Shown in pieces: positions 1 through 64,000 of a stretch of 64,000 nt of DNA. Origin of the DNA: Marivibrio halodurans (GTDB lineage: Bacteria > Pseudomonadota > Alphaproteobacteria > UBA8366 > Aestuariispiraceae); the NCBI RefSeq assembly GCF_017963645.1, contig NZ_JAGMWN010000003.1:124001-188000 (forward strand), written 5' to 3'. Numbering within the stretch: the first letter of the stretch is position 1; the number at the start of each line of letters is the position of its first letter. The position numbers were made by a program, and so were the translations under genes. Below the pieces are notes generated by a model. That model ran no database searches, was not told the DNA's origin, and saw only the letters and a list, made by a program, of their open reading frames with translations.

Positions 1-1
1 T

Positions 2-676
2 CCGGATTCGACGACATTCGCGCTGGCTCCCGATGACTATCTCGATACGCCCTTGCTGCGCGGCCATATACGCTTTCAAGACGTCATGCATCTGGACAGG
101 ACGATGCTGACCATCATCCGAGAGCCCTCGGCGCAGACCATGAGCGTGCTCTGGCACATCGCATCCCAGGCTAAGGAAGATAGGGAACATCGTTTACTGG
201 TCGATGAAATATCTCCGGAGTCCGAAAGAGGCTTGGTCACCGTCGCGCGTGAGTTGATCGAGACCCGGGGCGGCATGCAGGCGCAATACATCTCCCCGGA
301 TTCCAACGAGCCGGAAAGAGCGCCCGAAGCCATTCCGAAGTTCCACGCCGTCGGCCTCACGGAACGCCTTCATGACTCATTGCGGCTCTTTGCCTGGAAC
401 CTCGGACTGCCGGCACCGAGCGTCATACCGCATGCGCGCAATAGTGGCGCTGGCGATATCGAAATGCCATCCAAAATCCGGGAAATCCTGGATGAACACA
501 TCCGATATGATAATCGGATGTACGATGCAGCACGCGAAAGATTCGACTCCGATTTCTCGGAACTTTGCAAGGCTGCGGGGAGCGAGCGTCAGATAGACGC
601 CTATCTCAACTACCGTGCCGCCCCCAAGTTTTCCAAGCAGGCCCTCCGCCAACTCATCGCCAGGAAGTTCACCTGA
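2..676 (+). CDS. Sulfotransferase-like protein, C-terminal part
   Basis: The reading frame is already open at the left edge of the window, so the N-terminus and the PAPS 5'-phosphate loop lie outside. The visible 224 residues contain GHIRF followed shortly by a TIIREPSAQTMS block. This resembles the LRDPxxRxxS 3'-phosphate-binding strand of Sulfotransfer_2-type sulfotransferases (family knowledge). The C-terminal half is helical and charged, as expected for the end of such proteins. If the assignment holds, it would transfer a sulfate group to a carbohydrate or similar acceptor. The gene converges on the PadR-like gene, with 42 bp between the stops. Function is tentative because the best diagnostic region is missing. 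Confidence 0.5.
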   Translation, partial: PDSTTFALAPDDYLDTPLLRGHIRFQDVMHLDRTMLTIIREPSAQTMSVLWHIASQAKEDREHRLLVDEISPESERGLVTVARELIETRGGMQAQYISPDSNEPERAPEAIPKFHAVGLTERLHDSLRLFAWNLGLPAPSVIPHARNSGAGDIEMPSKIREILDEHIRYDNRMYDAARERFDSDFSELCKAAGSERQIDAYLNYRAAPKFSKQALRQLIARKFT

Positions 677-718
677 TCCGGTGGCGGGAACTTCCGCCCC
701 TCGCTTCCGAAAGAATCC

Positions 719-1264
719 TCACCCCAACGCCAGCGCGTCCATTCGCGCTTCCAGCCAAGCGAGGCGGCGGTCGGCCTGCTCTATGTCGAAGGCCAGCCAT
801 TCGGCCATGGGACGGGTCTCGTATTCCGTCGCGAGCTCGGCGATGCGCGCGCGTTCGGTACGCACGAGATCGGCGATCATATCGAGTTGTTCCTCCTGCG
901 TCTCCGCATCCTGGAGCGGCAGGAAACGAAGCTTCAGCAGCAGGACGAGCCGGCTGATATCGTTGAGCGGCGCGCGAACGGCCGCCGCCATCAACTGGTG
1001 GAAAGTGCGGCATCCGGCATCGGTGATCGCGATTTCCCGGCTGGGGGAACCGCTGCCGGCCCCACCCGTTTCCTCCGCCAGCCCCTCGATCAACAGAAGT
1101 TCCAGGGAAGACCCGAGAAGATCGAGCGACGGCCCGACGACCCGCGCGGTAAAGAAGCGGATTTCGTCGGCCAGCGCATCGTAATGGCGCCCCCCTTCCA
1201 TCAGCCCGCCGAGGGCGGCCAGTCGGACGGCTTCGGTCGGCACCAACGAACGATCGCGATACAT
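719..1264 (-). CDS. PadR-family-like transcriptional regulator
   Basis: This 181-residue protein has an N-terminal winged-helix-like segment (about residues 10-75: VRLAALGGLMEGGRHYDAL and a following recognition-helix region). A long charged helical C-terminal half (about 100-181) resembles the dimerising Vir_act_alpha_C helices of PadR regulators. ATG is preceded by GGGAG nine bases upstream. It lies downstream of, and in the same direction as, the polyamine-type transporter genes, but a strong hairpin at 1381-1410 separates them, so it is probably transcribed on its own. The ligand and targets are unknown. The fold class is moderately sure; any link to the transporter is only positional. 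Confidence 0.6.
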   Translation of the reverse strand: MYRDRSLVPTEAVRLAALGGLMEGGRHYDALADEIRFFTARVVGPSLDLLGSSLELLLIEGLAEETGGAGSGSPSREIAITDAGCRTFHQLMAAAVRAPLNDISRLVLLLKLRFLPLQDAETQEEQLDMIADLVRTERARIAELATEYETRPMAEWLAFDIEQADRRLAWLEARMDALALG

Positions 1265-1380
1265 CGGGGACGGCTCCCTGCTACTTGATCCTGCCTCGTG
1301 CCGGCCACTCTATGCGGGCACGCCCGCCCTGACCAGAGGCACAACCGCGCGCATCCCGCGCCCCTGTCTCATATAGAGAA

Positions 1381-1410
1381 ACGGCGCGCGAAGTTCCCTC
1401 CGCGCGCCGT
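1381..1410 (-). terminator. Rho-independent terminator of the polyamine-type ABC operon
   Basis: A perfect 10-bp inverted repeat (ACGGCGCGCG / CGCGCGCCGT) with a 10-base loop starts about 27 bases after the potC-like stop. On the minus strand it is followed by TTTCTCTAT. Position and shape fit an intrinsic terminator. Confidence 0.75.
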
Positions 1411-1436
1411 TCGAGGATATTCCTCCACCGCGAAAA

Positions 1437-2288
1437 TCAACCGGGCGAGAGCCCGCGCAGCCTCTCGTTGCGCCGACGCAGCAACTCCAACGTGGTCAAC
1501 AGCACGATCGACAGACAGACCAGGAGTGTCGCCACGGCAAGGATCGTCGGACTGATCTGCTCACGGATACCCGACCACATCTGGATCGGCGCCGTGCGCT
1601 GCTCCGGCCCGGAGATGAAGAGCACGACCACGATCTCGTCGAAGGAAGTGATGAAGGCGAAGAGCGCGCCCGAGATCACCCCCGGCGTCACCAGCGGCAG
1701 GATCACCTTGAAGAAGGTCCGGATCGGCGGCGCGCCCAGATTGGCCGCGGCCCGCGTCAAGGAATGGTCGAACCCCATGAGGGTCGAGGTCACCGTGATC
1801 ACGACGAAGGGCGTGCCCAGGGCCGCATGGGCCAGGATCACACCGATATAGGTCTGCACCAGATTGATCTTCGAGTAGAAGAAAAACATAGCCGCCGCCG
1901 AGATGATGAGCGGCACGATCATCGGCGAGATCAACAAGCCCATCACCACGCTGCGATAGGGCATGTAGCGGCTGGAGAGCCCCAGAGCCGCAACCGTTCC
2001 CAGGACCGTGGACACCAGCGTCGCGCAGATCGCGATAAAGAAACTGTTGTAGATCGACCCCATCCACCGGTCGGAATTGAAGAAGTCCGCGTACCAACGC
2101 AGCGAGTATCCCTCCGGATCGAACGCCAGCATCTTCGGGGAGAAGGTGAAATAAGGCTCGGCATTGAAGCTGAGCGGGATGATCACCAACAGCGGACCGA
2201 TCAGGAAGATGAAGACCAGCGTGCAGAAAATCCGAAAGATCCAGATCCAGACCTTCTCCGCATTGGTCGCGTGCGGGGGCATACCCAT
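1437..2288 (-). CDS. potC: ABC transporter permease, PotC-like (spermidine/putrescine family)
   Basis: This 283-residue inner-membrane permease has about six hydrophobic segments. It carries an EAA-type cytoplasmic loop near residues 185-210 (AAANLGAPPIRTFFKVILP) that contacts the ATPase. The SFDEIVVVLF stretch after it is typical of PotC/PotI permeases. The start is supported by GGGAGGG seven bases upstream, and the gene follows the potB-like gene by 18 bp. With the other permease it would form the membrane channel of a polyamine-type importer. Within this family related importers also carry other substrates, so spermidine or putrescine is an inference from family resemblance. Confidence 0.85.
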   Translation of the reverse strand: MGMPPHATNAEKVWIWIFRIFCTLVFIFLIGPLLVIIPLSFNAEPYFTFSPKMLAFDPEGYSLRWYADFFNSDRWMGSIYNSFFIAICATLVSTVLGTVAALGLSSRYMPYRSVVMGLLISPMIVPLIISAAAMFFFYSKINLVQTYIGVILAHAALGTPFVVITVTSTLMGFDHSLTRAAANLGAPPIRTFFKVILPLVTPGVISGALFAFITSFDEIVVVLFISGPEQRTAPIQMWSGIREQISPTILAVATLLVCLSIVLLTTLELLRRRNERLRGLSPG

Positions 2289-2306
2289 GGCTTGACCCTC
2301 CCTTTC

Positions 2307-3557
2307 CTACGAGAACTTCAAGCTGTCGATGCCGATCAGCTTGTTATAGAGCCAATAGAGGATCAGCACGAGCGCCAGCAGGATCGAGCCCAAGGCCGCC
2401 GCCAGCCCCCAATTCAGCGAGGACTGCATGTGGTAGGCGATGAAGTTCGTGATGAAGCGCCCGCTCTCGCCGCCGACGAGCGCCGGGGTGATGTAGTAGC
2501 CGATCGACAGGATGAAGACGAGAATGCCACCCGCCCCGATTCCAGGCACCGTCTGAGGCACATAGACCCGGATATAGGCCTTTGTCGGTGGCGCCCCCAG
2601 CGAGCGCGCGGCCCGCATGTAGGAAGGCGGAATAGTCTTCATCACGCTATAGAGCGGCAGGATCATGAAGGGCAGCAGGATATGCGTCATCGCCACGACC
2701 GTGCCGATCTCGTTATAGATCATCTGCAATCGCCCATCGTCGCCGATGACGCCCACCCAAACCAAGAGGTCGTTGAGCACGCCCTGCGATTGCAGGATCG
2801 CGATCCACGTGGTGGTGCGCACCAGCAGACTGGTCCAGAAGGGCAGCAGCACCAGGATCATCAACAGATTCGAATAGCGCAACGGCAAGGTCGCCATCAA
2901 ATAGGCGACCGGATAGCCCAGGAGCAGCGTCAGGAAGGTGATCAGGATGCTCATCCAGATCGTCTTCCAGAACAGATCGACGTGAATCTGATAGTAGTCC
3001 GCCTTCTCGACGATATCGCCCTCGGGCGTGTATTTCATGTCGAGGGCGTCGAGATAGTAGGACAGCGTGTAGGGATCGGATTCCCGCTTGATCGTCAGCC
3101 AGACCGCCGGATCGCCCCAATCCTCGTCGGCATCGATCATCGCTTCCTTGTAGGGTGGCTCCCAACCCGCGGCGCGGCGGGCGGATCGCGTGATCAGGCT
3201 GCGTCCACCACTGATCTCGTAATTGAGGCGGGTGCCGACGCGACCGATGGTCCGGTTCTTCGCGCCTTCCGCGAGATCAGCGGCGGCGGCGGCGTAGACT
3301 TCCTCGGGAGGAAGTCCTTGATCGTCCCATTCCTCAAGCGCGGCGACCGTGCGCGGAAGATTCTCGTTGATCTCCGGGTTCTGGACGCTGCGGAACAGCA
3401 TCTCCCCGATCGGGAAAAGGAAGGTGATAAGCAGGAAGAGCAGCAGCGGCGCGACAAGCCCGACCGCGCGCATCCGGCTGCGCCGCTGGGCCCGGGCAAG
3501 GCTAACCTTGAGCGGTTCGCCGTCTACGGTCTTCAATACCTCGTTCGTCGTCGCCAT
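2307..3557 (-). CDS. potB: ABC transporter permease, PotB-like
   Basis: This 416-residue permease is longer than classic PotB (about 280). The first membrane segment (about residues 32-52) is followed by an extra-cytoplasmic region of some 140 residues, and then by the usual five-helix core. The EAA loop (AARSLGAPPTKAYIRVYVP) is clear near residue 315. A large insertion after helix 1 is seen in a subgroup of alphaproteobacterial permeases of this class. The start ATG has only a weak AGCGAG ribosome site. A 390-bp gap with strong hairpins separates it from the binding-protein gene, which suggests lower expression of the permeases than of the binding protein. Confidence 0.85.
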   Translation of the reverse strand: MATTNEVLKTVDGEPLKVSLARAQRRSRMRAVGLVAPLLLFLLITFLFPIGEMLFRSVQNPEINENLPRTVAALEEWDDQGLPPEEVYAAAAADLAEGAKNRTIGRVGTRLNYEISGGRSLITRSARRAAGWEPPYKEAMIDADEDWGDPAVWLTIKRESDPYTLSYYLDALDMKYTPEGDIVEKADYYQIHVDLFWKTIWMSILITFLTLLLGYPVAYLMATLPLRYSNLLMILVLLPFWTSLLVRTTTWIAILQSQGVLNDLLVWVGVIGDDGRLQMIYNEIGTVVAMTHILLPFMILPLYSVMKTIPPSYMRAARSLGAPPTKAYIRVYVPQTVPGIGAGGILVFILSIGYYITPALVGGESGRFITNFIAYHMQSSLNWGLAAALGSILLALVLILYWLYNKLIGIDSLKFS

Positions 3558-3947
3558 GGCTCGCTATGGCCCCCCATTTCAACGCGTCCCGATCAATGCC
3601 GGGACCACAAGTCATGCCGCCCCGCGCCCGACCGGCGCCATCCCCAAATTACCAATTCGCTACGGTCCGTCCGTTCGCCACGCGTCGCCCGCCGCCCATC
3701 GATCGATCACCCCATGCGGGATATCGGCGGAAACGCACCAGGGCGCCCTCTGTCCGGCCCGACGACCTCTCCCCTCAAGGCATTCCGTCCGCGGGACCGT
3801 CGACCCTCTCATGGGGGCGTTGGCATGGTCCGCCTACGTAAAGTCAATAACTAGAAAATCACCCGGTTCAGATGATACCGGGGGTCGGGGACGGCACCGA
3901 TCAGATAGTGCCGCCCCCGCCATTCCCGTATCAGCGCAAGGCGCCGA
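3558..3947. other. Intergenic gap between potD-like and potB-like genes
   Basis: Apart from the hairpin pair at 3862-3918, this 390-bp stretch holds no convincing gene. Open frames crossing it lack coding character and ribosome sites. It may carry a secondary promoter for the permeases, but no clear -35/-10 pair stands out. Confidence 0.5.
3862..3918 (-). terminator. Tandem hairpins (attenuator/partial terminator) after the binding-protein gene
   Basis: Read on the minus strand, about 30 bases after the potD-like stop, an 11-bp stem (plus-strand arms 3887-3897 and 3908-3918, one G-U pair, 10-base loop) is followed by a second 6-bp stem (3862-3867 with 3877-3882). A short T run (TTTT) comes next. 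Such structures between a binding-protein gene and its permeases commonly protect the upstream mRNA and reduce read-through. Confidence 0.55.
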
Positions 3948-5039
3948 TCAGCTGGCCAGCCACGCGTTGAAGCGCTCGGTCAGCTCGTCGAGATAGTCCG
4001 CCCAGAACTCGTCGTTCTTCGGCAGGGCCGTCTCGAAGTTCGGGCCATAGGTCGGCATGTGCGGCTTCATGTCGATGCCGGTCTCGGCATGGGTCGAAAC
4101 CAGCGGCGCCGAGGACTTACGAGCCGGGCCGTAGGAAATGTACTTGGCCTGGTCCGCGAGACGCTGCGTGTCGGTGGCGAACTTCAGGAAGTCGGCCATC
4201 TTGTCCAGCTTGCCCTTCGGCACGACCCAACCGTCGAGCTCGAACACCTGACCGTCCCAGATAATCTCGAACGGCTGATCCTCGCTGACCTGGGCGTTGA
4301 AGATACGGCCGTTATAGGCGGACGCGAAGGCGACCTCCTGGTCGGCCAGAAGCTGCGGCGCCTGCGCGCCCTCTTCCCACCAGATCACGTGATCCTTGAT
4401 CGTGTCGAGCTTGGCGAAGGCGCGCGCGACGCCCTCCTCGGTCTCGAGCGTGTCGTAGACGTCCTCCGGCGCGACGCCGTCGGCGATCAGCGCCCACTCG
4501 AGATTGTTGATCGGCTTACGCTGCAGCGCGCGCTTACCCGGATAGTTCTCGACGTCGAACACGGCTTCCATGCTCGTCGGCTGCTTGTCCTCCGGGAACA
4601 TCGCCGTGTTGAAGGCGATGATGTTGGAATAGACGATCTGCGGCACGAAGCAGTCCGAGAGCGAGCCCTGGACGAAATCCTCGGTCGGCGGCGTGCCGTC
4701 CGGAGCCGCGGCCAGGACCGCATCGTGATCGATCGGCTCGACCAAGCCTTCGGCGCAGGCGATGATCGCCTCCGACGGCAGCATGTCGACCAGATCCCAG
4801 ACGACGTTATCCGCCTGGACCTGCGCCCGCAGGCCGGCCAGCGCGGTCTGCGCCTTGTTCTCGAAGATCATGTCGACGTCGGGATTTTTCTCTTCCCACG
4901 GATCGACATAGGCCTTCTGCTGGCTCGCCTCGTAGGCGCCGCCCCAAGAGACGATCGTCTGCGTCTCCTGGGCCTGAGCCACGCCGGCCGCGAAGACCGC
5001 CGCGCCCGCCAGGACGCTGGTTGCAAGCAACTTCTTCAT
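3948..5039 (-). CDS. potD: Periplasmic substrate-binding protein, PotD/PotF-like
   Basis: This 363-residue exported protein starts with a signal peptide (MKKLLATSVLAGAAVFAAG, cleavage near AQA-QE). It continues with the family 1 solute-binding fold: TIVSWGGAYEASQQKAYVDP at the mature N-terminus, then DLVDMLPSEAI. The frame stays open upstream to 5279, but the ATG at 5039 has AGGGAGAA just upstream and begins the signal peptide, so it is preferred. It would capture a polyamine-like cation and deliver it to the two permeases. It lies 142 bp after the ATPase gene and before the hairpin pair. The substrate cannot be settled from the sequence. Confidence 0.85.
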   Translation of the reverse strand: MKKLLATSVLAGAAVFAAGVAQAQETQTIVSWGGAYEASQQKAYVDPWEEKNPDVDMIFENKAQTALAGLRAQVQADNVVWDLVDMLPSEAIIACAEGLVEPIDHDAVLAAAPDGTPPTEDFVQGSLSDCFVPQIVYSNIIAFNTAMFPEDKQPTSMEAVFDVENYPGKRALQRKPINNLEWALIADGVAPEDVYDTLETEEGVARAFAKLDTIKDHVIWWEEGAQAPQLLADQEVAFASAYNGRIFNAQVSEDQPFEIIWDGQVFELDGWVVPKGKLDKMADFLKFATDTQRLADQAKYISYGPARKSSAPLVSTHAETGIDMKPHMPTYGPNFETALPKNDEFWADYLDELTERFNAWLAS

Positions 5040-5181
5040 AGCAAAGCTTCTCCCTGCTGGTTGGATATCAAACCGATCGGGCAGGTTGTCACCACGCCGC
5101 CATCGGCTCCTCTTCTTCCGTGCCACGCGAGAGCGGGATGGCCCCCGCACGCCCCGCGCCGGCACGAGAACGCTCGCCCGG

Positions 5182-6306
5182 TCAGCCGACCGTTTCCGGC
5201 CCACCGGACGGATCGAGCGCGCGGCAGTCCTCCGCCGCCCACCCAAGCGTCGTTTCCTTGCCGACCTCCAGGACCGCATGTCCGTGAGCGTTCGGCACCT
5301 TGACGACGAAGCTATCGTTCCCCGCGACGGTCACGCGGGTCCGGATATGATCGCCCAGATAGATGAGCTCCTCGACGCGCGCCTTGCGGGTGTTTTCATA
5401 GGCTCCCTCGCCGGGATTGATCGTCACCCGTTCCGGACGCAAGGACAGCGTGGTCCGGTCACCCACCTGCTCCACATTGACGCGCAGCGCCTTCACCATG
5501 CCGCCGTCATTGTCGAGTTCGACGTCGCAGATATCGCCGTTGATCGCCTTGACCGTCCCGAAAAGCCGGTTGTTCTCGCCGATGAAGCCGGCGACGAAGG
5601 CGTTCTTGGGCTTCTCATAGAGGCCGTCGGGCGTATCCAACTGCTGAATGATGCCGTCGTCGAAGACCGCGATGCGGTTCGACATGGTCAGCGCCTCGCT
5701 CTGGTCGTGCGTCACATAGACGACGGACACGCCGAGTTGCTCGTGGATATGCTTGATCTCGTACTGCATCTCCTCGCGGAGATTCTTGTCGAGCGCGCCG
5801 AGCGGCTCGTCCATCAGCACCAGATCCGGCTCGAAGACCAGCGCGCGGGCAACCGCGACGCGCTGCTGCTGGCCACCCGAAAGTTGCCCGGGGCGGCGCC
5901 CCGCCATCTGCGGCAGACGCACCATCTCCAGGGCACGGGTCACCTTGGCCTCGATATCGGCCTTGCCCATGCCGCGCACTTCGAGCGGAAAGGCAAGGTT
6001 CTCGGCCACCGTCATGTGCGGGAACAGCGCGTAATTCTGGAACACCATGCCAATCCCGCGCTTATGCGGCGGCACCCGGTTGATCGGTGTGTTCTTGAGA
6101 TAAATTTCCCCGTTGGTGGCCGGCTCGAACCCGGCCAGCATCATCAGGCAGGTGGTCTTGCCCGACCCGGACGGCCCCAACATCGTCAGGAACTCACCGG
6201 TATCGACGTTCAGGTTGAGGTTCTTAACGACCAGCGTCTCGCCGTCGTAACTCTTCTGAACATTCTCGAAACGGACGATGTAATCGCCCGAGGCGTCATT
6301 GGACAT
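5182..6306 (-). CDS. potA: ABC transporter ATP-binding protein, PotA-like
   Basis: This 374-residue ATPase has Walker A (GPSGSGKTT, about residues 44-52), a Q-loop (VFQNYALFPHMTV), the signature LSGGQQQRVAVARAL, Walker B (LVLMDEPLGALD) and an H-loop (VTHDQSEAL). The C-terminal third (about 245-374) is the TOBE-type regulatory domain (SLRPERVTINPG). This layout is typical of PotA in polyamine importers. It powers uptake through the two downstream permeases. The ATG has a GGAG site upstream. It is the first gene of the importer operon; the 511-bp gap before it should hold the promoter. Confidence 0.9.
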   Translation of the reverse strand: MSNDASGDYIVRFENVQKSYDGETLVVKNLNLNVDTGEFLTMLGPSGSGKTTCLMMLAGFEPATNGEIYLKNTPINRVPPHKRGIGMVFQNYALFPHMTVAENLAFPLEVRGMGKADIEAKVTRALEMVRLPQMAGRRPGQLSGGQQQRVAVARALVFEPDLVLMDEPLGALDKNLREEMQYEIKHIHEQLGVSVVYVTHDQSEALTMSNRIAVFDDGIIQQLDTPDGLYEKPKNAFVAGFIGENNRLFGTVKAINGDICDVELDNDGGMVKALRVNVEQVGDRTTLSLRPERVTINPGEGAYENTRKARVEELIYLGDHIRTRVTVAGNDSFVVKVPNAHGHAVLEVGKETTLGWAAEDCRALDPSGGPETVG

Positions 6307-6817
6307 GCGCTCCGCTCGCCCCCTTATGTCTCCCGCCGAGCCGGCCCCATCGACATGATCGATGCCAGCGTCGCGGCTGCACGGTTACCCCCAAACACGG
6401 AACCCGGATGCCCGGATCGCGTGCCTCTCCTCTCTTTCCGTCGCATTGGCCTTCGGAAACCAATGCACGCGCCCAAGCCTCCGGTCGCCCCGGAGACGAA
6501 CGAGCGCCTATATGTCGCCGACTACGACAAACAGGGCCCCATGTGCGGCATCGATGACGAGCCGCGCCATTCGTTTCCTCCTGGGCCCTTGCCGGCGACG
6601 AGTCCTTGTCGTGCCTTGAAGATTGCCTGCCCGATCCTGCTCATTGTGGCCTTATCGAGATTTTTATTGTCCGCGCGTCGTGGGCGCGCCTCTTCGGCCT
6701 TGGTTAGATGCAGCCTAACCCGTTGGAAGCTATAATGTGAAGGTTAAAATCCAATCGATCTTCACAATTCCGTCACAGATAGCAACAAATGCGACAGCGG
6801 CGGCATTCGGGCGCGCC
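6307..6817. other. Intergenic region upstream of the importer operon
   Basis: This 511-bp gap between hemA and the ATPase gene has no convincing coding frame. It is locally less GC-rich near 6650-6790. It contains an inverted repeat GGTTAG-N7-CTAACC at 6702-6720 and a TATAAT hexamer at 6731-6736 on the plus strand without a good -35. The minus-strand promoter of the importer operon, and possibly a hemA terminator, should lie here, but I cannot place them. Confidence 0.4.
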
Positions 6818-8029
6818 CTACGCGGCTGCGGAGAGATCAAGCAGCCGCCAGACATCCAGCAACCCCTCGATCAGCCGGTCCATCTGTGCGTCCGTGTGAT
6901 ATGGGGTCGGTGTCAGCCGCAAACGCTCCGTCCCATGCGGCACGGTCGGATAGTTGATCGGCTGGACATAAATCGCGTGCCGCTCCATCAACAGGTCGGA
7001 TGCGCGCCGACAGGCCACCGGATCGCCGACCAGGACAGGCACGACATGGCTTTCCGAGGGCATTACCGGCAATCCGGCGGCGCGCAATTTCGCCTTAAGC
7101 GTCGCCGCGCGTTCCTGATGGCGCGCGCGCAGGCCGGGCTCGTTCTTGATGATCCGCACGCTGGTGAGCGCGCCCGCCGCGATCGCCGGCGGCAACGCCG
7201 TCGTGAAGATGAAACCGTTGCCGAAGCTGCGGATGAAATCGACCGTCGCGGCCGATGCCGCCACATAGCCTCCGATCACCCCGAACCCCTTGGCGAGCGT
7301 GCCCTGGATCACGCCGACGCGGTCCATGACCCCGTCGCGCTCCGCGATACCGCCGCCCCGCGCGCCATACATGCCGACGGCATGCACCTCGTCCAGATAG
7401 CTGAAGGCGCCGTGCGATTCGCAGACCGTCAGCAGGGCGTCGAGCGGCGCCACGTCGCCATCCATGGAATAGACGCTCTCGAACATGACGAGCTTCGGGC
7501 GTTCCGGGTCGTCGGCGGCGAGCAAACGATCAAGATCGGCCGGATCGTTGTGCTTGAATATCCGCTTCTCCGCCCGGCTGTGGCGCAGCCCCTCGATCAT
7601 GGAATTGTGGTTGAGGGCGTCGGAATAGACGATGCAGCCCGGCAGGCGCGAGGCCAGCGTGGCAAGCGCGGTCATATTCGCGACATAGCCGGAGGTGAAG
7701 ATGAGTGCCGCCTCCTTGCCGTGCAGATCGGCCAGTTCGCGCTCCAACAACACATGGAGATGATTCGTACCGGAGATATTGCGCGTGCCGCCGGCGCCCG
7801 CGCCATGCTGGGCGATCGCCTCCTGCATGGCATAGAGCACCTCGGGATGCTGGCCCATGCCCATGTAATCGTTGGAGCACCAGACCGTCACATCCTCGAC
7901 CGCGTCGCCCACATGGCGGCGCGCGCGGGGGAAGTCCCCGGCGCAACGCTCAAGCTCCGCGAAAACCCGATAATCGCCGACGCGCTTCAGCGCATCCAAG
8001 CGTTCGGTAAAGAACTTCTCGTAATCCAT
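6818..8029 (-). CDS. hemA: 5-aminolevulinate synthase
   Basis: This 403-residue PLP enzyme condenses glycine and succinyl-CoA to 5-aminolevulinate, the first step of haem synthesis by the C4 route. It starts [14 protein letters not shown], as in alphaproteobacterial HemA proteins. It shows [16 protein letters not shown], the glycine/PLP region SGTNH, the cofactor aspartate region [18 protein letters not shown], and the PLP lysine in [13 protein letters not shown]. Its length matches the family. The ATG has GCGAGGGG immediately upstream. It is likely transcribed separately from or together with the aminotransferase 128 bp upstream on the same strand. Confidence 0.95.
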
Positions 8030-8157
8030 CCCCTCGCTTCCGCGCGTGGTGTCCCGGCTATCGCGATAGCCCGCAGACTATCCCGCTATTCCGGCCGCGT
8101 CATCCTCGGCCACGCCCATCTGGGGCATTTGGCCGCGCCGCGCCGCGGGCGCCTCCT

Positions 8158-9597
8158 TCAAGCGGCCGCGCGCTCAAGCCATCGGGCCGTGTCGTCGAGC
8201 GCCCGGGCGAAGCGATCCAGCATCTCCCCGATCTCCGCTTCCGTGATGATCAGCGGCGGGCAGAAGGCGATCCCGTCCCCCGGCACCGGCCGGATGATGA
8301 GGCCGTGCTCGTGCGCGCGCTCCGCGCAATGGACGCCGACGCCGCGCGCGGGATCGAACGGCGTGCCATTCGCCTTGTCGGCCACCATCTGCACCGCGCC
8401 GAGGAGACCGACGCCCCGCACCTCCCCGACCAGCGGATGGTCCAGGAACCGCCGACGCAGCCCCTCCTGAAGCGCGGGCGCGACGGCGCGTACATGCCCC
8501 AGGATATCGCGCTCCTCGTAGATCTTGAGCGTCTCCAGCGCCACCGCCGCCGCGACCGGATGCCCGGAATAGGTATAGCCATGCCCGAAGGTGCCGATCT
8601 TACCCGTGTTGCGCGCGACCATATCGGCGATCTCGCCCGATATCATCACGGCCGAGATCGGCATGTATGCCGCCGACAAGGCCTTCGCGACACTGACCAT
8701 ATCGGGCCGGATGTCGAAGGTCTCGCAGCCGAACATGGCGCCCGTGCGGCCGAAGCCACAGATCACCTCGTCCGCGACGAGCAGGACATCGTGCTTGCGC
8801 AAAACCTTCTGAATCTTCTCGAAATAAGTCGGTGGCGGAACCAGAACGCCGCCTGCCCCCATCACCGGTTCCACGAACATGGCGGCGACCGTTTCCGGCC
8901 CTTCGGATTCGATCAGGGCGTCGAGTTCCTCGGCACGCCGCGTGGCGAAATCCTCCGCGCTTTCTCCCGCCTCGGCCTCGGCATAGTGGTGCGGCGATCC
9001 GGTATGCAGGATATCCGCGATCGGCAGGTTGAAGTCGCGGTGGTTATAGGGAAGTCCCGTTAGGCTCGCCGTCGCCACCGTCACCCCGTGATAGCCCTTG
9101 AGGCGGGAAATGATCTTCCGTTTCTCCGGCCGGCCGCGGGCGTTGTTATAGTACCAGATCAGCTTGATGGCGGTATCGTTCGCCTCCGAGCCGGAATTGG
9201 CGAAGAACACCTTATCCATCGGCCCGCCGGGCGCGGACGGCGCCATGGCGATCAGCCGCTCGGCCAGGTCGATCGCCGGATCGTGGCTCTTATGCGAAAA
9301 CAAGTGATAGAAGGGCAGTTCGCGCATCTGGCGCGTCGCCGCCTCGATCAGGCGTTCCTCCCCGAACCCCAGCGCCGCGCACCAGAGGCCCGACATGCCC
9401 TCGATATAGTCCTTGCCGGCATCGTCGGTCACCCGAATGCCACCGCCGCCCCGCATGATGGTGGGACCGCGCGTCCCATGCGCGACGGCATTCGTATAGG
9501 GATGAAGGATATGGGCGACGTCCTTCGCCGCCGGGGAATTGCCGCGCGTCGGGCCGTCCGCGACGGTGCCGTCGGTGGGGCTTTCTGGGTCGGCCAT
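8158..9597 (-). CDS. Class III PLP aminotransferase (polyamine/omega-amino acid:pyruvate type)
   Basis: This 479-residue fold-type I aminotransferase has the class III signatures FANSGSEANDTAIKL (cofactor phosphate), VADEVICGFGRTG (PLP aspartate) and the Schiff-base lysine in SVAKALSAAYMP. Sequence style (HPYTNAVAHGTRGP, YIEGMSGLWCAALGFG) matches the SpuC-like putrescine/spermidine or taurine/beta-alanine:pyruvate group. The frame is open to 9630, but the ATG at 9597 has GAGGAG 11 bases upstream and is preferred. A polyamine substrate would fit the importer encoded nearby, which is an inference from context. It is divergent from the ribokinase-family gene. Confidence 0.8.
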   Translation of the reverse strand: MADPESPTDGTVADGPTRGNSPAAKDVAHILHPYTNAVAHGTRGPTIMRGGGGIRVTDDAGKDYIEGMSGLWCAALGFGEERLIEAATRQMRELPFYHLFSHKSHDPAIDLAERLIAMAPSAPGGPMDKVFFANSGSEANDTAIKLIWYYNNARGRPEKRKIISRLKGYHGVTVATASLTGLPYNHRDFNLPIADILHTGSPHHYAEAEAGESAEDFATRRAEELDALIESEGPETVAAMFVEPVMGAGGVLVPPPTYFEKIQKVLRKHDVLLVADEVICGFGRTGAMFGCETFDIRPDMVSVAKALSAAYMPISAVMISGEIADMVARNTGKIGTFGHGYTYSGHPVAAAVALETLKIYEERDILGHVRAVAPALQEGLRRRFLDHPLVGEVRGVGLLGAVQMVADKANGTPFDPARGVGVHCAERAHEHGLIIRPVPGDGIAFCPPLIITEAEIGEMLDRFARALDDTARWLERAAA

Positions 9598-9750
9598 TGG
9601 TTTTCGGGCTCCTCTGCGCATCACCGTCACGCATCGCCGCGACGCAGCACCGGCGCCGGGTGACTTCGGGCGACGCTACACCCGCGCACGCGAACGCGGC
9701 AAGCGACGCCCGGCTCCGCCACGCCACCGACGGTTTCCGTCATTCTCCTG

Positions 9751-9763
9751 CCCGATTATCGGG
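9751..9763. promoter_or_regulatory. Palindrome in divergent promoter region (possible operator)
   Basis: CCCGAT-T-ATCGGG is a perfect 13-base palindrome in the 220-bp region between the divergent aminotransferase and ribokinase genes. A TATAAC hexamer follows at 9773-9778 on the plus strand. It could be the operator of an unidentified repressor; no regulator gene is adjacent. Confidence 0.4.
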
Positions 9764-9817
9764 GGAGCATGCTATAACCGCGCGCCAGAAAAAGACCGAA
9801 CGGGGGAGGACCGAAGC

Positions 9818-10744
9818 GTGATCGTCGTCTTCGGATCGATCAATATCGATATCGAGATGCAGGTGGAGCGGCTGCCGCAATCCGGCGAAACGCTGCTGTG
9901 CCGCGATTATTTGCTCTCTCCCGGCGGCAAGGGGGCGAACCAAGCCTGCGCGGCGGCGCGCACGGGCGCGGATGTGCGCCTCTACGGCAAGGTCGGCGAC
10001 GACAGCTTCGCCGACTCCGCCCTGGAATATCTCAAGGCGGCCGAGGTCGATCTGGCCGGAGTGGTCAGCGCCGCCGCCTCGCATACCGGCTGCGCGACGA
10101 TTCTGGTCGAGCCGTCGGGCGAGAACTGCATCACCGTCGGCGCCGGCGCCAATCTGGAGGCCCGCGCCGCGCAGGTGCCCGATTCGGTCCTGACACCGGA
10201 GACCGTTCTACTGATCCAAATGGAAGTGACGGCCAGCGAGAATTGGCACCTGATCGAACGCGCCCGCAAGCGCGGGGCGCGCATCATCCTGAATGCCGCC
10301 CCGGCGGCGATGGTGCCGCAGGATGTGCTGAAGTCGATCGACGTCCTGGTCGCCAACGAGGTGGAGGGCGGCCATGTCGCGCGCGAGGTGGGAATAGAGG
10401 ACGGCGCGCCGAGCCGTATTCCCCGGGCGCTCGCCCAGCGCTATGCCCTGACCTGCATCCTGACATTGGGCGGGGCGGGGTTGATCTGCTTCGGCCCGGA
10501 CGGGGGCTGGGCCGTGCCGGGCCTGCCGATATCGCCGGTCGATACGGCCGGGGCCGGCGACGTCTTCGTCGGCGCGCTGGCGAGTGCCGTGTCGCGTGGC
10601 GAAACGATCCCCGATTCCATGCGCTTCGCCAGCACGGCCGCCGGGCTCAGTTGCCTGAAGCCCGGGACCCAGGCATCCATGCCGGAGCGCGAGGCGGTCG
10701 AGGACGCCCTGCCCCGCCTGCCCGACTCGCGCCGGCTGGCCTGA
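9818..10744 (+). CDS. rbsK: PfkB-family carbohydrate kinase (ribokinase-like)
   Basis: This 308-residue kinase begins with the typical VVFGSINIDIEM strand and has the N-terminal PfkB sugar-binding motif (GGKGANQACAAARTGADVRL). The C-terminal signature DTAGAGDVFVGALASA carries the catalytic Asp and anion hole. It would phosphorylate ribose or a similar sugar with ATP in the cytoplasm. The start is GTG at 9818 with a strong GGGGGAGG site; the frame runs further upstream without a better start. No ribose transporter lies nearby, so the sugar is uncertain. It converges on the protease gene with an 18-bp gap. Confidence 0.85.
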   Translation: MIVVFGSINIDIEMQVERLPQSGETLLCRDYLLSPGGKGANQACAAARTGADVRLYGKVGDDSFADSALEYLKAAEVDLAGVVSAAASHTGCATILVEPSGENCITVGAGANLEARAAQVPDSVLTPETVLLIQMEVTASENWHLIERARKRGARIILNAAPAAMVPQDVLKSIDVLVANEVEGGHVAREVGIEDGAPSRIPRALAQRYALTCILTLGGAGLICFGPDGGWAVPGLPISPVDTAGAGDVFVGALASAVSRGETIPDSMRFASTAAGLSCLKPGTQASMPEREAVEDALPRLPDSRRLA

Positions 10745-10762
10745 GCGCGACGCCGCCGAAGA

Positions 10763-12130
10763 TCAACGCTGAACGGAGCCCGCGTTCCAATAGACCGAAT
10801 GACCGCCCGCCATGTCGATGACGAGGGTCAGCGCGCGTTCCAGCTGCTCGTCCTCGTCATTTTCGAGCGTATCGGCGGCGGGCTCCGCATCCGGATCGCG
10901 CGCGACCTCCACGTCGGGCGGAATGCCGCCCTCCACCGTACGGCCGGAGGGTGTGAAATAAAGTGCCGTGGTCAGCTTGATCCCCCGCCGGCCGGGTAGC
11001 GGCAGGATGGTCTGGACGGACCCCTTGCCGAAACTCTTCTGGCCCACGATCACCGCGCGGTTGCGGTCCTTGAGCGCGCCGGCCACGATCTCCGAGGCGG
11101 AGGCGGAGCCCTCGTTCAGCAGCACCGCGATCGGCTTGCCCCCGCTGGGGTCGCCCGGATCGGCGGCGAATTGTTCCGACTGGCTGCGCGAGCGCACGGA
11201 GACCACCGGCCCACCGGACAGGAAGGCACCGGAAACGGCGATCGCCTCGTCCAGCAGCCCCCCCGGATTGTTGCGCAGATCGACGACATAGCCGCGCACG
11301 CCGCCGGGGCCGGCCTGCTCATCCAGATGTTCCAGCGCCTCGCGCACGGCCTCGCCCGTGCGGCTGACGAAGTGCGAGACACGCAGATAGCCGACATCGC
11401 CCTCCAGCCGCGCCTTTACCGGCTGAATGCGGATGATGTCGCGCGTGATGGTGACATCGAAGGGCTCCCGCTCGCCCCGCTTAAGGGTCAGGGTGACGCT
11501 GGTCCCCACATCGCCGCGCAGCAGGTCGACCGCCTCGCGCAGGCTCATCCGGGCGAGCGAGACACCGTCGGCCGCCGTGATCCGGTCGCCGGGCCGCACG
11601 CCGGCCGCGTCCGCGGGCGTCCCCTCGATCGGCGAGATAACCTCCAGCCCGAGCGGGTCCTTCTTGATCTCGATGCCGAGGCCCCCAAAGCGCCCGCGCG
11701 TCTCCTCCTGCAGGCGCTGGAAGTTCTCCCGGTCGAGATAGCCGGAATAATCGTCGAGCGAATGCAGCATCGCCTGCGTCGCCGCCTCGACGAAGGCCTC
11801 GGTCCCGGCCGCGCGCGGGTCCGTGATGCCCTCCCGCATGCCACCGGTCGCGGCCTCGATCAGATCGCGCTCCTCCGTCTGACGAACATAGGAAACGCGC
11901 ACATATTCATAGGCTTGGGCGAACAGCGCGGTATCGGGCAACTCCCCGACCGTCGCGCCCGCGTCGCGGCGCATCGCGACGATGGTTTCCTCAAGCTTCT
12001 CGGCGGCGCTGCGCGCCTCCGGCCCGGGACCGCTGCCGACGCCGCACCCGACCAACGTGGCGGCGCACAGAAGCGCGCCCGCCAGAAGCCGGACCGATGC
12101 ACGGGGCATGAGAGTGGAAATCGCCATCAT
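10763..12130 (-). CDS. ctpA: S41-family C-terminal processing peptidase (CtpA-like), lipoprotein
   Basis: This roughly 455-residue periplasmic serine protease has an N-terminal lipoprotein signal with lipobox LVGC. A PDZ domain follows (FGGLGIEIKK to LTLKRG, middle third). The S41 catalytic domain has the nucleophile in NEGSASASEIVAGALKDR and the general-base lysine in GQKSFGKGSVQT. The frame also allows TTG at 12151; the double ATG at 12130/12127 is preferred although its ribosome site is weak. Such proteases trim the C-termini of periplasmic or membrane proteins. A short acidic C-terminal tail follows the catalytic domain. Confidence 0.88.
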   Translation of the reverse strand: MMAISTLMPRASVRLLAGALLCAATLVGCGVGSGPGPEARSAAEKLEETIVAMRRDAGATVGELPDTALFAQAYEYVRVSYVRQTEERDLIEAATGGMREGITDPRAAGTEAFVEAATQAMLHSLDDYSGYLDRENFQRLQEETRGRFGGLGIEIKKDPLGLEVISPIEGTPADAAGVRPGDRITAADGVSLARMSLREAVDLLRGDVGTSVTLTLKRGEREPFDVTITRDIIRIQPVKARLEGDVGYLRVSHFVSRTGEAVREALEHLDEQAGPGGVRGYVVDLRNNPGGLLDEAIAVSGAFLSGGPVVSVRSRSQSEQFAADPGDPSGGKPIAVLLNEGSASASEIVAGALKDRNRAVIVGQKSFGKGSVQTILPLPGRRGIKLTTALYFTPSGRTVEGGIPPDVEVARDPDAEPAADTLENDEDEQLERALTLVIDMAGGHSVYWNAGSVQR

Positions 12131-12230
12131 ATCAGCACTTAACGTAGCCAACCCTAGGCCGCGCGCAAGGAGGAAAGCGAGATTAACGCCGAAATCACCG
12201 GACGAATAGAGTCAAGAAGCCCCGAAACGA

Positions 12231-12260
12231 CGAAACCCCCGGGTTTCCCCGGGGGTTTCG
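12231..12260 (-). terminator. Terminator hairpin after tRNA-Val
   Basis: A perfect 12-bp inverted repeat (CGAAACCCCCGG / CCGGGGGTTTCG, 6-base loop) lies directly after the tRNA 3' end on the minus strand. No long T run follows, but stem strength and position support termination. Confidence 0.7.
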
Positions 12261-12261
12261 A

Positions 12262-12336
12262 TGGTGGGCGCGGCTGGGATTGAACCAGCGACCCCTGCGA
12301 TGTCAACACAGTGCTCTCCCGCTGAGCTACGCGCCC
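12262..12336 (-). tRNA. tRNA-Val (GAC)
   Basis: This 75-base cloverleaf on the minus strand has acceptor stem GGGCGCG/CGCGCCC, D-arm GCTC...GAGC, and anticodon arm CTGTG-TTGACAT-CGCAG with anticodon GAC. The T-arm is GCTGG-TTCAATC-CCAGC, and the encoded CCA follows a discriminator A. All stems pair, with one G-U in the anticodon stem. Confidence 0.97.
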
Positions 12337-12493
12337 GGGCCCCGACGGCATTCCCCGTCGGCGGGAGCGGGACTTAGCACCGGCATGGGGGCATGGCAAG
12401 TCCTTGAAACATACTTCCTGCAAGATCGTCGCCCCCTCCCCTGGCATGCCCCTTGCTTCATATCCGAGTGGTGAGAGAGGAGGCCCTGTTCCG

Positions 12494-13324
12494 ATGACCG
12501 TGCATACCGCCCAGGGCGATGCGATCGCCCCCGCGCCCGCCCCCATACGGCATTCGATCCGGACGGTCCTTCGCCTGACGCTCATTGCCGTTCTGATCGC
12601 CCTTGCGGCCCCTGCCGCGTGGGCCAGTAACGGCATGTCGGAGGAGACGAAGGGCGCGGCCGGCGGCGCGACCGACCCCGCGGGCGATACGCCGCCGATG
12701 CTGTGCGAACTGGCGATCGCGGCGGCGGAGCGGGCGCGCGACATGCCACGCTATCTGATGCAGGCGATCGCCTATACCGAATCCGGCTATATCAGCGAGG
12801 CGCACGGGCGCCGGGTCGCCTGGCCCTGGACCGTGATGGCGGAAGGAAAAGGCCGCTACTATCCCAGCAAGGACGCCGCCATCGCGGCGGTGGAAGGCCT
12901 GCGGGCACGTGGTGTCGGCAACATCGACGTCGGCTGCATGCAGGTCAATCTGCACTATCACGGGGACGCCTTCGCCAGCTTGGAGGAAGCGTTCGACCCG
13001 GTTCACAATGTGGCCTATGCGACGGCCTTCCTGCTCGATCTGAGGCGCAAGGCGAATTCCTGGACCCGCGCCATCAAGCAATATCATTCGCGCGACCGGG
13101 AGCGTCAGTTCACCTATCGCGCCCGCGTCTACGAGGAGTGGGAGGCCCTGCGCCACGGCCGGGTCGCCGTTCCCGCGTCCCCCACGATGCCGGGCGCGGA
13201 CGGGAAGAAGAGCCAGCCCGGTGGAATCAGCCCCTCCTCCGTCAATTGGCCGCCACGCAGCTACAGCGAGCAAAAGCGCCTGGAAACCATCATGCGTGCG
13301 CGGGTTATGTCGGTCCAACGCTGA
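12494..13324 (+). CDS. Lytic transglycosylase SLT-domain protein, exported
   Basis: This 276-residue protein has an N-terminal membrane/signal segment (residues about 27-45, ending APAAWAS). An SLT-type lysozyme-like domain follows: YLMQAIAYTESGY supplies the catalytic Glu, and DVGCMQVNLHYHG and the AIKQYHS region match the family. Such enzymes cleave peptidoglycan glycan strands in the periplasm. The upstream frame is open to 12404, but ATG at 12494 has GAGAGGAGG ten bases before it. The C-terminal 50 residues are low-complexity and probably disordered. It stands alone between the tRNA and the kinase gene; specialised secretion-system genes are not nearby. Confidence 0.8.
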   Translation: MTVHTAQGDAIAPAPAPIRHSIRTVLRLTLIAVLIALAAPAAWASNGMSEETKGAAGGATDPAGDTPPMLCELAIAAAERARDMPRYLMQAIAYTESGYISEAHGRRVAWPWTVMAEGKGRYYPSKDAAIAAVEGLRARGVGNIDVGCMQVNLHYHGDAFASLEEAFDPVHNVAYATAFLLDLRRKANSWTRAIKQYHSRDRERQFTYRARVYEEWEALRHGRVAVPASPTMPGADGKKSQPGGISPSSVNWPPRSYSEQKRLETIMRARVMSVQR

Positions 13325-13524
13325 TTCATCGGACTGATTCATGGGTCGGACCGCGCCGCTGGTCTCCTTCCTTTCCCCATGATTTTCCGCGCCACCCCAA
13401 TCGTCCCCCCCTTATGCACGCGCCGCCTGTTGCGCCCAAGGGCGGTTTCGTCTTGAATCCCTGATGGGCCATGCACGGAGTTCCTGTCCGATCGCGGGCC
13501 CCGCCTAGGGGGAGACGACAACCG

Positions 13525-15522
13525 ATGAGCCGTGCCAGGCGGGAGGGCGTCCCGGCCGATACCGCCGTCATGGGCGACCCCATCGGGATTGAGCCCATCG
13601 GGGGTGACGCCGCCGGGCAGAATCCGACAGCGATCCGACCTGGGCAGAGCGGGACGACGGGAGGCGAAAAGACGGGGAGCGAAAAGACGGGGAGCGAAAA
13701 GACGGGGAGCGAAAAGACGGGGGACAGGACGACGCACGCTGGGTCCATGGACCGTCGCCGGGCGACCCTGGCGGCGCTCGCCGCGCTGGGGGCGGCACTG
13801 GCGGGGCTGGGCGCAGTCCTTATGGTCACGCGGGTGGTCAGCGCCGACGGCACGGTCGGCGCCTTGCTGGCCGGAGCCGGCGCGCTATCGGCCGGGCTGT
13901 CCGCATTCGGACTCCTCGGCCACCGCCGCCGCGGTCCGGACGTGCCCACCGCCCCGTCCGAATCCGAAACCGACCGGCCGGAAAGCAACGCCCTGGAGAC
14001 GGCCGAGAAACGCCTCGCCTCCGCCGTCGAGGCCATGATATCCGCGATCGAGCTCTATGACGGGCAGGATCGGCTGGTTCTACACAATGCGCGCTTCGTT
14101 CATCTCTACGCATCCGCCGCCAAGGAGATCGCGAAGGGCGCCGGCTATGCCGACGTCCTGCGCGCCGCCGTCGAAGCCGGCACGATCGAGCAGGCTATCC
14201 CCGATCCGGAAACCTGGCTCGCCCGGGACATCGCCCGCCACCGCGCCGGCGACAATGAGCGTTCGGAACGAAAGATAGGCGATGCATGGCTTCAGGTCCG
14301 CAGTCACCGGCTGCCGGACGGCGGGCGTCTGGTCATCCATAACGACGTGACCGTCTTGCACGACACCGCGGAACGGGCGGAAGCGCAATCGCAACTGCTG
14401 ATGGCGACCTTTAACGCCATGGTCCAGGCGATCATCGTCCTGGACGCCGACCTACGGATGCGCGCCTGCAACAACCGCCTGATCGAACTTTTCGATTTGC
14501 CGCGGGAATTGACGGTCCCCGGCACGCCGGTGGAAGCGATCGCGCGCCACAACATTCAACGCGGATGGATGGATATCCCCGGCGACGATCTGGAGGATAA
14601 GGTCACCCGGCGCATGGCGCTCTATGAGGCGCGTCGCTATCACCGGGAGGAAGTGACCGCCGAGGACGGCCTGACGATCGAGATACAGGTTCAACCGGAC
14701 GATGCCGGCGGGCTGGTGGTCATCTACACCGACATTTCCGAGCGCCGCGAGGCCGAACGGAGCCTATTGAAGGCGAAGGAGGAGGCGGAGGTCGCGAACC
14801 ACGCGAAGTCACAGTTCCTGGCCAGCATGACGCATGAACTGCGCACCCCGCTCAACGCCATCATCGGCTTCGCGGAGGTGCTCCGCGAGGAACTCTACGG
14901 CCCGCTGGGCGCCAAGCAATATGGCGACTTCGCCAATGATATCCATCAGGGCGGTCAGCATCTGTTGTCGATGATCAACGACATCCTCGACCTCTCGAAG
15001 ATCGAGGCCGGGCGGCGCGACCTTGCCTACGAGGATGTGGATCTCTCCGCGCTCGTCGAGGCAGTGGTCCGCATGGTGCGCCAACGCGCGTCGGAGGCCG
15101 GCGTCCGGCTGGAACGGATCCTGCCGGATAGCCTGCCGCCGCTGCATGCCGAGGACAAGGCGGTGCGCCAGATGTTGATCAATCTGCTCTCCAACGCGAT
15201 CAAGTTCACGCCGAAGGGTGGGCATGTGCGGATCAGCGCCGGACACCGACCGGAAGACGGCGGCACCCATTGGCTGACGGTCGAGGATACGGGTATCGGC
15301 ATGAAGCCGGAGGATATTCCCGTGGCGCTCGCCCCCTTCCGGCAGATCGATTCCGCGCATGCGCGGCGCTATCAGGGCACCGGCCTCGGCTTGCCGCTGG
15401 TCGAAAGCCTGATCGAGCTGCATGGCGGTTCGCTGACGATCGCAAGCACGCCCGGCGAGGGAACCAGTATCACCCTAACCTTCCCGGCCGATCGCGGTGC
15501 CGGACAGAAACGGGATGAATAA
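13525..15522 (+). CDS. PAS-domain sensor histidine kinase
   Basis: This 665-residue membrane kinase has an N-terminal low-complexity tail with four GEKTGS-type repeats and two hydrophobic helices (about residues 78-128). Two PAS-like domains follow (about 155-295 and 295-415), the second ending VVIYTDISERREAE. HisKA has the phospho-accepting His437 in SMTHELRTPLNAIIGFAE. HATPase_c has N-box NLLSNAIKFTP, G1 DTGIGM and G2 GTGLGLPL. The start at 13525 has GGGGAG ten bases upstream. No response regulator is adjacent, so it is an orphan kinase here. The layout resembles PleC/DivJ-like alphaproteobacterial kinases in the HisKA region only. Confidence 0.88.
   Translation: MSRARREGVPADTAVMGDPIGIEPIGGDAAGQNPTAIRPGQSGTTGGEKTGSEKTGSEKTGSEKTGDRTTHAGSMDRRRATLAALAALGAALAGLGAVLMVTRVVSADGTVGALLAGAGALSAGLSAFGLLGHRRRGPDVPTAPSESETDRPESNALETAEKRLASAVEAMISAIELYDGQDRLVLHNARFVHLYASAAKEIAKGAGYADVLRAAVEAGTIEQAIPDPETWLARDIARHRAGDNERSERKIGDAWLQVRSHRLPDGGRLVIHNDVTVLHDTAERAEAQSQLLMATFNAMVQAIIVLDADLRMRACNNRLIELFDLPRELTVPGTPVEAIARHNIQRGWMDIPGDDLEDKVTRRMALYEARRYHREEVTAEDGLTIEIQVQPDDAGGLVVIYTDISERREAERSLLKAKEEAEVANHAKSQFLASMTHELRTPLNAIIGFAEVLREELYGPLGAKQYGDFANDIHQGGQHLLSMINDILDLSKIEAGRRDLAYEDVDLSALVEAVVRMVRQRASEAGVRLERILPDSLPPLHAEDKAVRQMLINLLSNAIKFTPKGGHVRISAGHRPEDGGTHWLTVEDTGIGMKPEDIPVALAPFRQIDSAHARRYQGTGLGLPLVESLIELHGGSLTIASTPGEGTSITLTFPADRGAGQKRDE
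13666..13724 (+). repeat. 15-bp tandem repeat, about four copies, inside the kinase gene
   Basis: GAAAAGACGGGGAGC is repeated head-to-tail at 13666, 13681, 13696 and 13711, the last copy diverging at its end. The unit is a multiple of three and encodes (E/S)-E-K-T-G-S repeats, so copy-number change would keep the frame. Confidence 0.95.
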
Positions 15523-15528
15523 CCCGCC

Positions 15529-16701
15529 ATGACCCTCGATATCGCGCGGCTGCGCGCCGAAACGCCGGGGACGTTGGAGGTCGCCCATTTCAACAATGCC
15601 GGATCCTCGCTGATGACCGCGCCCGTTCTCCAGGCCGTCACCGACCATCTGACGCTGGAATCCCGCATCGGCGGCTATGAGGCGGCGGGTCTCGCCAAGG
15701 CGGCGATCGACCGCTTCTACGCCGCCGCCGCCCGCGCCGTCGCCGGTAAACCGCATGAGATCGCCTTCGTCGAGAACGCGACGCGCGCCTGGGACATGGC
15801 CTTTTACGCCTTCGACTGGAAGCCAGGGGACCGGGTGCTGACGGCACGCTCGGAGTATAACTCCAACATGATCGCCTATCGCCAGGTGGCGCGGCGTTTC
15901 GGTGTCGACATCCTGTTGATCGACAACGACGAAAGCGGCGCCATCGATACCCGCGCGCTGGAAAACGCGGTGGACGAGCGTACGCGGTTGATCGCGCTGA
16001 CCCATATCCCGACCAATGACGGGTTGATCAATCCCGCCGCGGCGGTCGGGCGCATCGCCCGGGCGGCGGGGGTTCCCTATCTCCTCGATGCCTGTCAGTC
16101 GGTCGGCCATCTGCCGATCGATGTCGCGGAGATCGGCTGCACCATGCTGTCCACCACGGGCCGGAAATATATCCGGGGACCGCGCGGCACCGGGTTCCTG
16201 TGGGTGCGGGAGGATTGGGTGGAGCGGCTGGAGCCGCCCTTCCTCGATAACCGCGCGGCCAGTTGGACGGCGGTCGAGGACTATCGCATCCAACCCGACG
16301 CCCGGCGTTTCGAGAATTGGGAGTTCAATGTCGCCGGCAAGATCGGCCTCGCCGTCGCACTCGACCGGATGGCGGATATCGGCATGCCGGCGATCTGGGC
16401 GCGGATCCGCGCGCTCGCCACGCGGCTGCGCGACGGCCTCGCCGCCATCGACGGCGTCTCGCTGCACGATACGGGCCGGGAGAAAAGTGGCCTCGTCACC
16501 TTCACCAAGGCCGGGGAAAGCGCCGTCGAGACCCGCGCGCGCCTCGCGACCGCCGGCATCAACGTCTCCGCCTCCAAGAGCCAGCTCACCCGCCATGACC
16601 TGCTGGACGCCGGGATCGACGTGATGGTGCGCGCCTCCGTCCACGCCTACAACACGGAGGAGGAGGTCGACCGCCTGTTGGCGGTCGTGGCGGATGGCTG
16701 A
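15529..16701 (+). CDS. Class V aminotransferase-fold PLP enzyme
   Basis: This 390-residue fold-type I PLP enzyme is of the cysteine desulfurase / isopenicillin-N-epimerase type. It shows HFNNAGSSLMT near the N-terminus, FVENATRAWDMAF (cofactor phosphate region), LLDACQSVGHLPIDV (PLP aspartate and base-stacking region) and the Schiff-base lysine in STTGRKYIRGPRGTG. No conserved cysteine-bearing desulfurase loop is evident, so sulfur transfer is doubtful. It starts 6 bp after the kinase stop and may be co-transcribed. The substrate is unknown; lyase, epimerase or transaminase activity are all possible in this class. Confidence 0.75.
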   Translation: MTLDIARLRAETPGTLEVAHFNNAGSSLMTAPVLQAVTDHLTLESRIGGYEAAGLAKAAIDRFYAAAARAVAGKPHEIAFVENATRAWDMAFYAFDWKPGDRVLTARSEYNSNMIAYRQVARRFGVDILLIDNDESGAIDTRALENAVDERTRLIALTHIPTNDGLINPAAAVGRIARAAGVPYLLDACQSVGHLPIDVAEIGCTMLSTTGRKYIRGPRGTGFLWVREDWVERLEPPFLDNRAASWTAVEDYRIQPDARRFENWEFNVAGKIGLAVALDRMADIGMPAIWARIRALATRLRDGLAAIDGVSLHDTGREKSGLVTFTKAGESAVETRARLATAGINVSASKSQLTRHDLLDAGIDVMVRASVHAYNTEEEVDRLLAVVADG

Positions 16702-16737
16702 CGTACTCGCCGCGGCCCTGACCTAACCCGGAGGCCG

Positions 16738-17628
16738 TCACCCGCCCGTACGTACCCGCCGGACACTGACCGACACCTCCATCGGGCCGGCGGCGTCGGC
16801 CGGACCGAAATAGCTGCCCTCGATCGGCTTCACCTGTTCCGGCGTGCGGCCGGCGCCGATACGGATCAGGTTGCTGCCGCCATAGCGTCCGTTGGTCGGA
16901 TCGAATTCCGTCCAGCCGCTGCCCGGCAGGTAGATCTGGCACCAGGCGTGGGTCGTACCCGCCCCGACCGTGCCGTTCGCGACCCCGCCGTCGAGCGCGG
17001 GATCGTAGAGATAGCCCGTGACGAAGCGCGCCGCCATGCCGAGGGAGCGCGCACCCTCCATCATCAACAGCGCGAAATCGCGGCACGACCCGCTGCCCAG
17101 CTCCAGCGTACGGTAGGCACTCTGCACGCCGTGCTCGTCCCGGCGATTATAGGCGAAGTCGCGCTTGATCGCGGCGTTCATGGCCTTCAGCCCCTCGGCC
17201 GTGTCCATGTGTCCGGCCTCGTCGAGGAAGCTGCGCGCCCAATTGGCGACGCGTTTCTGGGGATCGCCGGTATGGCGCATCATGTCGGCCAGGAGGTCCG
17301 GTTGCTCCTCCGGCGCGTAGACGAAGGGCGTCGTGCGCGCATAATCCTCGATCCGGAAATCCGGCTCGGACAGACCATAATGGTCGATCGTGATGTCGCT
17401 CTCGAAGCGTAGGAAATCGCTCTCCTGCTCGAAGGTGGCGATGGCGACGGAGTTGCCGAACGGGTCGTGCAGCCAGCGCAGTTTCGCCGTCGGCGTGATC
17501 TTCAGCCCCGAGGTGACGAGGCGAAGATCATGGCTGTCGCGCGGGCGGAACAGCAGCCGGTGCTCTCCGAACCGAACGGGCTGGCTGTAGCGGTAGGTGG
17601 TGACATGGGTAATCGAGAGACGTGACAT
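16738..17628 (-). CDS. Transglutaminase-like protein (Bact_transglu_N type)
   Basis: This 296-residue protein starts with the beta-rich N-terminal domain of bacterial transglutaminase-like proteins (LSITHVTTYRYSQPVRFGEH). The papain-like core follows, with nucleophile GSGSCRDFALLMMEGARSLG, catalytic His in GTTHAWCQIYLPG and Asp in WTEFDPTNG. The frame runs upstream to 17730, but the ATG at 17628 starts the conserved domain and lies 13 bp after the preceding transglutaminase gene. Members act as cysteine proteases or isopeptide-modifying enzymes; the substrate is not known. The two genes form a tandem operon of distinct paralogues. Confidence 0.82.
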   Translation of the reverse strand: MSRLSITHVTTYRYSQPVRFGEHRLLFRPRDSHDLRLVTSGLKITPTAKLRWLHDPFGNSVAIATFEQESDFLRFESDITIDHYGLSEPDFRIEDYARTTPFVYAPEEQPDLLADMMRHTGDPQKRVANWARSFLDEAGHMDTAEGLKAMNAAIKRDFAYNRRDEHGVQSAYRTLELGSGSCRDFALLMMEGARSLGMAARFVTGYLYDPALDGGVANGTVGAGTTHAWCQIYLPGSGWTEFDPTNGRYGGSNLIRIGAGRTPEQVKPIEGSYFGPADAAGPMEVSVSVRRVRTGG

Positions 17629-17641
17629 CGTCCAACAAACC

Positions 17642-18490
17642 TCACGCGGCCCTCGCGCTGGAGACCGCGTGATCCTTCCATTGCTTGGGCTGCCGTTCGC
17701 TTTCCGCGTCGCCGGCGTCGGCATAGACATCCATATGGGTCATCCGCGCCGGGCCGAAAATGGAGGCGAAACTGACATCGGCCGCATCGCGGCCGGTCCC
17801 GATCCGCACCAATCCCCCGGTCGAGGCTTGGCGCGTCGGATCGAACAGATACCATTGATCGCCCAGCCTGGCTTCGAAAATCGCGTGGAAATCGCGCGGC
17901 CAGAGATCATAGGCATAACAACTGACGAACCGCGCGGGAATGTTGAGCGCCCGGCAAAAGGCGATCCCCAGATGCGCGAAATCCCGGCACACACCCGCCC
18001 GGCTGGTCGCGATGTCGAAGGCGCTGGTCAGCGGCGTCGTCGTGCCCACCAAATAGTCGACATTGCGATGGATCCAATCCGCCACCGCCAACGGCCGCGC
18101 GAAATCGAAGGGCAGGGACCCGAATTCCCGGTTGGCCAGCCGCATGAGTTGATCGGACTGACAATAACGGCTTGGCAGGACGAACGGAAAATCCACCAAG
18201 GGAAGTTCCGCCGGCGGAATCGTATGCACGTCCCCGGGCGTCCGGACCTCGGGGGTCACCGTCACGGTCGCGTGATAACGCACGGTGAGCGAGGGCGCCG
18301 TGACGTTGAGCCGATGATACCGCGTGCCAAGCGTCGGCTCGATATAGGTTTCCACCGGCATTTCCGGCAGAACCGTGAAATTCTCGTAATCGACGCTTTG
18401 ATAGGGCGTGTCCGCGGGCGCCAGATTGAAGACGAACACGGAGGGCGAGGGAACGGCATATTCGAGCGTGCAGCCGACCGAGTATTTCAT
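17642..18490 (-). CDS. Transglutaminase-like protein, upstream paralogue
   Basis: This 282-residue protein has an N-terminal beta-domain (MKYSVGCTLEYAVPSPSVFV) and a transglutaminase-like core. The triad is visible as Cys in RAGVCRDFAHLGIAF, His in PRDFHAIFEARLG and Asp in WYLFDPTRQ. It differs from its downstream neighbour in the N-terminal domain and the spacing of motifs, so it is not a recent duplicate. It is cytoplasmic by sequence, with no signal peptide. The two products may act together on one substrate, but nothing in the sequence identifies it. Confidence 0.8.
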   Translation of the reverse strand: MKYSVGCTLEYAVPSPSVFVFNLAPADTPYQSVDYENFTVLPEMPVETYIEPTLGTRYHRLNVTAPSLTVRYHATVTVTPEVRTPGDVHTIPPAELPLVDFPFVLPSRYCQSDQLMRLANREFGSLPFDFARPLAVADWIHRNVDYLVGTTTPLTSAFDIATSRAGVCRDFAHLGIAFCRALNIPARFVSCYAYDLWPRDFHAIFEARLGDQWYLFDPTRQASTGGLVRIGTGRDAADVSFASIFGPARMTHMDVYADAGDAESERQPKQWKDHAVSSARAA

Positions 18491-18560
18491 GGCCGCTCAA
18501 ATCCCTTCGAGTCTCGGAAGGCCCGGCCAGTCCGGTACCTATCCTTGGCTTAGCCCCAGC

Positions 18561-19568
18561 CTATCCCCAGAGCGCGGGCTCCGGCGGATGGATCGTGCTG
18601 CCCTCGAAGCGTAACGCCGGATCGCGATCCTTCGACAGCAGCAACGGCCCGTCGAGGTCGACGACCCGCGCGCCCTGCCCCACCAGCACCGCCGGCGCCA
18701 TGGCGAGCGAGGTGGCCAGCATGCAGCCGACCATGATCTCCAGCCCCGCCGCCTCGGCCGCGTGTTTCAGGGCCAGGGCCTCCGTCACGCCGCCGGTCTT
18801 GTCGAGCTTGATGTTGATCATGTCGTAACGACCGACCAGCGCGTCGAGCCCGTCGCGCGCATGCGCGCTCTCGTCCGCGCAAAGCGTCACGGGATGGTCG
18901 ATATCGGCCAGCATCGCGTCCGCGCCGGCGGGCAGTGGCTGTTCGATCATCTCCACGCCGAGGGCCGCCAGTTCGCGCGAATAGGGCTCCACCATCTCCG
19001 GTGCCCATCCCTCGTTCGCATCGACGATCAGCCGGGTACGGGGCGCGGCCTCCCGCACGGCGGCGACGCGGTCGAGATCGCCCTCCCCCGTCAGCTTCAG
19101 CTTGAAGAGCGGCCGGTTCGCGTTCGCCCGGGCCTTCGCCGCCATATTCTCCGGCGTGTCGAGGCTGAGCGTATAGGCCGTCGTCACCGGTCCCGGCGCG
19201 GCCTCCAGGCCCAGGATTTGCCAGACCGGGACGCGCGTCCGCTTCGCCTCCAGATCGGCCAACGCGCAATCGACCGCGTTGCGCGCCGCCCCCGGCTTCA
19301 ACCGCCCCTGCAAGGCCGCGCGGTCGAGACCGGATTCGAGGTCGCCGCGCAGCGCCTCGATCTCCGCCTCGACGCTCTCCAGGCTCTCGCCATAGCGGGC
19401 ATAGGGCACGCATTCCCCGCGCCCGAACACCCCGCCGTCACGCCAGGTATCGTCGAGTAAGGTTACGACCAGCACCTCCGCATGCGTCTTGGTCCCGCGC
19501 GAGATGGTGAAGCCGCCTTCGATCGGCCAGGATTCCCGTGCGACGGTAAGCGCGACCATCCCACTCAA
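18561..19568 (-). CDS. dgcA: Enolase-superfamily N-acetyl-D-glutamate racemase / dipeptide epimerase (DgcA-like)
   Basis: This roughly 335-residue enolase-superfamily enzyme has a KxK catalytic pair (LFKLKLTG), metal ligands in VDANEGW, MIEQPLP and CADESAHA, and the opposite-face lysine in INIKLDKTGG. These are features of the Ala-Glu epimerase group. The neighbouring DUF1611/DgcN gene overlaps it, which points to the DgcA branch: racemisation of N-acetyl-D-glutamate to N-acetyl-L-glutamate in D-glutamate catabolism. The first possible start is TTG at 19568, overlapping the dgcN stop; ATG at 19559 is the alternative, and neither has a clear ribosome site, so translation is probably coupled. 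Confidence 0.8.
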   Translation of the reverse strand: MSGMVALTVARESWPIEGGFTISRGTKTHAEVLVVTLLDDTWRDGGVFGRGECVPYARYGESLESVEAEIEALRGDLESGLDRAALQGRLKPGAARNAVDCALADLEAKRTRVPVWQILGLEAAPGPVTTAYTLSLDTPENMAAKARANANRPLFKLKLTGEGDLDRVAAVREAAPRTRLIVDANEGWAPEMVEPYSRELAALGVEMIEQPLPAGADAMLADIDHPVTLCADESAHARDGLDALVGRYDMINIKLDKTGGVTEALALKHAAEAAGLEIMVGCMLATSLAMAPAVLVGQGARVVDLDGPLLLSKDRDPALRFEGSTIHPPEPALWG

Positions 19569-20560
19569 AGCGCGTCGACCAGTCGCCCGGCCCCCTGACG
19601 GAAGGCATCGACGGTCGGCAGGCCGGTCTCCCGCTCGATCTCCTCCAGCACCGAATCCTGCTTCGCCTTCTCCACCTTCGAGGTGTTGACGGAGACGCCG
19701 ATCACGCGCGCGTCGGGATTGACCATGCGCGCCATCATCTCATTGACCCGGATGCATTCCTTGATATCCGGCACCGGAAAATCCGGCAGGCCGCGCAGAT
19801 GGCTCCGCGTCGGCTCATGGCAGAGGACGAGCGCATCCGGCTGACTGCCATGCAACAAGCCCAGGCTGACACCCGCGAAGCTGGCATGGAACAGGCTGCC
19901 CTGCCCCTCCACCACGTCCCAATGGTCCGCGTCGTTCTCCGGGCAGAGCCATTCGGTGGCGCCCGAGATGAAGTCCGCGATCACCGCATCCACGGAAACG
20001 CCGCCGCCGGCGATGAAGATGCCGGTCTGGCCGGTGGCGCGGAAGGAGGACTTGACCCCGCGTTCCTGCATCGTCTTGTGGATCGCGAGCGAGGTGAACA
20101 TCTTGCCGACCGAGCAATCGGTGCCGACCGTCAGAAGACGCTTGCCCCGGCGCTTGGAGCCCTTGGCGACGTCAAAATCCTGGGTCGGGTGGCGCACGTC
20201 GAAGAGCTGGCGGCCATGTTCCTTGGCCAACGCGGCCAGAGAGTCGATGTCGGCCAGCTTGTTGTGCAGGCCCGACGCGATATCGTAGCCCATGGCCAGC
20301 GCCTTCTCCAGCGTCTCCCGCCAGTTCGGCGGAATCTTGCCGCCCCGGTTCGCGACGCCGACGACCAACGTCTGGCAACCCGCCTCGCGCCCCTGTTCCA
20401 GATCCATGTCGGGCAGGCCCAGATCCGCCTTGCAGCCGTCGAGCCGCAATTGCCCCTTGCACCAGTCCGGGCGCCATTTCGACACGCCGTCGGCCACCTT
20501 CGCCGCCAGATCGTCCGGCGCGTCGCCCAGGAACATCAGGTACGGGTTGCGGATATCCAT
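19565..20560 (-). CDS. dgcN: DUF1611-family D-glutamate N-acetyltransferase (DgcN-like)
   Basis: This 331-residue protein of the DUF1611 P-loop family has RRGKRLLTVGTDCSVGKM, whose GTDCSVGKM is a Walker A-like loop. It continues with SSFRATGQTGIFIAGGGVSVD and WDVVEGQGSLFHASFAGV. Family knowledge: DgcN acetylates D-glutamate, and its partner DgcA racemises the product, in marine proteobacteria. Here the two genes overlap in that order. The frame is open to 20725, but ATG at 20558-20560 has GAAGGG upstream and starts the conserved MDIRNPYLMFLGD. It is divergent from the DUF1800 gene. Assignment rests mainly on the paired context. Confidence 0.8.
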   Translation of the reverse strand: MDIRNPYLMFLGDAPDDLAAKVADGVSKWRPDWCKGQLRLDGCKADLGLPDMDLEQGREAGCQTLVVGVANRGGKIPPNWRETLEKALAMGYDIASGLHNKLADIDSLAALAKEHGRQLFDVRHPTQDFDVAKGSKRRGKRLLTVGTDCSVGKMFTSLAIHKTMQERGVKSSFRATGQTGIFIAGGGVSVDAVIADFISGATEWLCPENDADHWDVVEGQGSLFHASFAGVSLGLLHGSQPDALVLCHEPTRSHLRGLPDFPVPDIKECIRVNEMMARMVNPDARVIGVSVNTSKVEKAKQDSVLEEIERETGLPTVDAFRQGAGRLVDAL

Positions 20561-20723
20561 GATCGTCTGACCCTTCGTTACAAGGTAGGAATATGTTTCG
20601 GAGCGCGGACTATACAGAGCGCGGGCGCGCGCCACAATCAGCGGGCGGAGCCGCGAAGATCGTCGTCGTACCTCTTCTTGAGAGACCGTTTCGCCGCGCC
20701 AGAATCGCGCTATCGTCCGGACC

Positions 20724-22142
20724 ATGGTGAATGCCTATCCCGAGAGCTTCGCGAAGGCCGACATCGCCGCGGCGATCGCGGCGACGCGTTTCGGCTATGG
20801 CCCGCGCCCCGGGGAGCTCGCCTTCATCGCGGAGGATCCGGGCGGGTGGCTGATCGCGCAACTGCGCGACGACCCGGAACCGGAAGCGATCCACGACCTG
20901 CCGCGCACGCCCGTGATCCTGCGCGAGATGCGCGCGGCCGAGGCGGCGGGCGGCGCCACGGTGACCCGTTACCGTCAGGAGGTGCAGGCGCGCGGGCGGG
21001 TGGAGGCGGCGCGTCACGTGCTCGCCGCCATCACCGGACCGAACCCGTTCCGCGAGCGGCTGGTCCGTTTCTGGGCGGAGTTCTTCGGTATCGGCCTGGA
21101 CGATCCGGCGACGGCACCCTTCGCCTTCGCCTTCGAGCGCGAGGTCATCCGCCCCAACCTGACCCGGCGCTATTACGACATGATGCTGGCGGCGGTGCGC
21201 CATCCGGCATTGATCCTGAAATACCGCAACCACCTCTCCTTCGCCCGCCGCTCCGCGATCGGCCGCGACCGGCGGGAGAATCTGGAAACCGGCCTCGCCC
21301 GCGCGATCCTGGAGGATTTCACCATCGGCCCCGTCGGCGGCACGACGGGCCTCTGGCGCGAAACAGACGTCCGCGCGCTCGCCAACATGCTGACCGGCTG
21401 GGGCCTGCGCGACGTGCCCGACCGGCCGGAGACCGCGCCCGCCGTGCGGCGCGCGCCGCTGCTGCCCGCGCCCTTCGCCTTCGACCCACGGGCGCATGCG
21501 GACGGGCCGAAATTCATGCTGGACCGGGACTATCAGGCGGCTGGCGTGCTGGAGGGGGAGGCCGCGCTCGACACCCTCACCCGCATGCCGGCGGTGGGGC
21601 GGCGCCTGGCGCGGCTGCTGGTCCGCGCGGTCGTGACCGACGACCCGCCGGAGCCGCTGGTCGAGGCGGTCGCGGATGGCTATGCGGCGGGGGGCGGCAG
21701 TCTCGGCGGCCTCGCCGCGACGCTCGCGACCAGCAACGCCGCCTTCGAACCCGCGCTTCGCAAGGTCAAGCGACCGGACGATCTGGTGATTTCGGTCTAT
21801 CGCGCGCTCGGCCTGCGGCCGACGGACGGCGGCGCCGCGATCCGGGATATCGCGATGCTGGGAATGGGACCCGCCGCCTACGGCGCGCCCCTGGCGGTGC
21901 CGGATACGGCCGATCACTGGCTGGCGCCGACGCGTTTCGCCGACCGGTTGGACTGGTGCGCGGGCACCGCGATCCGGGCGCTGCAATCCGATCCGCGCGG
22001 GCCGGAGGCGGCGCTCGATCTCGGTTTCGACGCGTTGGGGCCGAAACTCTCGCCGCACAGCTATCGCCGCCTCGCCGTGGCGCTCGATATCCGAGAGGCC
22101 GCCGCCCTGCTCTTCGCCAGCCCGGAGTTCCAGACACGATGA
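20724..22142 (+). CDS. DUF1800 domain protein
   Basis: This 472-residue protein matches the DUF1800 family: AIAATRFGYGPRPGELAFI at the N-terminus, RLVRFWAEFFGIG, RRYYDMMLAAVRHPALI and a C-terminal KLSPHSYRRLAVALDIREA block. The family is almost always encoded directly before a DUF1501 protein, as here, where the genes overlap by ATGA. No biochemical role is established that I can name with certainty. No signal peptide is visible, unlike many relatives that carry a Tat signal, so the DUF1501 partner may carry the export signal for both. Function is unknown. Confidence 0.8.
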   Translation: MVNAYPESFAKADIAAAIAATRFGYGPRPGELAFIAEDPGGWLIAQLRDDPEPEAIHDLPRTPVILREMRAAEAAGGATVTRYRQEVQARGRVEAARHVLAAITGPNPFRERLVRFWAEFFGIGLDDPATAPFAFAFEREVIRPNLTRRYYDMMLAAVRHPALILKYRNHLSFARRSAIGRDRRENLETGLARAILEDFTIGPVGGTTGLWRETDVRALANMLTGWGLRDVPDRPETAPAVRRAPLLPAPFAFDPRAHADGPKFMLDRDYQAAGVLEGEAALDTLTRMPAVGRRLARLLVRAVVTDDPPEPLVEAVADGYAAGGGSLGGLAATLATSNAAFEPALRKVKRPDDLVISVYRALGLRPTDGGAAIRDIAMLGMGPAAYGAPLAVPDTADHWLAPTRFADRLDWCAGTAIRALQSDPRGPEAALDLGFDALGPKLSPHSYRRLAVALDIREAAALLFASPEFQTR

Positions 22143-23419
22143 CGACCGGTGCCCGCGATATCGACCGCCGCCGCGCCCTCCGCCTCCTCGGTGCCGCCGG
22201 GACGGCACCCTTCCTGGCGAGCCGCGTGGCCTTCGCTCAATCGGACGCGCAATCGGGCAATGCGGACGGCGGTTCGCGGCGGCCGCTGATCCTGGTGCTG
22301 CTGCATGGCGGTCTGGACGGGCTCGCCCTATTGCCAACGCGGGAGGGACCGGGCGCGCGCGCGCCCTATTCCGCCGCTCTTGGCGAGACTCCGATCGCCC
22401 TGGACGAACGGTTCTCGCTCTCCCCGGCGGCGGGCGCCCTGCTGCCCTATTGGCTCGATGGGCGGCTCGCCATCGTCCCCGCTGCCGCCGGCCCCTATCG
22501 CGGTCGCGATGGGCGGATGGATCACGGTGCCGCCCAACAGACACTGGCGACCGGCACGACCGATCTGCGAAGCCCCGCCTTCCGCAGCGGCTGGCTCAAC
22601 CGCGCGCTCGCGGCCCGGGCGGACGCTCGGGCCGGAAGACGCCCAGCACTCTCCCTCGGCCACGTGGACGGGTCCGACAGCGATACCGGGGAGCATCCGC
22701 CCCATATCCTCGCCGGTCCGGCCCCTGTCGAGGTCGCGCCGCCCCCCCTGCTGGGCACGCCGGTCGCGGGGCTGACGGAGAAGGCCGCCGGCCTCTATAT
22801 CGATGATACGCTTTTCGCCCCGGCCCTGGCCCGGGCGGTGAAGCGCCGGGACTTACCCGCCGAAACCCTCGGCGCCGACCATGCGGCCGCCGCGCAAGGG
22901 GGCGCACGGCCGGCCTTCGACTTCCCCGCCGCCGCCGCGCTTGCCGGCGCGCGGATCGCCGCGGCGGACGGTCCCGTCGCGGCGGCGATCGAGATATCGG
23001 GCTTCGACAGTCATTATGGCGGCGAAGGCGCGCTGCAACGCCGGATCGCCGCGCTGGCGGGTGGGCTCGACACATTGGCCGTTGCGCTGGGCCCCGCCTA
23101 CGCGCGCAGCGTCATCCTGGTGACGAGCGAGTTCGGCCGCGCCGTCGCGCCCAATGCCGACGGCGGCACCGATCACGGGCTGGCCGGCCCGATGCTGCTG
23201 CTCGGCGGGGCGGTGATCGGCGGTATCAAGGGCGGGTGGCCCGGCCTCGCCCCCGACAAGCGCGCCGCCAATGGCGGCATCGCGCCCACGGTCGATCACC
23301 GCGCGGTCTTCAAGCGCGTCCTGGGCGATCACTGGGGGCTCGGCAAGGGGCAGCTCGACACGACGGTCCTGCCCGATGCGCGCGATATCACGCCGCTGGC
23401 GGGGTTGATCCGGGAATGA
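22139..23419 (+). CDS. DUF1501 domain protein, Tat-exported
   Basis: This 426-residue protein has an N-terminal twin-arginine signal (DRRRALRLLGAAGTAPFLAS, cleavage near AFA-QS). The sulfatase/phosphatase-like fold of DUF1501 follows: LILVLLHGGLDGLALLPTRE, MDHGAAQQTLATGT, then EISGFDSHYGGEGAL and VTSEFGRAVAPNADGGTDHG. The last two supply His/Asp residues that could bind metals. Its start overlaps the DUF1800 stop by four bases. The pair is conserved across many bacteria but has no settled role. An upstream extension of this frame overlaps dgcN and DUF1800 on other frames and is not coding. Confidence 0.82.
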   Translation: MTTGARDIDRRRALRLLGAAGTAPFLASRVAFAQSDAQSGNADGGSRRPLILVLLHGGLDGLALLPTREGPGARAPYSAALGETPIALDERFSLSPAAGALLPYWLDGRLAIVPAAAGPYRGRDGRMDHGAAQQTLATGTTDLRSPAFRSGWLNRALAARADARAGRRPALSLGHVDGSDSDTGEHPPHILAGPAPVEVAPPPLLGTPVAGLTEKAAGLYIDDTLFAPALARAVKRRDLPAETLGADHAAAAQGGARPAFDFPAAAALAGARIAAADGPVAAAIEISGFDSHYGGEGALQRRIAALAGGLDTLAVALGPAYARSVILVTSEFGRAVAPNADGGTDHGLAGPMLLLGGAVIGGIKGGWPGLAPDKRAANGGIAPTVDHRAVFKRVLGDHWGLGKGQLDTTVLPDARDITPLAGLIRE

Positions 23420-23449
23420 ACGGCCCCTTCGCCGCCCCGGGCCACGCCC

Positions 23450-23878
23450 TCAACTCATGACATAGTCGCGCAGCGCTTCCGCCTCGTGCTGAAGGTTGGC
23501 GATCTTGTGCTTCACCACATCGCCGATCGACACGACGCCGACGAGTTCACCGTCCTCCACCACCGGCATGTGCCGGAAGCGGCCGTCGGTCATCTTGCGC
23601 ATGACATTGTCGATCGATTCCGCGCGGTCGCAGACCGTCACCGCCTCCGTCATGAGGCGGCTGACCGGCTGCTTCAGCACATCGGCGCCATGGGCGGCGA
23701 GACCACGCACGATATCGCGTTCCGACAGGATGCCGGCGACCTTGCGCGCCGGGCTGACGACGATGACCGCGCCGACCTTGCGTTCCGCCAGGATCTTCGA
23801 GGCCGCGTCGATCGTCTGATCCGGCGTGACCGTCAGGACGTCGCCGTCCTTACCCGAAAGGATGGATGCTACACTCAT
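23450..23878 (-). CDS. Tandem CBS-domain protein
   Basis: This 142-residue protein consists of two CBS domains (about residues 8-65 and 75-130). They show VGAVIVVSPARKVAGILSER and FRHMPVVEDGELVGVVSIGD, typical adenosyl-nucleotide sensing pairs, followed by a short C-terminal helix. The start at 23878 has a perfect AAGGAGG site ten bases upstream; the frame extends further but without signals. Stand-alone CBS pairs often regulate partners in response to ATP/AMP. It converges on the DUF1501 gene, so it is not part of that operon. Confidence 0.88.
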   Translation of the reverse strand: MSVASILSGKDGDVLTVTPDQTIDAASKILAERKVGAVIVVSPARKVAGILSERDIVRGLAAHGADVLKQPVSRLMTEAVTVCDRAESIDNVMRKMTDGRFRHMPVVEDGELVGVVSIGDVVKHKIANLQHEAEALRDYVMS

Positions 23879-24130
23879 GTCAGGCTCGCCTCCTTGGGGT
23901 CGTTTCCTCGTCCGTCGGGGTATTTCCCCTTTTCTCCCACGCGCCCCCGCGATCGGGGCGAGGCCGCGCGAACGGGGTCCTTGACCGCCCCGTCGGCCCG
24001 ACAGTATAGGCGCGAAGCGAAAGACGCGAAACAGGCTGATGCACACGCACGGCGAGCAGGGTCGGCGGAAGGCGGCGCGGCATAGGCCGCCGAGGGGCAC
24101 AGAACCCCAAGATCCCAGGATATCAAGAGC

Positions 24131-24784
24131 CTAGAAGGAGGAGTTCGGCTCCTCCAGGAAGGCCGCTTCCTCCGCCGTCGTCTCACGGCCCAGGGTGACG
24201 TTGCGGTGCGGAAACCGGCCGAAACGGGCGATGATCTCACGATGGCGCAGGGCTGATTGGTAGGCCTCCTCGATGCCCAGCCCCTCGAACAGGCTGACCG
24301 CCCGTTCCTGATCCAGCAATTCCTCCGAATGCATGAAGGGCATGTAGAGGAACTGGCGGCCATAGCGCCCCATCTCGGCGTCCGCGCCGATCCGGATCGC
24401 CTCGTCGGCGAGCGCACGGGCCTGGGGATCGGACTCATAGGCACGCGGATCGTCACGATAGAGATTGCGCGGAAACTGGTCGAGCACGATAACGGCGGCC
24501 AGCAGGCCGCCCGCGCTCGCCGCCCAATGCGGCAATCCGCCCATGGCGACCCGGGCGGCCAGCGTACCGAATCGCTCCGATATCGCGTGATCCACCTCCT
24601 CGTCCCGGGTGAACCACTGGCGCGGTGTCAGGTCGCCGAACCAGAACTCCAGCACGGCCTGGGCATCGTCATCCGGTCCCACGACACCCAGAACCTCCTG
24701 ATCCGCCCCAACCGGCCGGTCGAGGTCATCATCCGTCGCATCCGCGCCCCCGGCTTCCGGCGCCGCACCCTTTTCCTGCGTCAT
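24131..24784 (-). CDS. DUF924 family protein
   Basis: This 217-residue protein matches DUF924: VLEFWFGDLTPRQWFTRDEE, ILDQFPRN-type motif VIVLDQFPRNLYRDDPRAY, and FLYMPFMHSEELLDQERAV. The fold is all-helical and TPR-like; the biochemical role is not known. The ATG at 24784 has GAGG six bases upstream. The first 40 residues are acidic and probably disordered. It lies 252 bp upstream of the CBS gene in the same direction. Confidence 0.82.
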   Translation of the reverse strand: MTQEKGAAPEAGGADATDDDLDRPVGADQEVLGVVGPDDDAQAVLEFWFGDLTPRQWFTRDEEVDHAISERFGTLAARVAMGGLPHWAASAGGLLAAVIVLDQFPRNLYRDDPRAYESDPQARALADEAIRIGADAEMGRYGRQFLYMPFMHSEELLDQERAVSLFEGLGIEEAYQSALRHREIIARFGRFPHRNVTLGRETTAEEAAFLEEPNSSF

Positions 24785-25011
24785 CGTTCCTCGCTCTATT
24801 CCGTTGGGTCCGAGGCTGCTTTGCCATGCGCCGTGCCGGCCCCCGGTCGCACCACGTCCAATCGCCCAACCCAGCCCCACGCCACCCCAAACCTAGGGAA
24901 TGCGGGCCGAGGAAACAATTCGAACCGAACGCTCTCGGGCGGGCTTGCGTGCCCACGGGCGAGACGTTATAAGCCCTTCCGCCGTCGGGCGAACCCGCCC
25001 GCCGGCCATGT

Positions 25012-25088
25012 CGGAGCGTAGCTCAGCCTGGTAGAGCACTGTCTTCGGGAGGCAGGGGTCGTTGGTTCAAATCCAGCCGCTCCGACCA
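25012..25088 (+). tRNA. tRNA-Pro (CGG)
   Basis: This 77-base cloverleaf has acceptor CGGAGCG/CGCTCCG, D-arm GCTC...GAGC, and anticodon arm CTGTC-TTCGGGA-GGCAG with anticodon CGG. The T-arm GTTGG-TTCAAAT-CCAGC is followed by an encoded ACCA end. All stems pair well, with G-U pairs in the anticodon and T stems. Confidence 0.97.
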
Positions 25089-25091
25089 TCG

Positions 25092-25118
25092 AAAAGCCCC
25101 GGGAAACCGGGGCTTTTT
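25092..25118 (+). terminator. Rho-independent terminator after tRNA-Pro
   Basis: AAAAGCCCCGG / CCGGGGCTTTT with a GAAA tetraloop is followed by a further T, starting 4 bases after the tRNA CCA end. It is a classic intrinsic terminator. Confidence 0.92.
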
Positions 25119-25435
25119 GCTGTCTGGATGCGTTTTCTGCGCGCGCTTCCCGTGTCGGAACGAATCGGGATGCGCCGCATTTTGTGGCGTCTTGCCGTGG
25201 AAAATCGGTGCGGTGATCAGCGCCCCTCGGAAGGGAGCCGGCAGAGACCGTTTTCGCGCCAGCCAGGAAGCTCGGCGCCGTGGGCCTGCCCCGAAAGACG
25301 GACGCCGTCCCTCCGGTTTCGGCCTTGCGTATAGGGCGAGAAAGACACGCAGCGGAGCACGTCCCCACCACGCCCGAGCCCATCGCGCTCAAGCTATGGC
25401 CGTGTCATTTATAAGCCCGCGAATAAGCCCCCGTC
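25119..25435. other. Intergenic region after tRNA-Pro
   Basis: About 317 bp between the tRNA terminator and the gntR 3' end. I see no gene with a ribosome site, no integrase and no tRNA-end duplication that would mark an attachment site. Confidence 0.5.
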
Positions 25436-26107
25436 TTAGCGAACCAGCCGCGACAATGCCGCCGCCGCGGCGCCTTGGACATGTTTTCGGCATGCGTCGT
25501 GGGTCGCCGCCTCGTCACGGGCCTCCACGCCGGCAAGGATATCCTTCAACTCCCGCAGACTTTGCTCGGAGCGCGTGCCACTGTCCAGCGAGAGACGGCG
25601 CAACAAACTGACCCTGGCATTCATGGTGGTCAGAATCGAGGCGATCATTTCGTTTCCGGCCCCCTTGAACAAGATCTTGTAGAATGCGTCCTTGGCTTCG
25701 AGTATCCGCGTCAGTTCGCGGCTCGCATAGGCGTCGGCGATCTTGTCGACGGAGCGACGCAAGGTGGCGACCTGCGCCGCCGTCGCCTTCTGAACGAACA
25801 GAACGCCCGCATAGGTTTCCAGCGCCTCGCGCACTTCGTAGATTTCACGGGCCTGTTCGGCGGAGATCATCGCGACGATCGCACCGCGATTGGCGACCAT
25901 CTCCACCAGCCCCTCGCTTTCGAGCTGGCGCAGCGCCTCGCGCACCGATGTGCGACTGGCCCCCGTCAGATCGCAGAGTTCGCGCTCGACAAGGCGTTCG
26001 CCCGGAACGAACCGACCCGACACGATCGCCGAGCGAAAAGCCTCGACGACTTGATGGCGTATCGGCGCGGAAACCGTCGTCACGCGCATCGTTTGATGGT
26101 CACTCAA
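25436..26107 (-). CDS. GntR-family transcriptional regulator (FCD subfamily)
   Basis: This 223-residue regulator has an N-terminal winged helix (residues 15-80: IVSGRFVPGERLVERELCDL, then SRTSVREALRQLESEGLV). A C-terminal all-helical FCD ligand domain starts at EIYEVREALETYAG. The start is TTG at 26107: GGAGGAA lies five bases upstream, whereas the next ATG (codon 7) has no site. It is the last gene of the leftward transport/catabolic operon, which it probably controls by sensing an organic acid. TTGTAT/ATTGT palindromes in the divergent promoter at 31.0-31.1 kb fit GntR-FCD operators. Confidence 0.88.
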   Translation of the reverse strand: MSDHQTMRVTTVSAPIRHQVVEAFRSAIVSGRFVPGERLVERELCDLTGASRTSVREALRQLESEGLVEMVANRGAIVAMISAEQAREIYEVREALETYAGVLFVQKATAAQVATLRRSVDKIADAYASRELTRILEAKDAFYKILFKGAGNEMIASILTTMNARVSLLRRLSLDSGTRSEQSLRELKDILAGVEARDEAATHDACRKHVQGAAAAALSRLVR

Positions 26108-26212
26108 GCCACTTCCTCCAGATAGCCCCGCATTCAGGTGCTGCCACCCTCCCGCCTCCCTGCCGGATGCCCATCCGCCGCCGAAACGGTATCGGCCTCC
26201 GGTCGCCTCAAT

Positions 26213-27523
26213 TTAGAGCATCGCCGGCAGGAACAACACCAATCCGGGCAGCGCCGCCAGTAGGATCAATGTCAGAACGAAAAGCCCGACGAAGGGCCAG
26301 GACGCGCGGTAGATCGCGTTGATCGAGATATCGCTTCCGGCGCCGCCCTTGAAGGCGAACATGGTGTAGCCGAATGGCGGCGTCATCCCACCGATCGTGA
26401 CGTTGATCAGCATCAGGGTCCAGAACCAGATCGGATCGAAACCATAGGAGGTCAGGATCGGCTGATAGATCGGGATCAAGATGAGGAGCAACGCGATCTG
26501 ATCGATGAACATGCACAAGAGAAAGGGGACCAACATCAGCACGAACAGCATCACCGGACCCGGCAGGTCCAGCGCGGCGACGAACTCCACCAGATTCGTC
26601 GTGGTGCCCGTGAAAGCGAGCAACTGGCTGAACATCGCCGAACTTGCCATGATCAGAAGGATCATGGAGGAAATCCCCGCCGCCGAAACGAGCGAGTTCC
26701 ACACCATCCGCCAATTGAGCTTGCGATAGTAAGCCGCCGTGAGAAGTGTCCCGGCCACGCCGGTCGCGGCCGCCTCGGACGGCGTCGCGATCCCCAGCAG
26801 AATGAACCCCATGACCGAAAACATGATCACGCTGAAAGGCCCCAGCCGAAGCGCCGCGCGGAGCTTTTCCCGGAAGCTGACGACGGACGCGCCCCCCGTA
26901 TCCGGCGGTGCGAGGTCAGGATTCAGATGGACCCGAAACAGGGCATAGGCCGCGAACACCGCGGCCAGCAGCAGCCCGGGCAACAAGCCCGCCAGCAGCA
27001 GTTTCGCGATCGAGACGTTCGCGAGCGTCCCGATGATGATCACCAGAAGACTGGGCGGGATGATCGGCGCGAGGCTCGCCCCGGCCAGGATCGTCCCACA
27101 GGAAAGGCGCCCGTCATATCCGCGCCCCACCATCGTTCGGTAAAGCGTGCGCGCCATCATCGCGCTGACCCCGAGGGCCGATCCCGACAGAGCGCCCAGA
27201 ATCGTCGACAATGAAACCGACAGGAGATACTGGCGCCCTTTCAAACGCCCAACCAGCTTATCCACGGAGTCGAAGACGACGTCGATCGTCCCCGACCGGA
27301 AGAGCAATTCCCCCATCAGGATGAACAGCGCGATCGTCGCGAGGGAGGATGTCGTCGCGGTCTCGAACACACTGTTCGTGAACATGCCGAAACCGGATGG
27401 CCCCATGAGCAGCAACACGCCGCCCACATTGACGATGAGGAAGGCGACGAAGATTGGCACCCCGGTCAGGAAGAGGCCGAGAAGCAGCGCCAACGTGCCG
27501 CCGAGCGTTACCCACCATTCCAC
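26213..27523 (-). CDS. dctM: TRAP transporter large permease (DctM-like)
   Basis: This 436-residue membrane protein has about 12 hydrophobic segments and DctM hallmarks: GSALGVSAMMARTLYRTMVG, GTILAGASLAPIIPPSLLVI and INVTIGGMTPPFGYTMFAFK. It forms the Na+-coupled transport subunit of a tripartite ATP-independent periplasmic importer. The start is GTG at 27523, just one base after the dctQ stop, with GGGGAG nine bases upstream; the frame extends upstream to 27610 inside dctQ but without signal. It is followed by gntR after 105 bp. Confidence 0.92.
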   Translation of the reverse strand: MEWWVTLGGTLALLLGLFLTGVPIFVAFLIVNVGGVLLLMGPSGFGMFTNSVFETATTSSLATIALFILMGELLFRSGTIDVVFDSVDKLVGRLKGRQYLLSVSLSTILGALSGSALGVSAMMARTLYRTMVGRGYDGRLSCGTILAGASLAPIIPPSLLVIIIGTLANVSIAKLLLAGLLPGLLLAAVFAAYALFRVHLNPDLAPPDTGGASVVSFREKLRAALRLGPFSVIMFSVMGFILLGIATPSEAAATGVAGTLLTAAYYRKLNWRMVWNSLVSAAGISSMILLIMASSAMFSQLLAFTGTTTNLVEFVAALDLPGPVMLFVLMLVPFLLCMFIDQIALLLILIPIYQPILTSYGFDPIWFWTLMLINVTIGGMTPPFGYTMFAFKGGAGSDISINAIYRASWPFVGLFVLTLILLAALPGLVLFLPAML

Positions 27524-27524
27524 G

Positions 27525-28064
27525 TTACAGCACTCCCCGCTCGGACCGAAGGTCGAAATCCCCGGTGATCGCTTCACGGAGGAAATGAATCGCCGACAGG
27601 GCGAACCCATAGACGATGAAGGCGGTCAGCCACCATTGCGGCACCGAATGGATTCCGGCGATGAAGACGTTACGCGTATACTGGCGCACGCATTCGTCGA
27701 AACCGATCCAGGCGACGAAACCGCATACGACGAAACCGGCGAACGCGATCGCCCTACCCGCCCAGAACCGTCTTCCCGGGGCCAGCCCGTCGACCAGGAT
27801 CGTGACGCCGACATGCGCCTTCGTCCGCGTGAGATGGGGCAGCATCGAGAAGATGCTGATGCAGAAACCGTAGGAGACGACCTCCTGCGCCCAACTCGTC
27901 GGAGACTGAAAGAGATATCGCGCCACGACCTCGAAGCAGAAGCTTGCCACGATGAGCATCAAGGCGACGGCGCTGAGCCCACGACTGACCCATGTAAGCC
28001 AGTCGTGGACCCACGCCGCGGAAGCCGCCACGGAGCGCACCTTATCCGCAGTCCGTATCGTCAT
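27525..28064 (-). CDS. dctQ: TRAP transporter small permease (DctQ-like)
   Basis: This 179-residue protein has four membrane segments and the DctQ-type core SFCFEVVARYLFQSPTSWAQ, followed by KAHVGVTILVDGL. It pairs with DctM in the inner membrane. It overlaps the binding-protein gene by ATGA and abuts dctM, so the three genes are translationally coupled. Confidence 0.9.
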   Translation of the reverse strand: MTIRTADKVRSVAASAAWVHDWLTWVSRGLSAVALMLIVASFCFEVVARYLFQSPTSWAQEVVSYGFCISIFSMLPHLTRTKAHVGVTILVDGLAPGRRFWAGRAIAFAGFVVCGFVAWIGFDECVRQYTRNVFIAGIHSVPQWWLTAFIVYGFALSAIHFLREAITGDFDLRSERGVL

Positions 28065-29071
28065 TCTGCGACGAAGTCATGCTCGATGGCGAGGGCGCGA
28101 AGCTTCTTCGCGGTCTCGCCGCAACACTCCTCGCCCTGCGACCACATCGCGCTGGCCCAGGCTTCCGTCACCTTGCGCGCGTTCTCCTCGGAGAGGTCGG
28201 CCGTCGTCATCCCCAAGTCCTCGAGCTTCGCATATTCCGCCTGCTCGACCTGACGCCCGGACTCGATCGCTTCCTTCTCGATCGCCTTTCCTGCCTCGAC
28301 CATGATTTCCTGCTGTTCCGCGGATAACCCATTGAACGAATCCAGGTTCATCAGGATCGGGAAGATCCCCACCCCGAATGTCGGCCGCACTCGATAACCC
28401 GCCACCTCGTGCCACTTGAAATTGACGACCCCCGTCGAAGGCCACGCGGCACCGTCGACGACGCCCTTCTCCAGGGCGGAATAAGTCTCGCCCACCGGCA
28501 GGACCACACCGGAACCGCCGAGAGCCTCGATGACGTTCTGATACGACTTCGTGCCGCGGATCTTGCGTCCTTCCCATCCGCCGTTCTCGTCGAGCGGCTC
28601 CTTCAGGACGACCTGATACCCGTCGACGCCGGCCGAGTTCAGCGCGATGACCTTCAGGTTGTTCTGTTCCTGATAATATTGGTCGACGAGATCGAAGATC
28701 CCGACCTCCCGCGCGCGTTCGGGATCCCAGTTCTCCAACGCGTCGAGCATCGTCGCCAGACCCTTGTCACCGAGATGATAGGAGCCGTGGGTGAACAGCA
28801 GATCGAATACGCCGGCCTTGACCGGCTCCAACTGCTTGAAGGGCGGTACCGTCTCCGGCCCCCGGAAGGTAAAGGTCAGATCGCCGCCCGACTTCTCCGT
28901 GACGAGTTCGGCATAGCGCTCGGCGACATAAACCCGCGCATCGAAGCTCTTGTCCCACGACGAAAGAAACTTCAACTCCTCGGCCGGCGCGCTCGCGACG
29001 CCGGCGGCGGACAGAGCGAACGCCAGGAGCCCCACGCGTCCGACCCTTGAGAGACACTTTTCCATCAACAT
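28061..29071 (-). CDS. dctP: TRAP transporter periplasmic binding protein (DctP-like)
   Basis: This 336-residue exported protein has signal peptide RVGLLAFALSAAGVASA, followed by LKFLSSWDKSFDARVYVAER. The DctP core contains the carboxylate-binding Arg region GRKIRGTKSYQNVIEALGG and VVDGAAWPSTGVV. Family knowledge: the conserved Arg salt-bridges a carboxylate, so the ligand is likely an organic or aromatic acid. ATG at 29071 is preferred because AGGAGG sits at ideal spacing; ATGs at 29095 and 29077 are alternatives. A CC pair near the C-terminus (EECCGE) is unusual. It heads the dctPQM set. Confidence 0.9.
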   Translation of the reverse strand: MLMEKCLSRVGRVGLLAFALSAAGVASAPAEELKFLSSWDKSFDARVYVAERYAELVTEKSGGDLTFTFRGPETVPPFKQLEPVKAGVFDLLFTHGSYHLGDKGLATMLDALENWDPERAREVGIFDLVDQYYQEQNNLKVIALNSAGVDGYQVVLKEPLDENGGWEGRKIRGTKSYQNVIEALGGSGVVLPVGETYSALEKGVVDGAAWPSTGVVNFKWHEVAGYRVRPTFGVGIFPILMNLDSFNGLSAEQQEIMVEAGKAIEKEAIESGRQVEQAEYAKLEDLGMTTADLSEENARKVTEAWASAMWSQGEECCGETAKKLRALAIEHDFVAE

Positions 29072-29185
29072 GACCATTTCCTCCTGTTCCTTCATTCTCG
29101 ATTGGGTTGCTGTCGCGAGATACCCATTGGCCCAGTCGATGGCCGGGCCCCATCGGGCGACAGTCCGATGGACATCGGAAGGGCG

Positions 29186-29623
29186 CTAGGAGGGCTCCTC
29201 CTTGCGGTCCACGAGTCCCGCATCCTCAAGCACCTGATTGGCCGACTTGAAGGCGTCCAGCCCAGCCGGCACCCCACAATAAACGGTGGCGTGAAGCAGG
29301 ACTTCCTTGATTTCCTCGGGCGTCACGCCATTGTTCAGGGCGCCGCGCACGTGCAGTTTCAATTCCGACGACCGATTCAAGGCCGTCAACATGGCGAGGT
29401 TGAGCATGCTGCGCGTCTTCGCGTCGAGGCCGTCGCGCCCCCAAGTGTACCCCCAGCACCACGCCGTCAGCATGCGCTGGAAGGATTCGGTGAAGGCGTT
29501 CGTCGATCCGAGCGAGCGGTCCACGTACTCCGCGCCAAGCACCTGGCGTCTTATGGCGAGCCCCTTCTCGAACAGAGCATCACTGTCATGCGCGTCTTCC
29601 GAAGGCGCTTTCCGATCCGTCAT
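29186..29623 (-). CDS. Carboxymuconolactone decarboxylase family protein (PcaC-like)
   Basis: This 145-residue AhpD/CMD-fold protein has RRQVLGAEYVDRSL at the start and RSMLNLAMLTALNRSSELKL followed by HVRGALNNGVTPEEIKEV and LLHATVYCGVPAGLDAF. This is the pattern of 4-carboxymuconolactone decarboxylase (PcaC), with its His residues. It lacks the CxxC peroxidase motif of AhpD. Good PcaC resemblance suggests a decarboxylation or isomerisation late in aromatic ring breakdown. It sits between coxG and the TRAP genes; start ATG has GTAGGAG upstream. The true substrate is unknown because ring-cleavage genes are not in the window. Confidence 0.82.
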   Translation of the reverse strand: MTDRKAPSEDAHDSDALFEKGLAIRRQVLGAEYVDRSLGSTNAFTESFQRMLTAWCWGYTWGRDGLDAKTRSMLNLAMLTALNRSSELKLHVRGALNNGVTPEEIKEVLLHATVYCGVPAGLDAFKSANQVLEDAGLVDRKEEPS

Positions 29624-29659
29624 TGCCTTGACTCCTACCTTGAGTCCCTTGCCTCGCCC

Positions 29660-30103
29660 TCAGCCGATCTGTTTGGCGAAGCAGGTGAAGAACTCGTCGG
29701 CGTAGCGCTTCGCCACGCCGTTGATCAACCGAGCGCCGAGTTGAGCGATCTTGCCGCCGACGCGGGATTCCACCGAATATACGAGCTGGGTTCCGTCCTC
29801 CGCTTCGTGCAGATCGACCCGCGCGGAGCCAGACGCATGGCCGGCAACACCGCCGTCACCGGATCCGGTAATGACATAACCGCTCGGCGGAACGATTTCG
29901 GACAACTCCACATGCCCTTTGAAGGATGCGCGGATCGGGCCGATCTTCAGCCGCGCGCGGGCCTCGAAGGAGGTTTCGTCCACCTTCTCCAACGCCTCGC
30001 AGCCCGGGATGCAGGCCTTTAGAACCTCCGGATCGTTGAGAGCCTCCCAGACGACCCGACGCTCCGCCGGAAGCACGATACTGCCCGACATTTCCAACGC
30101 CAT
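29660..30103 (-). CDS. coxG: CoxG-like SRPBCC protein (molybdenum hydroxylase accessory)
   Basis: This 147-residue START/SRPBCC protein of the CoxG family has MSGSIVLPAERRVVWEALND, LKACIPGCEALEKVDE and GGKIAQLGARLINGVAKRYA. CoxG of CO dehydrogenase operons anchors or helps mature the enzyme, and homologues accompany many non-CO molybdenum hydroxylases. Its gene lies on the opposite arm from the hydroxylase genes at 32.0-35.8 kb, which supports a single regulated system. It lacks the hydrophobic C-terminal tail of true CoxG, ending soon after the SRPBCC domain (YADEFFTCFAKQIG). Confidence 0.85.
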   Translation of the reverse strand: MALEMSGSIVLPAERRVVWEALNDPEVLKACIPGCEALEKVDETSFEARARLKIGPIRASFKGHVELSEIVPPSGYVITGSGDGGVAGHASGSARVDLHEAEDGTQLVYSVESRVGGKIAQLGARLINGVAKRYADEFFTCFAKQIG

Positions 30104-30165
30104 TTCGGAACCGCTCCTTCCCTATTGTTTTGTTTTCCCCGGCCACCCGTCGAGCGACCGTCTCG

Positions 30166-30930
30166 TCAGCCTTTGTCGACAAAATCACCGATCACCCGCA
30201 CGAAAGCGTCGTGACGCTCCAAATGCATGATGTGCGGCGCGCCAGGAATCTCGGCATATCGGGCACGCGGAATCGCATCGGCCAACGCGCGAACCATCGC
30301 GGGCGGCGTCGCTTTATCGAGCGCGCCGGCGACGCACAGCGTTTCGCATCCGACACCCATCAAGGCCTCTTGGGCATCATGGTTCGAGATCGCCCGCCAC
30401 CCGGCCGCCCAACCGCTCACATCGTCGGAAAGAAGACGGCGTCGAACCCGCTCCGCGCCGCCGGATGCCAGGAATTCCGGCGTGAACCACCGTTCGAGCG
30501 TCGGCTCGACGACGCCCCCCATGCCGCCACGGCGCGCATCCTCGCCACGCGCCGCCAAGGCAGGGCGGATATCGTCGGGAAACCGGCCCGGACAACCGCA
30601 CAGGACCAAACGGCTGACCAGATCGGGCCGCCGTATCGTCAGGTGCTGCGCGATCATGCCGCCAAAGGACAGGCCGACGACGATGACGGGCCCGAGATCG
30701 AGGCTTTCGATCAACCGCGCGGTGTCATCGGCATAATCTGCGAGCGACGGCTCCCCCACGACACCGGGAGACCCGCCGTGACCACGCTGGTCGACCGCGA
30801 TCACGCGATGCCCGGGCGCAAGCGCCTCCTGCACGTCCCGCCAGGACTCATGATCCAGGCCGATCGCATGCAAGAGCACCAGCGGCACCCCGCCCCCGAT
30901 CGAATGACAATTCAACATGTCCTTCACCAT
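30166..30930 (-). CDS. Alpha/beta hydrolase (3-oxoadipate enol-lactonase-like)
   Basis: This 254-residue alpha/beta hydrolase has oxyanion region LVLLHAIGLDHESW, VDQRGHGGS, nucleophile elbow VVGLSFGGMIAQHL and catalytic His in APHIMHLERHDAF. The style resembles PcaD enol-lactonases, fitting the neighbouring CMD-like gene. ATG at 30930 is preferred over the far upstream start at 31044, which would overlap the operator palindrome; ATG 30918 is also possible. It is the first gene of the leftward operon. Confidence 0.8.
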   Translation of the reverse strand: MVKDMLNCHSIGGGVPLVLLHAIGLDHESWRDVQEALAPGHRVIAVDQRGHGGSPGVVGEPSLADYADDTARLIESLDLGPVIVVGLSFGGMIAQHLTIRRPDLVSRLVLCGCPGRFPDDIRPALAARGEDARRGGMGGVVEPTLERWFTPEFLASGGAERVRRRLLSDDVSGWAAGWRAISNHDAQEALMGVGCETLCVAGALDKATPPAMVRALADAIPRARYAEIPGAPHIMHLERHDAFVRVIGDFVDKG

Positions 30931-30998
30931 CCCCTCCCGCAGCCGGCCATCCGACGCACCGCTCCGCCCTTCTACGCCGAAGTGCGAAACCACGTCAA

Positions 30999-31017
30999 CA
31001 TACAATATGCTTGTATG
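30999..31017. promoter_or_regulatory. Palindrome resembling a GntR/FCD operator (site 1)
   Basis: CATACAA-TATGC-TTGTATG is a perfect 7-bp inverted repeat in the AT-rich gap between the divergent hydrolase genes. The TTGTAT/ATACAA half-sites resemble operators of FCD-type GntR regulators, and such a regulator is encoded at 25.4-26.1 kb. Confidence 0.55.
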
Positions 31018-31099
31018 ACAATTTATTCGCCCGTGTATTTCCATATATCCCCACTTTTACGGCGTTTTTTCCGAAGAACTTCGTATTATGAGAATATGG

Positions 31100-31111
31100 A
31101 TTGTTGACAAT
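31100..31111. promoter_or_regulatory. Palindrome resembling a GntR/FCD operator (site 2)
   Basis: ATTGT-TG-ACAAT is a perfect palindrome about 90 bp from site 1. It overlaps a TTGACA hexamer (31104-31109) that could be the -35 of the rightward operon, so binding would block transcription. Confidence 0.55.
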
Positions 31112-31161
31112 GATACATTTTCGTGTCCTATCTCGCTCAATCAACAAGACGGGAGGAAATC

Positions 31162-31989
31162 ATGCCGTTCTGGACATCGCGGGGCGCGAAGCTCTTCTGC
31201 CATCAGGAGGGGGGCGGCGCGCCCATCCTTCTCATTCCGGGACTGGGGCTCGACCATCAGTATTATCGTCTGGCAACTCCGTTTCTGGCGGAGTCTCTGT
31301 CCGTTCACGCGGTCGACCCACGGGGGATCGGCCAATCCGACGCGGGCGATCGCCCCTTCACGGTCGAGGAATGGGCGGCCGATTTGGCGGAGATGATCCC
31401 GCAGCTGGGGGTCGGACCGGTTCACGTGCTCGGGACGTCGCTCGGCGGCGCGATGGCGCTGGCCCTGGCCGAAGCCGCCCCGGATATGGTTCGCAGCCTG
31501 ACGGTGGTTGGCGCCTTCAGCGAACTGGATCGCGCCGCCGTGCTGAACTTCGACCTCCGCAAGCGGTTGATCGAGAAGCTGGGCTTCAGCGCCGAGGTGG
31601 CGGATTACATGGGCCTCTGGACCATGACGCGCGAATTCATCAACAGCGATGAAGGCTATGCGCAGATGCAGGCCAACCAGAAGATCATCCGAAACAACTC
31701 CCCGGAACGGTATCTGGAGTTCGTGCGTTCCGTGCTCGCCTGGGGCCGGGAATTGCCGGAACAGAAGGACGAGCCCAAATTCACCGCCCGCCTAGGCGGC
31801 ATCACGGCCCCCACGCTCGTCGTGGGATCCGCGAACGATCATCTGATTCCGCTTCGCCTCAGCGAAATCATCGCGGAGAACATCCCCGGGGCGGACCTCG
31901 TCGTCATGCCCGACGGCGGTCACATCCCCTTCGTCGAGAAGCCGCGGGAAGCCTCCCGGATCGTTCTCGACTTCGTCACCAACCACTGA
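31162..31989 (+). CDS. Alpha/beta hydrolase
   Basis: This 275-residue alpha/beta hydrolase has ILLIPGLGLDHQYY, VDPRGIGQSD, nucleophile elbow VLGTSLGGAMALAL, acid region VVGSANDHLIP and catalytic His in MPDGGHIPFVEKP. It is a different branch from the hydrolase on the leftward arm. ATG at 31162 has GGGAGG upstream; the frame is open to 31123 but without signal. It opens the rightward operon ahead of the molybdenum hydroxylase and may cleave an ester, lactone or ring-cleavage product. Confidence 0.82.
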   Translation: MPFWTSRGAKLFCHQEGGGAPILLIPGLGLDHQYYRLATPFLAESLSVHAVDPRGIGQSDAGDRPFTVEEWAADLAEMIPQLGVGPVHVLGTSLGGAMALALAEAAPDMVRSLTVVGAFSELDRAAVLNFDLRKRLIEKLGFSAEVADYMGLWTMTREFINSDEGYAQMQANQKIIRNNSPERYLEFVRSVLAWGRELPEQKDEPKFTARLGGITAPTLVVGSANDHLIPLRLSEIIAENIPGADLVVMPDGGHIPFVEKPREASRIVLDFVTNH

Positions 31990-32051
31990 TCCACCCCGTA
32001 CGGCGCGGCCGCCATGCCGCCGCCCGGGGTGCGGGAATCGGAGCAATCTGA

Positions 32052-34391
32052 ATGGGACAATTCGGCAAACGCCAAGTCCGCGCCGAGGATGACCGGCTTA
32101 TCACGGGACGTGGATGCTATATCGACGACATCACGCTTCCCAACATGGCCCATATTGTCGTTGTCCGAAGCCAGGCCGCGCACGCGCGGATTACCGTGGA
32201 CACATCGGACGCCCGTGCGCTTGACGGGGTGATCGCGGTCTTCACGGCCGAGGATCTGCCCGAAGCGGCCCGAATTCTCCCGGATTGCCACCCCAATCCG
32301 GCGCTGACGAACCCCCGGGGGCCCTCCGTGCTCGCCAATGGGCTCGTGCGCTATGTCGGAGAACCGATCGCGGCGATCGTCGCCGAGAACCGATATATCG
32401 CCGAGGACGCGGCGGAATTGGTCCAGGTCGACTATGAGACCGAGGCCGCCGTGATCGATCTGGAAAAGGCCCTGACCAAGCAATCGGCGCGTGTTCACGA
32501 AGACCTGCCCTCCAATCTCGCCGCATTGATCAACATCGCCACGGGAAATGCCGACAGCGCCTTCGCCAAGGCCCATTGTGTCGTCAAGGAGCGCCTGGAG
32601 ATACAGCGGGGCGCCGGACAAGCGATGGAGACACGGGGCGTCGTCGCCCATTGGAACCGTTTCGAGGACCGCATGGTGGTCTGGAACGTCTCGCAGGTTC
32701 CGTATGTGCATCGCACCGCGATCGCCAATGCGCTGGGCCTGCCGGAGCGGCAGGTTCAGGTCCAGAACCCCGATGTCGGGGGAGGCTTCGGATATAAGGG
32801 GCTGACCTACACCGAGGACATCCTGGTCCCGGTCGTCGCGCGCCAATTGGACCGCCCGGTGAAATGGATCGAGGATCGGCGCGAACACCTGATCGCGTCC
32901 TATCACGAACGCACGCAGATTCATGAATTGGAGATGGCCACCACCGAGGATGGGACGATCCTCGGGATACGCGGCCGCTTCTATCACGATACCGGCGCCT
33001 ACACGCCCTGGGGCCCCGTCGTCCCCCTGCTGACGGCCGTCAACATTCCCGGGCCGTATCGCGTTCCGAACTACGCGGTGCAATGCGATATCGTCTACAC
33101 CAACACGACCCCGGTGGCGCCGGTTCGAGGGGCGGGACGTCCGCAGGCCTGCTACGTGACCGAGCGATTGCTCGACCGCGTCGGCAAGGAACTCGGGATC
33201 GACCCGGCGGCGTTGCGCAAACGCAACCTGATCACCGCCGAGGAATATCCCTATGACGTCGGCTTCATTTCCCGCGACGGAACACGGCGAACCTATGACA
33301 GCGGGAACGTTCCGGCATTGCTGGACCGCGCGCTGGAGATACTGGACTACGACAATACTCTGGCCGATTGCGCCAAACTGCGAACGGAAGGGCGTTATCG
33401 CGGAATCGGAATTGCCTGCTGCGTCGAGGACACGGGCCTCGGTCCCTTCGAGGAAGTAGGCATGTCGATCGAAGCCGACGGCTCCGTGACCGTCCGAATG
33501 GGAACGCCGAGCCAGGGGCAGGGACAGAAAACCTCCTTCGCGCAAGTCGCCGCCGACATACTGGGCGTGCCCTTCGACAAGGTGAAGGTTCTCACCGGCA
33601 ACACCGATCTCGTCCGCTACAGCATCGGAACCTTCGCCAGCCGCGCCGGCGTCGTCACCGGCTCGGCGGTCAGTATCGCGGCGAACCAGTTGAAGGAACG
33701 GGCCTGCGCGATCGGAGCCGTGCTGCTTCAGACGTCCCCCGAGGAACTCGACCTGAAGGACGGCAAGGTGGTGCTCAAAGCCGACGAAACGCGAAGCATC
33801 GATCTCGCCCAGATCGTCCATACGTCCCTCGGCGAATCCGGCAACCCGCTTCCCTTGCCCGATTTCGGTCCGGGCATGAGCACGACGGCCTCCTTCAGCC
33901 CGCCGACCAACACCTTCGCGACCGGCTGCCATGCCGCACTCGTCGAGGTGGACCCGGCGACCTGCAAGGTTGAAATCCTGCGCTATATCGCGGTCGAGGA
34001 TTTCGGGAACCTCATCAACCCCCTGATCGTCGATGGTCAGGTGATCGGCGGGGTGTCGCTGGGCGTCGGAAACACCTTCTTCGAGAAGGCCGTCTATGAT
34101 TCCGAGGGACAGATTCTCACCGGCACCTTCATGGACTATCTCGTCGCAACATCGATGGACGTGCCACGCGTGGAAATCGACCATCTCTCGACGCCCAGCC
34201 CGCTCAACCCACTGGGAATGAAGGGCGCCGGCCAGGGGGGCACGATTCCCGTTCCCGCGGTGATCAGTTCGGCGGTCGAGAATGCGCTGGAGCCCTTCGG
34301 GGTTCATCTGTGCGCGGTCCCCTTCAGTGAAAGCGACCTGTTCCAAAACCTTCGGAACGATGATTCCAAGAGCACGAGGAAGTCGGCATGA
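32052..34391 (+). CDS. Molybdenum hydroxylase large subunit (CoxL/xanthine dehydrogenase family) with Gln at the catalytic Glu site
   Basis: This 779-residue molybdopterin-binding subunit has GRGCYIDDI at the start of the 'a/b hammerhead', VGGGFGYKGLTYTED (Mo-pterin/FeS interface) and VRGAGRPQACYVTER at residues 358-372, a form-II-like loop. GTPSQGQGQKTSFAQ follows. It lacks the CO dehydrogenase form I AYRCSFR loop, so it is not a classical CO dehydrogenase. The C-terminal motif that normally reads GxGExG reads KGAGQGGTIP, placing Gln728 (codon CAG at 34233-34235) where the family has the catalytic Glu. It hydroxylates an unknown aromatic, heteroaromatic or aldehyde substrate if active. GGAG lies upstream; it overlaps the FAD subunit gene by ATGA. 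Confidence 0.9.
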   Translation: MGQFGKRQVRAEDDRLITGRGCYIDDITLPNMAHIVVVRSQAAHARITVDTSDARALDGVIAVFTAEDLPEAARILPDCHPNPALTNPRGPSVLANGLVRYVGEPIAAIVAENRYIAEDAAELVQVDYETEAAVIDLEKALTKQSARVHEDLPSNLAALINIATGNADSAFAKAHCVVKERLEIQRGAGQAMETRGVVAHWNRFEDRMVVWNVSQVPYVHRTAIANALGLPERQVQVQNPDVGGGFGYKGLTYTEDILVPVVARQLDRPVKWIEDRREHLIASYHERTQIHELEMATTEDGTILGIRGRFYHDTGAYTPWGPVVPLLTAVNIPGPYRVPNYAVQCDIVYTNTTPVAPVRGAGRPQACYVTERLLDRVGKELGIDPAALRKRNLITAEEYPYDVGFISRDGTRRTYDSGNVPALLDRALEILDYDNTLADCAKLRTEGRYRGIGIACCVEDTGLGPFEEVGMSIEADGSVTVRMGTPSQGQGQKTSFAQVAADILGVPFDKVKVLTGNTDLVRYSIGTFASRAGVVTGSAVSIAANQLKERACAIGAVLLQTSPEELDLKDGKVVLKADETRSIDLAQIVHTSLGESGNPLPLPDFGPGMSTTASFSPPTNTFATGCHAALVEVDPATCKVEILRYIAVEDFGNLINPLIVDGQVIGGVSLGVGNTFFEKAVYDSEGQILTGTFMDYLVATSMDVPRVEIDHLSTPSPLNPLGMKGAGQGGTIPVPAVISSAVENALEPFGVHLCAVPFSESDLFQNLRNDDSKSTRKSA

Positions 34392-35281
34392 AACCACCCG
34401 TCTTCGAATTCGCCGCGCCCGACTCGCTCGAGCATTGCCTGGATCTCCTCGAACGCTACGGCGACGAGGCAAAGCCGATCGCCGGCGGGCAGAGCCTCAT
34501 GCCGCTGCTCAACCTGCGCATGGCGGCCCCCGCCGTCGTGATCGACATCGCCAGGGTCCCGGATTTCCATGCCCTGCGGATCGAGGATAGGACCGTCCGG
34601 GTCGGACCGATGGTGCGGCAACGCGTCATGGAAACGAACACCGACCTGCGCGCGCGCGTTCCCTTGCTCGCGGAGGCCGTCGGCCTGATCGGCCATGTGG
34701 CCACCCGCAGCCGCGGCACGATCGTAGGGTCCATGTGCCACGCGGACCCCGCAGCGGAGCTTCCGGTCTGCGCGACGCTGCTCGGCGCGGAATTCGCCGT
34801 CGCCTCCAAGGGGGGAACCAGGACAATAGATGCCGACTCCTTTTTCCTCGATGCCTTGATGACGACGCTCGAACCCGAAGAAATCGTTACCGGTGTCCAC
34901 CTGCCGACCGCCATGCCGGGCGTGGGCTATGCCTTCGACGAGGTATCGCGCCGCCGGGGCGATTTCGCGCTGGTCGCGGTCGCGGCCGCGGTCGGACTAT
35001 CCGACGACGGCCTCGTCACCTCGGCGGACATCGCCATCGGCGGGGCGTCGGGACGGCCCGAACGTTTCCCGCTGACCGAGACCGCCCTGTCCGGCCGCCG
35101 CATCGAAGAGGCCCCGCTCCGTGAGATCGCCCGGGAGGTCTGCGACAGGCTCGAACCGGAATCGGACCTCCATGCCAGCGCCGATTATCGACGCCGGATT
35201 TCGGAAGAACTCATGACCCGCGTTCTGGCCGACGCGGCTTCCCGAGCCAGGAAGGATTTGACCCGTGAACACGCCCTCTAA
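34388..35281 (+). CDS. Molybdenum hydroxylase FAD subunit (CoxM-like)
   Basis: This 297-residue FAD-binding medium subunit has FEFAAPDSLEHCLDLLERYG, the flavin motif PIAGGQSLMPLLNLRMA (AGGQS type), a second flavin motif near GHVATRSRGTIVGSMCHADP, and the C-terminal CO_deh_flav_C domain (from about residue 180). It passes electrons from the Fe-S subunit to an external acceptor. It overlaps both neighbours (4 bp and 17 bp), so it is part of a coupled L-M-S operon. Confidence 0.92.
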   Translation: MKPPVFEFAAPDSLEHCLDLLERYGDEAKPIAGGQSLMPLLNLRMAAPAVVIDIARVPDFHALRIEDRTVRVGPMVRQRVMETNTDLRARVPLLAEAVGLIGHVATRSRGTIVGSMCHADPAAELPVCATLLGAEFAVASKGGTRTIDADSFFLDALMTTLEPEEIVTGVHLPTAMPGVGYAFDEVSRRRGDFALVAVAAAVGLSDDGLVTSADIAIGGASGRPERFPLTETALSGRRIEEAPLREIAREVCDRLEPESDLHASADYRRRISEELMTRVLADAASRARKDLTREHAL

Positions 35282-35774
35282 GCGAACGCAGATCAGCATT
35301 ACCGTCAACGGCAAGACCTACAGCCGCGACGTCGAGGCGCGTCGAACGCTGGCCGATTTCCTGCGCGAGGATCTCGGCCTCACCGGCACGCATATCGGAT
35401 GCGAGCACGGCGCCTGTGGCGCCTGCACGGTGACGGTCGATGGCATGCTGGCCCGGTCGTGCCTGACACTCGCGAGCCAGATGGACGGCTGCGAGATCCG
35501 CACGGTCGAGGGGCTTTCCGGTCCGAATGGGCTGCACCCCATCCAAGCCGCCTTCAAGGAACACCACGCGCTTCAGTGCGGCTACTGCACGCCGGGCTTT
35601 CTCGTGACCGCCGCGGCGATGCTGGAGGAGACCCAGGACCCGACGGAAGGTCAGGTTCGCGATTGGTTGAGTGGAAATATCTGCCGCTGCACCGGCTATC
35701 AGTTCATCGTCGACGCGGTACTGTCCGCGGCGGAAACGATGCGAAGCGAGACCGAGGAAAGGGACGCCTCCTAA
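35265..35774 (+). CDS. Molybdenum hydroxylase 2Fe-2S subunit (CoxS-like)
   Basis: This 169-residue small subunit has a plant-type [2Fe-2S] motif (GCEHGACGACTVTVDG plus a later Cys in ARSCLTLASQ) and a C-terminal helical [2Fe-2S] domain (LQCGYCTPGFLVTAAAM and NICRCTGYQFIVDAV). All eight cluster cysteines are visible. The start is GTG at 35265, with AAGGA upstream inside the preceding gene. It completes a three-subunit enzyme of the xanthine dehydrogenase family. Confidence 0.95.
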   Translation: MNTPSKRTQISITVNGKTYSRDVEARRTLADFLREDLGLTGTHIGCEHGACGACTVTVDGMLARSCLTLASQMDGCEIRTVEGLSGPNGLHPIQAAFKEHHALQCGYCTPGFLVTAAAMLEETQDPTEGQVRDWLSGNICRCTGYQFIVDAVLSAAETMRSETEERDAS

Positions 35775-35858
35775 CCCCTCGGCCGCCCCGCCGGCGACCG
35801 GATATCCGGCGCGCATGGGGCCCAAGTCGACTACCCCCGAGCAGGAGAGACCCAAGCC

Positions 35859-36581
35859 TTGAAGAAGATAATCGTAACTGGCGCGGCGAGCGGAATTGGA
35901 CATGCCTGCGTGCTCGCCCTGCGCGCGACGGGACGAAGAATTGCCGCCCTCGACATCGCGGTGGACGCGCTGGATGAACTGTATCGCGGGGACGAGGGTG
36001 TCTCGATCCACCGGCTCGATGCCGGATCGACCGAGAGTTGCCGGGAGTCGATCGACGAGGCGGTGGCCGAGTTGGGCGGCCTGGACACCTTGATCCATTG
36101 CGCCGCGATCTGGTCGGGCACCAAGTGGGAGGAGTCCGAAAAGGACGAATGGGACGCGATCCTGTCGGTCAACCTGACAGGGACGTTCTTCCTGGCAAAG
36201 GCCGCCGCATCGCACATGCGCCGCGGCGGAGGGGGCGGCATCGTGCTGACCGCCTCCGATTCCGCGCGGGTAGGCGGCGTCGCCGGAGGCCCCGCCTATG
36301 CCTCGTCGAAAGGCGGCGTGATCGCCCTCACCCGGTCGTTGGCGCGCGCCCTCGGGCCCGACGGTATCAGGGTGAATGCCGTGAACCCCGGCGTCGTCGA
36401 TACACCGATGACCCGTTCCTGGCCGCGCGCCATCATTGAACAGACCATCGAGCGTACCCCGCTCGGCCGCATCGCACGATCCGACGACGTGGCGGACGTC
36501 GCCTGCTTCCTCGCGTCCGACAAAGCCCGCTTCGTGAGCGGGGAGGTCCTGGAGGTCAATGGCGGCTTCTATTTCGATTGA
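35859..36581 (+). CDS. Short-chain dehydrogenase/reductase
   Basis: This 240-residue SDR has the nucleotide motif TGAASGIGHACVLAL, LIHCAAIW (NNAG equivalent), the catalytic serine region VLTASDSARVG, and the YxxxK motif AYASSKGGVIAL. It also has VNAVNPGVVDTPMT and C-terminal GEVLEVNGGFYFD, typical of classical SDRs. The start is TTG at 35859 with GCAGGAGAG upstream. It closes the rightward operon and probably oxidises or reduces an alcohol/ketone intermediate; the substrate is unknown. Confidence 0.88.
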   Translation: MKKIIVTGAASGIGHACVLALRATGRRIAALDIAVDALDELYRGDEGVSIHRLDAGSTESCRESIDEAVAELGGLDTLIHCAAIWSGTKWEESEKDEWDAILSVNLTGTFFLAKAAASHMRRGGGGGIVLTASDSARVGGVAGGPAYASSKGGVIALTRSLARALGPDGIRVNAVNPGVVDTPMTRSWPRAIIEQTIERTPLGRIARSDDVADVACFLASDKARFVSGEVLEVNGGFYFD

Positions 36582-36758
36582 GCTTCGATCGCGTGCGTCT
36601 TCCACGGAATACCGTCACCGCGACCGCCCAGTCCACTTGCATGGATGCCAACAGGCCAACGCTGGAACAGCGCCCGGCCCCTTGTTCGGCCATCTAAACG
36701 CGGAGATGGATTGAAGGACCGCCGACCGACAAGATCAGGTGGAGAGAAGCCGCCGCCC

Positions 36759-37562
36759 CTACTCCATCGCCAGGGACGCGCCGCGCAAGGCGCGATTGGT
36801 GGCGGCGGGAATCTCGGAGGCTTCGATATAGAGCGGGTCGAATTTTCCCTGCTCCTTCAACCCGTCTAGATCGAGAATCTCCAGCCACGGCCCGTCGAGA
36901 CGGATCAAGCCCGATTCCGTCAGACGGCGCAGTGTGCGGTAGATATGGATTGTCGTCAGCCCCATCGCATCGGCGAGTTGTTCCTTGGTAATCGGAAAAT
37001 GCATGCGCCGCCCACCCGCGAGGCCCAGGGCATCCAGGCGCACGTAAGTCTCCACGAAAAGATGGGCGAGCCGCTCCAGCGCGAAGCGGCGCCCCAGGCT
37101 CGTCACCCGCTCGGCCAGCGCCGAATCGTCCTGGGCCGCCATCCACAGCATGGCGACCGCGAGACGTGGCTGCTTCGCCGCCACCTCGCCCAATTTCTCG
37201 ATCCGGAGTTGGAGCAAGGTGACGTCGGTGATCGCGACGACATCCTGCGTCGAAACCGAGGTGACGATGGAATCGAAGCACAAGAAATCACCGGGGATGG
37301 CGAAGCGCGTGATCTGCCGACGGCCGTCGCTCAAATGCCGGGCACAACTGCACCAGCCGCTCTTGATGACATAGACGTGGTTTTGCTCCGCCCCGTCGGA
37401 GGCGATCGCGGCGGCGCGGGCGAAACGCAACTCCGATCCGCTCATCCCATCCAGCAACGCGCGTTCCGAGGTGTCCAGATCCAGATACTGGGCCAACTTA
37501 CGCTCAAGCGGCCGATCGACCCCCATCGGTGAAGAGGTGGCGTGACCACCGACCGTATCCAT
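36759..37562 (-). CDS. Crp/Fnr-family transcriptional regulator
   Basis: This 267-residue regulator has an N-terminal cNMP-binding-like beta-barrel (VYVIKSGWCSCARHLSDGRR, ITRFAIPGDFLCFDSIV) and a C-terminal helix-turn-helix (ITKEQLADAMGLTTIHIYRT, LRRLTESGLIRLDG). It lacks the N-terminal cysteine cluster of FNR, so oxygen sensing through Fe-S is unlikely. It belongs to the broad alphaproteobacterial Crp/Fnr group with unknown effector. ATG has GAGGGGGA nine bases upstream. A 14-bp tandem repeat lies 77-132 bp upstream of the start and may bind the regulator or affect its promoter. Confidence 0.88.
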   Translation of the reverse strand: MDTVGGHATSSPMGVDRPLERKLAQYLDLDTSERALLDGMSGSELRFARAAAIASDGAEQNHVYVIKSGWCSCARHLSDGRRQITRFAIPGDFLCFDSIVTSVSTQDVVAITDVTLLQLRIEKLGEVAAKQPRLAVAMLWMAAQDDSALAERVTSLGRRFALERLAHLFVETYVRLDALGLAGGRRMHFPITKEQLADAMGLTTIHIYRTLRRLTESGLIRLDGPWLEILDLDGLKEQGKFDPLYIEASEIPAATNRALRGASLAME

Positions 37563-38095
37563 GCGCGAGAATCCCCCTCATGTTCGCGCTGGAAACTATA
37601 AGGGCCGACCGCGAAGTGCGCAAATATACCAGCCCCCCGGCTCCGAGGGCATGGCTCCGAGAACATGGCTCCGAGGGCACGGCCCCAAGGGCACGAGAGG
37701 CGATCGCCCGTCGTGGTCGGTGGCGGCAGAAAAATTTCGGCACCCGTAACCTATGTCATGACGCGATCGGGCGACCTCCATTACGCTTTACCCAGGTCGG
37801 GGTATCCACCCCGCCACCACGGTCCGCCGGCTTCGTCAAGGCGTCCCGCGTCTCCCCCCAATTTCGCGGGCTTCGCCGCCGTCGGACACCGGAGGGGCCG
37901 TCCGCCGCCAATCTTCTCGGGCGGCCCCTCCCTCGACGCCGACAGGCTCCGCCGATACTGCCGCCCCTTGAAAGCGCGCGGCGCCGGTTGCGTTCCGCCC
38001 TTCCATGACCGATATAGCGGGGTGGATAGTCCGCCGAGCGCCGATCCCGGCCTCGGCGGTTGGCTTTTCCCATCCACGAAGGGAGCATACCCCCC
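37563..38095. other. Divergent promoter region, crp-like gene / aldehyde dehydrogenase
   Basis: This 533-bp non-coding gap holds the 14-bp tandem array at 37639-37694 and otherwise no gene with ribosome site. It must contain promoters for both divergent genes; clear -35/-10 pairs are not evident. Confidence 0.5.
37639..37694. repeat. 14-bp tandem repeat, four copies, upstream of crp-like gene
   Basis: Units GGCTCCGAGGGCAT, GGCTCCGAGAACAT, GGCTCCGAGGGCAC and GGCCCCAAGGGCAC run head-to-tail at 37639, 37653, 37667 and 37681. They lie in the 5' region of the Crp/Fnr gene, outside any supported coding sequence. Confidence 0.92.
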
Positions 38096-39529
38096 ATGCG
38101 CAAGACGGACTTCTATATCGACGGTTCCTGGGTCGCGCCGAGCGCGCCGAACGATTTCGAGGTCATCAATCCCGCCGACGAGCAGGGCTTCGCCACCATT
38201 TCGCTGGGCGGCCAAGCCGATGTCGACAAGGCCGTCGCCGCCGCGCGCGCGGCCTTCCCGGGCTTCGCGGCGATGCCGCATGGCGAGCGAATCGCGCTGC
38301 TGGAGAAGCTCTACGAGGTTTATAAGCGCCGCATGGGCGAGATGGCCGAGACCATCTCCAAGGAGATGGGCGCGCCGATGAAGCTCGCCACCCAGGCGCA
38401 GGCCGCCGCCGGCCTCGGCCATATCAAGGCCTTCATCCGCGACCTGAAGGAATTCGAGTTCGAGCATCCGCTCTATCCCGACGTCACGGAAGAGCACATC
38501 GTGCACGAGCCGATCGGCGTCTGCGGCCTGATCACGCCGTGGAACTGGCCGATGAACCAGGTGACGCTGAAGGTCATTCCGGCGCTGGGCGTCGGCTGCA
38601 CGGTGGTCTTGAAGCCGTCCGAGGTTTCGCCGCTTTCCGCCATGCTGTTCGCGGAGATGATCGACGAAGCCGGCTTCCCCAAGGGCGTGTTCAATCTGGT
38701 GAACGGCGACGGGCCGACCGTCGGCGCCGCCATGTCCAGCCATCCGGACATAGACATGATGTCCTTCACCGGCTCCACCCGCGCCGGCACGGCCGTCCAG
38801 AAGGCGGCCGCCGACACGGTGAAGCGCGTCACGCTGGAACTCGGCGGCAAGGGCCCGAACCTGATCTTCGCCGATACGGACGTGGCCAAGGCGGTGAAGC
38901 GCGGCACGATCCATTGCTTCAACAATTCCGGCCAGAGCTGCAACGCACCGACCCGCATGCTGGTCGAGCGGTCGGTCTATGACGACGCGGTCGAGGCCGC
39001 GATCGCCACCGCCGCCAAGTGCCAGGTGGGCGACCCGGAGGAGGACGGCAACCATATCGGCCCGCTTTCCTCCGCCCAGCAGTTCGAGAAGGTGCAGGAA
39101 CTGATCCAGGTCGGCATCGACGAGGGCGCGAAGCTCGTCGCCGGCGGCGTCGGCCGTCCGGAGGGCTTCAATCGCGGCTATTACGCCCGCCCGACGATCT
39201 TTGCCGACGTGAACAACGAGATGACCATCGCGCGGGAGGAAATCTTCGGCCCGGTGCTCTCGATCATGCCCTTCTCGGACGAGGAGGAGGCGATCCGCAT
39301 CGCCAATGACACGCCCTACGGCCTCACCTCCTATCTGCAGACGGACGATGTGGAGCGTATGCGCCGTGTCTCCAAGCAGCTTCGCGCCGGCATGGTCCAG
39401 ATGAACGGCGCCCAGCGTCCGGGCGGCAGCCCCTTCGGCGGCTACAAGATGTCCGGCAACGGCCGCGAAGGCGGCCGCTGGGGTATCGAGGACTATCTGG
39501 AAGTCAAGGCGATCAGCGGCTGGCAGTAA
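38096..39529 (+). CDS. Aldehyde dehydrogenase family protein
   Basis: This 477-residue NAD(P)+-dependent aldehyde dehydrogenase has PWNWPMNQVTLKVIPAL, the cofactor loop SFTGSTRAGTAVQ, general-base Glu in TLELGGKGPNLIF and nucleophile Cys in NNSGQSCNAPTRM. EEIFGPVLSIMPF follows. It oxidises an aldehyde to an acid in the cytoplasm. The N-terminal MRKTDFYIDGSWVAPSAP matches the family and ATG at 38096 is preferred over 38060. The substrate is open. It is a single-gene transcript ending at a strong terminator. Confidence 0.93.
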   Translation: MRKTDFYIDGSWVAPSAPNDFEVINPADEQGFATISLGGQADVDKAVAAARAAFPGFAAMPHGERIALLEKLYEVYKRRMGEMAETISKEMGAPMKLATQAQAAAGLGHIKAFIRDLKEFEFEHPLYPDVTEEHIVHEPIGVCGLITPWNWPMNQVTLKVIPALGVGCTVVLKPSEVSPLSAMLFAEMIDEAGFPKGVFNLVNGDGPTVGAAMSSHPDIDMMSFTGSTRAGTAVQKAAADTVKRVTLELGGKGPNLIFADTDVAKAVKRGTIHCFNNSGQSCNAPTRMLVERSVYDDAVEAAIATAAKCQVGDPEEDGNHIGPLSSAQQFEKVQELIQVGIDEGAKLVAGGVGRPEGFNRGYYARPTIFADVNNEMTIAREEIFGPVLSIMPFSDEEEAIRIANDTPYGLTSYLQTDDVERMRRVSKQLRAGMVQMNGAQRPGGSPFGGYKMSGNGREGGRWGIEDYLEVKAISGWQ

Positions 39530-39583
39530 GCCCGCCCCTCCGAACGGGCCTGCCCCAGGCAGGTTCCGCGGTATCGTTCACGG

Positions 39584-39622
39584 AAGCCTTCCCCTGGAAA
39601 CGGGGGAAGGCTTTCTTCTTTC
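39584..39622 (+). terminator. Rho-independent terminator after aldehyde dehydrogenase
   Basis: AAGCCTTCCCC / GGGGAAGGCTT (11 bp, 8-base loop) is followed by TTCTTCTTTC, 55 bases after the stop codon. Confidence 0.88.
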
Positions 39623-39820
39623 CCGGGCATGCCCGGCCGTCGTGCCATCGAGGGCGCGGCTTTTTGTTGCACCGCAGCATAATTCGCGCTAGCACCCGCC
39701 CTCCAGCGCGATCCGTTCGGCACCGTCGCCCGTGCGAACGCTTTCCGCCAATCGACGACGACGAGACGGGCCACCTCCCACCGGGATGGTACCCGTGAGC
39801 CGCATTAATCGGTCAGACGC

Positions 39821-41305
39821 ATGCCCTCTCTCTCCGCCTATCGCGAGCAATGGTTCGGCAATATCCGGGGCGACCTGCTCGCCGGGCTGGTGGTCGCGCT
39901 CGCCCTCATCCCGGAGGCCATCGCCTTCTCCATCATCGCCGGGGTCGATCCGAAGGTCGGGCTTTATGCCTCCTTCTCGATCGCGGTCGTGGTGGCGATC
40001 ACCGGGGGACGCCCGGGGATGATCTCGGCCGCGACGGCGGCGACGGCCGTGCTGATGGTCACGCTGGTGAAACAGCATGGGCTGGAATATCTGCTGGCCG
40101 CGACGGTGCTGGCGGGCGTGTTGCAGATCGGCGCGGGGCTGCTGCGCCTCGGCGATCTGATGCGCTTCGTCTCGCGCTCCGTCATGACGGGGTTCGTCAA
40201 CGCGCTGGCCATCCTGATTCTGATGGCGCAATTGCCGGAACTGATCGGCGTACCCTGGCTCACCTATGTCATGGTGGCGGCCGGTCTGGCGATCATCTAC
40301 CTCTTCCCCTATCTGACGAAGGCGATCCCCTCCCCGCTCATCTGCATCGTCACGCTGACGACGGTCTCGCTCGCGCTGGGGCTGGAATTGCGCACGGTCG
40401 GCGATATGGGCGAGTTGCCGGATACGCTGCCGGTCTTCCTGCTGCCGGATATCCCGCTCACCTTCGAAACCTTGCGGATCATCTTCCCCTATTCGGCCGG
40501 CGTGGCGGCGGTCGGGCTTCTGGAATCGCTGATGACGGCGACCATCGTGGACGAACTGACCGACCGGCCCAGCGACAAGAACCAGGAATGCATTGGCCAA
40601 GGCCTCGCCAACACGGCGACCGGCTTCATCGGCGGCATGGCCGGCTGCGCCATGATCGGCCAGTCGATCATCAATGTGAAATCCGGCGGACGGGGTCGCC
40701 TGTCCTGCTTCTGCGCCGGGATATTCCTGTTGTTCCTGATCGTGGTCCTGGGCGATTGGGTGAAACAGATTCCCATGGCGGCCCTGGTCGCGATCATGAT
40801 CATGGTTTCGATCGGAACTTTCAGTTGGTCCTCGATCAAGGATCTGCGCCGCCATCCGCGAAGCTCCTCCATCGTCATGCTGGCGACCGTCGTCTGCGTG
40901 GTGGCGACCCACAATCTGGCGATCGGCGTGCTGGTGGGGGTACTGCTCTCCGGCCTGTTCTTCGCCTGGAAGATCGCGCAATTGCTGCGCGTCACCTCGA
41001 CCCTGTCGGCGGACGGCCGCGCGCGCACCTACAGGGTGGAGGGGCAGATCTTCTTCGCCTCCGCCAGCACCTTCTCGAACGCCTTCGATTTCAAGGAAGC
41101 GCTGGACCATGTGACGATCGATGTCGGTCGCGCGCATATCTGGGATATCTCAAGCGTCGCCGCCCTCGACATGGTTGTCTTGAAGTTCCGGCGCGAAGGC
41201 GCTCAGGTGGAGATCGTCGGCATGAACGAAGCGAGCGAGACGATCGTCGACAAGCTCGCCATGCATGACGAGCCGGACGCCCTCGACCGGCTTACGGGCC
41301 ACTGA
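39821..41305 (+). CDS. SulP/SLC26-family anion transporter with STAS domain
   Basis: This 494-residue inner-membrane transporter has [20 protein letters not shown] at the first membrane segments, [20 protein letters not shown] and about 10-12 further segments. A C-terminal STAS-like domain (about residues 395-490: [36 protein letters not shown]) follows. SulP proteins move sulfate, bicarbonate or other anions. The close link to a universal stress protein (13 bp gap) is common for bicarbonate/sulfate-type SulP operons. The substrate is unresolved. Confidence 0.9.
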
Positions 41306-41318
41306 CGGAGGACGCCGC

Positions 41319-42179
41319 ATGACCAAGCTAATCGCCCTCGTGGACGGCTCCATCTATGCCGCCAGCGTGTGCGAGCACGTGGCCTGGCTGGCCGGACGGC
41401 TGGGGGACGATACGCCGGTGACGCTGCTCCATGTCCTCGGCCGGCGGGAGACGCAGAGCGCCCCCTCCGACATGAGCGGGGCCATCAAGCTCGGCGCGCG
41501 GTCGAGCCTGCTGGCGGAGCTATCCGCCCTCGACGAGGAGCGCGCGAAGCTCGCCCGGAAGCGCGGCCGCGCGATCCTGGAGGATGGGGAGGCGATCCTG
41601 CGCGGCGCCGGGGTGGAGGCGGTGACGAGCCGTCTGCGTCTCGGCGACCTGCTGGAAACGCTGGCGGATATCGAGGCCGAAGCCGATATCCTCGTGATCG
41701 GCAAGCGGGGCGAGGCGGCGGATTTCGCGGCCGGCCATCTCGGCTCCAATCTGGAGCGGATCGCGCGCGCCAGCCATAAGCCGATCCTGGTCGCGGCCCG
41801 CGCCTTCAAGCCGATCGAGACCGTGCTGATCGCCTTCGACGGCGGCCCCAGCAGCCGTAAGGCCGCCGCCCATGTCGCCGATAGCCCGCTGTTCCGGGGG
41901 CTGGCCTGCCGGCTTCTGATGGTCGGAGCGGAGACGAAGGACAGCCGCCGCGCGCTCGAAGAAGCGGCCTACCATCTCCGTCATTCGGGGATGGAGACGA
42001 GCGTGGAGGTCCTGCCGGGCCAACCGGAAACGGAAATCGCCAGGATCGTCGAGGAAGGCGGCGCCGACCTTCTGGTCATGGGCGCCTATGGTCATTCGCG
42101 CCTGCGCGCGCTCATCCTCGGCTCCACGACGGAGGAGATGCTGCGCTCCTGCCGCATCCCGGTGATGCTGTTCCGATAG
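41319..42179 (+). CDS. Tandem universal stress protein
   Basis: This 287-residue cytoplasmic protein has two UspA domains (about 1-145 and 155-287). The second carries the nucleotide-binding signature LLVMGAYGHSRLRALILGST (GxxGHSR type). The first has LVIGKRGEAADFAAGHLGSN, a degenerate version. It follows the SulP gene by 13 bp with ACGGAGGA upstream and may tune the transporter under stress. The exact role is not established. Confidence 0.9.
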   Translation: MTKLIALVDGSIYAASVCEHVAWLAGRLGDDTPVTLLHVLGRRETQSAPSDMSGAIKLGARSSLLAELSALDEERAKLARKRGRAILEDGEAILRGAGVEAVTSRLRLGDLLETLADIEAEADILVIGKRGEAADFAAGHLGSNLERIARASHKPILVAARAFKPIETVLIAFDGGPSSRKAAAHVADSPLFRGLACRLLMVGAETKDSRRALEEAAYHLRHSGMETSVEVLPGQPETEIARIVEEGGADLLVMGAYGHSRLRALILGSTTEEMLRSCRIPVMLFR

Positions 42180-42196
42180 AGGGGGCTACGGGCGCC

Positions 42197-42460
42197 CTAC
42201 GTCCCGATCCTCGGCAACCCGCCCTTGTGGCTGGGCCCGAAAGCCTTGTCGAGGGTGTGGGTCGAACTTTCCGCGAGTTGGATCGCTTCCGACAGAAGCT
42301 CCAACACCTTGATGTTGTTGGCGAGCACCTGCTGCGCTTCCGCGCGGGTATCATCGGTGATGAGCGTGCAGCGCGTCAGCACCTCTCCCCGCAAGACCCG
42401 CAACATTGCCTCCAGGCGCAGGCCGTCCGGGTTTTCCTCGGATACGAGATATTTGGTCAT
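42197..42460 (-). CDS. Small hypothetical protein
   Basis: This 87-residue soluble protein (MTKYLVSEENPDGLRLEAML start; AQQVLANNIKVLELLSEAI in the middle) is predicted largely helical. ATG at 42460 has GGGAG seven bases upstream; the frame is open to 42499. It converges on the stress protein gene. I do not recognise a family; no motif suggests a function. Good ribosome site and normal codon use support that it is real. Confidence 0.65.
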   Translation of the reverse strand: MTKYLVSEENPDGLRLEAMLRVLRGEVLTRCTLITDDTRAEAQQVLANNIKVLELLSEAIQLAESSTHTLDKAFGPSHKGGLPRIGT

Positions 42461-42552
42461 GGGGCGTCTCCCGCAGCGGATTTTGGGATAGGAACCCATA
42501 ATGTGCAGCGATTCGTTAAGGAGGCGCTAAGGCGTCCCCGACCAAAGGCGGT

Positions 42553-42798
42553 TCATCCCCCCGCCATCTTGGGCAGGATGAAGACCTCGGAATCGGGCCT
42601 TACCGTCTGCATCAGGTTCTGGCGGTAAATCTGCCCGTCGAGGGAGACGGTGACTCCCTTCTCCAGGATCGGTTTCAACCTTGGTTCGGCCTGCCCCAGA
42701 TTCTGGAGGATTTGATAGATGTTATCCCCCGCCACCTCGACCTCGTTCCGGCCGTCGGTATAGTCGCGCAGACTGCCCCAAAGGGTGACTTGAACCAT
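42553..42798 (-). CDS. MoaD/ThiS-like sulfur-carrier protein
   Basis: This 81-residue beta-grasp protein starts MVQVTLWGSLRDYTDG and ends VFILPKMAGG with the C-terminal Gly-Gly used for thiocarboxylate formation in MoaD and ThiS. It follows the molybdenum hydroxylase large subunit by 65 bp in the same direction. A dedicated sulfur carrier could supply sulfur to molybdopterin or help sulfurate the hydroxylase cofactor; this is inferred from location. Its sequence differs from the housekeeping MoaD consensus outside the tail. Confidence 0.8.
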   Translation of the reverse strand: MVQVTLWGSLRDYTDGRNEVEVAGDNIYQILQNLGQAEPRLKPILEKGVTVSLDGQIYRQNLMQTVRPDSEVFILPKMAGG

Positions 42799-42863
42799 GG
42801 TCGCTCGCTCTAAATCCCCCCCGGTCCTCCCCCCATGAAGGGGGGAGGAGGGGATAATGTGCG

Positions 42864-45152
42864 CTATTCCGCCGCCTTGGCCGCGCTCTCGTTCTCACGC
42901 AGGAGCTTCAACATGCGCGGCGGGGACATCGGAATCTCCGTCGCCCGGACCTTCGCCGCCGCCGAGACGGCATTGGCGATCGCCCCCATCGGCGGCACGA
43001 TCGAGGTCTCGCCGACCCCACGCACGCCATAGGGATGGCCGGGATTGGGCTTCTCCACGATCACCGTCTCGATCATCGGCAGGTCGGAGGCGACGGGCAC
43101 CCGATAGTCCAGGAAGCCCGCATTCTCCAGAACGCCCTTGTCGCTATAGATATATTCCTCGTTGAGCGCCCAGCCGATACCCTGCACGGCGCCGCCCTGG
43201 AACTGCCCCTCGACATAGGCGGGGTGAACCGCCTTGCCCGCGTCCTGGACGACGGTATAGCGCTTCACGTCGATCCGGCCGGTTTCCCGGTCGATCTCCG
43301 CATCCACGATATGTGTGGCGAAGCTGGGGCCCGCCCCTTCGGCGGAGATTTCGTGGTGGCCGGCGATGGGGCCGCCGGTCTCCCCCGCCATCTTGGCGAT
43401 GTCGCGGAAGCTCAAGGGCGCGTGGTCGCCGGCATTCGGGCCGGAGGGAACGGCCGCGCCGCCCTCCCACTTCACCGCGTCCTCGGGAATACCCCAGATC
43501 CGGGCGGCGCGGGCGCACATCCGCTCCTTCACCTGACGGGCCGCCTGGATGGTGGCCAGACCGCTGGCGAAGGTGGCCCGGCTGCCGTCGGTCACGTCGT
43601 TATAGCCGAGCGAGGCCGTGTCCCCGATGATGGCGTAGATATCGTCATAATCGATGCCGAGTTCCTCCGCCGCCATGGCGCACATGGAAGCCCGGCTGCC
43701 GCCGATATCCGGCGTGCCGACCGACAACGCGGCCGTGCCGTCCAGATTGACGTTGAGCGTCACCGCCGTCTGACCGCCGAAATTGAACCAGAAACCACAG
43801 GCGACGCCGCGTCCCTGATTGGGGCCGAGGGGGCTGTTGTAATGCTCCGTCGCCTTGGCGGCCTCCAGCGTCTCCACCAGGCCGATCTCGTTATAGGTCG
43901 GACCGTAGGAACTCTTGCTGTGGTCGCGCGCGGCGTTCTTCAGGCGGAAGTCGATCGGATCGATGCCGAGCGCGTCGGCAAGCTCCGTCATCACGCTTTC
44001 CACCGCGAAGGCCGCCATCGGCGCCCCCGGCGCGCGATAGGCCGCCTGCTTCGGCCGGTTGGTGACGATGTCGTAGCCGACGGCGCGCACATTCTCCAGG
44101 TTATAGCAGGCGAAGGCCGCCATGGCGCCCATATCCACCGGGCTGCCCTGGAAGGCGCCGCCCTGGTACTTCAGAAGCGCGTCGGCGGCGGTGATGGTCC
44201 CGTCCGCCTTGGCCCCGACCTTGACCCACAGGCTGGCCGACGCCGTCGGCCCGGTCGCGCGGAAGACCTCGTGCCGGTCCATGACGATCTTCACCGGCTT
44301 GCCGGCCTTGCGCGAGAGCGCGACCGCCACGGGCTCGATGAAGACCGCCGTCTTTCCGCCGAAGCCGCCGCCGATCTCGCTCGCCGTGACGCGGAGATTG
44401 GAGACATCCATGCCGAGAAGCTGCGTCACCGTATCCCGAACCATGAAATGGCCCTGGGTGCAGCACCACAGTTCCCCCCGCCCGTCGGCGCCGATATTGG
44501 CCAGGCAGGCATGCGGCTCGATATAGCCCTGGTGCGCGGCGCCGGTCTTGAAGGACCGCTCGACGACCCGGTCGGCGGCGGCGAATCCGGCGTCCACGTC
44601 GCCATGGCCGATCTCCGTCCGGCCGGCGACGTTCGACGGCTTGCCCTTGCCATAGTCGTAGCCGAGGTCGTCATGCAGGATCGGCGCGTCCGGCGCCATG
44701 GCCAGATCCTCGTCGATCACATGACCCAGCACCTCGTACTCCACCTCGATCAGCTTCAGCGCCTTGCGGGCCGTGATCTTGTCGGTCGCGGCGACGGCGG
44801 CGACGGCATGGCCGTCATAAAGCGCCTTTTCCCGCGCCATGCAGTTGACGAGGATGTCGAGCAGCCCCCGATCCTCCTTCACCGCGTCGTGGATCGGGAA
44901 ATCGTCGCGCGTGACCACGGCCTTCACGCCCTCCAGCGCCTCGGCCTTGGCGGTATCGATCGACTTGATCCGGGCGTGGGCGTGCGGGCTGCGCAGGATC
45001 GCGCCGTGCAGCATGCCCGGCGCCACCGTATCCGCGCCGAAGCGCGCGCGGCCCGTCACCTTGTCGATACCGTCGGGGCGGACCGGCCGCTTCCCGACGA
45101 CGCGGAAATCACGCTTCTCGTAGCCCTGCGGGAAATCGGTCTCAAGCGGCAT
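42864..45152 (-). CDS. Molybdenum hydroxylase large subunit, second system
   Basis: This 762-residue molybdopterin subunit of the xanthine dehydrogenase family has FRVVGKRPVRPDGIDKVTGR, the interface loop SEIGGGFGGKTAVFIEP, QAAYRAPGAPMAAFAVESV near the Mo site, and an intact catalytic Glu in VRGVGETSIVPPMGAIANAV. It is a different branch from the enzyme at 32.0 kb. The AYRAPGAP loop is not the CO dehydrogenase form I loop. It hydroxylates an unknown substrate with water as oxygen source. It overlaps the Fe-S gene by 11 bp and is followed by the MoaD-like gene. Confidence 0.92.
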   Translation of the reverse strand: MPLETDFPQGYEKRDFRVVGKRPVRPDGIDKVTGRARFGADTVAPGMLHGAILRSPHAHARIKSIDTAKAEALEGVKAVVTRDDFPIHDAVKEDRGLLDILVNCMAREKALYDGHAVAAVAATDKITARKALKLIEVEYEVLGHVIDEDLAMAPDAPILHDDLGYDYGKGKPSNVAGRTEIGHGDVDAGFAAADRVVERSFKTGAAHQGYIEPHACLANIGADGRGELWCCTQGHFMVRDTVTQLLGMDVSNLRVTASEIGGGFGGKTAVFIEPVAVALSRKAGKPVKIVMDRHEVFRATGPTASASLWVKVGAKADGTITAADALLKYQGGAFQGSPVDMGAMAAFACYNLENVRAVGYDIVTNRPKQAAYRAPGAPMAAFAVESVMTELADALGIDPIDFRLKNAARDHSKSSYGPTYNEIGLVETLEAAKATEHYNSPLGPNQGRGVACGFWFNFGGQTAVTLNVNLDGTAALSVGTPDIGGSRASMCAMAAEELGIDYDDIYAIIGDTASLGYNDVTDGSRATFASGLATIQAARQVKERMCARAARIWGIPEDAVKWEGGAAVPSGPNAGDHAPLSFRDIAKMAGETGGPIAGHHEISAEGAGPSFATHIVDAEIDRETGRIDVKRYTVVQDAGKAVHPAYVEGQFQGGAVQGIGWALNEEYIYSDKGVLENAGFLDYRVPVASDLPMIETVIVEKPNPGHPYGVRGVGETSIVPPMGAIANAVSAAAKVRATEIPMSPPRMLKLLRENESAAKAAE

Positions 45153-45630
45153 GGTTGCGCCCTCTCATCTCCTCGGCCGCGTCCATCACGGCGCGCACGA
45201 TCTTATCATAGCCGGTGCACCGGCACAGATTGCCGGCCAGCCAGTAGCGGACCTCGGTCTCGCTCGGCTCCGGATTGCGCTCCAGCAGAGTCCGGGCCGC
45301 AACCAGGATGCCGGGCGTGCAGATGCCGCACTGAAGCGCCGCGTGATCCAGGAACTTGCGCTGCAGCGGGTGCAGCATCTCGCCCTCGGCCATGCCCTCG
45401 ATGGTGCCGATGGTCCGTCCCTCGGCCTCTGCGCCCAGCATCAGGCAGGAACAGACGATCTCGCCGTCGACCGTGACGGTGCAGGCGCCGCAATCGCCGG
45501 TGCCGCAGCCTTCCTTGGAGCCGGTCATGCCCAACCGGTCGCGCAGCACGTCCAGCAGCGTTTCCTGTGGATCGCACAGATATTCAACGGTATCGCCGTT
45601 GATGGTGGTGGTTACATGGGTTTTCGTCAT
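45142..45630 (-). CDS. Molybdenum hydroxylase 2Fe-2S subunit, second system
   Basis: This 162-residue small subunit has both [2Fe-2S] domains: GCGTGDCGACTVTVDGEIVC with SCLMLGAEAEG, and LQCGICTPGILVAARTLL with NLCRCTGYDKIVRAVM. All eight ligands are present. It lies 8 bp after the FAD gene and overlaps the large subunit gene. Operon order here is FAD, Fe-S, Mo, MoaD-like, unlike the Mo-FAD-FeS order of the first system. Confidence 0.95.
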   Translation of the reverse strand: MTKTHVTTTINGDTVEYLCDPQETLLDVLRDRLGMTGSKEGCGTGDCGACTVTVDGEIVCSCLMLGAEAEGRTIGTIEGMAEGEMLHPLQRKFLDHAALQCGICTPGILVAARTLLERNPEPSETEVRYWLAGNLCRCTGYDKIVRAVMDAAEEMRGRNHAA

Positions 45631-45638
45631 GACGGTTC

Positions 45639-46496
45639 TTATCCTTTCGCGCGTTCAAGCGCGATCGCAACGGTTCGTTTCGCGAGCGTCCCCGCCACCT
45701 GAATCCGGTATTCGCGGGTGCCGCGCTTATCGTCGATCGGCGTGCAGGCGGCGGAAACGGCCTGCGACAGAGCCTCCATCGCGGCCTTGTCGCCCTTGGT
45801 GCCGACGAGCGCCTGAGCCGCCTTGTCGGCCACCACGACGCGTGGGCCGACCGCGCCGAGGACGATCCGCGCCGCCTCGATCGTGCCGTCCGTGCCCAGC
45901 GTCACCACCGCGCCGACACCGACGACGGCGATATCCATCTCCGTGCGCGGGATGAAGCGCAGATAGGCATCGCCCGTCCGCTCCGGCTTACCCGGCAGCA
46001 GGATGGAAGCGACGATCTCCCCCTTCTCCAGCGAGAGCTTGCCCGGCCCTGCGGGCACGTCCTCGACCGGCACATCGCGCCGGCCGTTCGGCCCGACGAT
46101 CGACGCCTTGGCGCCGGCCGCCACCATCGCCGGCACGCTGTCCGCCGCCGGGGAGGCATTGCAGAGATTACCGGCGAGCGTCGCACGGCTTTGAACCTGT
46201 GTGGAACCGATCAGGCCCGCGGCCTCGACCACGCCCGGCCACATGGCGACCAGCCCCTCATGCTGGCCGAGGCGCACGCTCGGCACCGCGGCGCCGACGC
46301 GGAAGCCGCCGTCCTCCGGCGTGACGGTCGTCATCTCCTCGATGCGCTTGAGATCGACGACCAGATCGGGTTCGAGCCGGCCGGACCGGATCGCGACCAG
46401 CAGGTCCGTGCCACCGGCCAGAACCTTAGCCACGCCCTGCTCCGCGGCCAACAGGCCGACCGCGTCGTCGAGCGTCGTGGGAGCCTCGTAGCGCAT
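45639..46496 (-). CDS. Molybdenum hydroxylase FAD subunit, second system
   Basis: This 285-residue medium subunit has MRYEAPTTLDDAVGLLAAEQ, the flavin motif VLAGGTDLLVAIRSG and a second flavin motif IGSTQVQSRATLAGNLCNAS (Ser/Ala where many have G). A C-terminal CO_deh_flav_C domain follows. It has a strong AAGGAG site. As the first gene it sets expression of the operon; a 13-bp direct repeat lies 69-94 bp upstream. Confidence 0.92.
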   Translation of the reverse strand: MRYEAPTTLDDAVGLLAAEQGVAKVLAGGTDLLVAIRSGRLEPDLVVDLKRIEEMTTVTPEDGGFRVGAAVPSVRLGQHEGLVAMWPGVVEAAGLIGSTQVQSRATLAGNLCNASPAADSVPAMVAAGAKASIVGPNGRRDVPVEDVPAGPGKLSLEKGEIVASILLPGKPERTGDAYLRFIPRTEMDIAVVGVGAVVTLGTDGTIEAARIVLGAVGPRVVVADKAAQALVGTKGDKAAMEALSQAVSAACTPIDDKRGTREYRIQVAGTLAKRTVAIALERAKG

Positions 46497-46564
46497 GCAG
46501 CGCTTCTCCTTCCTGTTTGGCCACCGCGCCCAAGGCGAGCACCCGCGCGGTGGCTATCCCTCAT

Positions 46565-46590
46565 CCAATTTTCCGTCCCAATTTTCCGTC
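46565..46590. repeat. 13-bp direct repeat upstream of the second hydroxylase operon
   Basis: CCAATTTTCCGTC occurs twice without spacer (46565-46577, 46578-46590), in the promoter region of the FAD gene. It is locally AT-rich. It could be a pair of regulator half-sites or slippage product. Confidence 0.7.
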
Positions 46591-46683
46591 CCAGGAGCGC
46601 CGCCGCAACCGGCGCGATGCACTCGCTCGCGACGCACTGTAAATCCCGATAATGGCGCGGAAAAGAGCCGCCGGAACGAAAGT

Positions 46684-47364
46684 TCATGGGGCCGCTCTTT
46701 CGCTATCACCGCCCCTTTCGACCCGCCGCGCCTTCACGATCAACAACGCGAAGCCGCCAAGTCCCAAAACCGGCAAGGCCATATCCTCCGGCACCGTCAT
46801 CAACCAGGCCGTCACCCCCGCCGCCAGGCACCAGAGCAGCGGGATCACCGCAAGCCATACGGCCGCCCACCGCCCACGCCTGTCCCGCGCCATCAGCAAC
46901 AGGCCGATCGTCAGCACCGCCGTCGGCCCCGGCGCCATGCCCGCGACCCGCATGCCGGCCACGTCCCCGCCGACGAGCGGCGTGATCGCCGGAATACCGA
47001 TCAACGCTAACAGCGCGAGCCGCCCGCCCACCGCTCGATATCCGTCGATTCCGCGCGGAAAGGCGACACGTCCGCGCCACAGGACGAGCCATAGGATCAA
47101 CCCCGCCTGCAACAGGAAGAAGATACCATAGACCGGCCCCGCGAAATTTATTCCGGCGAAGGGGCCGAAATGCCAGCCGACCGCCGTCCAGACCCATCCC
47201 GCGGCCAGAATACCCCCGATAAGAAGACCGCTTCCCGGCCGGGGAAAGGCGGCGAGCAACAGGCTTCCCAGCATCAGCGCGAAGGCCACCACGGCAAGCG
47301 GCAGGGTCGCGGTGTTGAAGGCGGCCATCGTGCTGGTCAGAACCTCGGGCGTATAGGGAAACAT
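46684..47364 (-). CDS. Multi-pass membrane protein, DUF6064-like
   Basis: This 226-residue protein has about seven hydrophobic segments, starting MFPYTPEVLTSTMAAFNTAT, with GWVWTAVGWHFGPFAGINFA and GPVYGIFFLLQAGLILWLVL. This pattern resembles DUF6064 membrane proteins, though I am not certain. It starts 15 bp after the aldo/keto reductase stop and could be co-transcribed. No function can be assigned. Confidence 0.65.
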   Translation of the reverse strand: MFPYTPEVLTSTMAAFNTATLPLAVVAFALMLGSLLLAAFPRPGSGLLIGGILAAGWVWTAVGWHFGPFAGINFAGPVYGIFFLLQAGLILWLVLWRGRVAFPRGIDGYRAVGGRLALLALIGIPAITPLVGGDVAGMRVAGMAPGPTAVLTIGLLLMARDRRGRWAAVWLAVIPLLWCLAAGVTAWLMTVPEDMALPVLGLGGFALLIVKARRVERGGDSERAAP

Positions 47365-47379
47365 GATAACCCGCCGCGC

Positions 47380-48330
47380 CTACAGGGCTTCGACATAGGC
47401 GGCCATCCGCGCCCGGGTCCGCGCATCCGGCAGGGGGCCGTGCAAGGCGCCCATGTTCTCCGCCATATGCTCGACCCGCGTGGTCGCCGGAATGGCGCAG
47501 GTGAGCGCCGGATGACCAATGATGAATTTCAGCAGGAATTCCGGCCAGTTCCGCGCCCCGGCCTCGGCCTCCGCCCAATCCGGCAGCGGCTTGCCCTGAA
47601 AGGCCTCGATCAGTGCCTTGCGGCGATAGGGCCGGTTGGCGATCACCGCGATCCCGCGTTCCGCGGCAAGCGGCAGAAGGCGGTCCTCCGCCTCCCGGTC
47701 GACGATATTGTAGGTGAGTTGCACGAAGTCGATCGGCTGACCGCGCATGATCTCCTCCAACTCCCCATGACGGCGTCCGTGGGACGTGGTCACCCCGATA
47801 TAGCGCACGCGCCCCTCCGCCTTGTCCTGCTGGAGGGTTTCCAGATGCTCCTCCCAATCGACCAGATTATGCACCTGCATCAGATCGAACCGGTCGAGGC
47901 CCCAGAGGCGCCGGCTCTCCGCCATCTGGTCCGGACCGGAGGTCAGGACCGGGGTCCAGACCTTGGTCGCGCTGAACAGCCCGCCGGTATCCTCCAGCCG
48001 GTCGAGGCAATCACCGACGACCGCCTCGGAAGACCCGTACATCGGGGAACTGTCCACCATGCCTCCGCCCTCGGCGAGGAAACGCGCCAGGACATCGGCG
48101 CGCGCACGGCGCATGGCCGCGTCCTCCCCGACATTGAAGGTGATCCAGGTCCCCATGCCGATCGCCGGAATCCGCTCGCCGGTGGCGGGAATGGCATGGC
48201 GGCGGATCGCCTCCCGGTCCTGGGCATGGGCACCGCCGAGGGAAACCGACGCGCCGCCAAGCCCGAGCGCGAGGCCCGCCGTGCCCGCGCCCCGAAGGAA
48301 CCCGCGTCGTGTCGCTTCATCCGTCATCAT
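47380..48330 (-). CDS. Aldo/keto reductase, Tat-exported
   Basis: This 316-residue protein has a twin-arginine signal (ATRRGFLRGAGTAGLALGLG, cleavage near AHA-QD) before an AKR TIM barrel. The barrel has IPAIGMGTWITFNVG, VDSSPMYGSSEAVVG (catalytic Asp-Tyr), SATKVW (catalytic Lys) and MQVHNLVDW (His). Export of an NAD(P)H-type AKR is unusual but known in a Tat subgroup. Upstream coding to 48963 in this frame overlaps the creatininase gene and is rejected. ATG at 48330 has GGAGCGG upstream. Confidence 0.85.
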   Translation of the reverse strand: MMTDEATRRGFLRGAGTAGLALGLGGASVSLGGAHAQDREAIRRHAIPATGERIPAIGMGTWITFNVGEDAAMRRARADVLARFLAEGGGMVDSSPMYGSSEAVVGDCLDRLEDTGGLFSATKVWTPVLTSGPDQMAESRRLWGLDRFDLMQVHNLVDWEEHLETLQQDKAEGRVRYIGVTTSHGRRHGELEEIMRGQPIDFVQLTYNIVDREAEDRLLPLAAERGIAVIANRPYRRKALIEAFQGKPLPDWAEAEAGARNWPEFLLKFIIGHPALTCAIPATTRVEHMAENMGALHGPLPDARTRARMAAYVEAL

Positions 48331-48390
48331 CGACCGCTTCCGCTCCCGGTTTCGGACTTCATCGCCCTCCTGATCTAGGGTGCGGCGCGA

Positions 48391-48438
48391 GGCCTTGCCA
48401 GGGGCCTTGCCAGCGGCCTTAGCAGGGGGCTTTGACCG
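48391..48438. repeat. 12-bp tandem repeat between divergent genes
   Basis: GGCCTTGCCAGG, GGCCTTGCCAGC and GGCCTTAGCAGG are head-to-tail at 48391, 48403 and 48415, with a degenerate fourth copy. The array sits between the divergent aldo/keto reductase and creatininase genes. Confidence 0.85.
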
Positions 48439-48526
48439 GGGGCGGCGGATCGCGCATCCTTCCGTCGTGCAATCGCCGTTCGCGCCCCACCGCGAAACCG
48501 CGTCATTCAGGAGCCCGCCGCGACCC

Positions 48527-49348
48527 GTGCCCGCGCCCGTCATCGACTGGACCAATCTCAAGACGACCGACTTCGCCGCCCTCGATCCGGAGCGCACGGT
48601 GGCGCTTCTCCCCGTCGGCGCGGTGGAGCAACATGGGCCGCATCTGCCGCTCGGCACCGACACGATCATCCTGGAGTCGCTGATCGACGGCCTTGCCGAC
48701 CGTCTGGCCGGCCGCGATATCACCGTATTGCGCCTGCCGACCCAGGCGATCGGGGACAGCGTGGAACACGCGGCCTTTCCCGGAACCCTGGCCCATGACG
48801 CGGAAACATTGATCGCCACCTGGACCGCCATCGGCGAGGCCGTGGCGGACGCGGGTCCGCGCAAGATCGCCATCGTCAACAGCCATGGCGGCCAGCCGCA
48901 GATCGTGGACATCGTGGCGATGCGCCTGCGTCGGCGCCGGGCCATGCTGGCCGCGCGGATCATGAGCTATCGCTTCGGCGCGCCGGAGGGGACCTTCGCC
49001 GCCGACGAACTCGCCTTCGGCTATCATGGGGGAGAGGTCGAGACGTCCCTGATGCTGGCGATCGCCCCGCATCTGGTGGCGATGGACCGGGCCGAAGCCT
49101 TCGACAGCCTGGCACGCGGCATGGCGCGGGAGAACACGGTATTCCGGGCCGAGGGCGCCGCCGGCTTCGCCTGGATGGCCCAGGACCTGAACCCGGCGGG
49201 GGCCATGGGCAATGCCGCCGACGCCGACGCGGAACGCGGGCGGCGCACGCGCGACCATATGCGCGACCGTCTGGCGGATGCCTTGACGGAAGTGGCGGCC
49301 TTCCCCCTCTCCCGTCTGCGCGGGATAGAAACGGACGATGGATCTTGA
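48527..49348 (+). CDS. Creatininase-family metal hydrolase
   Basis: This 273-residue protein has the metal-binding signatures VGAVEQHGPHLPLGTDTIIL, IAIVNSHGGQPQIVDI and FGYHGGEVETSLMLAIAP. Family knowledge: creatininase-fold enzymes include creatinine amidohydrolase, the archaeal FAPy deformylase ArfB of flavin synthesis and mycofactocin peptidase MftE. Coupling by a TTGA overlap to a RibD-type reductase favours an ArfB-like amide hydrolysis. The start is GTG at 48527, with CAGGAG 13 bases upstream; the frame is open further upstream through the tandem repeat. Confidence 0.85.
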   Translation: MPAPVIDWTNLKTTDFAALDPERTVALLPVGAVEQHGPHLPLGTDTIILESLIDGLADRLAGRDITVLRLPTQAIGDSVEHAAFPGTLAHDAETLIATWTAIGEAVADAGPRKIAIVNSHGGQPQIVDIVAMRLRRRRAMLAARIMSYRFGAPEGTFAADELAFGYHGGEVETSLMLAIAPHLVAMDRAEAFDSLARGMARENTVFRAEGAAGFAWMAQDLNPAGAMGNAADADAERGRRTRDHMRDRLADALTEVAAFPLSRLRGIETDDGS

Positions 49349-50139
49349 GCTTCCTGTTCGATCCCAGGGACCCGAGCGTCTCGCGCATCTGGCGGGCTAT
49401 CCTGAAGCGCTCCAAGGGCGAGGAAACGGACGCCCTGGCCCCGTGGAACGAGACGGAGAGCGGCATGCTCTCCCTCTACGGCCCGCTTTTAGAGGAGAAT
49501 GTCGCGATCGGCCAACTGGGGCAGAGCCTGGACGGGCATATCGCCACCTGCACCGGAGCCTCTCACTATGTCACCGGGCCGGAGAGCCTGATCAATCTGC
49601 ACCGGCTGCGCGCCTTGGCCGACGCGGTGGTCGTCGGCCGCGCCACGGTGGAGGCCGACGACCCGCAATTGACCGTGCGCCATGTGGAGGGGCCGAACCC
49701 GCTGCGCGTGGTGATCGACGTACATGGCCGCATCGATGACGGGGCACGCGTCTTTCACGGCCCCGCGCCGGGGGCGTTGCGCCTAACCGGGATCGACACC
49801 CCGCCCCTGCCCGGCGTGGAGAGCATGGCCCTGCCGCTCGACGGGGCGGGACGGATCGCACCCGACGCGATCCTCCGCGCGCTCGCCGCGCGGGGGTGCC
49901 GACGGGTGCTGATCGAGGGCGGGGGGCGCATCGTCTCCTGCTTCGTGGCGGCGCGGGCGCTCGACCGGCTGCATCTGGCGATCGCGCCGCTGATCACCGG
50001 CAGCGGGCGCAGCGGCCTTTCCCTGCCCGGAGTCGCCGATCTGGGCGACGCGATCCGCCCCGACGCGCGCCACTATCCGATGGGCCGGGATGTCCTGTTC
50101 GACCTCGACCTGCGGCGCCGGGCGGAGGGTCCGGCATGA
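49345..50139 (+). CDS. RibD C-terminal-type reductase (stand-alone)
   Basis: This 264-residue protein has a RibD/DHFR-like pyrimidine reductase domain from about residue 52: QSLDGHIATCTGASHYVTGP, AVVVGRATVEADDPQLTVR, PLRVVIDVHGRIDDGARVF and RRVLIEGGGRIVSCFVAARA. It lacks the N-terminal deaminase domain of RibD; a full-length RibD is encoded at 59.7 kb, so this is a paralogue with a special role. It has about 50 extra N-terminal residues. The TTG start overlaps the creatininase stop, and its own stop overlaps the next ATG, so the three genes are coupled. Confidence 0.85.
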   Translation: MSFLFDPRDPSVSRIWRAILKRSKGEETDALAPWNETESGMLSLYGPLLEENVAIGQLGQSLDGHIATCTGASHYVTGPESLINLHRLRALADAVVVGRATVEADDPQLTVRHVEGPNPLRVVIDVHGRIDDGARVFHGPAPGALRLTGIDTPPLPGVESMALPLDGAGRIAPDAILRALAARGCRRVLIEGGGRIVSCFVAARALDRLHLAIAPLITGSGRSGLSLPGVADLGDAIRPDARHYPMGRDVLFDLDLRRRAEGPA

Positions 50140-50834
50140 CCCGCATCCGCCTCGCCACATACAATGTGCATAAGTTCATCGGGGCGGACACCAAGCGCAA
50201 CGTGCCCCGTATCCTTAAAGTGATCGAGGCGATCGACGCCGATATCCTGGCCGTGCAGGAATTCATGCCGAACAAGGGGGGCCTCAACGCCCGCGATGCC
50301 GACCAGTTCGCGGAGAATGCCGGCTATCACGTGGTCAGCCAGCCGATCCGTCGGGTCACCGGCAATTATCAGGCAAACCTCCTGTTGAGCCGCCTCCCCG
50401 CGCATCGCAGCGATCTTGTCGACCTGAAGCATCGCCGCAACGAGCCGCGCGGCGCGATTCTGGCGGAATTCGAGATCGGCGCGCATTCGCTCACCGTGAT
50501 CGCGACCCATTTGGGTCTGACGCCCAGGGCGCGCGCCTTCCAGCTCGACCGCCTGCTGGCGCTCGCGCCGTGGCGCGACGGTGGGTATTTCGCGCTGATG
50601 GGCGACCTCAACGCCTTCATCCCCTGGGGGCCGGTGGACCGGCGCCTGCGGCGGGAGTTCCGGGACCACGCCCGACCGGCGAGCTTCCCGGCCGGGCGGC
50701 CGATGATGCCGTTGGACCGGATCGCGATCCATCCCGGACACGCGGTGGAGAAAGTCGGGGTCCACGACGTGGACCCGGCACCCTTCGCCTCCGACCATCT
50801 GCCGGTGGTAGCCGACCTGAACCTGCCGGATTGA
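50136..50834 (+). CDS. Endonuclease/exonuclease/phosphatase-family protein
   Basis: This 232-residue EEP-fold hydrolase has LATYNVHKFIGADTKRN, DADILAVQEF (metal Glu), VIATHLGLTP (catalytic His), LMGDLNAFIPWG (Asp-x-Asn) and ASDHLPVVADL (Asp-His). The family includes nucleases, sphingomyelinases and phospholipid phosphatases. Because it is coupled to a creatininase-RibD pair, removal of a phosphate from a nucleotide-derived intermediate is plausible; this is inference only. It converges on the methyltransferase gene with 15 bp between. Confidence 0.85.
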   Translation: MTRIRLATYNVHKFIGADTKRNVPRILKVIEAIDADILAVQEFMPNKGGLNARDADQFAENAGYHVVSQPIRRVTGNYQANLLLSRLPAHRSDLVDLKHRRNEPRGAILAEFEIGAHSLTVIATHLGLTPRARAFQLDRLLALAPWRDGGYFALMGDLNAFIPWGPVDRRLRREFRDHARPASFPAGRPMMPLDRIAIHPGHAVEKVGVHDVDPAPFASDHLPVVADLNLPD

Positions 50835-50849
50835 CTACCCGCCCGGCTG

Positions 50850-51659
50850 TTACGCCTCTGCGGTAATCCGCATCAGATGATCGCGATGGCCAACCACATG
50901 ATGGCTGCGCCGGGCCGCGATATGGGCGCGGCGGCGGGCGGCCCAATCCGTCACCACGGCGGCGCGGGCGGGCGCCATATCCCCCGCTACCCCGGCATAG
51001 CCGTCGAGCAGCGCCTGCTGCAGCGCCCCCTCCGACGGATCGAGGCGCCAGGCGCTGTCCGCCGCCTCCACCGCGTAACCGGCGCGGGCGAAGCAATCCG
51101 CGACCGCTTCCGGCGCGGCGGGGCCGAGCGCGGGACCGAAGCCCTTGTCGCCCGCCATGTGCCGGTGCAGCAGGTCCGCGACCTCCGCATCCTCCGGTTC
51201 CTGCGGCTGCCAGCCGTGGCGGACATCCAGGGTCAGCGCGAAATGGAGAAGCGGCACCCGGGCCGCCGCCAGAAGCCGGGCAAGACGATCCAGCCATTCG
51301 GCGGAGACGAGATCGAGAAAGGCGCTCGCCGTCACCAGATCGACGTCGTCCAGCGGCAGCGTGTCTAGGTCTTCCGCCAAGTCCATCACCCGCGTCTCCA
51401 CCGGCCCGGCGGCCGCCAGCAAGGCCGCATCGCCATCGACCAAAAGCCAGCGCTGATCGCGCGGCAGGCGCGGTGCCAGATAACGCCGGTTATTTCCGGC
51501 CCCGGCGGCAAGGTCGAGAACCCGCAGCGGACCCGGGCGGTCCGCCGGCACCGTCTCCTCGACCGCGCGGGCGAGCGCGACATCCAGGCCCGCGCGTTCG
51601 CGCGCCGCGCTGTCGGCCCCTTCACGCAAACTCAGCCAATCATTCGTGAAGGCGCTCAT
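50850..51659 (-). CDS. Class I SAM-dependent methyltransferase
   Basis: This 269-residue protein has a Rossmann SAM motif I (LRVLDLAAGAGNNRRYLAP), an acidic end of strand 2 (WLLVDGD) and DLVTASAFLDLVSAEWLDRL in place of a motif IV region. Catalytic residues are not diagnostic. Its ATG overlaps the glycosyltransferase stop (TAATG) with a CGGAGG site, so it is the last of four coupled genes. The substrate is unknown. Confidence 0.82.
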   Translation of the reverse strand: MSAFTNDWLSLREGADSAARERAGLDVALARAVEETVPADRPGPLRVLDLAAGAGNNRRYLAPRLPRDQRWLLVDGDAALLAAAGPVETRVMDLAEDLDTLPLDDVDLVTASAFLDLVSAEWLDRLARLLAAARVPLLHFALTLDVRHGWQPQEPEDAEVADLLHRHMAGDKGFGPALGPAAPEAVADCFARAGYAVEAADSAWRLDPSEGALQQALLDGYAGVAGDMAPARAAVVTDWAARRRAHIAARRSHHVVGHRDHLMRITAEA

Positions 51660-52729
51660 TACAATTCCTCCGGAAAGGTCAACGTGGCGGCGAAGGCACG
51701 GGTCCGGTCGACCCAATCCGGCAGACGGCCGCGCGCCGCCTCGGCCCTCCTGGCGAATTCGCGCCAAGTAGCCGGATCATCGACGAGCCGACCGATCGCA
51801 TCGCGCAGTTCACCGACCGCGCCCGGCGTCACCGCTATCCCGGCCCCGGCCGGCAGGGTGTCGGCCAGGGCGCCGCCCGTGGTCGTCACGACCGGCAGGC
51901 CGTGTGCTATAGCCTCCGTCACGACCATTCCGAACCCCTCGTAATGAGAGGGCAGAACGAACAGATCGGCCGACCGATAGAGCCGGTCGAGCATATCCTC
52001 CGCCACCTCCCCCCGCATCTCGACCTTCCCGGATAGGCCGAGATCATCGAGCAGCCGATGAAGCGTCGCCGCATGGCCGGGGTCCAGATCGGTCTTACCG
52101 ACGCAGACGAGGCGCCAGCCCACGACGCCCCGCGCCTCCAGATCCGCCAGCGCCCGGAACAGGATATCGTGCCCCTTGCGCGGGATCAGGCTCGCCGCGC
52201 AGAACAGGGTCACCGGCCGGCCCGGCCCCTCCGCCGCCCGGTCGCGCGGGGCGGCGACGGGCTCGGTGCCGGGCTCCACCACATGGATGCGCGACGCCTC
52301 CACCCCGAAATCGCCCAGGCGCCGGGCGGTGAACCGGCTGGTTACGATCACCCGGCGGGCGTGGGCAAGCGCGACGCGCTCGCTCTCGAAAAGCCGGTCG
52401 CGCTCGGCGGGGTCGAGCCCGCTTTCATCGCATAGCGGGTGATGGACGAGGGCGACGAGACGCAGACGCCCCCCATGGCGCGCCGCCACGTCCGGCACCG
52501 CGCCGTGGACGAGACCGTCGATCACCGCGACCGTACCATCCGGAAGCGCCGACAAATCCCGGTCCAGCCCATCCCGCGCGCGCCCGTCCGGCGACGGCCA
52601 TGCGCCCGGCGCGGCGATCACCGCGACCCGCGCGCCATTCTCGCGCAACCCCTCTACGATCCGCCGGTCGTAGATCGAACCGCCGGTCCGGCTCTCCAGG
52701 CTGCCGGGGACGACGAAGGCGAGGCTCAT
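51659..52729 (-). CDS. Glycosyltransferase family 4
   Basis: This 356-residue GT-B glycosyltransferase has the N-terminal acceptor domain ([20 protein letters not shown], GGSxYDRR) and the GT4 donor domain ([20 protein letters not shown], then [20 protein letters not shown] with the ExxxxxxE pattern). It overlaps the PTPS-like gene by ATGA. It transfers a sugar from a nucleotide-sugar to an acceptor that the neighbouring enzymes may produce. Confidence 0.9.
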
Positions 52730-53130
52730 TCGCGCAACACACCCTCGTAACTGGCCCAGGCGGCATGCGATTCGCCCAGCGTGACCTTGAGCCCGACGAG
52801 CCCCTTCGCCCCCACCCCCAGATCGCCCGCGGCGATCCGCGCGGCCATGGCGTCGAAGACGGCGCGGGCCATGAACTCGGTCGTGGTGTTGATCCCCTCG
52901 AATTCGACCATCTCGTCGAGATTCCGGAAATTATAGGCGCCCAGGACCTGCTTCAGCACCCCGGTCGCGCGGCCGATATCGACGACGACATTGTCGGCGT
53001 CCAGGGCCTCCCGGCGGAATTCGACATCCACGACATAGGTCGCGCCGTGCAGGGCCTGGGCCGGGCCGAAGGTTTCCCCCCGGAAGCTGTGGGCGATCAT
53101 GAAATGATCGCGAACCGTCACCGAATACAT
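52726..53130 (-). CDS. Divergent PTPS/QueD-family protein lacking catalytic residues
   Basis: This 134-residue T-fold protein aligns with 6-pyruvoyl/6-carboxy-tetrahydropterin synthases. It keeps His14 (FMIAH) and His28 (ALHG), but the third zinc His is Ala30 (LHGAT instead of LHGHN) and the catalytic Cys four residues before His28 is Ala24. The DHxxLN block reads NFRNLD, so the triad His is also gone. The glutamate near the C-terminus (LGESHAAW) and the NTTTEFMA block remain. Normal PTPS/QueD chemistry is therefore unlikely; pterin binding or a new reaction is possible. ATG at 53130 has GGAGCGAG upstream; it is 10 bp after the dehydrogenase gene. Confidence 0.82.
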
Positions 53131-53140
53131 TCTCGCTCCT

Positions 53141-54142
53141 TCACGCGCCGCCCGTTCCATTTCCATAACGGATGCGGTGACACAGCACGCGGGCATCCGC
53201 CGCGACCGGCCCCATGACATGCGGCAGATCCTCGAACCGATCCTCGCCCGTGATCAGGGCGTCGAGCACCGGGTCACGCAATAGGTCGAGCGCGAGGCTC
53301 ATCCGCGCCCGATGGCTCCACCGCGCCTGACGATGCGCCGGCAACCGCCCGACCTGGGAAGAGATGAGGTGAAGACGCCGCGAATGAAAGGCCTCCCCCA
53401 GCGGTAAGGGCACCACGCGGTCGCCGTACCAGGACATCTCCACGATCCGCCCCTCCAGCCCGGCGAGATCGAGCGCCTGGGCGAGGCCCGCCGGATTGCC
53501 GCTGGCATGGAAGACGAGATCGCAGGCCCCCTCGGCGGTGCGCGCCTCATCCGGCGTGCGGAAGGCAAGGCCGAGAGCGTCCGCGATCTCCCGCTTCTCC
53601 TCCAGCGGGTCGATCAGGGCGACCCGTATCCCCGGCAGCTGCGCGACCAGATAGGCGACGAGGCATCCGACGACGCCCGCGCCGACGACGGCGATACGCT
53701 CGCCGAGGACCGGCGCCGCGTCCCAGCAGGCATTGACCGCCGTCTCCATGTTCGCGGCCAGGACCGCGCGGTCGGACGGCAACCCTTCCGGCAGGGGCAC
53801 GGCCATGTCCGCCGGCACCTGAAAGCGCGTCTGATGCGGATGCAGGCAGAAGACGTCGCGCCCGCGCACCCCCTCCGGCCCGTCGATCACGCGGCCGACG
53901 GCGATATAGCCGTACTTCACCGGCGCCGGGAACCGGCCGACCTGAAACGGCGCGCGCATGGCGTCGATCTGGCTGGCCGGCACTTCGTTACGCCAGACCA
54001 GCGATTCGGTTCCCCGGCTGATGGCGCTGAAATACGTCTCGACCCGCACCATATCGGATGTCAGCGGTTCGAGCGCCTCGATACGGATCTCGCCCGTCTC
54101 CCGGCCCGTGATCCAGAAGGCGAAGGCCTCGCTATCGCTCAT
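53141..54142 (-). CDS. MDR-family dehydrogenase (alcohol dehydrogenase-like)
   Basis: This 333-residue medium-chain dehydrogenase has an N-terminal GroES-like part ([34 protein letters not shown]) and a Rossmann domain ([33 protein letters not shown]). The usual catalytic-zinc cysteine before the GTE segment is missing (SAISRGTES), so it may be a zinc-independent member. It is the first gene of the leftward four-gene operon and divergent from the CDP-alcohol transferase gene by 71 bp. ATG at 54142 is preferred over 54214 (AGG seven bases upstream). Confidence 0.82.
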
Positions 54143-54213
54143 GACTACCTCGTTCGGGGCGTGCCCGGGAAAGCCCGGACACGGATGCTTCGGGGGAACG
54201 GCAGGGCCGTGCA

Positions 54214-54984
54214 ATGAATGCTGTCGCGACAGACCATAAACCGCTCCTCGCCGATTTGAAACGCGATGGCTGGCAGGCCGTGTTCGCCGGGGGAGCCGCC
54301 TGCCTGACCATCGCGCTGGCGCTGCAACTCGGCCATGACCTGGATTGGTGGCAGACGGCGGGGGCGCTGGTCTCCTACGCCGCGATGATCACCCTGGGCG
54401 CGCGGTGGTTGCCGGCGCACCTGCCGCATGCGGTTCTGGGGCCCGCGAATCGGGTAACGGTGCTGCGCGCCGCCCTGATCGCGACTCTGATGCCGCTGGT
54501 CCTGCTGCTCGACGAGGCCGGGTGGAGCGTGCCGTCGATCGCGCTGGCGGCGCTCGCCCTCGACGCGGTGGACGGATGGACCGCCCGGCGCTTCGGCGTG
54601 GCGAGCGATTTCGGCGCGCGCATCGACCGGGAATTGGACGCGCTCACGGTGTTGGTGCTCTCCCTGCTGCTCTGGCGTGTCGGCGATATGGGGGCGTGGG
54701 TGCTGGCGGCCGGGCTTTGGCGTTACCTCTTCCTGATCCTGGGCCGGGTCGACCGGCGGTTCGCGGTGCCGTTGGCGCCGGCGCCGTGGCGCGCCTGGGC
54801 CTGCGGCCTATCGGTCGGATTGCTGATCCTGGGGCTGGTCCCGGCGCTACCGCCGGGGGGCGCCGTCGTCGCCGGTATTGTGGCGGTGGCCGCGCTCTCG
54901 ACTTCGTTCCTGCGCGATATAGTCTCGCTGGCAAGACGGACCCCCGGGCCCGCCCACCACGAAGATACAGGGAGGACGCCATGA
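54214..54984 (+). CDS. CDP-alcohol phosphatidyltransferase-family membrane protein
   Basis: This 256-residue membrane enzyme has the CDP-alcohol signature DGWTARRFGVASDFGARIDR followed by Glu-Leu-Asp, matching DGxxAR(x)8Gx3Dx3D with all key Asp residues. About seven hydrophobic segments surround it. It joins a CDP-activated group to an alcohol, releasing CMP, in the inner membrane. It is longer at the N-terminus than PgsA/PssA (about 75 residues with two extra helices). It overlaps the YceI gene by ATGA. Confidence 0.9.
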   Translation: MNAVATDHKPLLADLKRDGWQAVFAGGAACLTIALALQLGHDLDWWQTAGALVSYAAMITLGARWLPAHLPHAVLGPANRVTVLRAALIATLMPLVLLLDEAGWSVPSIALAALALDAVDGWTARRFGVASDFGARIDRELDALTVLVLSLLLWRVGDMGAWVLAAGLWRYLFLILGRVDRRFAVPLAPAPWRAWACGLSVGLLILGLVPALPPGGAVVAGIVAVAALSTSFLRDIVSLARRTPGPAHHEDTGRTP

Positions 54985-55613
54985 CCCGCCTTCTCAACCG
55001 TCTTCCGAGGCGCCGCGCGCGCCTGGTTACGGTACTGGCCCTGATCCTATTCGCGGGATCGGCCATCACGCCGGACGCACGGGCGGAGCCGCGCAGCTTC
55101 ACGCTCGATCCCGCGCATCTGCATGTCGGGTTCCTGACGGAGCATATCGGCTTCGCCCGGACCTTGGGTGTCTTCCGGGATGTCGAGGGAACCGTCGTCT
55201 TCGACGAGGAAGCGCCGGCCCTGCGGGAGATCGACGTGACGGTCCGAACGGACAGCGTCGATACCGGTCACGACGCGCGGGACGAGCATCTGCGCAGCGA
55301 CGACTTCCTGGCCGTCGACGAATACCCCGAAATGACCTTCACCCTGACCGAGGCCACCCAAACCGGCGAGAATACCGGCACGATCACCGGCGATCTGACC
55401 ATGCGCGGCGAAACGCACCCGGTCAGCCTGGACGTCACGCTGAACAAGACCGGACGCTATCCGTTCGGCGACGAGCATTATGCCGTCGGCATCTCCGCGC
55501 GCGGCAGCCTGAAGCGCAGCGATTGGGGCATGACCTACGGCGTGGACAATGGCCTCGTCGGCGACCGGGTGGAGATCATCATCGAGGCGGAATTGATCCG
55601 GGAGGAGGAATAA
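54981..55613 (+). CDS. YceI-family periplasmic lipid-binding protein
   Basis: This 210-residue exported protein has signal peptide LVTVLALILFAGSAI, cleavage near ARA-EP. The YceI beta-barrel follows: FTLDPAHLHVGFLTEHIGFA, DARDEHLRSDDFLAVDEYPE and SLKRSDWGMTYGVDNGLVGD. Family members bind isoprenoid lipids such as polyprenyl quinones. The coupling to a CDP-alcohol transferase suggests a lipid-linked product or carrier. ATG at 54981 has GGGAGG six bases upstream. Confidence 0.92.
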   Translation: MTRLLNRLPRRRARLVTVLALILFAGSAITPDARAEPRSFTLDPAHLHVGFLTEHIGFARTLGVFRDVEGTVVFDEEAPALREIDVTVRTDSVDTGHDARDEHLRSDDFLAVDEYPEMTFTLTEATQTGENTGTITGDLTMRGETHPVSLDVTLNKTGRYPFGDEHYAVGISARGSLKRSDWGMTYGVDNGLVGDRVEIIIEAELIREEE

Positions 55614-55632
55614 CCCCTCTCAGCCGCGCCCC

Positions 55633-56424
55633 TTATCCCAGCGTCCGGCGCATCTTCCGCATGCCGCCGATCCAGCGGTCCAGGTCGTCCGCCCGCCGGC
55701 GGACATAGTCCGCGACCTCCGGGTGCGGCAGGATCAGGAAGCGTCCGGCCGCCACGCCATCAAGCGCCGCTTGCGCCACATCCTCCGCCGACAACGCGGC
55801 GGCGGCCATCGCCGCTTCCGGCCGGGGCGTCGCGCGCAGCATGCCGGTCGTCACCGCCTGCGGACACAGGGCCGAGACGCCGATGCCCCGATCCCCATGG
55901 GTGATGGCGAGATTCTGGGCGAAGGCCAGGGCGGCCGCCTTGGTCACCGCATAGGGCGCATGCCCGATCATGGTCAGCAACCCGGCGGCGGAGACGGTCA
56001 GCAACATATGCCCCCCGCCCCGGTGTTCCATCCCCGGCAGCGCCGCGCGGGCGAGCCGTACATGCGCCATGACGTTCAGGTCCCAGGAAAGGGTCCAGTC
56101 CGCATCCGGCGCGCTGGCCGCGTCCGCCGGGTCCGGGTCGGCGATCAGAACCCCGGCGTTGGAGCACATCAGGTCGATCCCGCCCATCGCCGCCTCCGCC
56201 CGGGCGATCAGGTCGGCGGGACCGTCGGGGTCGGTCAGATCGCTAGCCATGGCCTCCGCCCCGATCGCCGCCGCTTCGGCATCGAGGGCCGGTCCCGCCC
56301 GGTCGGACAGCACCACCGCGCCCGCCCCGCGCGCGACCAGCGCCCGGGCCAACGCCCGGCCGATGCCACCGGCGCCCCCGGTGACGAGACAACGTGCCCC
56401 TTCAATTCGCATTTCAGGCGGCAT
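55633..56424 (-). CDS. Short-chain dehydrogenase/reductase
   Basis: This 263-residue SDR has CLVTGGAGGIGRALARALVA, CSNAGVLI, LLTVSAAGLLTMIG with catalytic Ser, and APYAVTKAAALAF with the YxxxK motif. The C-terminus departs from the usual GG end and has an Arg-rich helix. It overlaps the nitronate monooxygenase gene by 11 bp if ATG 56424 is used; ATG 56412 is an alternative, and neither has a clear ribosome site. The substrate is unknown. Confidence 0.85.
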   Translation of the reverse strand: MPPEMRIEGARCLVTGGAGGIGRALARALVARGAGAVVLSDRAGPALDAEAAAIGAEAMASDLTDPDGPADLIARAEAAMGGIDLMCSNAGVLIADPDPADAASAPDADWTLSWDLNVMAHVRLARAALPGMEHRGGGHMLLTVSAAGLLTMIGHAPYAVTKAAALAFAQNLAITHGDRGIGVSALCPQAVTTGMLRATPRPEAAMAAAALSAEDVAQAALDGVAAGRFLILPHPEVADYVRRRADDLDRWIGGMRKMRRTLG

Positions 56425-57361
56425 CGTTGAACCGCAAGCGGCCGGCCGCGTCCCGATACTCCGCCACGAGACGCGCGCAGAGGTCCGCCGTCGCCGGCAG
56501 ATCGTCGATGCTGGTCACGCCATGGCCGGCGGACCAGACATCGCGCCAGGCCTTGGCCTCCCGCTCCCCGAAGTCGAAGGCGTCAGGCCCCTTGCCCGCG
56601 CCGTCTAGGCCGTTCCGCTCCAGGCTGGCTTTCAGGAAATTGGCGGGAACGCCGCTGATCTCCGGCGTATAGACGATATCGGCGGTCCCGGCCTCCAGGA
56701 TCATCCGTTTGTAATCCGGGTCGGCGCGGCTTTCCGCCGTGGCGATGAAGCGCGTGCCCATATAGGCGAGGTCCGCGCCCATCATCCGCGCCGCCGCCAC
56801 TTGATGACCATCGGAGATACCGCCGGCGAGAATGACCAGCCCGTCGAAGAACCGCCTAATCTCGTCCGTGAAGGCGAAGGGGTTGAGCGTGCCGGCATGG
56901 CCGCCCGCGCCCGCGCAAACCGCGATCAGGCCGTCGACACCCGCCTCCGCCGCCTTGCGCGCGTGACGGCCCTGCACGACGTCATGGAAGACGAGGCCGC
57001 CATAGCCGTGCACCGCCTCGATCACCTCCGGCCGGATACCGAGGGAAGTGATGACGACCGGCACCTGGTGGCGCACCGCGATCTCCAGATCCGCCTCCAC
57101 CCGTGGATTGGAGGCATGGACGATGAGATTGATGCCGAAGGGCGCGGGCCGCTCCCCCGCCTGCCGCGCGGCCGCCAGGCGCTCCTCGATCTCCGTCAGC
57201 CACTGATCGAAGCCTTCCGAAGTGCGCTGATTCAGCGTCGGAAAGGTGCCCAAGACCCCACCCCGGCAGGTCTCCACCACCAGATCGGGGCCGGAGACCA
57301 GGAACATCGGCGAGGCGATCGCCGGGACCTTGAGCTGGGCGAGCAATTCATCGGGCGTCAT
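56414..57361 (-). CDS. Nitronate monooxygenase family flavoprotein
   Basis: This 315-residue FMN TIM-barrel protein has IASPMFLVSGPDLVVETCRG, GVDGLIAVCAGAGGHAGTLN, VILAGGISDGHQVAAARMMG and DLAYMGTRFIATAESRADPD, typical of NPD/nitronate monooxygenases. It oxidises nitronates or acts as an enoyl-reductase-like flavoprotein; many family members have other substrates. It is co-directional with the SDR gene downstream and probably co-transcribed. Confidence 0.88.
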   Translation of the reverse strand: MTPDELLAQLKVPAIASPMFLVSGPDLVVETCRGGVLGTFPTLNQRTSEGFDQWLTEIEERLAAARQAGERPAPFGINLIVHASNPRVEADLEIAVRHQVPVVITSLGIRPEVIEAVHGYGGLVFHDVVQGRHARKAAEAGVDGLIAVCAGAGGHAGTLNPFAFTDEIRRFFDGLVILAGGISDGHQVAAARMMGADLAYMGTRFIATAESRADPDYKRMILEAGTADIVYTPEISGVPANFLKASLERNGLDGAGKGPDAFDFGEREAKAWRDVWSAGHGVTSIDDLPATADLCARLVAEYRDAAGRLRFNDAA

Positions 57362-57528
57362 GCGCGAATCCTTCCGGGGCGTTTCTTGACCTGGAGGGCC
57401 TAGGCCGGGAGCCTAGCCGGGGCCTATTGGTCTGATTGTCGGACAGCCGAAACTATGGTCGATGGCCGACGATCCGTCCAGGCTCCGCGACGGGCACTCC
57501 GGTATGGCGATGGGGCGGGCGCGGGCCC

Positions 57529-58536
57529 TCACATCATCTCGCGGATCTTCTCGTGCAGGGAGGTTGGGATCGTGATGCCGTCGGACGGCGTCTCTTTCCG
57601 GTTTCCGTAGCGCCGGGCGGAGGGAAGCCGGGTGCCGGGAATGCCGAGGAAGCGCTCGAAGAAGGTCTCGGAATGCGCCGCCCAACCGTCGGCATCGCCG
57701 AAACGGGCGGGATCGATGGCCATCATGAATTCCCCGCCGCGCGGCGGGCCGCCATCCTCCGCATCCTTCTCGGCCGCCTCGAAGCTGAACCATTCCCCGA
57801 TCAACCCGGCCACCAGCAATTCCACCATCATCGCGATATTGGCGCCCTTATAGCCGCCGAAGGGAAGCTGCGCGCCCTTCAGGATCAGATTGGGGTCGGT
57901 CGTCTCCTCCCCGTCCGGGCCGATGCCGGTGCCGGGCGGCACCTCATGACCGTCGCGCGCGGCGATCTGGATTTCCCCCCGCGCCTTGGCGGAGGACGCC
58001 TGATCGAAGATCACCGGGTCCTTGCCGGGGCGCGGCCAGCCGAACGCCATCGGGTTCGTGCCGTAAAGCGCCTTGGTGCCCCCACCGGGGGTCACCACCG
58101 GCTTATAGGCGGTGAAGGCGAAGCCGACGAGACCGGCCTCCGTCAGCCGCTCCACCTCGATCCACAGGGCGGAGAAATGGTGGATCCGGGTCAACGCCAG
58201 CGCCGCGATACCCTGGCTCCTGGCCTTCTCGATCAGCGGCTCGTAACCGGCCTCATGCGCCACGGGGGCCATGGCACCGTCGCCATCCACCTTCACCGCG
58301 CCGGGGGCGAGGTCGATCACCGTCGGATCGGCCTTGCCGTTGATCTTGCCGGCGCGCAGCGAGGCGAGATAGCCCGGCAGGCGAAACAATCCATGACTGG
58401 CGCAGCGATCGCCCTCCGCGCGCATCATGTTGCGGGCGACGGCCTCGGCATTGCGCCGGTCGCAGCCATTGGCGAGGAACGCCTCGACGGCGAGAGTGAA
58501 GCCTTCTTCGAGGCTGAGCGTGACGGTGTCGGCCAT
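57529..58536 (-). CDS. Ldh-family (malate/L-lactate dehydrogenase type) oxidoreductase
   Basis: This 335-residue NAD(P)H-dependent oxidoreductase of the Ldh_2 family has DRCASHGLFRLPGYLASLRA, the catalytic region RIHHFSALW, YGTNPMAFGWPRPG, and PFGGYKGANIAMMVELLVAG. Family members reduce 2-oxo acids or cyclic imines such as piperideine-2-carboxylate, or oxidise ureidoglycolate. The frame is open to 58854 into the MITE, but ATG at 58536 starts the domain, with AAGG upstream. It is 51 bp downstream of the MITE-like element, whose insertion may have moved its promoter. Confidence 0.87.
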   Translation of the reverse strand: MADTVTLSLEEGFTLAVEAFLANGCDRRNAEAVARNMMRAEGDRCASHGLFRLPGYLASLRAGKINGKADPTVIDLAPGAVKVDGDGAMAPVAHEAGYEPLIEKARSQGIAALALTRIHHFSALWIEVERLTEAGLVGFAFTAYKPVVTPGGGTKALYGTNPMAFGWPRPGKDPVIFDQASSAKARGEIQIAARDGHEVPPGTGIGPDGEETTDPNLILKGAQLPFGGYKGANIAMMVELLVAGLIGEWFSFEAAEKDAEDGGPPRGGEFMMAIDPARFGDADGWAAHSETFFERFLGIPGTRLPSARRYGNRKETPSDGITIPTSLHEKIREMM

Positions 58537-58953
58537 GGAACGCGTACCTTCCCTGATGTTCCGGTTCTGAAATGCGGCGGGGACGCTAGAGCATGATGAT
58601 AGGATATGGACCCATCCGAGATCGTTTTCCCGGGTTTCCGGCGAGAAGAGGGCGCGGGCGATGTGGGTCATCGTCAAGCGGCCTCGACGCGGTTCGGGGC
58701 CCCGGAAAAACGACCGAAGGCGCCGCTTGCGGCTCCCTGGACAGTGTCGCGCCGCGCTTCCGATGCCCCGCATCGCCGCGCGCGGCGCTCCTAGCCCAAG
58801 AAACCGAAACCGGCGTCTCGGATGGGTCCATATCCTATGATCATGCTCTAACACCTGGCGGCGGGGCTGTCTTCCATGCCGTCACTCGCCCGTCGCGCGA
58901 TCCGCGCTATATTGTCGGATCGGGTATTCACGGTGACGATAAGGGGTTCCGCC
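58537..58953. other. Divergent intergenic region carrying a MITE-like element
   Basis: This 417-bp gap between the divergent Ldh-family and DUF1194 genes consists mostly of the inverted-repeat element at 58587-58850. The remaining flanks (50 bp and 103 bp) should hold the two promoters. Confidence 0.7.
58587..58850. mobile_element. MITE-like element with 35-bp terminal inverted repeats
   Basis: The left end (58587-58621, starting TAGAGCATGATGATAGGATA) and the right end (58816-58850, ending ATCATGCTCTA) are inverted copies matching at 34 of 35 positions. They enclose about 194 bp without a convincing gene or transposase. Both ends begin TA...TA, as expected if TA was duplicated on insertion by an IS630/Tc1-type transposase. 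Size and structure fit a non-autonomous MITE. Confidence 0.85.
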
Positions 58954-59706
58954 ATGGTGACAGGATATGCGTCCTCCCTCCGGTTCCTCCTGTTGGGGTT
59001 GATACTGGCCGCGCTGTCGTGGCCGATCCATGTGCCCACCGCACTCGCACAGCAAATGGATGTCGATCTGGAACTGGTGTTGGCGGCGGATGGCTCCGGC
59101 TCGATCGACGACGGCGAACTGGCGCTGCAGCGTGACGGCTATGCCGAGGCGATCGCCGATCCGGAAATCCTGACCCTGATCCAGGGCGGGCTGACCGGAC
59201 GCATCGCGGTCGCCTATGTCGAATGGGGCGGCCCCTTCTCGCAGCATACCATCGTCGATTGGACCGTGATCGACGGGGCGGAGAGCGCGGCCGCCTTCGG
59301 CCGCTCCCTGCGGGCGGCGCCACGGCAGGCGACCGGCTACAATTCCATCTCCAACGCCATCGATTATTCCGTCACCATGATGGAGACGAACCGCTATGAC
59401 GGCCTGAGGCGCATCGTCGACGTCTCCGCCGACGGCCCCAATATCGGCGGCCGGCCGATCACCGCCGCGCGGGACGAGGCGGTCTCGAAGGGGGTGACGA
59501 TCAACGCCCTGCTCGTCCTGCACCGGGAAGGCGGCTTGCCCGGCTGGGACCCGGAGGAGCTGGTCGGCCATTACGAACGGGACGTGATCGGCGGGTTCGG
59601 CGCCTTCGTCATGACGGTGAACGAGAACCGCACCTTCGCCGAGGCCGTGCGCGCCAAGATGATCCTGGAGGTCGCCCGCGCTCTGGGCCTGGAGGACCGG
59701 CTTTAA
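58954..59706 (+). CDS. DUF1194 VWA-like exported protein
   Basis: This 250-residue protein has signal peptide LRFLLLGLILAALSW, cleavage near ALA-QQ. A von Willebrand A-like domain follows with MIDAS start ELVLAADGSGSIDDGELALQ, GRIAVAYVEWGG and RRIVDVSADGPNIGG. This is the DUF1194 pattern; the function is unknown. ATG at 58954 has AAGGGG eight bases upstream; the upstream frame to 58876 is not favoured. Its stop overlaps the ribD stop by four bases (convergent genes). Confidence 0.87.
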   Translation: MVTGYASSLRFLLLGLILAALSWPIHVPTALAQQMDVDLELVLAADGSGSIDDGELALQRDGYAEAIADPEILTLIQGGLTGRIAVAYVEWGGPFSQHTIVDWTVIDGAESAAAFGRSLRAAPRQATGYNSISNAIDYSVTMMETNRYDGLRRIVDVSADGPNIGGRPITAARDEAVSKGVTINALLVLHREGGLPGWDPEELVGHYERDVIGGFGAFVMTVNENRTFAEAVRAKMILEVARALGLEDRL

Positions 59707-60833
59707 ACAGCCGCTACGGCGTCCAACGCAATCGGCCGCTCCCAGAGTTCCATCACATCGGCGCCGACCGGCCGCGTTTCAGCCAGCGTGAAGCGCCGCA
59801 TGTCCGAAAGTGCCGCCAGCCCCATCGGCCCCACAGCGGCGAGGCCGTCCCCGCCGATAACCCCGCCCGCGCGGAACCAGGCGATCCGATCCACCAGCCC
59901 GGCGGACAACAGCCCGGCGGCGAGCGTGCCCCCCCCTTCCACCATCAGCCGCGTGACCCCGCGCTCGGCCAGCAGGGTCAGGGCGGCCACGGGGTCGATC
60001 CGCCCATCCCCGCCACGCGCGACGGGTGCGACCGACGCCCCGCCGATACCTGTGGGCGCGCCCACGCCCTCCCCGACAAGAACGAGGCTCGGCACCGCGC
60101 CGTCGGCGAGCTTCGCATCGGCGCCGAGGCGCCCCCGGCTGTCGAATACGACACGAAGGGGCGCCGGTCCCGGATCGCCAGGCAACCGCACCGTCAGGCT
60201 GGGATCGTCGGAGAGCGCCGTGCCGATCCCGACCGCGATGGCGTCATGGTCGGCGCGGATCTGGTGCGCGGCTTCCCGCGCGGCCGGTCCGGTGATCCAT
60301 TGACTTTCCCCAACCGCCGTCGCGATGCGCCCGTCGAGCGTGGTGGCGAGCTTCAACGTCACCAGCGGCCGGCCGGCCGTCCGGTTGAGGATAAAGCCGA
60401 GGTTGAGGCGACGCGCCTCCCGCTCCAGCAATCCCGTCTCCACCGCGATACCGGCGGCGCGCAGCCGCGCGATCCCCCGGCCGGCGACCCGCGTGTCGGG
60501 ATCGACCATGGCGGCGACGACACGGGCTATGCCGGCCTCGACCAAGGCATCGGCGCAGGGCGGGGTCGCGCCGTGATGGCTGCACGGCTCCAGCGTGACA
60601 TAGGCGGTGGCACCCCGCGCGGCCACGCCCGCGCGGTAGAGCGCCTCGCGCTCCGCATGCGGGCGACCGCCCGGCTGGGTCCAACCGCGCCCGACGACAT
60701 GTCCCGCGCGCACCAGCACGCACCCGACCGCCGGGTTGGGCGCGACCCGGCCCAGCCCCCGCGCGGCCAGTGTCAGCGCCGCGCGCATATGGGCCCGGTC
60801 GGCCAAGGTATCTTTCGGGACATCGACGCTCAT
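59703..60833 (-). CDS. ribD: Bifunctional riboflavin deaminase/reductase RibD
   Basis: This 376-residue enzyme has an N-terminal deaminase domain (HMRAALTLAARGLGRVAPNP; zinc motifs PHAEREAL and EPCSHHGATPPCADALV) and a C-terminal reductase (LATTLDGRIATAVGESQWIT, AVGIGTALSDDPSLTVRLPG, RLMVEGGGTLAAGLL). It carries out steps 2 and 3 of riboflavin synthesis. The other rib genes are not in the window. ATG at 60833 is preferred; the frame continues to 61070 but overlaps the MgtC gene. It is complete, in contrast to the reductase-only paralogue at 49.3 kb. Confidence 0.95.
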   Translation of the reverse strand: MSVDVPKDTLADRAHMRAALTLAARGLGRVAPNPAVGCVLVRAGHVVGRGWTQPGGRPHAEREALYRAGVAARGATAYVTLEPCSHHGATPPCADALVEAGIARVVAAMVDPDTRVAGRGIARLRAAGIAVETGLLEREARRLNLGFILNRTAGRPLVTLKLATTLDGRIATAVGESQWITGPAAREAAHQIRADHDAIAVGIGTALSDDPSLTVRLPGDPGPAPLRVVFDSRGRLGADAKLADGAVPSLVLVGEGVGAPTGIGGASVAPVARGGDGRIDPVAALTLLAERGVTRLMVEGGGTLAAGLLSAGLVDRIAWFRAGGVIGGDGLAAVGPMGLAALSDMRRFTLAETRPVGADVMELWERPIALDAVAAV

Positions 60834-60925
60834 GGGTGAAGTTTTTCGCCGGGCGGCCGACGGATCAAGCCCGTGCACAAGCGTCGGCGACATCGAAGCA
60901 CACCGGATGCCACCGCCCCCCTTGC

Positions 60926-61411
60926 TCACGCGCCATGATCTTCCTTGTCGGCGAGTTGCGGGCGCAGGAATCCGAGCACGACCAGAATCGTCGCCATCGC
61001 CACGAACCCGATGAAGGCAAGGCCATAGAAGCCGAACCCGAGCGTCAGCCCCAAGACGCCGGAGGTCCATATGCTGGCTCCCGTCGCCGTGCCGCGCACG
61101 CCTTCCCCGTCATTCAGGCGGATGATCGCCCCGGCGCCGAGGAATCCTATGCCCGTCAGCACGCCTTCGATAATGCGCATGAAGTCGAGACGGACGGTAT
61201 TCTCCGCGTCCCGATAATCGGCGAACAATTCCTGCGCCATGATCGCGACGATGCAGGTCGCGACACAGACGATCATGAAGGCACGGAAATCGATCGGTTT
61301 TCTCTTCCGCTCCCGGTCGAGGCCAAGCACCAGACCGAACAGCGCCGCTAGCGCGACCCGGATCAGAACCTCATGAACCGGCACCACATCGAAGTCGAAG
61401 AAGGTCGGCAT
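60926..61411 (-). CDS. MgtC/SapB-family membrane protein
   Basis: This 161-residue protein has four to five hydrophobic segments and MgtC hallmarks: LIRVALAALFGLVLGLDRER, GVLTGIGFLGAGAIIR and GTATGASIWTSGVLGLTLGF. It lacks the C-terminal soluble ACT-like domain of virulence MgtC and so belongs to the short group. The role is in membrane/ATP synthase or magnesium-related physiology in some bacteria; here it is unknown. ATG at 61411 has AGGGGGGA upstream. Confidence 0.9.
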   Translation of the reverse strand: MPTFFDFDVVPVHEVLIRVALAALFGLVLGLDRERKRKPIDFRAFMIVCVATCIVAIMAQELFADYRDAENTVRLDFMRIIEGVLTGIGFLGAGAIIRLNDGEGVRGTATGASIWTSGVLGLTLGFGFYGLAFIGFVAMATILVVLGFLRPQLADKEDHGA

Positions 61412-61513
61412 CGATCGTCCCCCCTGCCGTGGAAAGAAACTTCGGAAAGCGAAGAGTCTATCGAAGCACAAGGCCGTGACAAGCGATACCGCGCGAGGCG
61501 TCGGCCCAAACGG

Positions 61514-62818
61514 TCAGCCCAAGCCAGCCGGTCGCGGACCACCCGTCGCCCAGTCCAGTAATTCGACCGTGTGCACCACCGGCAAGTCCGTCGCCCCGCC
61601 GATCTGCGTGAGGCAGCCGATATTGCCGCTGGCAACGAGGTCGGGCCGGGTGCGTTCGATATTGGCGACCTTGCGCGTCCTGAGGCGATCGGCGATTGCC
61701 GGCTGCATCAGGTTGTAGGTGCCGGCCGACCCGCAGCACAGATGCCCTTCCGCCGGCTCCACCACCGAGAAGCCGGCCGCCGCCAGCAAATCCTTCGGCG
61801 CGCGCGTGATCTTCTGGCCATGCTGCATCGAGCAGGCGGAATGATAGGCGACGGTCAGGGAATTCGCCCGCCCTTCAACTCCCTTGTCGCCCTCCGGCGG
61901 CAGCCCCTTTTCCGCCAGGAATTCCGTGATGTCCTTGGTAAGGGTGGAGACGGTCCGTGCCTTCTCCGCCATGTCGGGATCGGTGCGGAACATATAGCCG
62001 TAGTCCTTCACCGTCGTCCCGCACCCGGACGCGTTGATGATGACGGCATCCAGGGGCGCGCGCTCATGCTCCGCGATCCAGGCTTCGATATTCGCACGGG
62101 CCCAGCGGTGGCTGTCCTTCGTATCCCCCATGTGATGGGTCAGGGCGCCGCAGCACCCGGCGCCCCCCGCCACGACGACGTCATAGCCGCCGCGCGTCAA
62201 CAGACGCACCGTCGCCTCGTTGATCTGCGGGGCCAGGACCTGCTGCGCGCAACCGGAAAGCATCGCGACACGTCCCTTCCTCGCCCCCTCCGCCGGGAAG
62301 GTTTGGGGGACGTCGACCGCGCTGACCTTCGGAATGCGGCGCGGCGCCATCCCCAGCATCGCCTTCATCCGTCCGGGGGCCAACGCCGCGAAAGGCTTCG
62401 CGAACCAAGCCCCCACCAGCGCCAGACGGAACAGTCCCGGACGCGGCAGCACGACCGACAACAGGCGGCGCAGCATCCGTTCCGGCAGCGGGCGGACATA
62501 GGTCTTCTCGATCCGCTCGCGCGCCTGATCGACGAGATGCATGTAATGGACGCCGGACGGGCAGGTCGTCATGCAGGAGAGGCAGGAAAGACAGCGGTCG
62601 ATATGCTTCACCACCTTTTCCGAGGCCGGCTTGTCGTTCTCCAGCATATCCTTGATGAGGTAAATGCGGCCGCGCGGGCTGTCGAGCTCATCCCCCAGCA
62701 GCACATAGGTCGGACAGGTCGCCGTGCAGAAGCCGCAATGCACGCAGTTGCGGAGGATCTTGTTCGCCTCCTCGATATCCGGATCGGCGAGTTGGGCGAG
62801 CGTGAAATTGGTTTGCAT
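61514..62818 (-). CDS. glcF: Glycolate oxidase iron-sulfur subunit
   Basis: This 434-residue protein has two [4Fe-4S] ferredoxin motifs (CVHCGFCTATCPTY and CLSCLSCMTTCPSGV, residues about 25-90) and two CCG-type domains (GAGCCGALTHHMGDTKDSH; GHLCCGSAGTYNLMQP). With GlcD and GlcE it oxidises glycolate to glyoxylate at the membrane. It lies 7 bp after glcE; glcD is presumably just beyond the right edge. Confidence 0.95.
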   Translation of the reverse strand: MQTNFTLAQLADPDIEEANKILRNCVHCGFCTATCPTYVLLGDELDSPRGRIYLIKDMLENDKPASEKVVKHIDRCLSCLSCMTTCPSGVHYMHLVDQARERIEKTYVRPLPERMLRRLLSVVLPRPGLFRLALVGAWFAKPFAALAPGRMKAMLGMAPRRIPKVSAVDVPQTFPAEGARKGRVAMLSGCAQQVLAPQINEATVRLLTRGGYDVVVAGGAGCCGALTHHMGDTKDSHRWARANIEAWIAEHERAPLDAVIINASGCGTTVKDYGYMFRTDPDMAEKARTVSTLTKDITEFLAEKGLPPEGDKGVEGRANSLTVAYHSACSMQHGQKITRAPKDLLAAAGFSVVEPAEGHLCCGSAGTYNLMQPAIADRLRTRKVANIERTRPDLVASGNIGCLTQIGGATDLPVVHTVELLDWATGGPRPAGLG

Positions 62819-62825
62819 CCCGCGC

Positions 62826-64000
62826 CTATACCCCTTCGTTCATCCGGCCGGGATTGAGCACCCGGTTGGGATCGAAACCATCCTTTATGCGCCGCGTGAG
62901 CGCCGCGACAGGCGCGGGCTCGGGCTGGAAGACGGGAATGGCGGCGCGCAACGCGTCTCCGCCCCGAAAAAGCTGGGCCCAACCGCTTCCCGTGGTCGCG
63001 ACGGCATCGCGCACCAGCCCGTCCGCGCCGGTCCGGGGCGCGTCCACCGCGAGCCAGATGAGCCCACCGCCCCAGTCGCAATAAGCCTCCGCGCCCTTGA
63101 TCCCGGCCGTCGCCGCGATGACCCGCGCGGCTTCCGTCGGCGGTACGGAAATCCGCCAGACGATCCGGTCATCATCGGCGCCGGCGAAGGGGGCGACGTC
63201 CCGCACCTCCCGCCAGAAGGCGTGGCTGCGGTGGCTGTGCAACTCCTCCGTCGCGCCGCGATCCTTCAACAAGGCGCGCAGCATCCCGCAGCGTGCCTCG
63301 ACCGAGGGGCCGAAGCCCTCGACCCGCAGGGCCGCGACCGGCGCGCCTTCCCGCGCGACCATGTCGACGCCGCTGCGCGCGGCGACGGAAGCCGGAAGCC
63401 AGGCCGCGCCGGAGACCTCGCACGGGCTGTTGAGACCATCGGTCAGGGCCGCGATACCCGCCGCCGCATCCACGTCGAACAGCAGGACGGTGCGCGTTTT
63501 CGCCCCGCGCGGCAGAACCTTCACGGTGACGCCGTGCATGGCGCCAAGCGTGCCCCAACTACCCGCCATCAACTTGCAAAGGTCGTAGCCGGTCACGTTC
63601 TTGACGACGCGCCCACCGGATTTGAAGGCCTGCCCCCGTCCGGAAACCGCCTCGAACCCCAGGAAATGGTCGCGCGCGGCCCCCTGCTTGATTCGCCGGG
63701 GGCCGGAGAGATTAGCGGCCAGCACGCCGCCCAGCGTGCCCATTCCCGGCACGCGGAGAAGTGCGGAGAAGTCCGGCGGCTCGAACGCCAGTTCCTGGCC
63801 CGCTGCCTCCAGCGCCGCCTCGACCTCCGCCATCGGGGTCGCGGCGCCGGCGCTCAGGACGAGTTCCGCCGGCTCATGGAGCGATATCCCGGTAAAAGCC
63901 GAAAGGTCGAGCGTAAAGGCCGTCTGCATGGGACGGCCAAGGCCGCGTTTCGTGCCCGTGCCGACGAGTTCCAGAGGTTTGCGGTCGGAATTCGCCCAGG
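62826..64000 (-). CDS. glcE: Glycolate oxidase FAD-binding subunit, 5' end outside the window
   Basis: The frame continues through the right edge: before the internal ATG at 63929 it reads LVGTGTKRGLGRPMQT, the FAD-pyrophosphate motif of GlcE, so the start lies outside. Visible are VPGMGTLGGVLAANLSGPRR, GRGQAFKSGGRVVKNVTGYD and KLMAGSWGTLGAMHGVTVKV. The C-terminal NPGRMNEGV is typical. It forms the glycolate oxidase complex with GlcF and GlcD and links glycolate oxidation to the respiratory chain. Confidence 0.95.
   Translation of the reverse strand, partial: WANSDRKPLELVGTGTKRGLGRPMQTAFTLDLSAFTGISLHEPAELVLSAGAATPMAEVEAALEAAGQELAFEPPDFSALLRVPGMGTLGGVLAANLSGPRRIKQGAARDHFLGFEAVSGRGQAFKSGGRVVKNVTGYDLCKLMAGSWGTLGAMHGVTVKVLPRGAKTRTVLLFDVDAAAGIAALTDGLNSPCEVSGAAWLPASVAARSGVDMVAREGAPVAALRVEGFGPSVEARCGMLRALLKDRGATEELHSHRSHAFWREVRDVAPFAGADDDRIVWRISVPPTEAARVIAATAGIKGAEAYCDWGGGLIWLAVDAPRTGADGLVRDAVATTGSGWAQLFRGGDALRAAIPVFQPEPAPVAALTRRIKDGFDPNRVLNPGRMNEGV

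Follow-up and report, generated by a model that had tools for sequence, protein, structure and literature searches.

A molybdenum hydroxylase large subunit encoded at 32052..34391 of the window (the whole 64,000-nucleotide stretch of DNA that was analysed) carries glutamine at residue 728, where characterised xanthine-oxidase-family enzymes need a glutamate for catalysis (bovine XOR E1261, CoxL E763). As its closest relatives in four other genomes share the Gln, this is a real and conserved variant that calls for a chemical explanation, not a read error. On balance we lean towards reading it as a working molybdenum hydroxylase or dehydrogenase, built of three subunits and belonging to the CoxL-like branch, with altered acid-base chemistry, which would work in a catabolic module together with an alpha/beta hydrolase. 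The features of the locus are as follows, with L009 to L012 denoting the orthologous loci in other genomes.

25436..26107, minus strand: GntR/FCD regulator; L009 and L010 have orthologues (about 56-58% identity) next to their Gln enzymes
26213..29095, minus strand: TRAP transporter (DctP 28061-29095, DctQ 27525-28064, DctM 26213-27610)
29186..29623, minus strand: carboxymuconolactone decarboxylase-family protein, also in L009 and L010 (cut by contig end)
29660..30103, minus strand: CoxG-family protein
30166..31044, minus strand: alpha/beta hydrolase ABH2, 3-oxoadipate enol-lactonase-like, also in L009 (about 50% identity)
31123..31989, plus strand: alpha/beta hydrolase ABH1, with nucleophile motif GTSLGG and with Asp and His present
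32052..34391, plus strand: molybdenum-hydroxylase large (Moco-binding) subunit, 779 aa, with Gln728 replacing the catalytic Glu
34191..34259, plus strand: residues 714-736, TPSPLNPLGMKGAGQGGTIPVPA, at 23 residues the longest run identical in the five Gln proteins
34233..34235, plus strand: codon CAG of Gln728, CAG or CAA in orthologues
34388..35281, plus strand: medium subunit, FAD-binding, with AGGQS intact and the second glycine motif TIVG, not TIGG
35265..35774, plus strand: small subunit with two [2Fe-2S] clusters, all eight Cys present
35859..36581, plus strand: SDR-family dehydrogenase, directly downstream of the L, M and S genes

By fold and descent the large subunit belongs to the xanthine-oxidase family, and it departs from the catalytic definition of that family, a Glu (bovine E1261) acting as general base, by having Gln728. 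The Pfam domains Ald_Xan_dh_C, MoCoBD_1 and MoCoBD_2 are all present above their gathering scores (E 4e-30 to 2e-80), and the AlphaFold model (pLDDT 91.2) matches family members with Z of 39.7-48.6 over about 690-754 residues. The Moco-binding motifs GGGFG, the RGAG loop and QGQG are retained together with the apical-oxo glutamine, Gln215, and the active-site Arg loop; Gln215, Phe246, Gly247, Arg359 and Gln490 are the same residues in nearly all relatives. The three genes lie in one operon, in which the reading frames of the FAD subunit and of the small subunit with its two [2Fe-2S] clusters overlap, and they encode a molybdo-iron-sulfur flavoprotein of the L/M/S type. The original statement that the small and medium subunits are intact holds: this operon, like the other four of the Gln clade, retains all eight Fe-S cysteines and the FAD motif AGGQS. 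All five Gln loci replace the FAD-site TIGG of the medium subunit by TI[VI]G or TVVG; this change (to TIVG, TIIG or TVVG) was rejected as a Gln-linked trait because the Glu-type loci L102 and L105 read TVVG and TLVG.

Translation of 32052-34391 places Gln728 in the context PLGMKGAGQGGTIPVPA, and residue 728 aligns with the catalytic Glu in all five PDB relatives with printed alignments: quinoline 2-oxidoreductase (GMGES), M. smegmatis CoxL (GIGES), 6-hydroxypseudooxynicotine dehydrogenase (GLGEI), glyceraldehyde oxidoreductase (GIGEA) and H. pseudoflava CutL (GVAES). The initial reading of a CAG-encoded Gln in the catalytic position is thus borne out, as is the statement that the second xanthine-oxidase-family enzyme of the window (42864-45152, minus strand) keeps its Glu, in RGVGETS; its fuller motif is PYGVRGVGETS. 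Seven further matches to the large subunit occur in the source genome, six of them (L002-L007) with Glu and one (L008) too partial to score. The nearest Glu-type relatives, from the same order or class, are 43-47% identical and read KGAGEGGTIP or close variants.

When one genome per species was scanned, four large-subunit orthologues came up, at 69-75% identity, in four other genomes: L009 from an Enterovirga MAG, L010 and L011 from unplaced Alphaproteobacteria MAGs, and L012 (CAMDRJ010000003.1, genome G426) from a MAG labelled Klebsiella pneumoniae, a label that is doubtful. All four read KGAGQGGTIPVPA, Gln included, which supplies the Gln-conserving clade that had been proposed as a check. 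Three of the five genes write Gln728 as CAG and the other two as CAA, so that Gln persists as its codon drifts. The idea of a misread base, or of a private point mutation in an otherwise normal Glu enzyme, raised originally because CAG lies one base from GAG, is therefore rejected, with its likelihood close to nil: four independent assemblies carry Gln, two of them with CAA. Genome G426 itself holds 36 xanthine-oxidase-family large-subunit matches, far from the content expected of Klebsiella pneumoniae, and by this count its label is very probably wrong.

In a final comparison set of 71 distinct proteins (L047, additional to these, is unreadable at residue 728), the residue is Glu in 57, Gln in the five proteins of this first clade and Gln in nine of a second clade described below, so that outside the two Gln clades every one of the 57 readable homologues has Glu. 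The five first-clade proteins are monophyletic with support of 100/100 on a long stem of ~0.6 changes per site, and the tree fits a single replacement of Glu by Gln at the base of the clade. Samples taken around the five genomes at the level of family, order, class and phylum yielded no further first-clade members, leaving one such gene per sampled group, and a plasmid search gave no match above 60% identity. This scattered distribution suggests that the first-clade genes spread by horizontal transfer.

Pairwise differences among the five genes amount to 46-60% at third codon positions, 20-26% at first and 15-18% at second positions. Besides residues 714-736, the long invariant runs of the clade include the Moco motifs DVGGGFGYKGLTY, APVRGAGRPQA and TVRMGTPSQGQGQ, and also IQRGAGQAMETRG and VRYSIGTFASRAG. 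Comparison of the five genes shows the site of residue 728 to be held under strong constraint. Decay of the large-subunit gene is rejected on this codon-position constraint and the conserved partner subunits, which uphold the earlier argument against decay.

Several further positions are invariant in the first clade and unusual elsewhere: Leu670, Tyr248, His220, Glu649, Asn517 and Ser524. Position 670, which we take to be equivalent to bovine Gln1194, near the molybdenum, is Gln in 32, His in 23 and another residue in two of the 57 Glu-type proteins, and position 517 is Asp in 54 of them. His220 lies close to the apical-oxo Gln215, and Tyr248 directly follows the GGGFG motif. In 6-hydroxypseudooxynicotine dehydrogenase the distance to Mo is 3.9 A for a conserved Gly beside the pterin-stacking Phe (PMC8305194); if that Gly is taken as Gly247 here, Tyr248 could plausibly be a compensating residue. 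Both Gln clades have Arg522 and Arg482, which few Glu enzymes carry; position 522 is Lys in one Gln-clade protein and Arg or Lys in four of the 57 Glu enzymes. The association of Arg522 comprises two events and was selected in a scan of 779 positions. Arg or Lys at 522 is also found in the second clade's nearest Glu-type relatives, so that there it predates the Gln; as a compensating residue Arg522 was demoted to a lead.

The constant companion of the Gln enzyme is the hydrolase ABH1. It adjoins the molybdenum enzyme in all five Gln loci, at 48-67% identity and with the nucleophile motif, Asp and His conserved, and no copy was detected among the 13 Glu-type loci examined. Having some alpha/beta hydrolase as a neighbour does not by itself set the Gln loci apart: the Glu-type loci L101 and L103 each have one annotated, although no orthologue of the Gln-clade ABH1 was detectable in the 13 loci tested. 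The GntR/TRAP neighbourhood originally proposed for the clade stands in part, for GntR recurs in two of the four relatives and TRAP in none of the stretches examined. Transporters differ between loci, with TRAP in the window, a branched-chain ABC type in L009 and a TctC-type receptor near L012, and the SDR-family dehydrogenase was not found beside the four orthologues. The gene content of the locus suggests a module for breaking down an organic compound taken up from outside, with the hydrolase and the L/M/S enzyme as its core. Next to the cluster lie a DUF924-family protein (24131-24880) and a CBS-domain protein (23450-24100), both apparently unrelated.

Among characterised systems, the best PDB sequence match is the quinoline 2-oxidoreductase QorB (PDB 1t3q; full-length, E 4e-142), which resembles the window enzyme in fold (Z 44.9, 35% identity), Moco motifs and three-subunit organisation, but has the catalytic Glu (GMGES) and a Gln where the window enzyme has Leu670. 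The Mo-Cu CO dehydrogenase CoxL (1n60, 8uem) shares the L/M/S subunits and a CoxG-family gene in the cluster, CoxG-family proteins being usual companions of molybdenum hydroxylases; 1n60 superposes on the AlphaFold model with Z 48.6 and rmsd 2.2 A over 753 aligned residues. The window enzyme nevertheless lacks the form I AYRCSFR loop with the Cu-ligating Cys, reading APVRGAGRPQA, has Gln in place of Glu763, and misses the NCBIfam cut-offs for aerobic CO dehydrogenase (808 against 950 bits for CODH_aero_grp5 and 496 against 991.15 for TIGR02416). The Glu-type CoxL-like relatives from the same order (L013-L025) are alike in sequence (43-47% identity), in the motif, which reads PLGVKGAGEGGTIP, and mostly in having adjacent M and S genes; they differ in having Glu at 728, and no ABH1 neighbour was detected in the loci examined. 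The 6-hydroxypseudooxynicotine dehydrogenase KdhLMS (7dqx) is likewise a three-subunit molybdenum hydroxylase, 31% identical. Its product in the nicotine pathway is cleaved by an alpha/beta hydrolase, a parallel to ABH1 beside the window enzyme. KdhLMS differs in that its Glu748 is essential (PMC8305194).

A second group of Gln proteins emerged when a degenerate DNA pattern for P-x-G-h-K-G-x-G-Q-[GA] was scanned over 385 genomes of the class. Thirteen genomes matched: the window genome, ten of another group (L083-L092) with the motif NPLGVKG[SA]GQAG, and two (L072, L081) whose matches contained no family protein. This second clade spans four alphaproteobacterial families (for example L085:6951-9251, L088:7145-9451 and L091:7088-9376), and we know of no characterised member. 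It shares with the window enzyme the Gln at the same position, Arg or Lys at 522 and intact Moco motifs, but is only about 33-36% identical and lies far from the first clade in the tree, beside Glu-type relatives, with support of 100/100. Because the two clades are separate, Glu was apparently replaced by Gln at least twice in the family, and the description of the catalytic Glu as universal, given at the outset, was not quite right. Judged from a 115-genome sample of the class, Gln is rare at this motif (about 3%), the Glu version of the pattern having 102 matches, counted from the rows listed, and the Gln version three (G000, G117, G122).

No gene for an FAD or Fe-S subunit was found in the examined flanks of the second-clade large subunits; their neighbours vary and include the M81/MlrC peptidase family, MFS, amidase and alpha/beta hydrolase. 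The Glu-type large subunits L107 (G000:C3:68000-87000, holding L005), L108 and L095 likewise had no neighbouring M and S subunits detected, and orphan large subunits seem to be common in these bacteria. An orphan large subunit was rejected as a Gln-linked trait on the same three cases.

Two engineered enzymes bear directly on mechanism. Mouse AOX1 E1265Q, which carries the identical substitution, is Moco-loaded yet inactive (PMC2671166), and KdhL E748A is inactive too (PMC8305194), so that the standard general-base mechanism would not be expected to operate unaided in the Gln enzyme. The constraint on the site, the intact electron-transfer chain and the inactivity of the engineered variants together make a working enzyme with different proton handling the likeliest account. 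In such an enzyme the Mo-OH would have no carboxylate general base. The substrate itself, through a ring nitrogen or carboxylate, might take the proton, and a QM/MM study of KdhL that in part proposes a substrate nitrogen as acceptor of the Mo-OH proton (PMC8305194) offers by analogy one way in which this could occur. Alternatively, a residue gained in the first clade may remove the proton, with Tyr248, Glu649 and His220 as candidates. Gln728 would orient the substrate through hydrogen bonds, possibly near the positive charge of Arg522 and Arg482, and the oxidised product would pass to the neighbouring hydrolase.

A molybdenum reaction of another type, one for which no carboxylate base is required, such as reductive oxygen removal, a hydration-like reaction or oxygen-atom transfer, is an unlikely alternative. 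Loss of the base and the change of Gln or His to Leu at 670 suggest a remodelled pocket, and the missing Fe-S and FAD genes in the examined stretches of the second clade would fit a non-redox use there; Glu-type relatives, however, include orphan large subunits as well, so orphanhood is not tied to Gln. The window enzyme, moreover, retains the complete electron-transfer chain, and 4-hydroxybenzoyl-CoA reductase, a reductive member of the family, is described as keeping its Glu. Pseudoenzymes usually relax cofactor and active-site motifs; here the Moco and active-site motifs are the most strongly conserved parts, none of the eight Fe-S cysteines is lost and an intact hydrolase gene adjoins. These features argue that the large subunit is improbable as a protein that no longer catalyses hydroxylation and is retained for some other purpose, for example binding, regulation or assembly, even though the inactivity of the E-to-Q and E-to-A enzymes (PMC2671166, PMC8305194) is what such a protein would predict. 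Very unlikely is an essentially standard mechanism, in which the Gln hydrogen bond suffices with an acidic Mo-OH or Gln728 is deamidated post-translationally to Glu. Gln is isosteric with Glu, one base apart from it and set in an unchanged motif, but it is insufficient in mouse AOX1, and a needed Glu could have been restored by one base change in any of five lineages, which have kept CAG and CAA.

Returning to the preferred reading of altered proton handling, its extension to both clades is more tentative, and we give it somewhat less than an even chance: two separate lineages may each have dropped the catalytic Glu and evolved a carboxylate-free molybdenum chemistry in which the proton leaves via the substrate or a new residue. 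If so, the Glu long held essential in the xanthine-oxidase family is not indispensable, although it is treated as such and its experimental removal abolishes activity. A naturally occurring, conserved Gln family with an intact electron-transfer chain in its operon makes the role of the Glu directly testable, by assaying one protein as found and with Glu restored. Searches of the open-access literature returned no report of a natural Gln variant. Automatic annotation of the Gln proteins as xanthine or CO dehydrogenases is probably wrong on chemistry.
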